Of a DNA stretch of 46,729 nt, positions 1 to 46,729 are shown piece after piece (within the stretch, counting starts at the first letter, position 1; each line of letters starts with the position of its first letter). Under the pieces are notes generated by a model. That model was given only the letters and a program-made list of their open reading frames with translations. It made no database searches and had not been told where the DNA came from. The stretch lies in assembly GCF_010499455.1 (NCBI RefSeq), contig NZ_JAAGOH010000033.1, positions 1-46,729 of the forward strand. Direction: 5' to 3'. The translations under genes were made by a program, and so were the position numbers. This DNA comes from Ideonella livida (lineage in GTDB: Bacteria; Pseudomonadota; Gammaproteobacteria; Burkholderiales; Burkholderiaceae_C).

Positions 1-1
1 G

Positions 2-3000
2 CCGCCCGGCGCCGGGGCCGCCGGGCCGTCGTCGCCCGCACCGCTGGCCACCTATGCCGTGCTGCCGCAGGCCGGCCTGGCCACGCTGGTGCAGCCGGTG
101 GTCCCGGCCCGGCGCTGGACCTGGCCGCAGGCCTTGCCGCGTGGCCTGCAGCCCGCCGGGCGGGCACTCGCCGCGCTGGCGCACCTGGGCCACTTGGCCG
201 TGTCGGTGCGCCAACGGGGCATCCTGCTGCGCGTGGCGCTCACCGCCCTCATCCTGCACCGCTGCCTGCCGCCGGCCCGCCGTGAAGGCGATCCCGCCAT
301 GGACACCTGGGGCGAGTGGTGGGCCGGGCTGAAGGTGGTCGTCCAGGCCAGTGAGCGGCGCGAGATGCGCTACCGCCTCACCCTGGCCCTGCAGGATGTG
401 GTCCACGACCCCGGCGGCCGCTGGCGCCAGGCGCTGCCGACCGAGCTGCACCTGCATGGGCTCAAGACCGTGGACCCCGGCGCCAGTTGGGGCGAACTCT
501 GGGATTGGGGCCTGCAGCGCCTGGGCTGGCGCTGGCGGGGTCGCACCGGGCCGGCCCCCCGCCTGCGGCCCAGCTACCTGGAGCAGGTCACGCAGCTGCA
601 GGTGCGGCTGACCGACGCTGGCGGCCGCCTGCAGGCCGACACCCGACGCTGGCCCATGGACCTGCGGCAGATGCTCGGCGAGCTGCCGCTGCGCCTGACC
701 GGCGGGGGCGACCTGCCCAGCGCCTTGCTGGCGCTGGCCGCGTACCCCGGGGTCTTCGGCCGACTGCTGGTCAAGACCCGCCTGATCGACTTCCGTCTGC
801 CCGTACGCTCCGGCCGGCCCCAGCGCGACGGGGCCTCGACCGACGAGCTGACCCTGCGTGTGTGGCAGGACGGCCGCGAGCACCGGCTCATTCCCCGCAC
901 CTACAAGCTGGAGGTTCCGCTCGGCCTGTCCAGCAGCGATCCACCCGGGCAGGACCTGCGCCGCCGCATCGCCCTGCGCCTGCACCGCTACCGCGCCCAG
1001 CCTGACCGGCCGCCCACGGTGCAGGCCGGGCATTGGCAGGATCAGCCGGTGCGTCGGGTGCGCAGCGTGCTGCTGGTCCACGCCTTCGGCCAGTCGGGCC
1101 GTAGCTTTACCCTGGACTCCGCGCCGCAGAGCCTGGCCGGCACGCTGGTGGAGTCCGGCTACGAAGTCTGGGTGCTGGACCACCGGCTCAGCACCCGGCT
1201 GCCGGCGCACCACCTGCCGTCCACCATTGACCAGATCGCCCGCTACGACCTGCCCGCCGCGGTGCGACATGTCCGCCAGGTGCTGGCCCGCGAACTGGGG
1301 GACGGTCCCGGGCAGGCGCCCCTGCAGGTCTTTGCCATTGCCCAGTGCATCGGGGCGGCGGCCAGTGCCATGGCCCTGCTGGCCGGGCGCCTGCAGCCCC
1401 CAGGCCAGCCGCCCGCCCTGGCGGGGCTGGTGATCTCGCAGACCCATCCCCATTGCGTGGCGTCGCCCCTCACCCGGGCCCGCACCTGGCTGCCTGCCTT
1501 CCTGCGCGACACCCTGCGGCTGCCGCGGGTGCCGTTTGCGGTGCGCGATGGCGCCGAGAGCGGTCTGCTGGCCATGGCCGACCGACTCTTCAGTGCCCTG
1601 CCCATCGCGCCGCAGGAGCAGTGCCCCGCCCGGGCCGAGGGCGATCACGACGAGGACGACTGCGCCACCTGCCGCCGCATCCGCTACATCGAGGCGCCGC
1701 TGTTCAAACACCGCAACCTGGCCTATGCCACCCACCGTGACCTGCCACGGCTGTTCGGCGATGCCAACCTGCGCCTGTTTGCCCACGCCGCCCGTTGCAC
1801 CGAGGCCGAGCACCTGGTCAACGAGGACGGCGCCCCGGCCTATGTCAGCGACCGCCAGGTGCTGCGCCATTTCCGCCTGCCCCTTATCTTCCTGCACGGG
1901 CAGGAGAACGAATTGTTCGACGTGGAAAGCGCCCGCCGCAGCGCGGCCCACTACGCCCGGGTCCATCCGGAGTTGGCCGACCTGGTGGCCCGCGCCCTGG
2001 GCCAGCCCGAAGGGCCGCAGCACCCGGCGCGCGCCGCCTTCATCGTCCCCGGCTATGGCCATCTGGATGTGCTCATCGGCCAGCAGGCCCGTGCCGACGT
2101 GTTCGAGCCCCTGGTGCGCGCGCTGGACCACCTGGGCACCCAGGACGTGCCCCGCCCCCGGCCCCACCGTCTGGGCGCCACCCTGCGCCTGCCGCTGGAC
2201 GGGCCCTGCCTTGGCGGCCTGCGGCGGGAGGCGGGGCGGCTCCACCTGGAACTCGCCTTCCGGGTGGATGACCGCTTCAGCGATGGTCAGCGCGGCCCGC
2301 AGGCCGCTGCCGGCGACCGCACCTGGGCCTGGGTGCGCAGCCACCCGGGCGGGCTGGGCGATCCCCTGGCCGCCGGGCTGCACGCGCTGGCACTGGAGGA
2401 CTGCCCGGCGCTGACCGGCGACCTTGGGGGGCAGCAACCGTCCTGGCGCCGCGATGTGGCCCAGCGCCGCGTGGCCAGCGGCGCACTGGCCCTGCCGACG
2501 GCGGGGCTGGCCGACCGCGGGGGCCTGGCGCTGGAGGCCTTCACCGTGCATGAGGTGATCGTGGGTGACGGCGCACCCTGGCCCGCGGACGTCCTGCCCT
2601 GTCCCCCCGGCCTGGACCTGGCGCAGCCCGGCCCGGCGCTGGCGGCCTGGCTCGAGGCCCTGTGGCAGGGGCGCCGCCGGCGCCTGCAGGACCTGGCCGA
2701 GGAAGACCGGCCGCACCAGCGCACCGCGTCCATCCTGCGTCTGCGTCCCGAGCATCCCGAACAGCGTCTGGCGCAGCTGGCGCCCGCGGTCCTGCAGCCT
2801 TGGTTGAGGCCGGAGGACGACGGGACCTGTCACCTCGCGGTGGGCAGCTGCCGCTATCCGGGCTTCGCCGTGGACGCGGCACGGGTGGACACTTGGCTGG
2901 CGGACCTGGAGCAGGCCCAGCGTGAAGGCGCCGCCGCGCCTGCCCTGGCCCTGTTGCTGGGCGACCAGATCTATGCCGACGCCACCGCCGGCTTTGCCGA

Positions 3001-3952
3001 CGCCCTGAGCCCGGTGGAGCGCTACTGGGACCGTTACCGGCAGGCCTTCTCCCGGCGGCGGCCCGATCCCCTGGGCGGGCCGCGCCCTGCCGGCCTGGGC
3101 GACTGGCTGGCGGGCTTGCCCAGCCTGTTGGTGCCTGATGACCATGAATTCATCGACAACCACCCCGACGGGGCGCCGCTGGTCAAGGCGCCGCCGGCGC
3201 ACCATCGACGGGCTCAGGGGGTCACCCGGGCCGTGGCCCACCAGGCGCTGCGGGCCTACCAGTTCGCCCACACCCGGGGTTGGCAGGTGGCCGACGGGGC
3301 GTGGCAGCTTTCGCTGGGGCCGGTGCGCCTGCTGGTGCTGGACACCCGCAGTCACCGTCGGCCCGCCACGCCCGATGGCGACCCCGGCGCGCTGTTCAGC
3401 CCCGGACAGTGGGACGCGGTGACGCGGTGGCTGGCCGAGGCGCCGCGCACCGGGCAGCTCCAGGTGCTGGCCACCGGCTCGGTGCTGCTGCCCGGCCTGT
3501 GGCGTCACACCCCCATGCAGGCCGGGCAGGTGGACACCCTGCAGGCCCGTCCGGCCGAGCGCTACCGCCTGCTGCAGGCCCTGGCCCAGGCCCATGCGCA
3601 GAGCCTGGGCGCGGCGCGCTTCCTGCTGCTGTCGGGGGATTACCACCTCTGTGCAGCCGCGCGCCTGCAGCGGCAGGGCATGCCGCTGGGTGCCTGCCTG
3701 GTGGTGCCGCCGCTGTTTGCGCCGCTGCCCTTTGCCGACGCCCGGGCCGAGGACCTCCACTGGCAGGAGGAGCTGCCTGACGGCCTGGCCCTGGAGCCGC
3801 TGGAGGTGCGGCGGGGCAGCGGCCTGGGCCGGCTGTCGGTGCAGCGGTGTGAGGGCGGCTACCAGGTCCGGTTCCGGGCGCGGTTGCGCCGCCTGGAGCT
3901 GTTTGACGACCCTCAGGCCGTGCAGGAGGTGGACTGGACGCTGACGCTTTGA
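2..3952 (+). CDS. Alpha/beta hydrolase - PhoD-like phosphatase fusion protein (5' end outside window)
   Basis: The frame is open to the left edge, so this is the C-terminal 1316 residues of a larger protein; the GTG at 59 is probably internal. Numbering from 59, an alpha/beta-hydrolase domain spans about 330-690. It has an oxyanion segment LLVHAFGQSG near 337-346, a nucleophile elbow AQCIGA with Cys430 where Ser is usual, an Asp candidate in ENELFD, and the catalytic His668 in PGYGHLD. A PhoD-like metallophosphoesterase domain follows at about 940-1290, with LLLGDQIYAD (Asp969), DDHEFIDNHP (from 1027) and LSGDYH (Asp1194) as metal ligands. Such hydrolases with Cys at the elbow are known to me mainly fused to cholesterol-oxidase-like GMC domains; if so, that domain lies left of the window (inference). 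Substrate unknown. The gene is convergent with the next one, 34 bases away. Confidence 0.8.
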   Translation, partial: PPGAGAAGPSSPAPLATYAVLPQAGLATLVQPVVPARRWTWPQALPRGLQPAGRALAALAHLGHLAVSVRQRGILLRVALTALILHRCLPPARREGDPAMDTWGEWWAGLKVVVQASERREMRYRLTLALQDVVHDPGGRWRQALPTELHLHGLKTVDPGASWGELWDWGLQRLGWRWRGRTGPAPRLRPSYLEQVTQLQVRLTDAGGRLQADTRRWPMDLRQMLGELPLRLTGGGDLPSALLALAAYPGVFGRLLVKTRLIDFRLPVRSGRPQRDGASTDELTLRVWQDGREHRLIPRTYKLEVPLGLSSSDPPGQDLRRRIALRLHRYRAQPDRPPTVQAGHWQDQPVRRVRSVLLVHAFGQSGRSFTLDSAPQSLAGTLVESGYEVWVLDHRLSTRLPAHHLPSTIDQIARYDLPAAVRHVRQVLARELGDGPGQAPLQVFAIAQCIGAAASAMALLAGRLQPPGQPPALAGLVISQTHPHCVASPLTRARTWLPAFLRDTLRLPRVPFAVRDGAESGLLAMADRLFSALPIAPQEQCPARAEGDHDEDDCATCRRIRYIEAPLFKHRNLAYATHRDLPRLFGDANLRLFAHAARCTEAEHLVNEDGAPAYVSDRQVLRHFRLPLIFLHGQENELFDVESARRSAAHYARVHPELADLVARALGQPEGPQHPARAAFIVPGYGHLDVLIGQQARADVFEPLVRALDHLGTQDVPRPRPHRLGATLRLPLDGPCLGGLRREAGRLHLELAFRVDDRFSDGQRGPQAAAGDRTWAWVRSHPGGLGDPLAAGLHALALEDCPALTGDLGGQQPSWRRDVAQRRVASGALALPTAGLADRGGLALEAFTVHEVIVGDGAPWPADVLPCPPGLDLAQPGPALAAWLEALWQGRRRRLQDLAEEDRPHQRTASILRLRPEHPEQRLAQLAPAVLQPWLRPEDDGTCHLAVGSCRYPGFAVDAARVDTWLADLEQAQREGAAAPALALLLGDQIYADATAGFADALSPVERYWDRYRQAFSRRRPDPLGGPRPAGLGDWLAGLPSLLVPDDHEFIDNHPDGAPLVKAPPAHHRRAQGVTRAVAHQALRAYQFAHTRGWQVADGAWQLSLGPVRLLVLDTRSHRRPATPDGDPGALFSPGQWDAVTRWLAEAPRTGQLQVLATGSVLLPGLWRHTPMQAGQVDTLQARPAERYRLLQALAQAHAQSLGAARFLLLSGDYHLCAAARLQRQGMPLGACLVVPPLFAPLPFADARAEDLHWQEELPDGLALEPLEVRRGSGLGRLSVQRCEGGYQVRFRARLRRLELFDDPQAVQEVDWTLTL

Positions 3953-3986
3953 GCGGCGCCGGTCTCGTGTCCCGGAACCGCTGGGC

Positions 3987-4619
3987 TCAGGCCACGGCGG
4001 GCAGTTCGGCCAGGCGCAGCCCCATGCGGGCCACGGCATAGACCGCCTGGGCCCGGCTGTGCACCCCCAGCACCTGCAGCACCACGGCCACATGGGTCTT
4101 GACGGTGGTGTCGGAGATGCCCAGCTCACGGGCGATGGTCTTGTTGGACTTGCCCTGCACCAGGCGCAGCAGCACCTCGCGCTGGCGCGGGGTGAAGTTG
4201 GGTTGCTGCTCCTCCTGGTACTCGCTGGCCAGCGCCAAGGCGGGCAGGTACACCCCGCCCTGCAGCACCTGGGCCAGGGCCTTGGACAGGTCCACGGAGT
4301 CGTGGGACTTGGGGATGTAGCCCAGCGCGCCCTGCTCGATGGCCTGGCGGACCACGGCCGGGTCCTCGCCGCCGGCCAGCACCACCACCGGCACATCGGG
4401 CGCCACCTCATGCACCCGCACCAAGGCGGTCAGGCCGCTGACGCCAGGCAAGTTCAGGTCGGTGCAGACCAGATCGGGTGGCGACGTGGCCTGCAGATGG
4501 GCCAGCCCTGCCTCCAGGGTGGCCGCATGGACCACCTGCATCCGGGGATCCAGGCGCTGCAGCAGCAGCTCCAGGCCTTCACGGAACAGCGAATGATCGT
4601 CGATGAGCAGGATCTTCAT
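3987..4619 (-). CDS. NarL/LuxR-family response regulator (orphan)
   Basis: A 210-residue two-component response regulator. The receiver domain (about 1-120) shows acidic residues Asp7-Asp8 in LLIDDHS, phosphoacceptor Asp54 in CTDLNLPG and conserved Lys104 in YIPKSHD. A LuxR-type helix-turn-helix follows (about 145-205: [29 protein letters not shown]). The Ser/Thr switch position after the VVVL strand reads Ala (LAGGED), an unusual change that may alter activation. The start at 4619 is chosen because MKILLIDD is the usual receiver beginning; the frame is open 24 codons further upstream without support. No histidine kinase is next to it, so partner and targets are unknown. It is divergent from tex. 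Confidence 0.88.
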
Positions 4620-4819
4620 GCGTGGCGGCAGACGGTGGCGTACAGGAAGTTTGGGCGGCAGGCGGGCAGGGCCCGGCACGCCGCCGTACACGAAGTCCGG
4701 CAGTATGCCCAGGCCCGCCGCACCGTGAATCCTCCGTTTGGAGTGCCGCCACCGGGTCCGGTCGCTGGGGCTGCTTCTGGCACACTCGCGCGCTTCCTGA
4801 ATCCCGCCTGCTGCCTGCC

Positions 4820-7216
4820 TTGGACACCGCCCAGAAGATCCTCATGCAGATCGCGGCCGAACTGAAAGTTCGCCCCGCGCAAGTCAATGCCGCCGTCAAC
4901 CTGCTGGATGGCGGGGCCACCGTGCCCTTCATCGCCCGCTACCGCAAGGAGGCCACCGAGGGCCTGGACGACATCCAGCTGCGCGAGCTGGAGGCCCGCC
5001 TGGCCTACCTGCGCGAGCTGGAGGACCGCCGCGCTGCCGTGCTCAAGAGCATCGACGAGCAGGGCAAGCTCACGCCCGAGCTGCGTGCCGCCATCGACGC
5101 CGCGCCGACCAAGCAGGAGCTCGAAGACCTCTACCTGCCCTTCAAGGTCAAGCGTCGCACCAAGGGCCTGATCGCCCGGGAGGCCGGGCTGGAGCCCTTG
5201 GCCGACCAGCTCTTTGCCGATCCCACGCTGGACCCGCTGACCCAGGCGCAGGCCTTTGTGGCCGCCTACGAAGGCGGCGCGGCCAAGCTGGCAGAGGCCG
5301 GCTTTGCCGACGCCTACGCCGTGCTGGACGGCGTGCGCGACCTGCTGGCCGAGCGTTGGGCCGAAGACGCCGCGCTGGTCGGCAAGCTGCGCACGTGGCT
5401 GTGGGACGAGGGCCTGCTCCGGTCCAAGCTGGTGGAGGGCAAGGACCCCCACCACGCCGACCATGCCAAGTTCCGCGACTACTTCGAGTACGACGAGCCC
5501 ATCCGCACCGTGCCCAGCCACCGTGCCTTGGCCGTGTTCCGTGGCCGCACCCTGGAAATCCTGGACGCCAAGCTGGTGCTGGACGAAGAGGTGGTGCCGG
5601 GCCAGCCGACCCTGGCCGAAGGCCGCATCGCCCACCACCTGGGCTGGCGCCACAGCAAACGGCCCGGCGATGAACTGATCCGCAAGACCGTGGCCTGGAC
5701 CTGGAAGGTCAAGCTGGCGCTGAGCCTGGAGCGCGATCTCTTTGCCCGCCTGCGCGAGGAGGCGGAGAAAGTGGCCATCAAGGTCTTTGCCGAGAACCTG
5801 CGCGACCTGCTGCTGGCCGCCCCGGCCGGCAAGCGCGTGGTCATGGGTCTGGACCCGGGCATCCGCACCGGCGTGAAGGTGGCCGTGGTGAGCGACACCG
5901 GCAAGGTGCTGGCCACCGCCACCGTGTACCCGCATGAGCCCAAGTGCGACTGGGAGGGCAGCCTGCACACCCTGGGCAAGCTGGTGGCCACCCATGGGGT
6001 GAACCTGATCGCCATTGGCAACGGCACCGCCAGCCGAGAGACCGACAAGCTGGCCGCCGACCTGATCAAGCGCGTCGCCGCCCTGGCGCCGGACGTGAAG
6101 CTGGAGAAGGTGGTGGTGAGCGAAGCGGGCGCCTCGGTCTACTCCGCCAGCGAATTCGCCAGCAAGGAGCTGCCGGACCTGGACGTGAGCCTGCGGGGCG
6201 CCGTCTCGATTGCCCGTCGCCTGCAGGACCCGCTGGCCGAGCTGGTGAAGATCGAGCCCAAGAGCATTGGCGTGGGCCAGTACCAGCACGACGTCAACCA
6301 GAGCGAGTTGGCCCGCACCCTGGACGCCGTGGTGGAGGACTGCGTGAACTCCGTGGGCGTGGACCTGAACACCGCGTCCGCCCCGCTGCTGGCCCAGGTC
6401 TCGGGACTGTCCAACACGGTGGCCAACAGCATCGTGCGCTGGCGCGACGCCCACGGCGCCTTTGCCAACCGCCAGCAGCTGCTGCAGGTGACGGGGCTGG
6501 GTCCCAAGACCTTTGAGCAGGCGGCGGGCTTCCTGCGCATCCGGGGCGGCGACAACCCGCTGGACCTCTCCGGCGTGCACCCCGAGACCTACCCGGTGGT
6601 GGAGAAGATCATCACCGCCGCGGGTCGGCCGGTGGCCGAGCTGATCGGCAATGCGGACGTGCTGCGCAAGCTGCGGCCCGAGGCTTTTGCCGATGCCAGG
6701 TTCGGTGCCATCACCGTCAAGGACATCCTGATCGAGCTGGAGAAGCCTGGCCGCGATCCGCGTCCCGACTTCAAGGTGGCCCGATTCAACGACGGCGTGG
6801 AAGACATCAAGGACCTGCAGGAGGGCATGGTGCTGGAGGGCACGGTGTCCAACGTCGCCCAGTTCGGCGCCTTTGTTGACCTGGGCGTGCACCAGGACGG
6901 CCTGGTGCATGTGAGCCAGCTGTCCCACAAGTTCGTGAGCGACGCCCGTGAGGTGGTCAAGACCGGCGACATCGTCAAGGTCAAGGTGCTGGAGGTGGAC
7001 CTGGCCCGCAAGCGCATCAGCCTGACCATGAAGATGGACGCCCAGCCGGGCGCCAAGCCGGGTGGCCGGGGCGACAACCGCTTCCAGCCCGCCGGCCGGC
7101 AGGAGCGCGAAGGGGCAGGGCGTGGGGCGGGTGGAGCCGGTGGGGGCGGACGCGGTGCCCCGCAGCCGGCGGCCCAGGGCGCCATGGCGGCGGCCTTCGC
7201 CAAGCTCAAGCGCTGA
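4820..7216 (+). CDS. tex: Tex-family RNA-binding transcription accessory protein
   Basis: About 798 residues, the normal Tex length. The N-terminal helical region shows the family signature [15 protein letters not shown] central YqgF/RNase H-like domain includes [14 protein letters not shown]; a helix-hairpin-helix part carries [10 protein letters not shown] and [18 protein letters not shown]. Near the end an S1 RNA-binding domain ([21 protein letters not shown] to RISLTMK) is followed by a Gly/Arg-rich tail. Tex binds RNA and affects transcription and virulence genes in several proteobacteria (family knowledge). The start is uncertain: TTG at 4820 gives [15 protein letters not shown], in line with relatives; ATG at 4844 is the alternative. 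The frame is open further upstream to 4622, but that part is not Tex-like. Confidence 0.93.
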
Positions 7217-7263
7217 GCGCGCCTTCGGCGGTCCCCGCGTCAAACGTTGCCCAGGTCACGCCC

Positions 7264-8364
7264 ATGAAGGCCCTGCAGATCCTGGCCGGACCGGCCGCCC
7301 TGGCGCGTCTGCGTGAGGGACCCCTGCGCCCGCAGGAGGTGCGGGTGGTGCCCGGCGCTGCCGGGGGGCCCAAGGGCTTGATCCTGGGGCCGATGGACCG
7401 CTTCCTGTTCGGCCACTGGCTGCCCCAGGGCGGGCACACCGTGCACCTGCTGGGGGCGTCCATCGGCGCCTGGCGCCTGGCGGCGGCCTGCCTGCCCGAC
7501 CCGGTGGCGGCGCTGGACCGCCTGACAGCGGACTACATCACCCAGGACTATCCGCACGCACCGGGCCAGGCGCCTACCGCGGCCACGGTCAGCCAGGTGT
7601 TTGGCCAGACCTTGGCGGCCCACCTGGGCGGGCAGGGCGCGGCGCTGCTGGCCCATCCGCAGTACCGGCTGCATGTCTTCACCAGTCACGGCCGAGGCCG
7701 TTGGCTGCAGCGGGAGGGCGCGCGCTGGCGCACGGGGCTGGGCTACGGCCTGGCCCTGGCGGCCAATGTGTGGCGCCGTCCGGCCATGGCCCGCTGGCTG
7801 GAGCGGGTGGTGTTTTCCGACCCGCGCAGCCCGCTGCCCCTGCCGCTGGACGACTTTCCTGGCCAGCAGGTGGCGCTGACCGCCGGCAACCTGCTTCCCG
7901 CCGTGCTGGCCAGCTGCTCGATCCCGTTCTGGCTGCAGGCGGTGCATGACATTCCTGGCGGCCCGCCCGGTGCCTATTGGGATGGCGGCATCACCGACTA
8001 CCACTTCCATCTTCGCTACGACCGGCTGGGTGCCCCCGCGCCGGGGCAGGACCCGGGCTGGGCGCTGTATCCGCACTTTCAGCCCACGCTGGTGCCGGGT
8101 TGGCTGGACAAGTCGCTGTCCTGGCGTCATGGCGCCACGCCGGCGCTGGACCGGGTCATCGTGCTGGCGCCGCGGCCGGAGTGGCTGGCACGCCTGCCCA
8201 ACGCCAAATTGCCCGACCGCCAGGACTTCAAGGTCTATGCCCAGGACCTGCCCGGCCGCATGCGCGCCTGGCGCCAAGCCGTGGCCGAGAGCCAGCGCCT
8301 GGCCGACGAGCTGTCCGACTGGCTGGCGGGCGGCCCCGTGCCACCCATTGCGCCCTTGCCCTGA
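7264..8364 (+). CDS. Patatin-like phospholipase family protein
   Basis: 366 residues. The glycine-rich oxyanion loop GAAGGPKG (31-38) is followed by the nucleophile motif GASIG with Ser66, and the second dyad residue is Asp240 in YWDGGITD, which together define the patatin Ser-Asp dyad fold. No signal peptide is visible, so a cytoplasmic or membrane-associated lipid acyl hydrolase is likely. It begins 47 bases after tex in the same direction and may be read with it. It converges on the GMC oxidoreductase gene with only 23 bases between stops. Substrate is not predictable. Confidence 0.85.
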   Translation: MKALQILAGPAALARLREGPLRPQEVRVVPGAAGGPKGLILGPMDRFLFGHWLPQGGHTVHLLGASIGAWRLAAACLPDPVAALDRLTADYITQDYPHAPGQAPTAATVSQVFGQTLAAHLGGQGAALLAHPQYRLHVFTSHGRGRWLQREGARWRTGLGYGLALAANVWRRPAMARWLERVVFSDPRSPLPLPLDDFPGQQVALTAGNLLPAVLASCSIPFWLQAVHDIPGGPPGAYWDGGITDYHFHLRYDRLGAPAPGQDPGWALYPHFQPTLVPGWLDKSLSWRHGATPALDRVIVLAPRPEWLARLPNAKLPDRQDFKVYAQDLPGRMRAWRQAVAESQRLADELSDWLAGGPVPPIAPLP

Positions 8365-8387
8365 CGGGGGGCAGGCGCGCGGGGCGC

Positions 8388-10019
8388 TCAGGCAGGCAGG
8401 GTGGCCGCCGCCATTTCGTCCCGGCCCAGGCGGGCGGCACGCACCATGGCCGCAGCGCGCTCGGCAATCATCACCACTGCGGCATGGGTGTTGCCGCTGA
8501 CGATGCGCGGCATCACCGAGGCGTCCACCACCCGCAGGCCGTGCAGGCCCTGCACCCGCAGCGTCGGCGACACGACGGCCAGCCGGTCCTGGCCCATGCG
8601 GCAGCTGCCCACCGGGTGGTAGATGGTGTCGGCGTGTTCGCGGATGAAGGCGGCGATCTCGTTCTCGGTCCGGGCCGCGCGCGACGCGGCCCGCTCCACA
8701 CCGCCCAAGGCCATCAGGGCCGGTTGGGCCAGCACCCGGCGGCTGAGCTGCACGCCCCGCACCAGGCGGTCCAGGTCATCGGGGTCGCTCAGGAAGGCCG
8801 GATCGATGCGCGGCGGTACCTCGGCATGCGGACTCTCCAGGCTGACCCGACCCCGGCTGCGCGGCTGCAACAGGCACACATGGAGCGAGAAGCCGTTGCC
8901 CCACACCAGCTCCCGGCCATGGTCCACCAGTTGGGCCACCACGAAATGCCACTGCAGGTCTGGCACCGTCTCCTCCTCATGGCTGCGCAGGAATCCGCCG
9001 GCCTCGGCAAAGTTGGTGCTGATCAACCCGCGCCGCTCCCGGCGCCAGGGGCCCCAGGCCCGCGCCAGGGCGGCCAGGCCATCCACCGAGAGCGCCACTC
9101 CCCCGGTGGCCTGGGGGGCCTGCACCGCCAGCACCACGTCGGGGTGGTCGTGCAGGCCGAGGCCCACACCCGGCAGCGCATGCCGCACCGGCAGGCCCAG
9201 CCGCAGCAGCTCAGCCGGCTCTCCGATACCCGAGCGCAGCAGCACTGCCGGCGAGAGCAGGGCACCGGCGCACAACAGCACCTCATGGCGGGCCTGCAGC
9301 GTCTGCAGGTCGCCTGCCAGGCGCACACGCACGCCTCTGACACGCCCGTCCTCCACCACCAGGTCCTGCACTTCCGCCCAGGTGTAGACCTTCAGGTTGG
9401 GACGCTCCAGGTGCGGGCTGAGGTAGGCACGGGCGGTGCTGCAGCGCTGACCGTCGCGCTGGGTCACCTGGTACGCCCCCACGCCTTCGAGTTCCGGCCC
9501 GTTGAAGTCCGGGTTGTGGGCCCAGCCGGCCTGGACCCCGGCATGGATGAAGGCCTCGCGCAGGGCCGGCGGGCTGCGCAGGTCGGCCACATTGAGCGGA
9601 CCGCCTGTGCCATGCCAGCGGCTGGCGCCGCGCTCGTTGTGCTCCGCCCGGCGGAACCACGGTAGCACCTCGCGCCAGCCCCAGCCTGGGGCGCCGTGGT
9701 CGCGCCAGTGGTCATAGTCGCTGGGGTGGCCGCGCACGTAGACCATGGCATTGACCGAGCCGGAGCCGCCCAGCACCTTGCCCCGCGGCTGGTAGCCCCG
9801 GCGTCCGTTCAGGCCCGGCTGCGGGGTGGTCTCCAGGCCCCAGTTGTGGCTGCCGGTGCGTGCCATCACCGCCAGGCCCGCCGGCCACTGCACCTGCCGG
9901 CTGGTGTCGGCGGGGCCGGCCTCCAGCAGGGCCACCCGCACCTCCGGGTCCTCGCTCAGTCGGGCAGCCAGCACACAACCGGCGCTGCCGCCGCCGACGA
10001 TGACGTAGTCGAAATCCAT
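8388..10019 (-). CDS. GMC family oxidoreductase (choline/alcohol dehydrogenase-like)
   Basis: 543 residues, usual for BetA-like flavoproteins. The N-terminal dinucleotide fold is YVIVGGGSAGCVLAARLSE, with the FAD-binding acidic strand end in LLEAGP. The GMC signature GKVLGGSGSVNAMVYVRG is present, as are the C-terminal catalytic HPVGSCRMG and the FAD segment VVDASVMPRIVSGN. The start MDFDYVIVGGG at 10019 is the standard beginning; the frame runs 43 codons further without family features. It should oxidise an alcohol with FAD, but the substrate cannot be told: no betaine aldehyde dehydrogenase or choline regulator is adjacent. Its upstream region faces the thrS leader. Confidence 0.88.
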   Translation of the reverse strand: MDFDYVIVGGGSAGCVLAARLSEDPEVRVALLEAGPADTSRQVQWPAGLAVMARTGSHNWGLETTPQPGLNGRRGYQPRGKVLGGSGSVNAMVYVRGHPSDYDHWRDHGAPGWGWREVLPWFRRAEHNERGASRWHGTGGPLNVADLRSPPALREAFIHAGVQAGWAHNPDFNGPELEGVGAYQVTQRDGQRCSTARAYLSPHLERPNLKVYTWAEVQDLVVEDGRVRGVRVRLAGDLQTLQARHEVLLCAGALLSPAVLLRSGIGEPAELLRLGLPVRHALPGVGLGLHDHPDVVLAVQAPQATGGVALSVDGLAALARAWGPWRRERRGLISTNFAEAGGFLRSHEEETVPDLQWHFVVAQLVDHGRELVWGNGFSLHVCLLQPRSRGRVSLESPHAEVPPRIDPAFLSDPDDLDRLVRGVQLSRRVLAQPALMALGGVERAASRAARTENEIAAFIREHADTIYHPVGSCRMGQDRLAVVSPTLRVQGLHGLRVVDASVMPRIVSGNTHAAVVMIAERAAAMVRAARLGRDEMAAATLPA

Positions 10020-10079
10020 GCGCACTCCCCAGGACCGGCGGGATGCGCCATGTTCGCCGGCTGGCGACGGCCACGCCTC

Positions 10080-10108
10080 GGCACAAGCCCGGGGGGCCGG
10101 CTTATACT
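10080..10108 (+). promoter_or_regulatory. Candidate promoter of the thrS leader
   Basis: A -10-like TATACT at 10103-10108 lies 17 bases after GGCACA at 10080-10085, which matches only the ACA half of a -35 box. Transcription would begin near 10115, about 40 bases before the leader ORF. This is the best-placed start for a transcript that contains the leader peptide and terminator, but the -35 match is weak. Confidence 0.35.
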
Positions 10109-10153
10109 TGCCACTTTCAACCGGCATCAGGACTTGGAAAGGCAGCACGGGTT

Positions 10154-10195
10154 ATGACACCGCGAACTACTCCCTCCCATCCGGAAGAGGTTTAG
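10154..10195 (+). CDS. Putative threonine-rich leader peptide of thrS
   Basis: A 13-codon ORF encoding [13 protein letters not shown]. Three of the 13 codons are Thr (ACA, ACT, ACT), and codons 5-6 are tandem Thr codons at 10166-10171. A purine-rich GGAAAGG lies about 11 bases upstream as a possible, rather distant, ribosome site. The stop at 10193-10195 lies two bases before the segment proposed as the antiterminator strand. The ORF is too short to be called on coding statistics; the support is its codon content, its place before a terminator, and the identity of the next gene (threonyl-tRNA synthetase). Confidence 0.55.
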
Positions 10196-10244
10196 TCGGC
10201 CGCGGCTCAACTCCTGCGCATTCCTGCGCCAGCCCATACCCCCC

Positions 10245-10276
10245 AAGACGCGGCCTCCAGGCCGCGTTTTTGTTTT
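10245..10276 (+). terminator. Intrinsic terminator in the thrS leader
   Basis: Seven G-C pairs (10249-10255 with 10260-10266) close a four-base loop, extended by A-T pairs, and are followed by TTTTTGTTTT at 10267-10276. The T run is only on the plus-strand side. There is no plus-strand gene upstream before tex/patatin, which are separated by the minus-strand GMC gene, so it most likely ends a leader transcript. Confidence 0.8.
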
Positions 10277-10340
10277 CCAGCAGGGTGCACCGTCGCCGGC
10301 CCGTCCGGGCCCCGCGCGCCACCCGCCCCAGGAGCTTTGC

Positions 10341-12260
10341 ATGATCACGATCACCCTGCCCGATGGCTCGAAACGCGAGTACCCGGCACCCCTGACCGTG
10401 GCCGACGTGGCCGCCTCCATCGGCACAGGCCTGGCCAAGGCGGCGCTGGGCGGCAAGGTGGGCTCGGGCGAGGCCGCCCGCCTGGTGGATACCAGCTTCC
10501 TCCTGGCGCAAGACACGGCCCTGGCCATCATCACCGACAAGCAGCCCGAGGGCCTGGAGCTGATCCGCCACTCCACGGCCCACCTGCTGGCCTATGCCGT
10601 CAAGGAGTTGTTCCCCGAGGCCCAGGTCACCATCGGCCCGGTGGTCGACAACGGCTTCTACTACGACTTCTCGTACAAGCGCTCCTTCACCCCCGAGGAC
10701 CTGGCCACCATCGAGAAGAAGATGACCGAGCTGGCCAAGAAGGACGAACCGGTGGTGCGCCGCGTGCTGCCCCGCGATGAGGCTGTCGATTACTTCAAGG
10801 GCCTGGGCGAACACTACAAGGCCGAGATCATCGGCAGCATCCCGGCCGATCAGGAGGTGAGCCTGTACCGCGAAGGTGCCTTCGAGGACCTGTGCCGCGG
10901 CCCCCATGTGCCCAGCACCGGCAAACTCAAGCACTTCAAGCTGATGAAGGTGGCCGGCGCCTACTGGCGCGGCGACCACCGCAACGAGATGCTGCAGCGG
11001 GTGTACGGCACGGCCTGGGCCAGCAAGGACGACCTGCAGCAGTACCTGACCATGCTGGAGGAGGCCGAGAAGCGCGACCACCGCAAGCTCGGCCGCGAGC
11101 TGGACCTGTTCCACATCGACGAGCACAGTCCGGGCACCGTGTTCTGGCACCCCAAGGGCTGGACCCTGTGGCAGGAGGTCGAGCAGTACATGCGCCGTGT
11201 GTACCGCGAGAACGGCTATCTGGAGGTCAAGGGGCCGCAGATCCTGGACAAGACCCTCTGGGAGAAGACCGGCCACTGGGATAAATACCGCGAGAACATG
11301 TTCACGACGGAGTCGGAGAAGCGTGACTATGCGCTCAAGCCGATGAACTGTCCCGGCCACATCCTCATCTTCAAGCAGGGTGTGAAGAGCTACCGTGACC
11401 TGCCGCTGCGCTACGGCGAGTTCGGTCAGTGCCACCGCAACGAGCCCACCGGCGGCCTGCACGGCATCATGCGCGTACGGGGCTTCACCCAGGACGATGG
11501 CCACATCTTCTGCACGGAGGACATGATCCAGTCCGAGGTGGCTGCCTTCACCGCGTTGCTCAAGAAGGTGTACGCCGACTTCGGCTTCACCGACATCCTC
11601 TACAAGCTCTCGACCCGCCCCGAGAAGCGCATCGGCACCGAGGAAAGCTGGGACAAGGCGGAGGCCGCGCTCGCACAAGGCCTGAAGGCCGCCGGCTGCG
11701 ACTTCGAGTACCTGCCCGGCGAGGGCGCCTTCTACGGCCCCAAGATCGAGTACACGCTCAAGGACGCACTGGGCCGCCAATGGCAATGCGGCACCATCCA
11801 GGTGGATCCCAACCTGCCCGAGCGCCTGGATGCGGAGTTCGTTGGCGAGGATGGTCAGCGCCACCGTCCGGTGATGCTCCACCGGGCGATCGTGGGCAGC
11901 CTGGAGCGGTTCCTGGGCATCTTGATCGAGCAGCATGCGGGCGCCCTGCCCGTCTGGCTGGCTCCCACGCAGGTGGCGGTGGCCGGCATCACCGATGCGC
12001 AGGCAGACTACGTGCAAGATGTGGTCAGAACACTCCAGAAGCAGGGTGTTCGGGCGGTGGCAGATTTACGCCATGACAAGATCACCTATAAAATCCGCGA
12101 GCACTCGATGCAAAAGGTTCCGTACATCCTCGTCGTTGGCGACAAGGAAAAGGCAAGCGGGGCCGTCGCGGTGCGTGCCCGGGGCAACAAGGACCTGGGC
12201 GTGATGTCGCTGTCCGACTTCCAAGAGAAGCTCGCCAGCGACATGGCGTCCAAGGTCTGA
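10341..12260 (+). CDS. thrS: Threonyl-tRNA synthetase
   Basis: 639 residues, full length. An N-terminal TGS domain (about 1-62) is followed by the editing/SAD domain with [16 protein letters not shown] and the [10 protein letters not shown] segment. The class II catalytic core carries Cys337 in MNCPGH, the usual zinc ligand, and motif 2 within [14 protein letters not shown]. An anticodon-binding domain ends the protein ([12 protein letters not shown] to the C-terminus). It charges tRNA-Thr and edits Ser-tRNA-Thr. The AGGAG ribosome site stands 8 bases before ATG 10341. It heads the classical thrS-infC-rpmI-rplT-pheST-ihfA block, and the leader upstream suggests control by threonyl-tRNA supply. 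Confidence 0.98.
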
Positions 12261-12301
12261 GGTTCACCCCGGTTTTCTCGCACCGGTTTCATTCATACAC
12301 C

Positions 12302-12329
12302 AGTCCCCCCGCTTGCCTGGGGGCCTTTT
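12302..12329 (+). terminator. Terminator-like hairpin between thrS and infC
   Basis: Five C residues (12306-12310) can pair with five G residues (12319-12323) around an eight-base loop, flanked by an AG/CT pair, and are followed by CCTTTT. The structure ends just before the infC ribosome site. It may be a partial terminator or attenuator that sets the ratio of thrS to IF3, or part of the IF3 translational operator; it is moderate in strength. Confidence 0.45.
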
Positions 12330-12342
12330 GAGGGTTTGCACC

Positions 12343-12891
12343 ATCGCTACCTTTGCCGACCGGCGGATGCCGAACGTCGAGCGCAAGCATCGACTCAACC
12401 GCGAAATCACGGCCCTGCATGTGCGCCTGAACGGCGTCAACAACGAGCCGCTGGGCATCGTCGCCATCCAGGACGCCCTGCGCATGTCGGCCGAGGCCGA
12501 CGTGGATCTGGTGGAGATCGCCGCCCAGGCCGATCCCCCGGTCTGCCGCCTGATGGACTACGGCAAGTTCAAGTATCAGGAGCAGAAGAAGGCCGCCGAG
12601 GCCAAGGCCAAGCAGAAGGTCATCGAAGTCAAGGAAGTGAAGTTCCGTCCAGGCACGGACGACAACGACTTCGACATCAAGCTGCGCAACCTGCGGCGCT
12701 TCATCGCCGAGGATGGCGACAAGGGCAAGGTCACGCTGCGCTTCCGCGGTCGTGAGATCACCCACCAGGAGCTTGGCATGAAGATGCTGGAGCGCATCCG
12801 CGAGGAACTGGCGGATGTGGCGGTGGTCGAGCACATGCCCAAGCTCGAAGGCCGCCAGATGATCATGGTGCTGGCGCCCAAGAAGAAGTGA
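12343..12891 (+). CDS. infC: Translation initiation factor IF-3 (AUC start likely)
   Basis: 182 residues from ATC at 12343. IF3 N-domain ([41 protein letters not shown]) and C-domain ([36 protein letters not shown]) are both complete. GAGGG at 12330-12334 is eight bases before ATC, while the in-frame TTG codons at 12313 and 12328 overlap the hairpin or the ribosome site itself. E. coli infC uses AUU and is self-regulated because IF3 rejects such start codons; the AUC here fits that rule. IF3 prevents premature 30S-50S joining and proofreads start codons. An ATG at 12367 would cut off eight residues and lacks a good ribosome site. Confidence 0.93.
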
Positions 12892-12917
12892 TCCCGGGCC
12901 GCTGCGGCGGCCGCCAC

Positions 12918-12947
12918 TTCACGAGATTCCATTTTTCCCGCGATAAT
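12918..12947 (+). promoter_or_regulatory. Candidate internal promoter before rpmI-rplT
   Basis: TTCACG at 12918-12923 and GATAAT at 12942-12947 are 18 bases apart, matching four and five of six consensus positions. It lies just after the infC stop and would give a leader of about 150 bases before rpmI. Confidence 0.45.
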
Positions 12948-13037
12948 GCGGGGTTTGCTGCTGGCGGTTGGTCGCTGCCAGTGGCGTTGTCCGTGGTGTG
13001 CCGGCTTGTGCCGGTGTGCGGCGGACGTCCAAGCCGT

Positions 13038-13079
13038 TGCAGGCCAACAAGCACCGCCGGTCGTCGGCGGTCGCCTGCA
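13038..13079 (+). promoter_or_regulatory. Structured RNA leader of rpmI-rplT, possible L20 operator
   Basis: An outer helix TGCAGG (13038-13043) with CCTGCA (13074-13079) encloses an inner hairpin ACCGCCG (13053-13059) with CGGCGGT (13065-13071) and a five-base loop. It ends 12 bases before the AAGGAG ribosome site of rpmI. In E. coli L20 represses rpmI-rplT by binding folded leader mRNA near this place; the sequence here is different, so the role as an L20 site is inferred from position and structure only. Confidence 0.45.
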
Positions 13080-13102
13080 GGGGTCACCTACAAGGAGCAG
13101 TC

Positions 13103-13306
13103 ATGCCCAAGATGAAGACCAAGAGCAGCGCCAAGAAGCGCTTTCGCGTGCGTCCGGGCGGTACCGTCAAGCGCGGTCAGGCCTTCAAGCGTCACATCCT
13201 GACCAAGAAGTCCACCAAGACCAAGCGTCAACTGCGCGGTGCTGCCAACGTGCACGAGACCAACATGGGCCACATGGCTCAGATGCTGCCGTTCGCCGGC
13301 CTGTAA
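13103..13306 (+). CDS. rpmI: 50S ribosomal protein L35
   Basis: 67 residues, full length, very basic, beginning [16 protein letters not shown] and ending with the family's [10 protein letters not shown] segment. Part of the large ribosomal subunit. A clear AAGGAG lies a few bases before ATG 13103. It is followed after 27 bases by rplT and is expected to be translated together with it; the folded leader upstream may regulate both. Confidence 0.98.
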
Positions 13307-13333
13307 TCCACCTCAGACACAAGGAGTTAGAAC

Positions 13334-13690
13334 ATGCCTCGCGTCAAACGTGGTGTTACCGCCCGCGCTCGTCACAAGAAGATCCTCGCCCTGGCCAAGG
13401 GTTTCCGCGGTCGCCGCAAGAACGTCTTCCGCATCGCCAAGCAGGCGGTGATGAAGGCGGGCCAGTACGCCTACCGTGACCGCCGCACCAAGAAGCGCGT
13501 GTTCCGCCAGCTGTGGATCGCCCGTATCAACGCCGCCGCGCGTGGTCTGGGCCTGACCTACAGCCGCTTCATCGCCGGCCTGAAGAAGGCCCAGATCGAG
13601 CTGGACCGCAAGGTGCTGTCGGACATGGCCATCCACGATCCGGCTGGTTTTGCCGCCATCGTCGACAAGGTGAAGGCCCAGCTGAGCTGA
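13334..13690 (+). CDS. rplT: 50S ribosomal protein L20
   Basis: 118 residues, full length. It begins [18 protein letters not shown], with the family segments [18 protein letters not shown] and [15 protein letters not shown]20 binds 23S rRNA early in 50S assembly and in several bacteria also binds its own mRNA leader. A strong ribosome site AAGGAG stands before ATG 13334. A strong terminator follows before pheS. Confidence 0.98.
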
Positions 13691-13743
13691 TCCCGACTCG
13701 GTGCCACCGCTGGCCCCGCCGGCGGTGCGCCCGTCCGACCTCC

Positions 13744-13774
13744 AAGGCCGTCACCCACCGGGACGGCCTTTTTT
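13744..13774 (+). terminator. Intrinsic terminator between rplT and pheS
   Basis: AAGGCCGTC (13744-13752) pairs perfectly with GACGGCCTT (13762-13770) around a nine-base loop, followed by TTTT. It should end most rpmI-rplT transcripts, so pheST needs its own promoter or read-through. No Phe-rich leader ORF was found before it. Confidence 0.85.
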
Positions 13775-13816
13775 CATTTGTCCTCCGCTGCACGCCTTGC
13801 GCTGCACGCCCCCACG

Positions 13817-14872
13817 ATGAACGAACTCGATCAACTGGTGAGCCGGGCCGAGGCCGACTTCGCCGCCGCCGCCACGCCCGCCGACCTGGAGAACGCCAAG
13901 GCGCGCTACCTGGGCAAGGCCGGCCAGGTCACTGAACTGCTCAAGGGCATGGCTGCGCTCCCGCACGAGGAGAAGAAGGCCCGTGGTGCCGAGATCAACG
14001 TCGCCAAGCAGAAGATCGAGGCCCTGCTCAACGCCCGCCGACAGGCACTGGCCGACGCCGAGTTGCTGGCGCAGCTCAAGGCCGAGTCGCTGGACGTCAC
14101 GCTGCCGGGTCGCCTGCGGGGCACGGGGGGGCTGCATCCGGTCTCCCGCACCATGGAGCGCATCGAGGCCATCTTCGGCTCGATGGGCTTTGACGTGGCC
14201 GACGGTCCCGAGATCGAGGAGGACTGGTTCAACTTCACCGCACTGAACACGCCGGCGGATCACCCCGCGCGTTCGATGCATGACACCTTCTACGTGGACA
14301 CCCAAGCGCCGGACGGCTCCGGTCATCTGCTGCGCACCCACACCAGCCCGATGCAGGTGCGCTATGCGGTGCAGCATGTGCAGACGCACCGTGCGCGCCT
14401 GGATGCGGGTCTGCCTATGCCCGAGATCCGCGTCATTGCGCCGGGCCGCACCTACCGCGTGGACTCCGACGCCACCCATTCGCCGATGTTCCACCAGTGC
14501 GAAGGCCTGTGGATCGGCGAGAACGTGAGTTTCAAAGACCTGAAGGTCGTCTTCGCCGACTTCTTCCGCACCTTCTTCGAGACTGACGAGCTCGACATCC
14601 GCTTCCGTCCCTCGTTCTTCCCGTTCACCGAGCCGTCGGCCGAGGTGGACATCGCCTTCGGCTCCGGACCGCTCAAGGGCCGCTGGCTGGAGGTGGCCGG
14701 CTCGGGACAGGTGCATCCGAACGTGGTGCGCAACTTCGGCCTGGATCCGGAGCGCTACATCGGCTTCGCCTTCGGCATGGGCCCGGACCGCCTGACCATG
14801 CTGCGCTACGGCGTCAACGACCTGCGGCTGTTCTTCGACGGCGACCTGCGCTTCCTGTCGCAGTTCCGCTGA
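13817..14872 (+). CDS. pheS: Phenylalanyl-tRNA synthetase alpha subunit
   Basis: 351 residues. An N-terminal coiled-coil region ([15 protein letters not shown], then [15 protein letters not shown]) is followed by a class II catalytic core with [34 protein letters not shown] and motif 3 in [18 protein letters not shown]. It forms the alpha2-beta2 enzyme with PheT and holds the active site. ATG 13817 gives the normal N-terminus; a longer frame to 13778 runs into the upstream terminator and is rejected. No convincing Shine-Dalgarno is visible before it. Confidence 0.97.
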
Positions 14873-14933
14873 GCTGAACCTGGGCGGCCGGTGCCGCCCC
14901 CCCGCACGAACACCTGATCCGAAGAGCATCAAC

Positions 14934-17357
14934 ATGCAATTCCCCGAGTCCTGGTTGCGCGAGTTCTGCAACCCGCCGCTGTCTACCCAAGCCCTGGCCG
15001 ACCTGCTGACCATGGCCGGCCTGGAGGTGGAGGAGATGGCACCCGCCGCCCCGCCGTTCACCGGCATCGTGGTGGCCGAGATCCTGGAGGCTGAGCAGCA
15101 TCCCAATGCCGACAAGCTGCGGGTGTGCAAGGTCCATGCCGGCCCCTTCAGCCCGGATGGCCCGCTGCAGATCGTCTGCGGCGCCCCCAACGCCCGTGCC
15201 GGCATCAAGATTCCCCTGGCCACGGTGGGGGCTGAGCTGCCCCCAGGCGAGGACGGCAAGCCTTTCAAGATCGGCAAGGGCAAGCTGCGCGGTGTGGAGA
15301 GTTTTGGCATGCTGTGCTCCGCCCGCGAGCTCAAGCTCAGCGAAGACCACGGCGGCCTGCTGGAGCTGCCGGCCGATGCGCCGGTGGGCACCAACCTCCG
15401 CGAGTACCTGCAGCTCGACGACACCCTGTTCACCCTCAAGCTCACGCCCAACCTGGCGCACTGCTTGAGCGTGTACGGCATTGCCCGTGAAGTCTCGGCC
15501 CTGACCGGCACGCCGCTGACCACACCCGCCATCGCCGCCGTGGCGCCGCAGCATGACCAGCAGTTGCCGGTGCGCATCGAACACACCGACCTGTGCGGCC
15601 GTTTCTCCGGCCGGGTGGTGCGGGGCGTCAACCCCAAGGCCCAGACGCCCGACTGGATGGTGCAGCGCCTGGCCCGCTGCGGCCAGCGCACGGTCAGCCC
15701 GCTGGTGGACATCTCCAACTATGTGATGTTCGAGTATGGCCGCCCCAGCCACATCTTTGACCTCGACAAGATCCAAGGCGGCCTGCAGGTGCGCTGGGCG
15801 CGCGAGGGCGAGACGCTCAAGCTGCTCAACGGCAACACCGTGACGCTGGATGCCCAGGTGGGCATCATCGCCGACGAGCAGGCGGTGGAATCGCTGGCCG
15901 GCATCATGGGCGGCGACGCCACCGCGGTGTCTGACGACACCCGCAACATCTACATCGAGGCCGCCTTCTGGTGGCCGGCCGCGGTGGCCGGCCGCTCGCG
16001 CCGCTACAACTTCTCCACCGATGCCGGCCACCGCTTCGAGCGGGGCGTGGACCCGGTGGGCACCGTGGAGCACATCGAGCGCATCACTGCCCTGGTGCAG
16101 TCCATTTGCGGCGGTGAGGCCGGCCCCATCGACGACCAGCAGCCGGCCATGCCGCAGCGCGCGCCGGTGACGCTGCGCGTGGCCCGGGCCAGCAAGGTGA
16201 TCGGCATGCCCGTGAGCCAGGCCGACTGCGCCGGTGTGCTCGGCCGCCTGGGCCTGTCCTTCACCGAAGGCGAGGGCACGCTCACCGTCACGCCGCCGAG
16301 CTGGCGCTTTGACATCGCCATCGAGGAAGACCTGATCGAGGAAGTGGCGCGGGTCATCGGCTTTGACAAGCTGCCGCAGACTCCGCCACTGGCGCCGGTG
16401 TCGGCCCGCGTGCGGGTGGAAGCCCAGCGCAGCCGTCACACCGTGCGCCACGCCCTGGCCGCCCTGGATTTCCAGGAGACGATCAACTTCAGCTTCGTCG
16501 AGGCCCGCTGGGAGCAGGAGCTGGCGGGCAACGCCCACCCCATCCAGGTGCTCAACCCCATCGCCGCACCGCTGGCGGTGATGCGCTCCAGCTTGGTGGG
16601 CAGCCTGATCCAGGTGCTCAAGTACAACCTGGCCCGCAAGGCGCCGCGCGTGCGCGTGTTCGAGCTGGGCCGTGTCTTCGTACGCGATGCCAGCGTGGCC
16701 TCCACCGTCAGCACGGTGGCCGGCGTGCGCCAGCCCATGAAGGTGGCGGCCCTGGCCTGGGGCCCCAAGGCCTGCGCCCAGTGGGGCGTGCCGGAGAAGG
16801 CCGTGGACTTCTTCGACCTGAAGGGGGATCTGGAGGCGCTGATGGCGCCGCGTCGCGCCACCTTCCGTGCGGCTGAGCATCCGGCGCTGCATCCCGGTCG
16901 CTGCGCCGAGGTGTTGCTGGATGGGGTGTCCGTCGGTCACATCGGTGAACTGCACCCGAAGTGGCGCCAGGCCTATGACCTGCCCAGTGCGCCGGTGCTG
17001 TTCGAGCTGGATCTGGATGCCGTGCAGCAGCGGGTGGTGCCGGTCGCCCAGCCGGTGCCGCGCCAGCAGTCGGTGCTGCGCGACCTGGCGCTGGTGGTGG
17101 CCGAGGGCGTGCCGCATGACGCGCTGATGGCCAGCCTGCAGGATGACCCGCAGCAGCTCATCCGGCAGGCGGTGCTGTTCGACATCTACCGCCCGTCGCA
17201 ACCCACGGCTGACATCGCCGCGGGTGAGCGCAGCATGGCGGTGCGCCTGGAGTTGCGTGACGACGACGCCACGTTGACCGAGGAGCGCATTGAGGCGACA
17301 GTCGCCAGCGCCGTGCAGCGTGCGGCCCAGGCCCATGGCGCACGTCTGCGCGCCTGA
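14934..17357 (+). CDS. pheT: Phenylalanyl-tRNA synthetase beta subunit
   Basis: 807 residues, full length. It begins MQFPESWLREFCNP. A tRNA-binding (EMAP-like) domain lies at about 40-150, with HPNADKLRVCKV and QIVCGAPNARAG. The B3/B4 editing region follows (DISNYVMFEYGRPSH), then B5 and the catalytic-like module (GHRFERGVDP), and a C-terminal FDX-ACB domain that binds the anticodon (QSVLRDLALVV to the end). It starts 61 bases after pheS and is certainly co-expressed with it. Confidence 0.98.
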   Translation: MQFPESWLREFCNPPLSTQALADLLTMAGLEVEEMAPAAPPFTGIVVAEILEAEQHPNADKLRVCKVHAGPFSPDGPLQIVCGAPNARAGIKIPLATVGAELPPGEDGKPFKIGKGKLRGVESFGMLCSARELKLSEDHGGLLELPADAPVGTNLREYLQLDDTLFTLKLTPNLAHCLSVYGIAREVSALTGTPLTTPAIAAVAPQHDQQLPVRIEHTDLCGRFSGRVVRGVNPKAQTPDWMVQRLARCGQRTVSPLVDISNYVMFEYGRPSHIFDLDKIQGGLQVRWAREGETLKLLNGNTVTLDAQVGIIADEQAVESLAGIMGGDATAVSDDTRNIYIEAAFWWPAAVAGRSRRYNFSTDAGHRFERGVDPVGTVEHIERITALVQSICGGEAGPIDDQQPAMPQRAPVTLRVARASKVIGMPVSQADCAGVLGRLGLSFTEGEGTLTVTPPSWRFDIAIEEDLIEEVARVIGFDKLPQTPPLAPVSARVRVEAQRSRHTVRHALAALDFQETINFSFVEARWEQELAGNAHPIQVLNPIAAPLAVMRSSLVGSLIQVLKYNLARKAPRVRVFELGRVFVRDASVASTVSTVAGVRQPMKVAALAWGPKACAQWGVPEKAVDFFDLKGDLEALMAPRRATFRAAEHPALHPGRCAEVLLDGVSVGHIGELHPKWRQAYDLPSAPVLFELDLDAVQQRVVPVAQPVPRQQSVLRDLALVVAEGVPHDALMASLQDDPQQLIRQAVLFDIYRPSQPTADIAAGERSMAVRLELRDDDATLTEERIEATVASAVQRAAQAHGARLRA

Positions 17358-17402
17358 GTCCGCAGGATGGAACGCCGCGCAAGCGAGGGAGACGACGGAT
17401 CC

Positions 17403-17777
17403 ATGAGCAAGAACGAGCCGGGCGCGGAGCGCCCCCTGATCGACGGTCCCATCCTCACCGAGGTGGAGACCCCCACGCTCACCAAGGCTGAGCTGTCTGA
17501 ACTGTTGTTCGAGCGGCTGGGCCTGAACAAGCGTGAATCCAAGGACATGGTGGACGGCTTCTTCGACATCGTCAGCAGCACCCTGGTGGCGGGGTCCGAT
17601 GTCAAGCTCTCAGGCTTTGGCAACTTCACCATTCGCCGCAAGGCCCCGCGACCCGGCCGCAACCCGCGCACCGGTGAGCTCATTCCGATCGCGGCCCGCC
17701 AAGTGGTGACCTTCCACGCCAGTCACAAGCTCAAGGACATCGTCCAGGGCGAGCTGCCGCCCGACGACGGGGCCTGA
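17403..17777 (+). CDS. ihfA: Integration host factor alpha subunit
   Basis: 124 residues. The HU/IHF fold starts at [20 protein letters not shown] and includes the DNA-binding arm [20 protein letters not shown] with the minor-groove-intercalating Pro of the RPGRNP turn. It is preceded by a 20-odd residue acidic N-terminal extension that is longer than in E. coli IhfA. It forms a heterodimer with IhfB and bends DNA at promoters and recombination sites. A GAGGGAG ribosome site lies before ATG 17403, and the gene follows pheT by 45 bases in the conserved pheT-ihfA order. Confidence 0.96.
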
Positions 17778-17802
17778 GCCGGTTTCCAGCCCCCCGTGGT
17801 CA

Positions 17803-17830
17803 ACGCCCCTCCTTGTGAGGGGCGTTTCGT
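17803..17830 (+). terminator. Intrinsic terminator after ihfA
   Basis: Nine-base arms ACGCCCCTC (17803-17811) and GAGGGGCGT (17817-17825) close a five-base loop and are followed by TTCGTTT. It separates ihfA from the merR-like gene. Confidence 0.8.
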
Positions 17831-17999
17831 TTGCGGGGGAGGTGCTGCAACCCGGGCTTTGCCCAAATGTTTCGCGCTACGCAAATGTGGCCCGCTGCGC
17901 TACCCTTGCCGGTTTGGGCGCCAAGCCGTTGCGCCCTTCCGGGCGCTTTCCTGAAGCGCCCGCCGCCTTCCCCACCGAGAGACGACTCCCCCGACCGCC

Positions 18000-18494
18000 A
18001 TGACCGTTGAGCGAGGTGCAGAGTCCCTGCCAGACATTCCCGCCAAGCGCTACTTCACCATCGGTGAGGTGGCGGAGCTCTGCGCCGTCAAGCCGTATGT
18101 GCTGCGCTACTGGGAGCAGGAGTTCAGCCAGCTGCGTCCGATGAAGCGACGCGGCAACCGACGCTATTACCAGCACCATGAGCTGCTGCTCGTGCGCCGC
18201 ATCCGTGAACTGCTCTACGAGCAGGGCTTCACCATCAGCGGGGCGCGCAACCAGCTGGGGGGCGGCAGCGGTCCTGCAGGGCCCGAGGCGGTCGACGCCA
18301 TGCCGGAGGCCGGGGAGGCGATGGCCCTTGGCGCGGTGGGCGGGACCTCGGTTGAGATGGCGGCGGACGAGTCCGTCCCTCTTGCGGCCTCTGTGCAGGC
18401 GCCAGAGGCGGTTGAGGGCACGCCTGGCGTGGTCGATTGGGCCTTTTTTCGGACCGAACTCAAAAACATCAAAAAACTCTTGCAGGACCCGTAA
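18000..18494 (+). CDS. MerR-family transcriptional regulator
   Basis: 164 residues. The winged helix-turn-helix is at about 17-85: YFTIGEVAELCAVKPYVLRYWEQEF, then RRGNRRYYQHHELLLVRRIRELL. This is the conserved MerR protein found after ihfA in many proteobacteria. The C-terminal half is Ala/Gly/Glu-rich and has no metal-binding cysteine cluster, so it is not a metal sensor of the MerR/CueR type. Its target is unknown. The last 15 bases of the gene contain the -35 box of the tRNA-Pro promoter. Confidence 0.88.
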   Translation: MTVERGAESLPDIPAKRYFTIGEVAELCAVKPYVLRYWEQEFSQLRPMKRRGNRRYYQHHELLLVRRIRELLYEQGFTISGARNQLGGGSGPAGPEAVDAMPEAGEAMALGAVGGTSVEMAADESVPLAASVQAPEAVEGTPGVVDWAFFRTELKNIKKLLQDP

Positions 18495-18509
18495 TGTCGT
18501 GCCTATAAT
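18480..18509 (+). promoter_or_regulatory. Promoter of tRNA-Pro
   Basis: TTGCAG (18480-18485) and a perfect TATAAT (18504-18509) are 18 bases apart; the tRNA begins 14 bases after the -10 box. The -35 box lies inside the 3' end of the merR-like gene. Confidence 0.85.
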
Positions 18510-18522
18510 GCTATCTTTCAGT

Positions 18523-18599
18523 CGGGGTGTAGCGCAGCCTGGTAGCGCACTTGCATGGGGTGCAAGGGGTCGCGAGTTCGAATCCCGCCACCCCGACCA
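18523..18599 (+). tRNA. tRNA-Pro(GGG), CCA encoded
   Basis: A 77-base cloverleaf. The acceptor stem CGGGGTG pairs with CACCCCG. The anticodon stem CTTGC/GCAAG holds the loop ATGGGGT, with anticodon GGG reading CCC/CCU. The T arm contains GAGTTCGAATCCC-type sequence, and a discriminator A plus genomic CCA end it. It has a promoter and terminator of its own, so it is a single-tRNA transcription unit. Confidence 0.97.
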
Positions 18600-18609
18600 A
18601 GAAATGCAG

Positions 18610-18639
18610 AGCCCGGTTCCAAAAGGAACCGGGCTTTTT
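18610..18639 (+). terminator. Terminator of tRNA-Pro
   Basis: AGCCCGGTTCC (18610-18620) and GGAACCGGGCT (18625-18635) form an 11-bp stem with an AAAA loop, followed by a TTTT run, starting 10 bases after the tRNA. Confidence 0.9.
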
Positions 18640-18831
18640 GCATTCTGGCCGGCCGAATTTTTCGAAAGATCGACCCGCGAATGGCGGGTGCGTGTCTGCT
18701 GGTGTGGGGCAGCGCGGTGCGCCGCGGCCTGTGCAGCCAAAGGCGGCTGCCAGCGCGTCCGAGGGTGGGCTTGCCGCAGCCAGGCGGGCTGCGCGCGGTG
18801 CAAGCCCCGGTGGCGGCAGCCTGCTGCGTGG

Positions 18832-19605
18832 TCAGTCCGACAGCGTCACCACCACGGGCGTGTGGTCGCTCGGGCGTTCGTTTCGACGGGGCTGCTTGTC
18901 GATGGTGCAGTCCTTGACCTGGGGGCGCAGCGCTTGGCTGACCAGGATGTGGTCGATGCGCAGGCCCTGGTTCTTGCGGAAGGCCAAGTTGCGGTAGTCC
19001 CACCAGCTCCAGCTCTTCGGGGGCTGCTCGAACAGTCGGAAGGCGTCGTGCAGGCCCAGGCTCAGCAAGGCCTGGAAGTGCCCGCGCTCCTCGGGCGTGC
19101 AATGGATCTGGCCGGCCCAGGCGGCGGGGTCATGGACGTCACGGTCCTCGGGGGCGATGTTGAAGTCACCCATGAGCACCAGCCGTGGGTGACGCACCAG
19201 CTCGCCGGCCAGCCAGTCGCGCAGCGCTTGCAGCCACGCCATCTTGTAGGTGAACTTGTCCGAGTCGGGGGCCTGCCCGTTGGGGAAGTAGCCACCGATG
19301 ACCCGGATGCCTCCCACCGTGCCGGCGATCACCCGGGCCTGCTCGTCGGCGAAGCCTGGGATGTTGCGCTGCACCTCGTCCAGCCCAGCGCCGGCGCGGG
19401 CCAGCAGGGCCACGCCGTTGTAGGTCTTCTGGCCATGGAAGGCCACTTCGTAGCCGGCGGCCTGCAGCTCGGCGACAGGAAACTTGTCGTCGGTGAGCTT
19501 GGTTTCCTGCAGCACCAGCGCGTCCACCGGGTGGGTGGACAGCCAGTCCAGCAGCTGTGGCAGGCGCACCCCCAGGGAGTTGACGTTCCAGGTGGCGAGT
19601 TGCAT
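18832..19605 (-). CDS. xth: Exodeoxyribonuclease III
   Basis: 257 residues of the EEP nuclease family. Metal and catalytic motifs are complete: WNVNSLGVRLP with the first Asn, LQETKL with the metal-binding Glu, GDFNIAPEDRDVHDP with the catalytic Asp/Asn pair, and C-terminal SDHTPVVV with the Asp-His pair. It is an AP endonuclease and 3'-5' exonuclease in base-excision repair. It is the last gene of a minus-strand series after DUF4337 and folA. About 190 bases between it and the tRNA-Pro terminator hold no gene. Confidence 0.95.
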   Translation of the reverse strand: MQLATWNVNSLGVRLPQLLDWLSTHPVDALVLQETKLTDDKFPVAELQAAGYEVAFHGQKTYNGVALLARAGAGLDEVQRNIPGFADEQARVIAGTVGGIRVIGGYFPNGQAPDSDKFTYKMAWLQALRDWLAGELVRHPRLVLMGDFNIAPEDRDVHDPAAWAGQIHCTPEERGHFQALLSLGLHDAFRLFEQPPKSWSWWDYRNLAFRKNQGLRIDHILVSQALRPQVKDCTIDKQPRRNERPSDHTPVVVTLSD

Positions 19606-19650
19606 GCGGGTGTCCTTGTGGGCGGGGGGCGGGGCAGTGGGAGCGTGCGC

Positions 19651-20226
19651 TCAGATGTGGAGCCAGGCGAGGATGCCGATACCGACCCCGGCGATGCCGG
19701 AGCCGATGGTGGCCCATTCCAGCCAGCGCCGCTTGGTCAGCAGGGCGATGGCGGCCAGGGCGATGGCGATCTGCAGCAGGGTGGTGGCCTGTGCCCAGCG
19801 GTGATGCTGGTGCATCTGGGCCTCGGACTGTTTGTCCCAGTCCCTGGACTCCGCCTCCAGCTTCTCGGCCTGGACCTTGATGTCAGCCTTCTCGGTTTTG
19901 TAGCGCGCGATCTCCTGCTGATAGGCGGATTTCTTGTCGTCAGGCACCAGGGTCAGGGCCAGTTCGGCCAGGTTCTGCTTGCCGCTCTTGGCCTGGTAGT
20001 AGTTCCACTGGTTGGAGGCCTCGGTCTTCTTGATGGCCGCGTTGTTCTTGTACAGGGCGGCATTGGCCTGGGTGGCACCACCTTGGTAGGAGAACAGGGC
20101 GCCGATGCAGGCCAGGATGGCGGTGATCACCGCCAGCTGGCCGGCCATGCCTGCCGGTTCGTGCTGGGCGGCGTGCTCCAGTTCATGGTCGTGAGGGCCG
20201 TGGACGTGGAATCCGTGTCCGGACAT
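19651..20226 (-). CDS. DUF4337 family membrane protein
   Basis: 191 residues. A His-rich N-terminus (MSGHGFHVHGPHDHE) leads to a membrane segment (LAVITAILACIGALFSY) at about 30-46. A long polar, Lys/Gln-rich, probably coiled-coil stretch (about 55-145) follows, and then two C-terminal membrane segments (LLQIAIALAAIALL and IGSGIAGVGIGILAWL). This matches the layout of DUF4337 proteins, whose function is unknown. The N-terminal histidines could bind metal, but this is only a guess. It stands between folA and xth with short gaps and probably shares their transcript. Confidence 0.8.
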   Translation of the reverse strand: MSGHGFHVHGPHDHELEHAAQHEPAGMAGQLAVITAILACIGALFSYQGGATQANAALYKNNAAIKKTEASNQWNYYQAKSGKQNLAELALTLVPDDKKSAYQQEIARYKTEKADIKVQAEKLEAESRDWDKQSEAQMHQHHRWAQATTLLQIAIALAAIALLTKRRWLEWATIGSGIAGVGIGILAWLHI

Positions 20227-20262
20227 GGGTTTCTTTCTGGTTGAAGGTGAGGTGGAAAGGGG

Positions 20263-20802
20263 TCAGGCCGTTGGCGTGATGCGGGCGCGGCGGCGGTAGG
20301 TGACGAAGGCAAAGTGCAGGCCGGGGTCGTGGGCGCTGGTGCCGGGCAGGCGTTCAACCTCGTCGAAAGCCTCTCGCGGCCAGGCCGGAAAGTACGCATC
20401 GCCGGCCATGGGCTGGCCAATCTCGGTCAGCACCAGGGTGTCGGCGGCGGGCAGCGCGGCCCGGTAGAGCTCGGCGCCGCCGATGACGAACAGTGGGCCG
20501 GCCTCAGCGGCGCCCAGGGCCAGGGCCTGGTCCAGGGCGTGGCAAGGTTCGGCCCCGTCGGCCTGCCAGTCGGGTTGCCGGGTGAGCACCAGGTTGCGTC
20601 GGCCGGGCAAGGGGCGAAAGCGCGGCGGCAAGGAGTCCCAGGTCTTGCGGCCCATCAGGACGGCATGGCCGGTCGTCAGCCGCTTGAAGTGGGCCAGGTC
20701 TTCCGGCAGGTGCCAGGGCAGGCGGTTGTCCAGGCCGATGACGCCGTTCTGGGCCACGGCGGCGACCAGGCAGAGGCGGGAGGCGGAGAGGTCGAAGGGC
20801 AT
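20263..20802 (-). CDS. folA: Dihydrofolate reductase
   Basis: 179 residues. Active-site segment GVIGLDNRLPWHLPEDLAHFK includes the catalytic acidic residue of LPED, and NADPH-binding motifs GRKTWDSLP and FVIGGAELYR are present. It reduces dihydrofolate to tetrahydrofolate, regenerating the cofactor consumed by ThyA, which is encoded upstream on the same strand. An acyltransferase-like gene is placed between thyA and folA, which usually are close partners. The N-terminus is six to eight residues longer than E. coli FolA. Confidence 0.96.
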   Translation of the reverse strand: MPFDLSASRLCLVAAVAQNGVIGLDNRLPWHLPEDLAHFKRLTTGHAVLMGRKTWDSLPPRFRPLPGRRNLVLTRQPDWQADGAEPCHALDQALALGAAEAGPLFVIGGAELYRAALPAADTLVLTEIGQPMAGDAYFPAWPREAFDEVERLPGTSAHDPGLHFAFVTYRRRARITPTA

Positions 20803-20859
20803 CGGCGCATTTTCGCAGCCGGAGGCGTCCGACCGCCCGGGTCGCCGCCTGCGCGGCGC

Positions 20860-21636
20860 TCAGGCCGCCAGCGGCCAGGCCGATGCGGGGAGAGCGGGGG
20901 TTTGCAGGTCGATGTCCGGGTGGTCTGTGCCCGTCATGAAGCCCAGCAGCGGATGGTCGCGGTGCGCCCACTCACGCCGGATGTGGGCCACATCGAGGCT
21001 CAGGATGCGGTGTGGCAGCTGCCCGGCGTGGGCCAGGGGCACCCAATGGTCGTCGGACCAGACATTGGCAAAGCCGATGCGCTGGTAGATGCGGATCAGC
21101 GCCGCCCGGCGGGCGCCGATGACCAGCCAGCGCAGGCCGCGGGCCTCGGCCACCAACCAGGTGGCCTTCATCAGGGCCAGTCGCACCTGCGCATCAGCGT
21201 CGGGCATGACGGCCAGGCGCGTCACCTCGGCGCGGGCTTGCTGTCGCAGGTGGGCCGGCAGCTCGACGCTGGCTTCCAGCATCAGGGGGCCTTGGTGGCT
21301 GAACTGCATGCGAGCGGTGCCCACCGCACGCCCGCTGGCCTTGTCGCGGCACAGCAGCACCAAGGTCTCGGGGGCCAGGTCCAGCGCATCGGCTTCGGCC
21401 AGGGCCTGCCGCCAGTCCGGCAGGCGACGCCCGTAGGCTTCGGCCCGCACGGCACAGGCGGCGGCCAGGTCTTCAGGGCCTTGGCAGGGGTGCAAATGAA
21501 AGCTCAGGGACTGGCGCGGGCGTGCGGTTGACGGTGGCGCCGAGCTTTGGAGGCGCTGGCGGCACTGGAGGCTCAGTGAGGCCGGCGAGGGCTGGTCAAG
21601 CGGCGCGGCAGCTGGCGGGAACACGACGTCGTTCAT
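20860..21636 (-). CDS. N-acyl amino acid synthase (FeeM)-like GNAT-fold acyltransferase
   Basis: 258 residues from ATG 21636, which has AGGAG six bases upstream; ATG at 21672 is a weaker alternative. After an unstructured N-terminus the body resembles FeeM and acyl-homoserine-lactone synthase-type enzymes: AAACAVRAEAYGRRLPDW, RAVGTARMQF, ARAEVTRLAVMPDADAQVRLALMKATW, and GLRWLVIGARRAALIRIYQRIGF. Such proteins transfer an acyl group from ACP to an amino acid. The Glu/Arg pair of EVTRLAV and the late IYQRIGF match the core fold. Relatives also occur with PEP-CTERM/exosortase systems, and PEP-CTERM genes lie at 45-46 kb, but no direct link is shown. It separates thyA from folA. Confidence 0.68.
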   Translation of the reverse strand: MNDVVFPPAAAPLDQPSPASLSLQCRQRLQSSAPPSTARPRQSLSFHLHPCQGPEDLAAACAVRAEAYGRRLPDWRQALAEADALDLAPETLVLLCRDKASGRAVGTARMQFSHQGPLMLEASVELPAHLRQQARAEVTRLAVMPDADAQVRLALMKATWLVAEARGLRWLVIGARRAALIRIYQRIGFANVWSDDHWVPLAHAGQLPHRILSLDVAHIRREWAHRDHPLLGFMTGTDHPDIDLQTPALPASAWPLAA

Positions 21637-21870
21637 GGTGGGCTCCTGGGCGGTAGGGAGGGTCATCGCCATGCGGCGATGTCCAGAGCCTAGGGAGCGC
21701 TGCGGCGCCTCAAGGGCCGCAGAACACGTCGGGAGGTGCAGTTATTAACGCAAAAGGCAGGGGTTGTGCTGCGCTAGGTGGCAGGCGTGGGCCTGACGGG
21801 CTGCGACAGAGCAGGGATGCGGTGGGAAAGGGGCGCGGGTGGGCCGCCGGGCAGCGGTGGTCGGGTCAGG

Positions 21871-22700
21871 TCAGACGGCGACTGGCGCCTTGATGGCCGG
21901 ATGGTGCTGGTAGTCCAGCACCTCGAAGTCCTCGAACTGGTAGTCGAAGATCGACGCCGGCCGCCGTTTGATGTGCAGCACCGGGTAGGGCAGGGGCGAG
22001 CGGGCCAGCTGGGTCTGCACCTGCTCGAAATGGTTGGTGTAGAGGTGGCAGTCGCCGCCGGTCCAGATGAAGTCGCCCACCTCCAGATCACACTGCTGCG
22101 CCAGCATGTGGGTCAGCAGGGCGTAGCTGGCGATGTTGAACGGCACTCCCAGGAAGATGTCGGCGCTGCGCTGGTACAGCTGGCAGCTCAGGGTGCCGCG
22201 GCCGCCCGGTGTGGTGGCCGGTGCCACGTAGAACTGGAAGAAGGCGTGGCAGGGCATCAGGGCCATCTGGCCCAGGTCGGCGACGTTCCAGGCGCTGACG
22301 ATGATGCGGCGGCTGTCCGGGTTGGTGGTGAGCTGCTGCACCACCTCGCTGATCTGGTCGATGTGGCCGCCATCGGGTTTGGGCCAGTTGCGCCACTGCA
22401 CGCCGTAGACGGGGCCGAGTTCGCCATCGTCGCGCGCCCACTCGTCCCAGATGGTGCAGCCGCGCTCCTGCAGCCACTTCACGTTGCTGTCACCGCGCAG
22501 GAACCACAGCAGTTCCAGGATGATGCTTTTCAGGTGCACCTTCTTGGTGGTCACCAGCGGAAAGCCTTCCTGCAGGTTGAAGCGCATCTGGTGGCCGAAC
22601 ACGCTGCGGGTGCCGGTGCCGGTCCGGTCCCCCTTGGCCACGCCGTGTTCCCACACATGGCGCATGAAGTCTTCGTACTGCGAGCGGATGGGGCGGTCGG

Positions 22701-22704
<4 letters not shown>
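21871..22704 (-). CDS. thyA: Thymidylate synthase
   Basis: 277 residues, full ThyA with a short insertion ([10 protein letters not shown]). Phosphate-binding [12 protein letters not shown], catalytic Cys152 in [14 protein letters not shown], and the folate/dUMP segment [20 protein letters not shown] are all present. It makes dTMP from dUMP and converts methylene-THF to DHF, the substrate of FolA encoded downstream. The start codon is GTG at 22704, overlapping the stop of the ABC transporter gene (GTGA), so translation is probably coupled. Confidence 0.97.
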
Positions 22705-24572
<1,868 letters not shown>

Positions 24573-24639
24573 GGGCGGGCAGTGTAGGCAAGGCCACAGG
24601 TCCTGCGGGGGGCGCCGCAAAGGCCCGCCTAAATAGTGG

Positions 24640-24678
24640 CCTATTCAATCATTGCCTTATCAATCATTGACTAGGCAA
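24640..24678. promoter_or_regulatory. MarR-type palindromic operator between the ABC exporter and marR
   Basis: A 27-bp near-perfect palindrome at 24652-24678 is centred on 24665: arms TTGCCT/AGGCAA and an 11-base core TCAATCATTGA, with only two mismatched pairs. The same TCAATCATTG decamer is repeated 15 bases upstream, starting at 24645, as a weaker half-similar site. The block is AT-rich in a GC-rich setting and lies in the 119-base gap between two divergent genes. A TAAAAT box at 24680-24685 may be the -10 of marR. Confidence 0.7.
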
Positions 24679-24691
24679 ATAAAATCTCGAA

Positions 24692-25240
24692 ATGGCTCCC
24701 GATACCCCTCCCACCACGGGCTTCTACCGCCCGGGCCAGTACCAGCCCGACCAGAGCGTGGGCTACCTCATGCGCCGGGTGCTCAGCTCCATGCTGGCCC
24801 AGATCGATGCCGACATGGCCTCCGAGGACATGACCTACGTGCAGTGGCTGCCGCTCTACAAGCTGGCGCGTGGCGAAGGGGCCTCGATGGCGGCCCTGGC
24901 GCGCGACCTGGGCATTGACCCGGCTGCGCTCACCCGTTCCATCGACCGCCTGGAGACCAAGGGACTGCTGCGCCGCGAGCGCTCCGCCACCGACCGGCGG
25001 GTGGTGCAGCTGGTCCTGACCCCCGCGGGCGAGCAGGCGGCCGAGCGCATGGCGCCAGTGATGGCCAATGTGCTCAACCGCCACCTGCAGGGCTTCTCCG
25101 AGGCCGAATGGCAGACCCTGCTGGGCCTGCTGCGTCGCATGCTGGCCAATGGTCAGGCGGCACCGGGTGTCCCGGTTGCCGTCCTGGGGCCCCGCACGGG
25201 CGACGCACCTTCCACCCCTTCAGATACCGATCCGCGATGA
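24692..25240 (+). CDS. MarR-family transcriptional regulator of the efflux operon
   Basis: 182 residues. The winged helix-turn-helix has the MarR signatures ASMAALARDLGIDPAALTRSIDRLETKGLL and RRERSATDRRVVQLVLTPAGEQ. MarR proteins are usually repressors released by phenolic or drug-like ligands. It lies directly before the outer-membrane, EmrA- and EmrB-type genes, and its stop overlaps the next start (ATGA), so it is the first gene of that operon. The palindrome upstream is the expected binding site, allowing self-regulation. Confidence 0.92.
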   Translation: MAPDTPPTTGFYRPGQYQPDQSVGYLMRRVLSSMLAQIDADMASEDMTYVQWLPLYKLARGEGASMAALARDLGIDPAALTRSIDRLETKGLLRRERSATDRRVVQLVLTPAGEQAAERMAPVMANVLNRHLQGFSEAEWQTLLGLLRRMLANGQAAPGVPVAVLGPRTGDAPSTPSDTDPR

Positions 25241-26679
25241 ACTTGCCCAGACCCGCGATGCCACCTGCGTGGCTGCTGCCGGGGGCGGTGCTGGCGCTGC
25301 TGGCCGGCTGCGCCCAGCCCGGACCGTCCCATACCCCCTTGGCCCTGACCACGCCGGCCCAGGTGGGCTTGGCGCCCGAGGACGCTGGGCAGGCCGCCCC
25401 CGCCCCGCTGGCGGCCACCCTGCTGCCGCCCACACCCGAGGCCGCCGGCTTGGGTGATGCCGCCTTGACGGCGCTGATGCGCGAGGCCCTGGCCGGCCAA
25501 CCCAGTCTGGCGGCCGCGCGGGCCCGCCTGGCCCGCGCCCAGGCCGCTGCCGGTCTGAGCCAGGCCAGCCATGGCCCGCAGGTCCAGCTCTCGGTGGACG
25601 CCACGCGGCAGCACTACACCGCCAACGGCATGATTCCGCCACCGGTGGCCGGCAACACCTACAACAGCGGCACGGTGCAGGTCGGCGCCAGCTGGGCGCC
25701 CGACTTCTTTGGTCAGCATGCCGCCGAGCTGGCCGCCGCCGTGGGCCAGGCCCGCGCCGCCGAGGCTGAGCAGGTGGCCGCTGCGCAGCTGCTGCTGGCC
25801 CAGATGGCCCGGGCTGAGGTGAACCTGGCCCGCTTGCTCGCCCAGCAGGACCTGCTGGCGCGCAGTGCCACGCTGCGCCAGCAGGCGCTGGCCCTGGTGC
25901 GGCAGCGGCACAACGCTGGCCTGGACACCCAGGCCGATGTGGCACAGGCCGAGGTGGCGCTGAAGGACCTGGCCACCCAGCAGGCCGCGCTGGCCGAGCA
26001 GGTGGCCGCCGTACGCCTGCAGTTGGCCTCCTTGGCGGGCCAGCCCGCCCGCGTCATGGACGACCATGCGCCGCGCCTGTCGGCGCTGCGCCTGGCACCG
26101 CTGCCTGCGCAGCTGCCGGCTGACCTGCTGGGCCGCCGCCCCGACCTGGTGGCTGCGCGCTGGCGGGTGGAGGCCGCCACCCAAGACGTCAAAGGGGCCC
26201 GTGCCCAGTTCTATCCCAACCTCAACCTCACCGCCTTCATCGGCCTGAACGCCCTGGGCCTGGACCAGGTGCTGCAGGGCGACAGCCGCCAGTGGGGGGT
26301 GAGCCCGGCACTGCGCCTGCCCTTGTTTGACGGCGGGCGCCTGCGTGCCCAACTGGGCGGCCGTCAAGCCGAGGCCGATGCCGCCATCGCCCAGTACAAC
26401 GGCCAGGTGTTGGAGGCGGTGCGCGAGGCGCGAGACGCCCTGGTCAGCCTGCTGGCGCTGGAGCAGCAACAGGTACAGGCGCAGGGTGTGGCCGAGTCGC
26501 TGGGTCGGGCGCAGGACTTGGCCGGGCAGCGGCAGGCCGCCGGCCTGGGGGGGCGACTGCCGGTGCTGCAGGCTGAACTGCAGGCCCTGGCCCAGCAGCG
26601 GCTGCTGCTGGACCTGCAGGCCCGGAAGCTGGATGCCGGCGTGCTCCTGCACCGCGCCCTGGGCGGTGGCTGGTCCTGA
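25237..26679 (+). CDS. Outer-membrane efflux lipoprotein (NodT/OprM family)
   Basis: 480 residues. A lipoprotein signal ends at the lipobox LLAGC (about 25 residues in). Two repeated OEP domains follow: the first contains ARARLARAQAAAGLSQASHGPQ and SWAPDFFGQHAAELAAAVGQAR; the second contains RRPDLVAARWRVEAATQDVKGARAQFYPN and LPLFDGGRLRAQLGGRQAEADAAIAQYNG. The trimeric channel gives the EmrAB-type pump its outer-membrane exit. The start ATG 25237 overlaps the marR stop. About 110 bases with a weak hairpin (26705-26724) separate it from the adaptor gene. Confidence 0.93.
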   Translation: MNLPRPAMPPAWLLPGAVLALLAGCAQPGPSHTPLALTTPAQVGLAPEDAGQAAPAPLAATLLPPTPEAAGLGDAALTALMREALAGQPSLAAARARLARAQAAAGLSQASHGPQVQLSVDATRQHYTANGMIPPPVAGNTYNSGTVQVGASWAPDFFGQHAAELAAAVGQARAAEAEQVAAAQLLLAQMARAEVNLARLLAQQDLLARSATLRQQALALVRQRHNAGLDTQADVAQAEVALKDLATQQAALAEQVAAVRLQLASLAGQPARVMDDHAPRLSALRLAPLPAQLPADLLGRRPDLVAARWRVEAATQDVKGARAQFYPNLNLTAFIGLNALGLDQVLQGDSRQWGVSPALRLPLFDGGRLRAQLGGRQAEADAAIAQYNGQVLEAVREARDALVSLLALEQQQVQAQGVAESLGRAQDLAGQRQAAGLGGRLPVLQAELQALAQQRLLLDLQARKLDAGVLLHRALGGGWS

Positions 26680-26704
26680 GGGATCGCCCTGCGGCATTGG
26701 TTGC

Positions 26705-26724
26705 GGTCCCTTCCGGGGCCTTTT
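26705..26724 (+). terminator. Weak hairpin before emrA
   Basis: GGTCCC (26705-26710) and GGGGCC (26715-26720) form six pairs, one of them T-G, with a four-base loop and a TTTT tail. It may cause partial termination between the channel gene and the adaptor gene. Confidence 0.3.
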
Positions 26725-26790
26725 CATGACGACCCGCGTGGTGCCGGTCAGAGGCGGACTCCACGCCCCCAAGACGGGATGAGAACTTTC

Positions 26791-27999
26791 ATGGCTGAGA
26801 CACTTCCTGAACAAGAGGCGGGCCAGGCCCGCCGCCGTGGCCTGACCGCCATTGGGTTGGCCGTGTTGCTGGCAGGTGCCGGCTACGGCATGTGGCACTG
26901 GCTGGCCGGGCGCCACCTGGAGCACACCGACAACGCCTATGTGGCCGGCAACGTGGTGCAGATCACCGCCCAGCAGCCCGGCACCGTGGTGGCCATCCAG
27001 GCCGATGACACCGATTACGTGCGTACCGGCCACCTGCTGCTGCGCCTGGACGACGTGGACGCCCGCCTGGCCCTGGAGCAGGCCGAGGCCCAACTGGCGC
27101 GCAGCGTGCGGGAGGTGCGCCATGTGTTCGCCAACAACAGCACCTTGCAGGCCCAGCTCCGCAGCCGTGAGGCGGAGGTGGCCCGCGCCCAGGCGGACCT
27201 GATCCGCGCCCAGGAGGACACCGCCCGCCGCAGCGGCTTGGTGGCCAGTGGTGCCATCGGCCGCGAGGAGCTGGAGCATGCCCAGGCGCAGGTCAAGGTG
27301 GCGCAGGCCAGCGTGGCGGCCGCGCAGGCTGCCCTGCTGACGGGGCGCGAGCAGCTCTCGGCCGGCCGCACCCAGACCGAGGGCCTGAGCGTGGCCGACC
27401 ACCCGGCGGTGCAGGCGGCCGCCACCAAGGTGCGCGAGGCCCACCTGGCGCTGCAGCGCACCCAGCTGCTGGCGCCGCTGGATGGCCATGTGGCCAAGCG
27501 CGGCGTGCAGATCGGCCAGCGGGTGCAGGCGGGTGCCCCCTTGATGACCGTGGTGGCGCTGGACAAGGTCTGGGTGGACGCCAACTTCAAGGAGAGCCAG
27601 CTGCAGACCCTGCACATCGGCCAGCCGGCCACGCTCACGGCGGATGTGTACGGCAAGGAAGTGGTCTTCCACGGCACGGTGGCCGGCCTGGGCGCCGGCA
27701 CCGGCGCGGCCTTTGCCCTGCTGCCGGCGCAAAACGCCACCGGCAACTGGATCAAGGTGGTGCAGCGCGTGCCGGTGCGCATCGCATTGGATCCGGCCGA
27801 GCTGGCAGCGCACCCGCTGCGGGTCGGGCTGTCGATGACGGTGGTGGTGGACACCGCCGACCAGCGCGGCAAGACCCTGGCGGACGCCCCGCGCAGCACA
27901 CCGGTGGTGGCCACCGAGGTGTTTGCCGCGCAGCAGAAGGCGGCCGATGAGGATGTGCGCCGGGTCATCGCCCGCGCGCTGGCGGGGCGGGCGTCGTGA
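26791..27999 (+). CDS. emrA: EmrA/HlyD-family efflux adaptor protein
   Basis: 402 residues. One N-terminal membrane segment (GLTAIGLAVLLAGAGYGMWHWL, about 16-38) anchors a periplasmic protein. EmrA motifs are HTDNAYVAGNVVQITAQQPG, a long alpha-helical coiled-coil hairpin (about 90-210), and the lipoyl/beta-barrel part LLAPLDGHVAKRGVQIGQRV and VDANFKESQL. It links the inner-membrane pump EmrB to the outer-membrane channel. ATG 26791 is preceded by GGGATGAG; ATG 26779 would add four residues. Its stop overlaps the GTG start of emrB. Confidence 0.93.
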   Translation: MAETLPEQEAGQARRRGLTAIGLAVLLAGAGYGMWHWLAGRHLEHTDNAYVAGNVVQITAQQPGTVVAIQADDTDYVRTGHLLLRLDDVDARLALEQAEAQLARSVREVRHVFANNSTLQAQLRSREAEVARAQADLIRAQEDTARRSGLVASGAIGREELEHAQAQVKVAQASVAAAQAALLTGREQLSAGRTQTEGLSVADHPAVQAAATKVREAHLALQRTQLLAPLDGHVAKRGVQIGQRVQAGAPLMTVVALDKVWVDANFKESQLQTLHIGQPATLTADVYGKEVVFHGTVAGLGAGTGAAFALLPAQNATGNWIKVVQRVPVRIALDPAELAAHPLRVGLSMTVVVDTADQRGKTLADAPRSTPVVATEVFAAQQKAADEDVRRVIARALAGRAS

Positions 28000-29561
28000 G
28001 CGCGCCGGCGCCGCCGGCCGGCCCGAGGCCCCTGCAGGGCACTGCACTGCTGCTGGGCACGGTGTCGCTGTCGCTGGCCACCTTCATGAACGTGCTGGAC
28101 TCGTCCATTGCCAATGTGTCCATACCGGCCATTGCCGGGGACCTGGGGGTCAGCCCGGCGCAGGGCACCTGGGTCATCACCAGCTTCGGCGTGGCCAATG
28201 CGATCTCGGTGCCGCTGACGGGCTGGCTGGTGCAGCGCCTGGGCGCTGTGCGGCTGTTCGTCTGGTGCGTGCTGCTGTTTGTGCTCACCAGCTGGCTGTG
28301 CGGCTTTGCGCCCTCTCTGGAGTGGCTGGTGGCCTTTCGCGTGGCCCAGGGGCTGGTGGCCGGACCGATGATCCCGCTGTCGCAGACCCTGCTGATGGCC
28401 AGCTACCCGCGTGCCAAGGTGGGCACCGCGCTGGCCCTTTGGGGCATGACCACCCTGGTGGCGCCGGTGGTGGGGCCGCTGCTGGGCGGCTGGATCACCG
28501 ACAACATCAGCTGGCCCTGGATCTTCTACATCAATGTGCCCGTGGGCCTGCTGGCCGCCGGCCTGACCTGGGGCATTTACCGCCACCGCGACACGCCGGT
28601 GCGCCGCATCCCCATCGACGCGGTGGGCCTGGGGCTGCTGGTGGTCTGGGTAGGCGCCTTGCAGCTGATGCTGGACAAGGGCAAGGAGCTGGACTGGTTT
28701 GCCTCCACCGAGATCGTGGTGCTGGGCCTGGTGGCGCTGGTGGGCTTTGCCGTGTTCCTGGTGTGGGAGCTGACCGACCGCCATCCGGTGGTGGACCTGC
28801 GCCTGTTCGCCCGGCGCAACTTCGCCTTCGGCACGCTGGCGCTGTCGGTGGCTTACGGGCTGTTCTTTGGCAATGTGGTGCTGATGCCGCTGTGGCTGCA
28901 GCAATGGATGGGCTACACCGCCACCTCGGCCGGCATGGCGCTGGCGCCGGTAGGGGTGTTTGCCATCCTGCTCACGCCGTTGGTGGGTCGGCAGGTCGGC
29001 CGCTGGGACCCACGGCGCATGGCCACCTTCGCCTTCCTGGTGTTTGCGCTGGTGCTGTGGATGCGCTCGCAGTTCACCGTGCAAACCGACTTGGCGCATG
29101 TCCTGGTGCCCACCTTCATCCAGGGTGTGGCCATGGCCTTCTTCTTCATCCCGTTGACCACGTTGCTGATGTCGGGGATCCCGCCCGAGCGGGTGCCCTC
29201 GGCGGCAGGACTGTCGAGCTTCGTGCGCATCACCGCGGGCGCCATGGGCACCTCCATCGCCACCACACTGTGGGATGACCGGGCGGCGCTGCACCATGCG
29301 CACCTGACCGAGCCCCTGGTGCAGGGGCAAGGCGTGTTTGCCCAGACGCTGGAGAGCCTGCAAGCCGCAGGCCTGAGTCCGGAGCAGGCGCTGGCCCAGG
29401 TCAACCGGCTGATCGACCAGCAGGCCTACACCCGCGCCGCAGACGACATCTTTTCGGTGTCCGCGTGGATCTTCCTGTCGCTCATTGCGCTGGCCTGGAT
29501 GACCCACCGCCCGGCGCCGGCCGGCGGCGGTGCGGCGGTGGATGCCGGCGGGGCGCACTGA
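27996..29561 (+). CDS. emrB: EmrB-type drug:H+ antiporter (MFS DHA2, 14 TM)
   Basis: 521 residues with the DHA2 signature FMNVLDSSIANVSIPAIAGD in helix 1, WVITSFGVANAISVPLTGWL, the motif C region WGMTTLVAPVVGPLLGGWITD, and a hydrophobic pattern consistent with 14 helices. It exports amphipathic compounds with proton exchange, through EmrA and the channel encoded upstream. The GTG start overlaps the emrA stop (GTGA). It closes the four-gene marR-channel-emrA-emrB operon. Confidence 0.94.
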   Translation: MSAPAPPAGPRPLQGTALLLGTVSLSLATFMNVLDSSIANVSIPAIAGDLGVSPAQGTWVITSFGVANAISVPLTGWLVQRLGAVRLFVWCVLLFVLTSWLCGFAPSLEWLVAFRVAQGLVAGPMIPLSQTLLMASYPRAKVGTALALWGMTTLVAPVVGPLLGGWITDNISWPWIFYINVPVGLLAAGLTWGIYRHRDTPVRRIPIDAVGLGLLVVWVGALQLMLDKGKELDWFASTEIVVLGLVALVGFAVFLVWELTDRHPVVDLRLFARRNFAFGTLALSVAYGLFFGNVVLMPLWLQQWMGYTATSAGMALAPVGVFAILLTPLVGRQVGRWDPRRMATFAFLVFALVLWMRSQFTVQTDLAHVLVPTFIQGVAMAFFFIPLTTLLMSGIPPERVPSAAGLSSFVRITAGAMGTSIATTLWDDRAALHHAHLTEPLVQGQGVFAQTLESLQAAGLSPEQALAQVNRLIDQQAYTRAADDIFSVSAWIFLSLIALAWMTHRPAPAGGGAAVDAGGAH

Positions 29562-29648
29562 GCGCTTGGCACCACTTCAGTGACCGTCCGTCCGACCGAT
29601 AAGACCGGAGTCCGTGCCTTCTGGCCCATCTGGCGGTGGCGGCATGCC

Positions 29649-29676
29649 TTGGCAACCGGCTGTTTCAATTTATGCT
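29649..29676 (+). promoter_or_regulatory. Candidate promoter of the GGDEF-like gene
   Basis: TTGGCA (29649-29654) and TATGCT (29671-29676) are 16 bases apart, about 70 bases before ATG 29746, in an intergenic AT-richer patch. Confidence 0.5.
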
Positions 29677-29745
29677 GGCGGCTGAATGTGTCCGACGTCC
29701 GGGTTGAGGTGGGTGGGCGTACGGCATCCCTGAAGGTGACAAGCA

Positions 29746-30579
29746 ATGCAAGACAGCATGAGCAGCGGCGTGGCGGTCCATGGACACTGGGGCATGGCCC
29801 TGGCACGGCTGCTGGCGCGGTGGGGCTGGCGCTCCGCATGGTTCTTCAACGCCATGGTGGCGGTGGGGGTGGGCCTGCTGGTGGCCGTGGTGGTGCGGCT
29901 GCTGGACGGTGCCACCTGGGCCGGTGCGGCCCTGGCCGGCGCGCTGGCCATGGTGCCGGCGGCCGTGGCCGGCGGAGTCACCCTGCATCTGGCACGCCTG
30001 CTGGCCCAGACCTCCCGGGCGCCCGACGTCATGGGCGTGGAGGAGGAGCAGGAGAACGTGCACTCCCGGCGCCAGTTCATGCGGCTGGCCGACCGCGAAT
30101 GGTCCCGCTGCCGGCGCTACGGTGACGACGGCGCCCTGCTGCTGATCGACGCCGACCACATGCGCCGGCTCAACGACACCATGGGCCAGCGCTGCGGCGA
30201 TGCGGTGCTGCAGGAGATCGTGCGGCGAGTGGGGGCCACCATGCGGCAGTCGGACATCCTGGCCAAGTTCAGTGGCGCCGAGGCCGCGGTCTTCCTGCCG
30301 CACACCGATCCGCTGGGCGCGCTGGACGCCGCCGAACGCATCCGCCAGCAGGTGGCCAGCCAGCCTTTCCGGTGGGACGATGCCCACATCGTGGCCACCG
30401 TCAGCGTGGGCGTGGCCCATGTGCACGCCGGGCAGCTCTCCCTGGATGGGCTCATCCATGATGCCGAGGCTGCCCTGACCATGGCCAAGGAGGCCGGGCG
30501 CAACTGCGTGCGCGCCGCGCCGATCCAGCCGCGGCACAACGACGCCTCCTCGCACCCGATGTCCCCTCCGGTCAAGTGA
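29746..30579 (+). CDS. Degenerate GGDEF-domain membrane protein, possible c-di-GMP receptor
   Basis: 277 residues. Two N-terminal membrane segments (about 34-54 and 60-80) precede a GGDEF fold at about 105-265 (SRRQFMRLADREWSRCRRYG, ALLLIDADHMRRLNDTMGQRCGD, VATVSVGVAHV). The active-site motif reads SGAEA (176-180) instead of GGDEF/GGEEF, so cyclase activity is unlikely. The inhibitory-site motif RxxD is kept as RQSD, exactly five residues before SGAEA, as in true diguanylate cyclases. This combination is known in c-di-GMP-binding receptor proteins. The role is inferred from motifs only. A bidirectional terminator follows. Confidence 0.85.
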   Translation: MQDSMSSGVAVHGHWGMALARLLARWGWRSAWFFNAMVAVGVGLLVAVVVRLLDGATWAGAALAGALAMVPAAVAGGVTLHLARLLAQTSRAPDVMGVEEEQENVHSRRQFMRLADREWSRCRRYGDDGALLLIDADHMRRLNDTMGQRCGDAVLQEIVRRVGATMRQSDILAKFSGAEAAVFLPHTDPLGALDAAERIRQQVASQPFRWDDAHIVATVSVGVAHVHAGQLSLDGLIHDAEAALTMAKEAGRNCVRAAPIQPRHNDASSHPMSPPVK

Positions 30580-30605
30580 GGGCGCGGCCTGTGGGGCCGT
30601 CATGC

Positions 30606-30630
30606 AAAAGGCGCCGTAAAGGCGCCTTTT
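30606..30630. terminator. Bidirectional terminator between convergent genes
   Basis: AAAAGGCGCC (30606-30615) and GGCGCCTTTT (30621-30630) form a perfect 10-bp stem with a five-base loop. The A and T runs on both sides serve both strands, for the GGDEF-like gene and the metallo-beta-lactamase-fold gene. Confidence 0.88.
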
Positions 30631-30676
30631 GTTCTTGGCGGTTGCCACAAGGGGCAGCCCGCGGGGGCCACCGGCT

Positions 30677-31450
30677 TCAGGCCGGCACGCGGTAGCTCTG
30701 GCTGGTCATCAGGTCCACGCCGCACTGCAGTTCGCGGATCCACTGGATGAACTCCTTGACCGCCGGGCCGTAGAGCGGCGCACCGTGCTGAGGCACCATC
30801 AGGTCGATCTGCAGCGTGCTGACCATGTCGGCCCACATGCGCAAGATCTTGTTGGACACCATGTAGCGGCGGTGGAAGCCTTCCATGGTGGGCAGCACCT
30901 GGGCCAGGGACGTCACCGGGCTCTTGGCCGCCTCGCCGCTGAGCATGGATACGCCCAGATCGCCCGAGAACAGGATCTTGCTGACCGGGTCGTAGAACTG
31001 GAAGTTGCCTTCGGCGTGCATGAAGTGCGCCGGCAGGGCGATCAGGTCATTGCGGCCGATGCGGATGCGCATACCCGGATCCGGGATGCCCACCACACGG
31101 CCGGCGGTCTTGCCCGGCTTGCAGAAGTGGGGCACGAAGCGCTCCCACAGCTTGGAGACGTAGATCTTGGCCGTGGGGGTGGCCGTGGTCCACCGGTCCA
31201 GCGCGGCAATGATGTCCGGGTCGGCGTGGGAGGCGATCAGGGCCGACAGGCGCTGCGGCGGGAAGTGCTTGGTCATCTCCAGGTACAGCTCGCTGTAGGC
31301 CAGGTTGCCGCCCGGGTCGATGATGGCGCCGGTGTTGTCGTCGGTGATGAGGAACTGGTTGGACTGGACCGCCTCGCCGAAATGGTCGTCGGCGAGGTCG
31401 GTGAACATCAGGCACTCGTGCCCATCGCGGTTGTACAGGGTGACTGGCAT
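30677..31450 (-). CDS. Diiron-type metallo-beta-lactamase-fold protein (ODP/flavodiiron-like, no flavodoxin domain)
   Basis: 257 residues. Ligand pattern and spacing fit the oxygen-binding diiron domain of flavodiiron proteins: His75-x-Asp77-x-Asp79 (SHADPD), His145, Asp164 in FSGDLG, and His222 in PQHGAP; the usual Glu of HxExD is Asp here. The classical HxHxDH zinc motif is absent. The protein stops after the diiron domain, so electrons must come from a separate partner if it reduces O2 or NO (inference). It stands alone between convergent and same-strand genes. Confidence 0.8.
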   Translation of the reverse strand: MPVTLYNRDGHECLMFTDLADDHFGEAVQSNQFLITDDNTGAIIDPGGNLAYSELYLEMTKHFPPQRLSALIASHADPDIIAALDRWTTATPTAKIYVSKLWERFVPHFCKPGKTAGRVVGIPDPGMRIRIGRNDLIALPAHFMHAEGNFQFYDPVSKILFSGDLGVSMLSGEAAKSPVTSLAQVLPTMEGFHRRYMVSNKILRMWADMVSTLQIDLMVPQHGAPLYGPAVKEFIQWIRELQCGVDLMTSQSYRVPA

Positions 31451-31507
31451 GACTTCATTCTAGGGAGGCGGTGCCGCCCCTGGGCAGAAAATTAGCAGGG
31501 ATCAAGC

Positions 31508-32494
31508 TTAACCGGTCAGGCGCGTCAAGAGGCCGTCCAGTGCCTGCTGCGGCGCGAGCCGATCCGGGGCCAGTGCCACGCGTTCCATGCCACGCAGCCA
31601 GGTCAACTGCCGCTTGGCCAGTTGCCGGGTGGCGGCGCTGCCGCGGGTCTGCACCGCCTCCACCAGTGCAGGTCCTTCCAGTCCGGCTTCCAGGGCTTCC
31701 CAGCTCTGGCGGTAGCCCACGCAGCGCATGGATGGCAGGTCGGCGTGCAGATCCGGCCGTTGCCGCAGGGCGCGCACTTCCTCCAGCAGGCCCTCGGCCA
31801 ACATCTGCGCAAAGCGCTGGTCGATGCGCCGATGCAGCCAGGCGCGATCCTGCGGCTCCAGTGAAAAAAGGAGATGTTCCTGCGCCGGCTGGGAGGTGGC
31901 GCCCGGGTTTGACCGGGTGTGGAAGCTCGAGAGCGGTCGCCCCGTCTGTCGCCAGACCTCCAGTGCGCGCTGCAGGCGCTGGGTGTCGCCCACAGGCAGC
32001 CGGGCGGCGGTGACGGGATCCACCTGGCTGAGCCAGGCATGCAGACCGGCGTTGCCATGCGCGACGGCGTATGCCTCGATCTCGGTGCGCACCGCCGGCT
32101 CAGTTGCCGGCATGGCATCCAGGCCGTCGATCAAGGCCTTGAAATAGAGCATGGTGCCGCCCACCAGCAGCGGCAGCCGGCCCCTTGCGCGGATCTCGTC
32201 CATGAGACGTCCGGCGTCGGTGACGAACTGTGCGGCCGAGTAGGCTTGCGAGGGCTCCAGCAGGTCGATCAGGTGGTGTGGCACCGCCGCGCGTTCTGCG
32301 GCGGTCGGCTTGGCTGTGCCAATGTCCATGCCCCGGTACACCAGGGCTGAGTCCACGCTGATCACTTCGAGTGGCAGGTGCTGGGCCAGGGCCAGGGCCA
32401 GGGCGGTCTTGCCGCTGGCGGTGGGGCCAGCCAGACCCACCCAGCGCAGCGGGGGCTGCAGGGGGGCGGCGGGGGGCATCATGAGGTCATCCAT
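31508..32494 (-). CDS. miaA: tRNA dimethylallyltransferase
   Basis: About 328 residues from ATG 32494; an in-frame start at 32530 and ATGs at 32482/32479 are alternatives. P-loop [15 protein letters not shown], substrate segment [20 protein letters not shown], and [12 protein letters not shown] are family signatures; the C-terminal part has KRQLTWLRG. It adds dimethylallyl to A37 of tRNAs that read UNN codons. miaA is often next to mutL; here an MFS gene and a pseudouridine synthase gene stand between them on the same strand, all closely packed. Confidence 0.94.
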
Positions 32495-32530
32495 GGCAGG
32501 GCAGACGGGACGGGGCCGTGGCCCGCGCAC

Positions 32531-33814
32531 TCAACGGGGCGGCACCGGCAGGGCCGCGGCGGCGCCGAAGCGTTCACCGTGGCGTTGCACCAGGGTCCAG
32601 CCAATGGTGCTGGTGAACACCGCGCACACCGCCACGCCCTGGGCCAGGGTCAGCAGCCGCCCATCCAGCATCTGCCCCAGCCACAGGCCGGCCAAGGCCG
32701 CACCACCGGCCAGCAAGGCGCCCGAGAGGGCCGAGGCGGTGCCGGCGGCCTGCGGGAAGGGGCCGACGGCGCCGGCCTGCCCGCAGGGCTGGTGGATGCC
32801 ATGGCCGAAGCAGTAAAGCCAGTGCGCAGCCAGGATCAGGGGCAGCTGTTCCACGCCGGACATCGCCAGTCCCAGCAGGCTCAGGCCTCCGGCCAGTGTG
32901 AAGCCGCTGCCGCGGCGCACCGCACCGGCCAGGCCCACCGTGCGCAGCCAGCGGCGGCAGCAGTAGGTGCCCAGCAGGTAGACGCCGGAGGCGCCGGCCA
33001 TGACCAGGCCGTAGCCACCGGGCTGCAGGCCCAGCGCGCCCAGATAGACAAAGGAGCCACCGGCCAGCAGCAGCACCAGGCCGGCATAAGTGCCGGTGAT
33101 GAGCAGCGACCAGGCCTGCCAGCCAGGGTGGGCGACGATGGTCGCCATCTGCCGGCGCAGGGGAGGGCGGAGCTGACCCAGCACCGGCGCGGGCCGGGTC
33201 TCGGGCACACGCCGCGCCACGAACACCAGCACGGCCAACCCAGCGCAGCCCAGGGCGGCCATGGCTGCCCGCCAGCCACCATGGACGGTGAGCAGCCCCC
33301 CCAGCGGCGGACAGATCAGCGCGATCACGCCCAGGCCGGACAAACCGCGGGCCATGACCTGGGCGCCCTCATGCGGCGCGTAGAGGTCGCGGACCATGGC
33401 CCGTGCGCAGACCACAGCCGCGGCCAGCCCCACGCCCTGCAGCATGCGCGCCGCCACCAAGCCGGCCATGCCCGGCGCCAGGGCGGCCGCAGCGCCGCTG
33501 AGCGCATACAGGGCCAGACCGCACAGCAGCACGGGCCGGCGGCCCAGGCGGTCGGACAGCGGCCCCATGACCAGTTGGGCCACGCCGAAGGCCAACAGCG
33601 CCATCGACATGGTCAGCTGCACCGCGGCCATGCTGGCCTGCAGGTCCTGGCGCAACAGCGGCAGGGCAGGCAGGTACAGGTCGGTGGTCACCGGCTGCAG
33701 GCCCAGCAGCAGGGCCAGCGCCAGGGCGGCCACCCCCGTCCCCAGGGTCGTCGGACCGGAGGATGGCTTTGCGCCCGCCGCCTCCGGGGCGTGGTCCGGG
33801 TCAGAAGCGCTCAT
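32531..33814 (-). CDS. Bcr/CflA-family multidrug MFS transporter (DHA1)
   Basis: 427 residues, 12 membrane helices expected. Signatures are [16 protein letters not shown] in helix 1, the motif A loop [16 protein letters not shown], and [23 protein letters not shown] in helix 4, typical of Bcr/CflA drug exporters. Its start overlaps the 3' end of the pseudouridine synthase gene by 14 bases, and its stop is 36 bases before miaA, so it is embedded in an RNA-modification/repair gene series. Substrate unknown. Confidence 0.9.
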
Positions 33815-35582
33815 GCTCGCCCAGGTAGCGCCACTGGCCAGGCGGCAGCTTGCCCAGCACCACGCTGCCGATGCGCACCCGCTTGAGGCCGGTGACCTTC
33901 AGGCCCACCAGTTCACACATGCGGCGGATCTGGCGCTTGCGGCCCTCGCGCAGCACAAAGCGCAGTTGGTCCTCATTGGCCCAGCTGACCTTGGCCGGTC
34001 GCAGCTGCACGCCGTCCAGGCTCAGACCGTGGTTGAGCAGGCCCAGGGCCTCCTCTGACAGTGCCTGACCGTCCAGCGGCTCCACCCGCACCAGGTATTC
34101 CTTCTCGACGGTGGAGTCCTCGCCGATCAGGGTCTTGGCCACGCGGCCGTCCTGGGTGAGCACCAGCAGGCCGTTGGAGTCGATGTCCAGGCGGCCGGCC
34201 GGGGCCAGTCCACGCGCATGCCCGGGGTGCCATTCACGGTTGTAGGGGTCCTCGGCCCAATGGTTCTCCGGGGTGATCAGCACGCTGGCGGGCTCGTAGC
34301 CATCTTCGGCCTGGCCGCTGACGTAGCCGATGGGCTTGTGCAGCAGCACGGTCACCCGGCGGGCCTGCTCTTGGCGGGCGCGGGCGTCCACCTCAATGAC
34401 CACGTCGCCTTCAACGCGCTGGCCCAGGTGGGCCATGCGGCCGTTCACCCGCACCCATCCCGCCTCAATCCATTCGTCGGCTTCCCGGCGCGAGGCCATG
34501 CCCCGCTCGGTCATCACCTTGGACAGACGCACGCCCGTCGGCTCGTCGTCCTCGTCATGGCCGGGCCGCTGGCGCTGCGGCGCCATGGCGCCACCGCCGG
34601 CACGGCGGTGGTCGTCGCGCGGCGCGGGTCGGGGCCCACGGTCCGGGCGCGGTGCCTGACCCCGTTCGCCGCCCTGCGGGCGGTCACCGTAGGGCCGGTC
34701 ACCCCGTGGGCGGTCGCCGTAGGGGCGGTCACCCCGTGGGCGGTCGCCGTAGGGGCGGTCGCTGTACGGACGGTCGCCATACGGGCGGTCGCCATACGGG
34801 CGATCCGCCGGTGCCCGGTCGTGACGTGGCCGGTCGCCGTGGCTGCGGTCGCCATAGGCCCTGTCGCCCTGCGGACGGTCACCCTGGGGCCGGTTGCCAA
34901 AGGATCGCTCGCCGTACGGGCGGTCCTGTCGGGGTCGATCCCCTTGTGGCCGATCTCCACGCGGACGGTCACCCCATCCCCGGTCTGCGGCCTGGAAGCC
35001 CGGATTGGGGCGGCCAGGGCCGCGGTCTGCGCCCGGGCGTCCGGCGGCACGCTCGCCGCCCCGGTCAAGGCGGCGGTCATCGGGGCGTGGCGGGCGGCGC
35101 TCATCCCTCGGGAAGGCGGGACGGCCTTCCCGGCGATCGTCATGCCGATCATCCCGGCGCTCTGGCCGCGGGCCCATGCGGCGGTCGTCCGGGCGGCCTG
35201 TTCCCTGGCCGTCACGGCGCGGCTCGCCGCGATCCGGGCCGCGGAAGGGGCCCCGGTCGTCGCGGGGCGGGCGGTCGCCGCCGCGCGGGCCGCCACGGTG
35301 GGCAAAACGGTCGCCGCCTCGGTCTTGGTAGCGATCCTGCGGGCGGTCACCGCCACGGAAGTCGCCGCGGGGGCCGCCGCGCGCATCCCCACGGAAATCA
35401 CTGCGGAAATCTCCTCGGGGCGAGGCCCCGTCGCCCTCGGGCGGCTTTACGCTGACCTTGACTGCGGGGTGGCTGGCGCCCTGGGACGCCGGCGCGTCGG
35501 GGCGGAGGGGGGTGCCGGTGTCCTCGCGGTCACGTTGGACGGGGCGGCGAGGGGCACGCTGAATGTTGCGGTCGGAGCGCAT
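33801..35582 (-). CDS. RsuA/RluB/RluF-family pseudouridine synthase with long Arg/Gly/Asp-rich N-terminal tail
   Basis: 593 residues. The enzyme part is the last 245 or so: an S4 domain ([20 protein letters not shown]), the catalytic loop [15 protein letters not shown] with Asp466, EKEYLVRVE, and the end motif [16 protein letters not shown]. Sequence details ([27 protein letters not shown]) point to an RluF-like subgroup acting on 23S rRNA or tRNA, not proved. The first 350 residues are disordered repeats such as [12 protein letters not shown] and RQDRP, very rich in Arg, Asp and Gly, far longer than the tails in E. coli RluB/RluF. The stop overlaps the MFS start by 14 bases. Confidence 0.9.
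34675..34990 (-). repeat. Tandem DNA repeats coding [12 protein letters not shown] units
   Basis: Within the pseudouridine synthase gene, 15- to 30-base units are repeated in tandem, alternating GGTCACCCCGTGGGC-like and GGTCGCCGTAGGGGC-like 15-mers. The most regular part is at about 34690-34800. All unit lengths are multiples of three, so expansion or loss keeps the frame. The array is expected to vary in length between strains. Confidence 0.85.
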
Positions 35583-35646
35583 GGGCTGCTTTCAGGGTCG
35601 AAAAGAATGGCGGGCCCACCTCGGGCGACGCCGGAGGCCGCAAGGG

Positions 35647-37737
35647 TCAGCGGCCGCGAAGGAACAGGTTGTCCAGGTCCTTCATGCTCATTTGCCGCCA
35701 GGTAGGGCGGCCGTGGTTGCATTGGTCGGCGCGCGCTGTGGCTTCCATCTGCCGCAGCAGCGCGTTCATCTCTTCCAGGGTCAGCCGGCGGTGGGCCCGC
35801 ACGGCGCCGTGGCAGGCCATGGTGGCCAGCACTTCGTCACGGGCGCGCGCCACCACGCGGCCGGGGCCGGCGTCGCCGTGCTCACCCAGCTCCTTCAGGA
35901 CGGAGCGGGCCAGCTCCACCGGATCGGCCTGGGGCAGGGCCGCCGGGCGTGAGCGCACTGCCAGCCGGCCTGGGCCCAGCGGGGCCACGTCCAGGCCCAC
36001 GTCCAGCAGGTCCTGGGCGTGGGTCTCGGCGCAGGCCATCTCCAGCGGCGTGGCGGCAAAGGCCACGGGCAGCAACAGGGGCTGGCTGGGCAGGCGGTCC
36101 TGCTGCAGGTCGCGTTTGAGTTGTTCGTAGACGATGCGCTCGTGGGCGGCGTGCATGTCCACCACCACCAGGCCCTGGTGGTTCTCCGCCAGGATGTACA
36201 CGCCGGCCAGCTGGGCCAGGGCCCGCCCCAGGGGCCAGACAGGCGTCGGCTCCGCGGCCTCGGCACCGGATGCGCCGGGCGCCGCCGCCGGCAGGGCGGG
36301 GGCGACGACCGAGGCGATGGTGGCGCCCTTGGCGGTTGGGTCGTCCGGTGCGATAGGGGTTCCCGCGTCCCGCACTGCCGCAGCGGGGGGGGGCGCGCTT
36401 GGCGGCGTCGGCAGCGGCGCGACCGCCGCGGCGTTCCAGGCGCCACGGGGTTCCTGCGCCCACAGGGTGCCCAGCTCCTGCAGGCTCAGGCGCTGCTGGT
36501 GAGGCACCGTGGCCGCGGGTACGCCGGCCACCGGCGGCAGGGCAGAGGTCCGCGGCGGCGGCGCGGCTGGGTAGGCAGGCGCCTGCCCGTCGGCTGGGCG
36601 TGGCGTGGCGACTGGGGGCGCCATGGCGGGGGCCGCCTCCGGGGACCCCGCCGATCCTGCCGCGCCCAAAGCAATGGCCGAAGCCGACGGGGCGGCGCTT
36701 GGAGCGCCAGTCCATCGCGTATCGGCCTGCGCGCCCGGGGTGGCCAGGGTGTGCTCCACCGCGCGCCGCACGGCCTGATACACCTCGCCGGAATCACGAA
36801 AGCGCACCTCCACCTTGGCCGGGTGCACATTCACGTCCACGCGCGTGGGGTCGATATCCAAGAACAGCACGAACGCCGGCTGCTTGTGGCCATGCAGCAC
36901 GTCTTCGTAGGCGCTGCGCAGCGCGTGGGCAATGAGCTTGTCCTTGACGAAGCGGCCGTTGACATAGACGTACTGGTGATCGGTCCGCGCCCGGGCGGCC
37001 TCAGGCAGGCCCACACGGCCCAGCACCCGCAGTGGGCCCACCTGCCGGTCCAGCGGGCGGCTGGCGGTGACGAAGTCGGGGCCCAGCACGTCGGCCAAGC
37101 GCTGCTCATGGTCGCCGCGGCGCCACTGCTCCACCAACTTGCCGTCGTGCCAGACGGCAAAACCCACGTCCGGGCGCGCCAGGGCATGCCGGCGCACGGC
37201 GTCCATGGCATGGGCCAGCTCGGTGGCCGGGGCCTTGAGGAACTTGCGCCGGGCGGGCGTGCTGAAGAACAGCTCGCGCACCTCCACGCTGGTGCCCACG
37301 GCCCGCGCGCCTGGGGCCAGCTCGCCGGTGCGCGCGTCCAGCCGGTGGGCGTGGGTGGCGTCGGCCGTGCGGCTGAGCACGCTCATCTCTGACACCGAGG
37401 CAATGGCCGCCAGCGCCTCGCCGCGAAAGCCCATGGTGGACACGCCTTCCAGCTCCTCCAGGCTGCGGATCTTGCTGGTGGCGTGGCGGCGCAGCGCCAG
37501 GGGCAGTTCCTGCGGCGGAATGCCACCGCCGTCGTCTTCCACCAGGATGTTGCGGATGCCGCCGGCCGTCAGCCGGACCGTCACCTGGCGCGCGCCGGCG
37601 TCCAGCGCGTTGTCCACCAATTCCCGCACCACCGAGGCGGGCCGCTCCACCACTTCACCGGCCGCGATCTGGCTCACCAGCTCGTCAGGCAGCTCCTGGA
37701 TGGGGCGGCGCAGCGCCGCGGCAACGATGTCGTTCAT
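35647..37737 (-). CDS. mutL: DNA mismatch repair protein MutL
   Basis: 696 residues. GHKL ATPase motifs at the N-terminus: ELVDNALDAGA, EDDGGGIPP, STMGFRGEALAAIASV and GTSVEVRELFFSTPARRKFL. A Pro/Ala-rich linker (about 330-480) leads to the dimerisation domain, which contains DMHAAHERIVYE, close to the DQHA(x)2E(x)4E nicking-endonuclease motif with Met for Gln, so it may be a nicking-type MutL (inference). It joins MutS to downstream repair steps. A TACAAT box (37749-37744, minus strand) lies six bases before the ATG, which would make the mRNA leaderless if used; no good -35 is visible. Confidence 0.97.
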   Translation of the reverse strand: MNDIVAAALRRPIQELPDELVSQIAAGEVVERPASVVRELVDNALDAGARQVTVRLTAGGIRNILVEDDGGGIPPQELPLALRRHATSKIRSLEELEGVSTMGFRGEALAAIASVSEMSVLSRTADATHAHRLDARTGELAPGARAVGTSVEVRELFFSTPARRKFLKAPATELAHAMDAVRRHALARPDVGFAVWHDGKLVEQWRRGDHEQRLADVLGPDFVTASRPLDRQVGPLRVLGRVGLPEAARARTDHQYVYVNGRFVKDKLIAHALRSAYEDVLHGHKQPAFVLFLDIDPTRVDVNVHPAKVEVRFRDSGEVYQAVRRAVEHTLATPGAQADTRWTGAPSAAPSASAIALGAAGSAGSPEAAPAMAPPVATPRPADGQAPAYPAAPPPRTSALPPVAGVPAATVPHQQRLSLQELGTLWAQEPRGAWNAAAVAPLPTPPSAPPPAAAVRDAGTPIAPDDPTAKGATIASVVAPALPAAAPGASGAEAAEPTPVWPLGRALAQLAGVYILAENHQGLVVVDMHAAHERIVYEQLKRDLQQDRLPSQPLLLPVAFAATPLEMACAETHAQDLLDVGLDVAPLGPGRLAVRSRPAALPQADPVELARSVLKELGEHGDAGPGRVVARARDEVLATMACHGAVRAHRRLTLEEMNALLRQMEATARADQCNHGRPTWRQMSMKDLDNLFLRGR

Positions 37738-37804
37738 CCCCGTATTGTAGAAAGGGGGCGTTGCGGGCGTGGCGCCGCACCGGCCATGGCCCTGCGCCGT
37801 GCGC

Positions 37805-38947
37805 TCAGCGCACGAATTTGCCGTTGGGTCTGACCTGCACCATCTCCACGAAGCGCGAGCCGGTGTGGCTGTCGGTGAAGTCGATGTCCACCCCCGCCAA
37901 ACGCATGCGCAGGCTCTGCATCACCTTCTGCAGGCCTGCGCGCGTGGGCTCCTTGCCGCAGCGCCGCAGCGCCTCGAGCATCACCATCGCGTTGAGATAG
38001 CCCTCGAAGCTGTAGTAGCTCACGGGCACCTGCGCCGTCTCGGCCAATTGCTGGTAAGCGCGGGTGGTGGGCTCCACCGCCGCCCAAGGCAGGGGCACCA
38101 CCTGGCAGATGGCCAGGCCGCGCAGCTTGTCGCCCAGGTCGGCGGCCACCCGCTCGCCCGCCACGGTGGACATGCCGTAGTAGCTCGGGGCCAGCCCTCG
38201 GGCGGCCATGCCGCTCATCAGCCGGGAGACCGGCGGACCGCTGAGGAACATCACCACCGCCTGCGGGCTGGCCTTGGCCAGAGCGTCGATGGCCTCGTCG
38301 ATGTTGGAGCCGTCGTTCTTCACGGGCGCCGCCGCGGCCAGGGGCTTGCCCTTGGCAAAGGTGGCCATCGCCTCGTTGAGCATGCTCACCACCTCCACCC
38401 CGCCCGGGTTGTCCAGGTGGGCCACCGCAATGCGGTGGATGCCCAGGGTCGTCAGGTGCTGGACGATCTTCTGGGCTTCGCGGCCATAGGGCGCGCGCAG
38501 GAAAAAGGCATGGCCCTGGGCCTGACGCCGCGCGGCGTCAGACACCGCATAGTTGCCCACCAGCACCGCGCCCGATGCCTTGAGCAGCGGCGCCACCGCC
38601 GCGGTGGTGCCCGAACCCACGCCGCCAAAAAAGGCGAAGACCTTCTTCTCCTCCAGCAGCAGGCGGTAGTTGGCCACGGCCCTGTCGGGCTTGAGCTCGT
38701 CATCCAGGGTCTCCACCCGGATGCGCCGGCCTGCCACGCCGCCCTTGGCGTTGGCATCGTCAAAAGCCAGCTTGGCTCCGGCGTTGAAACCCTGCAGCGA
38801 GACGCCCAGCGGGCCGCTGAGCACGCAGCTCTGTCCCAGCAGGATCTCGTCCGTCGACACGCCGGGCTCCGCTGCATGGCTGAGCTTCATCCAAGGGCCG
38901 GCCAGGCCCAGGCCGGCGCCTTGGGCCAGCAACTGACGACGGTGCAT
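37805..38947 (-). CDS. Periplasmic binding protein of branched-chain amino acid-type ABC transporter
   Basis: 380 residues from ATG 38947 (GGAGA ribosome site). An N-terminal export signal MHRRQLLAQGAGLGLAGP, with two Arg, ends near SHAAEP. The mature part is a type-I periplasmic fold: ILLGQSCVLSGPLG, GAKLAFDDANAKGGVAGRRI, FFGGVGSGTTAAV. No permease or ATPase genes are adjacent, so it is an orphan receptor; ligand unknown. A promoter with a palindrome at the start site lies upstream. Confidence 0.88.
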   Translation of the reverse strand: MHRRQLLAQGAGLGLAGPWMKLSHAAEPGVSTDEILLGQSCVLSGPLGVSLQGFNAGAKLAFDDANAKGGVAGRRIRVETLDDELKPDRAVANYRLLLEEKKVFAFFGGVGSGTTAAVAPLLKASGAVLVGNYAVSDAARRQAQGHAFFLRAPYGREAQKIVQHLTTLGIHRIAVAHLDNPGGVEVVSMLNEAMATFAKGKPLAAAAPVKNDGSNIDEAIDALAKASPQAVVMFLSGPPVSRLMSGMAARGLAPSYYGMSTVAGERVAADLGDKLRGLAICQVVPLPWAAVEPTTRAYQQLAETAQVPVSYYSFEGYLNAMVMLEALRRCGKEPTRAGLQKVMQSLRMRLAGVDIDFTDSHTGSRFVEMVQVRPNGKFVR

Positions 38948-38971
38948 GAAAAGTCTCCGAGTTGAAGCTTT

Positions 38972-39031
38972 CCCCGGTCGGAACATCATGTTTTTCCGGG
39001 GAATATGCAATTTATTAATTCAAAGTGTGAA
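38972..39031 (-). promoter_or_regulatory. Promoter and operator-like palindrome of the binding-protein gene
   Basis: On the minus strand TTCACA (39031-39026) and CATATT (39007-39002) are 18 bases apart. Directly downstream, covering the expected start site, is an imperfect palindrome at 38972-39001 with CCCCGG/CCGGGG ends and an AACAT-C-ATGTT centre. The position suits a repressor site; the regulator is unknown. Confidence 0.5.
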
Positions 39032-39120
39032 TCATTTGGCGGGCGAACGCATTGGGGTTTCAGCCGGTTGCACGTCCCCGCGGCGCCGGGGGACTCTGGG
39101 GGCCTGCCGATAATGCCGCC

Positions 39121-39768
39121 ATGGACCTGATCGCCCAGCTGTTTGACTTCATCCTCCACGTGGACCAGTACCTGGCCCAGTTCGTGGCCGCCTACGGACC
39201 TTGGGTCTACGCCCTGCTGTTCCTCATCATCTTTGTCGAGACCGGGCTGGTGGTCATGCCCTTTCTGCCGGGTGACTCGCTGCTCTTCATCGTGGGGGCC
39301 ATGTGTGGCACCGGCCTGATGCAGCTGGAGATCGCCATGCCGCTGCTCATGCTGGCAGCCACCGCCGGCAACCAGACCAACTACAGCATCGGCCACTACT
39401 TCGGCCCCAAGGTGTTCCAGTGGGAGGAGTCACGCTTCTTCAACCGTCGGGCCTTCCTGCAGGCCCATGCCTTTTACGAGCGCTACGGTGGCATCACCAT
39501 CGTCGTGGCCCGTTTCATGCCCTTCGTGCGCACCTTCGCTCCCTTTGTGGCCGGGGTGGCGCAGATGACCCGCCGCACCTTCACCTTGTATGACGTGGGC
39601 GGCGGTGTGCTGTGGGTGGGCAGCCTGACCACGGCCGGCTACCTGTTTGGCAACGTGCCCTGGGTGCAGCAGCACCTGGACAAGATCATCTGGGCCCTGA
39701 TCCTGGTGCCGGGCTGTCTGGCCCTGCTGGGTGCCTGGCGCGCCCGCCGCCGCAGCGCCGCGGCATGA
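39121..39768 (+). CDS. DedA-family membrane protein
   Basis: 215 residues. Family motifs: FVETGLVVMPFLPGDSLLF in the first re-entrant/helix region, GNQTNYSIGHYFG, and the conserved RFMPFVRTFAPFVAG with functionally important Arg residues, followed by two helices. DedA proteins are thought to move lipids such as undecaprenyl phosphate or phosphatidylethanolamine across the inner membrane and need proton motive force. A GATAAT box six bases before the ATG has no clear -35. The stop overlaps the start of pabBC (ATGA). Confidence 0.93.
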   Translation: MDLIAQLFDFILHVDQYLAQFVAAYGPWVYALLFLIIFVETGLVVMPFLPGDSLLFIVGAMCGTGLMQLEIAMPLLMLAATAGNQTNYSIGHYFGPKVFQWEESRFFNRRAFLQAHAFYERYGGITIVVARFMPFVRTFAPFVAGVAQMTRRTFTLYDVGGGVLWVGSLTTAGYLFGNVPWVQQHLDKIIWALILVPGCLALLGAWRARRRSAAA

Positions 39769-41696
39769 GCGCCCCCGCCGCTGAGGCCTGGGCACTGCTG
39801 GACGGACTGCCCGGCGAACCCGCACGCCTGTATCAAACCCTCTTGGCCGTGGTGGAGAGTCGCGACGACCACGACCTGCAAGCCTGTTGGGACGCGGTGC
39901 AGGCCCGCCAGCGTGCCGGTGCCCACGCCCTGCTGCTGGCCGACTACGAATGGGGCGCGCGCCTGCAGGGCGTGGCCGATTGGCCCGCAGACGACGCCCC
40001 CGGCCGGCTGCAGGTGCTGCTTTTCGCACAGCAGGTTGTGCTGTCGCCAGCACAGGCTCAAGCCTGGCTGACCACGCAGGACCCGACTGGCGAGACCACC
40101 CTCACCGAAGACCCGGACCAGCCTGGCCAAGACCTGCCCGGCCCCGCCGCTGTGCTCGACGCCCGGCCCAGCATCGACGCCGAACGCTTCACCGCCGACA
40201 TTGCCGCCATCCAGGCGGCCATCCGCGCCGGCGAAACCTACCAAGTCAACCACACCTACCGTTGGCAGGGCCAACTGGCCGGTCATCCGGTGGCCCTGTA
40301 CCGGCGGCTGCGCGCCCTGCAGCCCGTGGCCTACGGCGCCTGCATCTGCTGGCCCCAGCCCGATGGCACGCCGCGCTGGGTGCTCTCGCGCTCGCCCGAG
40401 TTGTTTCTGCGGCATGACGCGGCCACCGGATGCCTGCAGGCTGAGCCCATGAAGGGCACCGCCCCGCGCCAGCAGGACCCCGCGTACGACGCCCAGGCCG
40501 CCCAGAGCCTGGCCGCTGACGTGAAGAACCGGGCCGAGAACCTGATGATCGTGGACCTGCTGCGCAACGACCTGGGCCGGCTGGCCCAGGTGGGCAGTGT
40601 GCAGGTGCCCCAGCTTTTCCAGGTGCAGGCCCTGGCCACCGTCTTCCAGATGACCTCCACCGTGCAGGCCCGCCCACGGCCTGACGTGGACGTGCCCGCC
40701 CTGCTGCGGGCCACCTTTCCCTGCGGCAGCATCACCGGCGCGCCCAAGCGCCACACCATGGGCCTCATCCGTCAGCAAGAGACCTCGCCCCGCGGGCTGT
40801 ACTGCGGTGCCATTGGTTGGGTGGATGCGCCGCCGGCGCAGGGCGGGCTGCCCTCACTGGCCTGGTCTGTGGCCATCCGCACCCTGGAGGTGACGCAGGA
40901 CCAGGTGCGCTGGGGCGTGGGCGGCGGCATCGTGCAGGACAGCGTGGCCGACAACGAACACGCCGAAACCCTCTGGAAGAGCCGTTTCGTCTTTGCCACC
41001 GATCCTGGCTTTGCCCTGATTGAAACCCTGCGCATGACCGCAGGCGGTGAGCTGCCCTGGCTGGACACCCACCTGGCCCGCCTGCGCCACAGTGCGGCCC
41101 GGCTGCGCTGGCCGCTGGACGAGGCCGCCTTGCACCAGCGCCTGCAGGCCCTGGCCGCCCAACACGCCAACCCGGCCGCCGCCCACCCTCAAGCCCCAGC
41201 CTGGCGGGTGCGCCTGACCCTGGCCCACGACGGCCAGCTGGGGCTGACTTGCGCCCCCTTGCCCCCGCTGCCGGGCCTGCAGCCGGACCCCCTGACCGGC
41301 CTGCCCGGCACCGTGGACCTGTGCTGGGCCGCCCAGCCCCTGGCCCAACCCGGGCCACTGGCCACACTCAAAACCACCCGGCGCGCGGTGTACGACCAGG
41401 CCGTGCGCGAGGCCGAAGCGCAGGGCTGCTTTGACAGCCTGTTGGTGGATGCCCAGGGCCAGGTGCTGGAGGGCGGGCGCAGCAACCTGCTGGTGCGCCT
41501 TGGCGGGCGCTGGTTCACCCCACCCGTGGCCGCGGGCGTGCTGCCCGGCGTGGCCCGTGCCCGCCTGCTGGCCGACCCCGCCTGGGGCGTGACCGAGGCC
41601 ACGCTGCACGCCGCTGACGTGCACGGCGCCGAGGCCCTGGTGGTCTGCAACGCCCTGCGTGGACCATTGCGCGCCCGCCTGCGCGAGGCGAGGTGA
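39765..41696 (+). CDS. pabBC: Fused aminodeoxychorismate synthase component I / aminodeoxychorismate lyase
   Basis: 643 residues. The N-terminal PabB part (about 1-420) has the chorismate-binding motifs AIQAAIRAGETYQVNHTYR, EPMKGTAPR with Lys230, NRAENLMIVDLLRNDLGR and FPCGSITGAPKRHTM. The C-terminal PabC part (about 425-643) is a fold-type IV PLP enzyme, with Lys536 in LKTTRR as the likely Schiff-base lysine and EGGRSNLLVRL. Together they turn chorismate into 4-aminobenzoate for folate, the cofactor used by ThyA and FolA encoded elsewhere in this window. PabA (glutaminase) is not in the window. It overlaps dedA by four bases. Confidence 0.95.
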   Translation: MSAPAAEAWALLDGLPGEPARLYQTLLAVVESRDDHDLQACWDAVQARQRAGAHALLLADYEWGARLQGVADWPADDAPGRLQVLLFAQQVVLSPAQAQAWLTTQDPTGETTLTEDPDQPGQDLPGPAAVLDARPSIDAERFTADIAAIQAAIRAGETYQVNHTYRWQGQLAGHPVALYRRLRALQPVAYGACICWPQPDGTPRWVLSRSPELFLRHDAATGCLQAEPMKGTAPRQQDPAYDAQAAQSLAADVKNRAENLMIVDLLRNDLGRLAQVGSVQVPQLFQVQALATVFQMTSTVQARPRPDVDVPALLRATFPCGSITGAPKRHTMGLIRQQETSPRGLYCGAIGWVDAPPAQGGLPSLAWSVAIRTLEVTQDQVRWGVGGGIVQDSVADNEHAETLWKSRFVFATDPGFALIETLRMTAGGELPWLDTHLARLRHSAARLRWPLDEAALHQRLQALAAQHANPAAAHPQAPAWRVRLTLAHDGQLGLTCAPLPPLPGLQPDPLTGLPGTVDLCWAAQPLAQPGPLATLKTTRRAVYDQAVREAEAQGCFDSLLVDAQGQVLEGGRSNLLVRLGGRWFTPPVAAGVLPGVARARLLADPAWGVTEATLHAADVHGAEALVVCNALRGPLRARLREAR

Positions 41697-42033
41697 GCCG
41701 CGCAGACGCTCATGCCCTGATCCCCTGAACTGCTGGGTGAACCCCCCTGTTTGCCGTCTTACGGCTGTCACACAGGGCGCCCACAATGCAAAGCACTGCG
41801 ATACACCAATCGGCCGCAACAGTGGGCGGAACGCCGGAACCCGTCACCGGTGTCGCAGGACCCCATCCTCCTCACGGAACAAGCCGTGCCGGGGCGATGG
41901 TCGAGAAGGGCCACCCTGCAGCGCAGCCGGTGGCCCTTGTCCTTTGGGGCCTGCCGATTGCCCTTTGCCGGCCAGCGCGCAGTCGGCGCGGGTGGCGGTG
42001 CTGTGACCACCGCTGACCCTTCAGGCCAAGCCC
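41697..42033 (+). other. Intergenic region between pabBC and mnmH, possible structured RNA
   Basis: 337 bases between two convergent genes with no convincing protein gene; the 76-codon frame at 41786-42016 lacks a ribosome site. Several hairpins can be drawn: GGCG-GAA-CGCC near 41825-41835, CACGG/CCGTG around 41873-41888, and the large one listed below. A weak promoter-like pair TTACGG (41759-41764) and CACAAT (41782-41787), 17 apart, stands before them. Either a long pabBC 3' UTR or a small RNA of about 150 bases. Confidence 0.35.
41906..41947 (+). terminator. Strong hairpin, probable terminator of pabBC or of a small RNA
   Basis: AAGGGCCACC (41906-41915) pairs perfectly with GGTGGCCCTT (41929-41938); inside, CTGC pairs with GCAG. 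The tail is GTCCTTT, a poor T run, so termination strength is uncertain. Confidence 0.55.
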
Positions 42034-43110
42034 TCAGGCCTGCCCCGTTCCCGCCGGCCCTGGCACCTGCCCCATCAGCAAGCGTGCCGCCTGCGCCAGC
42101 GCCGGTGCGTCCAGCCGCTCCAGCGCCACCGTCCGGCCCTGATCCCATTGCAGGTAGTCACTGCGCTGCGAGCGCTGGTAGGCCGGGTCGTAGTGGTGTT
42201 CGATCAGCTCCGCAAACAGCGGCGGCAGGTCTGCCGCCTGGGTCCAGGCGCGCCAGCGGTCCAGGCGTTCATTGGGCTGCTGGCCCTGCAGGCTCTGCAA
42301 CAGCGCCAGCAGTGGGCGGGTGTCCCGGCCCAGGTGGGCATAGTCCTCCAGCAGCAGGGGCAGGCGGGCCTGCGCCGGCGCCTGCACCACCCAGCAGGGG
42401 CTGGCCCGCAGCCGGTCCAGCACCGTGGTGGGCAGCGCCACCCGGCCAATCTTGCGGCTCTCGGCCTCCACCCACACCGGCTGGCTCAGGTCCAGCGCCC
42501 GCAGCCGCTGAAACAGCGCAGACTCAAACGCCTTCTGGCTGGGCTGCGGCTGACCCGGCCAAGCCCCCAGCAGTGAACCTCGATGGCGCGCCAGCGCCTC
42601 CAGGTCCAGCACCTGCGCCCCCGCCTGCGCCAAGGCCGCCAACAGGCGCGTCTTGCCGCTGCCCGTGGCGCCGGCCACCACCTGCAGCCGCAGCTGCGGC
42701 GCCAGGTGGTCAATCTGCTCGATCACATGCCCGCGCCAGCGCTTGTAGCCCCCTTGCAGGATCTGCGCGTCCCAGCCCACCAGCCGCAGCCAGGCCACCA
42801 TGGAGCCGCTGCGCAGGCCGCCGCGCCAGCAATACACCAGCGGGCGCCACTCGGGCGGCTGGTGGCTGAAACGCTCGCGCAGGTGGCGCGACAGGTTGGC
42901 CGCCACCATGGCACCACCAATGCGCCGCGCCTCAAACGCCCCGGTGGTCTTGTAGATGGTGCCCACGATGCGGCGCTCCTCATCGTCCAGCACGGGGCAG
43001 TTGACCGCCCCGGGCAGGTGGTCCTCGGCAAACTCCGAGGGCGAACGGGCGTCAATGACCGTGGAGAACTCCCCCACGCGCTCGGGGGTGACAGGACGGG
43101 GAGGGCTCAT
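42034..43110 (-). CDS. mnmH: tRNA 2-selenouridine synthase
   Basis: 358 residues, also called SelU/YbbB. The N-terminal rhodanese domain has the catalytic Cys94 in LVYCWRGGLRSGSM, with the preceding IDARSPSEFAEDHLPGAVNCP. The C-terminal P-loop domain has GATGSGKTRLL (147-157). It replaces sulfur of 2-thiouridine by selenium at tRNA wobble position 34, via a geranylated intermediate, using selenophosphate. The selenophosphate synthetase gene selD, often adjacent, is not in this window. It is convergent with pabBC. Confidence 0.95.
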   Translation of the reverse strand: MSPPRPVTPERVGEFSTVIDARSPSEFAEDHLPGAVNCPVLDDEERRIVGTIYKTTGAFEARRIGGAMVAANLSRHLRERFSHQPPEWRPLVYCWRGGLRSGSMVAWLRLVGWDAQILQGGYKRWRGHVIEQIDHLAPQLRLQVVAGATGSGKTRLLAALAQAGAQVLDLEALARHRGSLLGAWPGQPQPSQKAFESALFQRLRALDLSQPVWVEAESRKIGRVALPTTVLDRLRASPCWVVQAPAQARLPLLLEDYAHLGRDTRPLLALLQSLQGQQPNERLDRWRAWTQAADLPPLFAELIEHHYDPAYQRSQRSDYLQWDQGRTVALERLDAPALAQAARLLMGQVPGPAGTGQA

Positions 43111-43338
43111 GGCGCAAAGGGAAGGAGAGGCGAAGGGCTGGATTGTCCCCGACCCCCCGCACGACGAAGGGCAGTGAAGTCGCCACCAGCGGCCCGGACT
43201 TTGCTACGCTGCGCCTCGGCAGGGCCGTGGCCTCCACAGAAGTGGGGAGACCGAACGGCCCGGCCGGACCGCCCTGCGCCACACCGCCCACAGAGCGGGG
43301 CTTCAGGGCCCTCAGCAGTGCATCAGGGGGGATTCCAC

Positions 43339-44529
43339 ATGAACGCGCAGCAATTCGACGCCATCGTGTCGGGTTTTTATAGGGCGGCCACGGGGGCCTG
43401 TGAGTGGGAGGCGGCGTTGGAGCCGGTACGGGCTGCCTTTGACGCGAGGGCCGCCATCCTGCACATGGCAGACGTTCAGACGGGGCGCTTGCTGGGCCTC
43501 GACTGTGGTGGGCCAGACATGCAGGAAGGCCTGCTTGCTTACCTGAGGGAGTATCACCAGATCGACCCTCGCCGTGAGGCTGTGCTTCGTGACCCCGCTG
43601 CTGTGATCGGCCGATGGTGGCATTGCAACGAGCATCTAGACGACAGTTTCGTTGCCAGCAATGCGTTTTATCAGCACTTTTTGCCGGGATATCAGACTCG
43701 CTATCTCGCGACCACGATGCTTCCGGTCTCAGAGCGCATCGGAACGATCTTTGCGTTTGAGATCCCTGCCCACCGAGGCCCTCTGAACCCTGACGAGCGC
43801 GAATTCGCCCGCCGCCTCGGCACCCATCTGCACGACGCCCTGCTGGCCTACGAGCGCGTGCGCCAGCTCATGCAGCAAGCGCTGGCCGGGCATCAGCTGC
43901 TCGCCAGCTACCCATACCCGATGTGGCTGTTGGATGCCCAACGTGGCATCACCTTCGAAAACCCCGCCGCCGTGGCCGAGCGTGAACGCGGTGACCGCGT
44001 GGCCGAGGTGGGCCAGCGCCTGGTGCTGGTGCGCTCCGCCGCCGACCGCCAGCTGGGCGAATGCCTGCTGCGCCTGCACCAAGCCGGCCACGGCGCCCAA
44101 GCCACCGTGGACCTGCGCCCCACCGAGGCCGACCCACCCCTGTGGCTGCACCTCTCCCTGCTGGTGCCCGGCGCCACCCTGGGCGCCTTTGGCGAGCGCC
44201 CCATGGTGCTGGCCACCCTGTTCGACCCCCAGCACGTCAGCGCCCTGGACCCTTTCGCGCTGGCGCAAATGTTCCGCCTCACCCCCACCGAAGCCAAAGT
44301 GGCCGTGCGCGTGGCCGAAGGCCTCACCGCCGAACAAATCGGCCTGCAGCTGCACACCGCCCAAAGCACCGTGCGCACCCACATCCGCGAAGTGCTGGCC
44401 AAACTCGGCGCCAGCCGCACCGCCGACGTGGTGCGCCTGCTGCGCCAGGGTGAGGCGTTGTGGGCGGCGAAGCGCAGGGCGGATGACCTGGCTGATCACC
44501 AACCCAGGCCCCGCAGCGGCGACCGCTGA
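43339..44529 (+). CDS. LuxR-family transcriptional regulator with N-terminal sensor region
   Basis: 396 residues. The C-terminal LuxR helix-turn-helix (about 310-375) has LTPTEAKVAVRVAEGLTAEQIGLQLHTAQSTVRTHIREVLAKLG. The 200-residue N-terminus resembles the sensor part of similar solitary LuxR proteins (MNAQQFDAIVSGFYRAATG, AYLREYHQIDPRR) followed by a PAS-like part (LLASYPYPMWLLDAQRGITFEN). No receiver Asp is present, so it is not a response regulator. A GGGGGG-rich ribosome site precedes ATG 43339. The first half has visibly lower GC and different codon choice than the second half. Ligand and targets unknown; it converges on the PEP-CTERM pseudogene. Confidence 0.85.
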   Translation: MNAQQFDAIVSGFYRAATGACEWEAALEPVRAAFDARAAILHMADVQTGRLLGLDCGGPDMQEGLLAYLREYHQIDPRREAVLRDPAAVIGRWWHCNEHLDDSFVASNAFYQHFLPGYQTRYLATTMLPVSERIGTIFAFEIPAHRGPLNPDEREFARRLGTHLHDALLAYERVRQLMQQALAGHQLLASYPYPMWLLDAQRGITFENPAAVAERERGDRVAEVGQRLVLVRSAADRQLGECLLRLHQAGHGAQATVDLRPTEADPPLWLHLSLLVPGATLGAFGERPMVLATLFDPQHVSALDPFALAQMFRLTPTEAKVAVRVAEGLTAEQIGLQLHTAQSTVRTHIREVLAKLGASRTADVVRLLRQGEALWAAKRRADDLADHQPRPRSGDR

Positions 44530-45272
44530 GCAAGCGCCTCGAAATCGGTCATGGGCAGTTGGCCCTCTCGCGAATACCTGAAATTTCGGTTTCCGGACGC
44601 ACGCACCATTTTCCGTTTGATCCCGACCATGACGCCACCTGTAATTAAAAGGAGATAGGGGGTCGGCTCAGGAATAGCCTGCGCAGAGATTACGTCGCCA
44701 TTTCGAACCGCTATCGCGTAAAGTTCTGAAGTTACCGGCGCGTGCCCTTGTGTTCCATCGTTGGTACCGAATGTCCAAGCGTATTGGGAGGATGGCGCAT
44801 ACGATGTACTAGACCAATACTAAAACGCTTGAATATTACTACATAGTGCTGCGTTTGATATTTGGGTGAGACTATCGCCAGTTTGGTTTAACACGCTCTG
44901 TGCCGCGGAATTTCCGAGGTCAAGAACAAAGAAGTGACCTAATTCACTGTTGGTGCAACCATATCCAAAGTAGTAGGTTCCGTATGCGCCGCCGGGAGAG
45001 AAACTGTGACTGCAACTGCTGTCGGTGGCGTTCAATGTGGGAAGTCGCCAGTCGTCATATCCGCCGTAACTTAGATTGGCAGCCCATTGATTCGCATTGT
45101 TTCATGACATAAGTCCATCAGAATCGTAGTCGCTCGTTTTGGCTAGATTCATGTCCGCAATCCATGTTATATTCAGTGCGCTGTCGTAAACCATTCCTCC
45201 ACTGCGCTGGTATAAGGCTGCATTCGAAACCCCGAGTGCGCCCATCAAGGCTATTGCAACGAGTGCTTTCAT
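44496..45272 (-). pseudogene. DUF1566/Lcl-domain PEP-CTERM protein gene with two in-frame stops
   Basis: One open frame of 259 codons from ATG 45272 (AGAGGA ribosome site just upstream) is broken by only two nonsense codons. It starts with a signal peptide (MKALVAIALMGALGVSNAAL). It continues with the DUF1566 pattern GGMVYDSALNITWIADMN, an interrupted MS-stop-NNANQWAANLSYGGYDDWRLPT, and NIQAF-stop-YWSSTSYAPSSQYAW, and ends with a PEP-CTERM anchor IPEPTPYLLLITGGVMVGIKRK. Stop 1 is TGA at 45104-45102, where Trp (TGG) is expected; stop 2 is TAG at 44822-44820, where Gln (CAG) fits. The frame runs about 38 codons past the usual end and overlaps the luxR-type gene. Lower GC than the surroundings suggests transfer. 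Confidence 0.82.
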
Positions 45273-45736
45273 TTGGTTCCTCTTTCTGAATTGATAAGGG
45301 GCAGTCCCAATCAGATTTGGGTGTCAGCGATTTGGGGATGCAAAGGTAAATTGGGTGGCGTAGTTATCCGCCTTCAAAGTTCTGTTGAGTCTGATGCAGG
45401 TGGCTGATACAAGCCCTTTCGAGCACAGTACGTCTTAGGTCCTTCGGTTTAAGGCAAGGTGCTGAGTTGTTGCAGCCACCCGGACATGACCTCCGGGAAG
45501 CGATTGGGCGGCAGGCTGTTGCCGCCCTGGTCTTGCAGGGCTTGAGACATGTTTGTTTTCTCCCTCCGGAGGACACCGCTCTCGCAGCAGCGCGGTAGCG
45601 GGTTCCTGCCAACGTCGATGACAGCTGCGACGGGAAGACCTCGTCGCTGAGATGAAAGTGATCGCGGTCAGGCCCTTGTTCGCCTCCTCAAAACTGTGGA
45701 GCTGCGCCTGCGGTGTGGTGCCAGCGGCACGCCAGA
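45273..45736. other. Gap between two PEP-CTERM genes
   Basis: 464 bases of mixed composition. Apart from the ribosome site of the pseudogene (about 45278-45285, minus strand) and the 33-codon ORF listed separately, no gene, tRNA or strong terminator is seen. The 82- and 125-codon minus-strand frames here lack ribosome sites and recognisable features. Confidence 0.5.
45449..45550 (-). CDS. Hypothetical 33-residue peptide or gene remnant
   Basis: ATG at 45550 is preceded by GGAGGGAG, 10 bases upstream on the minus strand, one of the best ribosome sites in the region. The product is MSQALQDQGGNSLPP followed by NRFPEVMSGWLQQLSTLP. It could be a true small protein or the start of a decayed gene; no family is recognised. 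It lies between two PEP-CTERM genes in a decaying region. Confidence 0.35.
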   Translation of the reverse strand: MSQALQDQGGNSLPPNRFPEVMSGWLQQLSTLP

Positions 45737-46459
45737 TCAAGCCTTGCGGCGGCTGCTCCGCGGCTTGTGTCGCCGTCCCAGCGCAGCCAGGCCCATCAGG
45801 GCCAAGCTCCAAGTGGCGGGTTCTGGCACGGCGCTGGCGCTGGCCAGACCCACGGTGATCTCACTTCCGCTGTCCTCATAGGCCCAGCGGAGCAAGGTGA
45901 CGCCATAGAGGTCTGTCGGTTCTGGCCCACGTGCGGCTACCGTGAATTCAACCCATCCATAAACCTCATGGAACGTGTTGGGTGCGTCGTAGAGGTCAAA
46001 GGCGAACGCTGAGAACTGATGGGTCTGTCCGTCGAGCACCAGGTTGGTGGTCTCCACCCCTTGCCCATTCACATAGTCGAACTTGGCGTAGGGCGTCTCA
46101 GCCAGAGGTGTTGTGGCTCCCACGGTTTGTCCGGCGAACGCCAAGCCACGGCCAAGCACATTGCCACTCCAGCCCAACACACCGCGACTCCCATATCCTA
46201 GGCCGCCATCGGCATTGGCAAACCCCAAAATGATGGCTGGCGGGTTTTCCCCGGCGGGCGGGTCGGTTGCTGGAATGAAGTCCTGAGAGTAGACCGGCAC
46301 GTCCCAACCACTGTTGCCACCTGGCGGTACAAAGGCCGTGCCATAAAACATGCTGCCAGCGGAGAAGTTGGTGCCGGTCACCACCGTGGCGCTGGCGGGC
46401 ACTGCCGCCTGGCCGGCCAGAATGCCGATGCCAACAAAAGACCAGAGTGTCTTGGCCAT
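45737..46459 (-). CDS. PEP-CTERM sorting-domain protein, intact
   Basis: 240 residues from ATG 46459 (AGGAG seven bases upstream; the TTG at 46465 is less likely). An N-terminal signal peptide (MAKTLWSFVGIGILAGQAAVPASA) leads to a beta-rich, Gly/Thr-rich body with no recognised enzyme motif. The C-terminus is a textbook PEP-CTERM anchor: VPEPATWSLALMGLAALG, then GRRHKPRSSRRKA. Such proteins are exported, processed by an exosortase (EpsH/XrtA type) and linked to exopolysaccharide. No exosortase gene is in the window. Confidence 0.85.
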   Translation of the reverse strand: MAKTLWSFVGIGILAGQAAVPASATVVTGTNFSAGSMFYGTAFVPPGGNSGWDVPVYSQDFIPATDPPAGENPPAIILGFANADGGLGYGSRGVLGWSGNVLGRGLAFAGQTVGATTPLAETPYAKFDYVNGQGVETTNLVLDGQTHQFSAFAFDLYDAPNTFHEVYGWVEFTVAARGPEPTDLYGVTLLRWAYEDSGSEITVGLASASAVPEPATWSLALMGLAALGRRHKPRSSRRKA

Positions 46460-46516
46460 GTTCAAGCTCCTGAAGTCGATCAGGCGCGTCCAAGCGCCCT
46501 AGGCAGGTGGATCCCG

Positions 46517-46609
46517 TCAGCCGCGCGGGATGGCGGATTTCCGGCTGCGGCGCCAAACAGGCACGGCTGCCAAACCGAGCAAGGCCAGGGTGGCGGGTTC
46601 AGGGTGGTG
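46517..46609 (-). pseudogene. C-terminal remnant of another PEP-CTERM protein, cut by an IS30-type element
   Basis: The minus strand codes PEPATLALLGLAAVPVW then RRSRKSAIPRG and a stop at 46519-46517, a complete PEP-CTERM anchor without any protein before it. Two codons upstream of the first Pro the sequence changes into the transposase end (stop at 46612-46610). The rest of the gene must lie beyond the element, outside the window, or be lost. Confidence 0.75.
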
Positions 46610-46729
46610 TCAACCCTGAAGTGCAACACCGAGCCCCGACCCATGCAGGCGCTTGAATCGCTCGGCCTCGACGATTTCCATGAACACCTCGCGGGGCGTT
46701 CGGAAGTCGAGGATCTTGCGGGGGCGGTC
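46610..46729 (-). mobile_element. 3' end of an IS30-family transposase gene (partial, runs off window)
   Basis: The last 39 codons of a minus-strand ORF, open to the right edge, include DRPRKILDFRTPREVFMEI and end GVALQG. The RPRK-L-F-TP-EVF pattern is typical of the C-terminus of IS30-family DDE transposases. A TTCAGGGT/ACCCTGAA inverted repeat at 46598-46620 straddles the stop codon and may be part of the element end. The exact terminal inverted repeat cannot be set from one end. Confidence 0.75.

Follow-up and report, generated by a model that had tools for sequence, protein, structure and literature searches.

Escherichia coli thrS is the textbook example of a synthetase that represses its own mRNA, and the Bacillus subtilis thrS leader belongs to the T-box class, in which tRNA binds the leader RNA directly. 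How, then, might the gene be controlled in Ideonella livida (Burkholderiales), where it heads a gene cluster in the 46,729-nucleotide stretch of DNA analyzed here (the window)? The region immediately upstream (10103–10276) is in all likelihood the leader of the thrS operon, acting as a ribosome-mediated transcription attenuator that senses charged tRNA-Thr. In this light, thrS would present a case of one gene moving between protein-based, tRNA-based and ribosome-based control.

Anatomy of the leader

The ORF at 10341–12260 is identified as thrS by TIGR00418 (725.7 bits against a cut-off of 383.65) and is followed in the window by infC, rpmI, rplT, pheS, pheT and ihfA. The gene 5' of it, a GMC oxidoreductase (start taken as 10019), is divergent, and thrS therefore needs a promoter in the gap of about 320 bases. 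A strict consensus scan of 9700–10700 returned no promoter; the putative −10 box of Table 1 lies ahead of a short ORF. The only terminator-like site that a consensus scan found in that interval (11 pairs; shuffle mean 0.3) stands between this ORF and thrS. The first-pass annotation had read the arrangement as a threonine leader-peptide attenuator, and its coordinates for the ORF, the Thr codons, the pairing strands and the terminator arms all proved correct when checked base by base.

Table 1. Features of the thrS leader, in window coordinates
Feature	Position	Strand	Remarks
Poor −35 candidate GGCACA	10080–10085	+	17 nt upstream of TATACT
Putative −10 TATACT	10103–10108	+	from sequence; one mismatch from consensus
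SD-like GGAAAGG of leader ORF	10136–10142	+	from sequence; 11 nt before ATG
Leader peptide ORF, 13 sense codons	10154–10195	+	ATG 10154, TAG 10193–10195
Leader ORF Thr codons 2, 5, 6	10157–10159, 10166–10168, 10169–10171	+	5 and 6 tandem
Strand 1 CCGCG, within leader ORF	10160–10164	+	pairs with strand 2; window fold, RNAalifold of A1 and A2
Strand 2 GGCCGCGG	10198–10205	+	begins three bases past leader stop codon; GGCCGCG is 10198–10204
Intrinsic terminator, strands 3:4	10245–10270	+	T-rich tail to 10276; consensus scan, folding
Strand 3 CGCGGCC, terminator 5' arm	10249–10255	+	alternative partner of strand 2; fold of 10183–10258
Terminator 3' arm GGCCGCG	10260–10266	+	followed by TTTTTGTTTT
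thrS start	10341–10343	+	ORF to 12260; SD-like AGGAG 10330–10334

Conservation of the leader core in relatives

The 18-mer GGTTATGACACCGCGAAC was taken as the leader core. Among 80 thrS loci from named Burkholderiales records (the best 80 of 578 confirmed), the closest being that of Ideonella sp. B508-1 with a 90% identical ThrRS, the core precedes thrS with at most two mismatches in 68; one further locus (L034), with four mismatches, was left out of this count. It is absent in 11 of the 80, nine of which keep a terminator of the form GCGCGG...CCGCG before thrS. The short Thr ORF is kept in frame in relatives, with strand 2 kept beside its stop codon, as would be expected if the attenuator reading were correct.

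In the genome of I. livida itself, the exact core occurs once, upstream of thrS, with six other sites at two or three mismatches. In a genome-wide count made irrespective of the position of thrS, 118 of 150 genomes from the window's family have a match to the core when one mismatch is tolerated, and in 117 of the 118 it is a single copy (G418 has a second, one-mismatch match); the core read backward as a control gave five matches in four of the 150. At the level of the class (274 genomes), the exact core appears, among the matches listed, only in three genomes of the window's family, and with up to two mismatches 80 of the 274 genomes have a match somewhere in the genome, but the backward-read control also matched many.

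As a separate observation, six loci (L014, from Limnohabitans, and L031, L035, L041, L051 and L069) are without the leader ORF and have the GCGCGG...CCGCG terminator right before thrS, where it starts only 28–30 nt after a TAAAAT box.

Selection for threonine in the leader ORF

The leader ORF, 10–15 codons long, starts with ATG in 76 of 78 leaders and with GTG in two, and its opening ATG-ACA-CCG-CGA-ACT (MTPRT) is nearly invariant, third positions included. In the alignment of the window's type (A1, below), the SD-like GAAAGGC is likewise invariant or nearly so. The peptides, e.g., MTPRTTTTTFTGN, MTPRTTTTSTQV and MTPRTTTETSTGR, hold between two and eight Thr; that of the window has three, and some have just the two of the core. 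Codon 6 draws on all four Thr codons across the leaders. When the region from codon 6 to the end is considered (72 distinct regions from the 78 leaders), Thr accounts for 141 of 551 codons as against 43.2 expected from composition shuffles (z 15.8; none of 2000 shuffles exceeding 69), with 13 and 12 in the two other reading frames of the same regions. Phe (z 10.0) and Glu (z 7.6) also exceed expectation. Two sequences were left out of the codon counts: G295 (MRPPTT) and L045, which has no stop codon before thrS and was also omitted from the stop-codon-hairpin and promoter/mimic counts. These patterns make a strong case that the leader ORF is under strong selection for Thr.

Terminator and alternative helices

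A terminator is present in 80 of the 81 motif-bearing leaders, the exception (L066) being excluded from every count made after the terminator scan; the ORF of L045 extends through it. In these 80 leaders it ends 16–172 nt from thrS (median 27.5), and in 51 of 79 no more than 35 nt separate its end from the thrS ATG. In 70 of 78 leaders the motif CGCG is encountered no further than 30 nt past the start of the leader stop codon, with shuffled spacers giving a mean of 14 and a maximum, over 500 shuffles, of 27.

Folded freely, the window leader adopts helices 1:2 and 3:4. If the bases to 10182 are covered and the RNA is made to 10258, the minimum free energy structure is 2:3, with 10198–10204 paired to 10249–10255 (−20.7 kcal/mol); if the cover extends to 10210, 3:4 folds. 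With strand 1 covered but the leader at full length, the terminator remains the lowest-energy fold, and any such switch must therefore be kinetic.

The relatives fall into two alignments—A1, with 28 leaders of the window's type, and A2, with 34 of the Hydrogenophaga/Acidovorax type—while L019, L026, L044, L067 and L074 have neither type of strand 2 and are in neither. RNAalifold returns helix 1:2 together with the terminator in both. Changes on both sides of a pair are seen at two pairs in A1 and one in A2, all within the terminator; covariation of 1:2 and 2:3 is almost absent because there is hardly any variation in strands 1 and 2. Compared with composition shuffles, 26 of 79 scorable leaders attain p≤0.05 for the duplex energy of 1:2 (median 0.08) and 17 of 79 for that of 2:3 (median 0.20), the window's own values being 0.105 and 0.05, respectively. 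Of the checks that the first-pass annotation had proposed for its helices, then, folding bears them out, both in the alternative states of the window and in the consensus structures, whereas covariation lends no positive support, strands 1 and 2 being so nearly fixed and the complementarity within single leaders modest.

Two other structural features are visible in the A2 type. One is a hairpin across the leader stop codon, seen in this group (L007–L079; Hydrogenophaga/Acidovorax/Variovorax type) in the form GGCC-loop with UGA/UAG-GGCC. It has compensated variants: GGGTC:GACCC in L028, GACC:GGTC in L053, AGCC:GGCT in L077 and CACCGTC:GACGGTG in L009. Its median shuffle p is 0.08 over 36 leaders, 13 of which have p≤0.05, as against 0 of 30 in the window's group. 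Around the leader start codon (10150–10162 in the window, and its counterpart in relatives), GGT and ACC are invariant in A2; their pairing could enclose the start codon in a loop of 6 nt, the RNAalifold structure of A2 shows it within a small hairpin loop, and two variants, GGTTATGGTACC and GGTTATGAGACC, retain the complementarity.

Thr leaders in other families of Burkholderiales

A broader sample consisted of 120 order-level genomes, 119 of which matched the ThrRS N-terminus (two weakly, G345 and G380); 80 thrS upstream stretches were taken from them (L088–L167), comprising the best-scoring genomes and members of further families. A terminator lies within 180 nt of thrS in 58 of the 80, and 22 of these 58 have an Arg-Thr ORF of 7–26 codons (shuffle mean 2.4, maximum 8); in 10 of the 58 such an ORF has at least four Thr (shuffle mean 0.1, maximum 1). 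By family codes, the 22 are spread over 16 families, the window's own included. Eight are of the MTPR type, and among the rest are MSFRTTTTGTLNLG, MFKRTTTTRISR, MFRTSTTTQS, MQLNRTTTTS and MAVRTTTTHP, the last of which starts at ATG and was counted from an internal GTG; of the 22, two or three may be chance matches.

Arg-Thr was chosen as the search core after the sequences had been viewed, and a test by codon box is independent of that choice: of 69 genomes without the MTPR core, nine have at least four ACN within six codons versus 0.4 expected, the top ratio among the 16 codon boxes, with the TTN box also raised (17 versus 7.7). Only counts of at least four ACN were used because a tRNA-Val gene probably inflates those of at least three, for which GTN and GGN rise too. 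This gene, tRNA-Val(GAC), precedes thrS in the same orientation in 56 of the 80 order-level stretches, where leader and terminator would sit between it and thrS.

When 17 divergent leaders were scored for pairing, helix 1:2 reached p≤0.06 in five (G383, G340, G333, G277 and G369), which is suggestive, and 2:3 was unsupported, attaining p≤0.06 in one (G321) and never falling below 0.06. The attenuation model is therefore weaker beyond the window's family: within that family the case is strong, and outside it the model is only probable. Most sampled members of the family seem to use stalling on Thr codons for thrS, and other Burkholderiales families seem to use different versions of the same device.

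A model of attenuation and its alternatives

The proposed mechanism would operate as follows. Transcription would begin just 5' of the 13-codon ORF, in which Thr codons 2, 5 and 6 would gauge the supply of threonyl-tRNA. When this is scarce, the ribosome would stall on strand 1, leaving strand 2 free to pair with strand 3; no terminator would then form, and RNA polymerase would read into thrS. When it is plentiful, the ribosome would reach the stop codon adjoining strand 2, and the 3:4 terminator would form. If the ORF were not translated at all, 1:2 and 3:4 would fold and transcription would stop too. In this manner, the leader very probably lets the cell sense a shortage of charged threonine tRNA. 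The class of mechanism is classical, and the locus has what such an attenuator displays: a Thr-enriched leader ORF, a terminator between it and thrS on what appears to be a single transcript, and helices 1:2, 2:3 and 3:4 that exclude one another, for the window by folding and less clearly in relatives. The reading proposed in the first-pass annotation is thus upheld by the conserved Thr ORF, by strand 2 and by the alternative folds.

Might the gene instead be controlled as in E. coli, with ThrRS binding its own leader mRNA at a mimic of the tRNA-Thr anticodon arm and the ORF and terminator being incidental? E. coli thrS is known to be regulated in this way, and the cluster from thrS to ihfA has the same gene order there. 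However, a candidate mimic (7-nt loop with NGU) occurs in 17 of 79 leaders as against 15.8 (sd 3.3) in shuffles, and none is present in the window; the terminator, so close to thrS in 51 of the 79, leaves little room there, and the Thr selection in the ORF would go unexplained. Such control is accordingly judged very improbable here. The same low probability attaches to the view that the terminator serves only to close a transcript coming from upstream, or to generate a small RNA, with the thrS promoter downstream of it. The tRNA-Val gene ahead of thrS in other families could need a terminator, and the best match in an Rfam scan of 9000–13000, ncS025 (RF02869), does cover the terminator, but at 23.4 bits it lies below the gathering cut-off of 46 and was rejected. 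NcS25 adjoins a porin gene rather than thrS in the account given in PMC10117139, and a whole-genome search for ncS025, run with no positive control that worked, gave no match. The window's upstream gene, moreover, points away from thrS, and this view too leaves a Thr-coding ORF unexplained. The distribution of promoter-like boxes bears on the same question: 48 of 79 leaders, as against 4.5 in shuffles, have a TAnAAT-like box 40–77 nt (median 51) ahead of the leader ATG, whereas a −10-like box between terminator and thrS is found in none of the 79, in a gap that is short, often leaves no room and would yield few by chance. Given these boxes before the leader, their lack after the terminator and the shortness of the gap, thrS is very probably expressed by read-through of the terminator.

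A further alternative accepts the leader ORF as functional and has it act by other means—nascent-peptide stalling on MTPRT, or an effect on translation or on the access of Rho—and not by stalling on Thr codons and a 2:3 switch. The near-invariance of the first five codons even at third positions, the RNAalifold structure of A2, in which the start codon occupies a small hairpin loop, and the statistical weakness of 2:3 in many relatives would all fit this. Against it, only some of the other families retain MTPRT, with Arg-Thr and runs of Thr recurring in other contexts; the Thr excess falls outside the MTPRT block; and strand 2 is strongly conserved in leaders that, L066 apart, all bear the terminator. 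Action of the ORF by such other means hence appears very unlikely, and stalling on Thr codons coupled to the 2:3 switch is the reading preferred.

Relationship to known leaders

The thrS leader resembles the proteobacterial attenuators trpL, hisL, thrL, leuL and ilvL in having a short ORF with regulatory codons, a stop codon before strand 2, strands that pair as 1:2, 2:3 and 3:4, and a terminator before the gene. Unlike these, it precedes an aminoacyl-tRNA synthetase operon and not a biosynthetic one, and its Thr codons are few or scattered (two to eight) behind a nearly invariant MTPRT start. Closer in this respect is the E. coli pheM-pheST system, where leader-peptide attenuation governs a tRNA synthetase operon within the same gene cluster; that leader senses Phe-tRNA before pheST, whereas the one described here would sense Thr-tRNA at the head of the cluster. 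The E. coli thrS operator regulates the same gene and cluster but does so through translational repression by the enzyme, and the leaders studied here show no above-chance anticodon-arm mimic.

Attenuation of aminoacyl-tRNA operons is reportedly the subject of Lopatovskaya et al. 2010, the survey likeliest to have predicted a thrS leader. In the literature searched, beyond whose reach lay that survey and Vitreschak et al. 2004, no report of a betaproteobacterial thrS leader was found, and a prior prediction is possible. The first-pass annotation had considered a ribosome-stalling leader for thrS to be new in this group; none was found for the group, but the idea of a Thr leader for thrS is not itself new, a thrL-thrS leader having been proposed in Streptomyces lividans TK24 (PMC8079986). 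As presented in that source, it shares with the leader of the window a short Thr-containing ORF, MKRVRPFLETTPGFVPAR, upstream of thrS and differs in being leaderless and actinobacterial, with two Thr, no clear terminator and no evident kinship to MTPRT (PMC8079986). A terminator within the thrS leader is also described for B. subtilis, together with cleavage by RNase J (PMC3997798), and threonine starvation induces that gene according to the title of a paper cited there. In the window, the Rfam scan of 9000–13000 (E≤5) gave four weak matches, none of them a T-box and none above its cut-off, and a T-box was rejected on this ground.

With no Rfam match above cut-off and no report found in the group, an essential operon—threonyl-tRNA synthetase, IF3, L35, L20 and PheRS—would thus gain a specific regulator. 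A more far-reaching interpretation may be offered tentatively, and as a whole it is rather doubtful: that a family of leader peptides senses Thr-tRNA on behalf of the entire thrS-infC-rpmI-rplT-pheST-ihfA cluster in much of Burkholderiales (Betaproteobacteria), that ATGACACCGCGAACT, nearly invariant in the window's family, is at once coding and a switch strand of the RNA, the start codon lying in a hairpin loop, and that this arrangement stands in place of the ThrRS autoregulation known from E. coli and ties the synthesis of IF3, L35, L20 and PheRS to the supply of threonine.

Other features of the cluster

Between rplT and pheS (13745–13775) there is a second hairpin resembling a terminator, AAGGCCGTC...GACGGCCTTTTTT, some 45 nt upstream of the ATG at which pheS probably starts (13817); inspection by eye revealed no Phe-rich leader ORF before it. 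Further upstream in the cluster, infC apparently begins at a rare ATC codon (12343–12345; ATCGCTACCTTTGCC), and the start codon of E. coli infC is likewise non-AUG.
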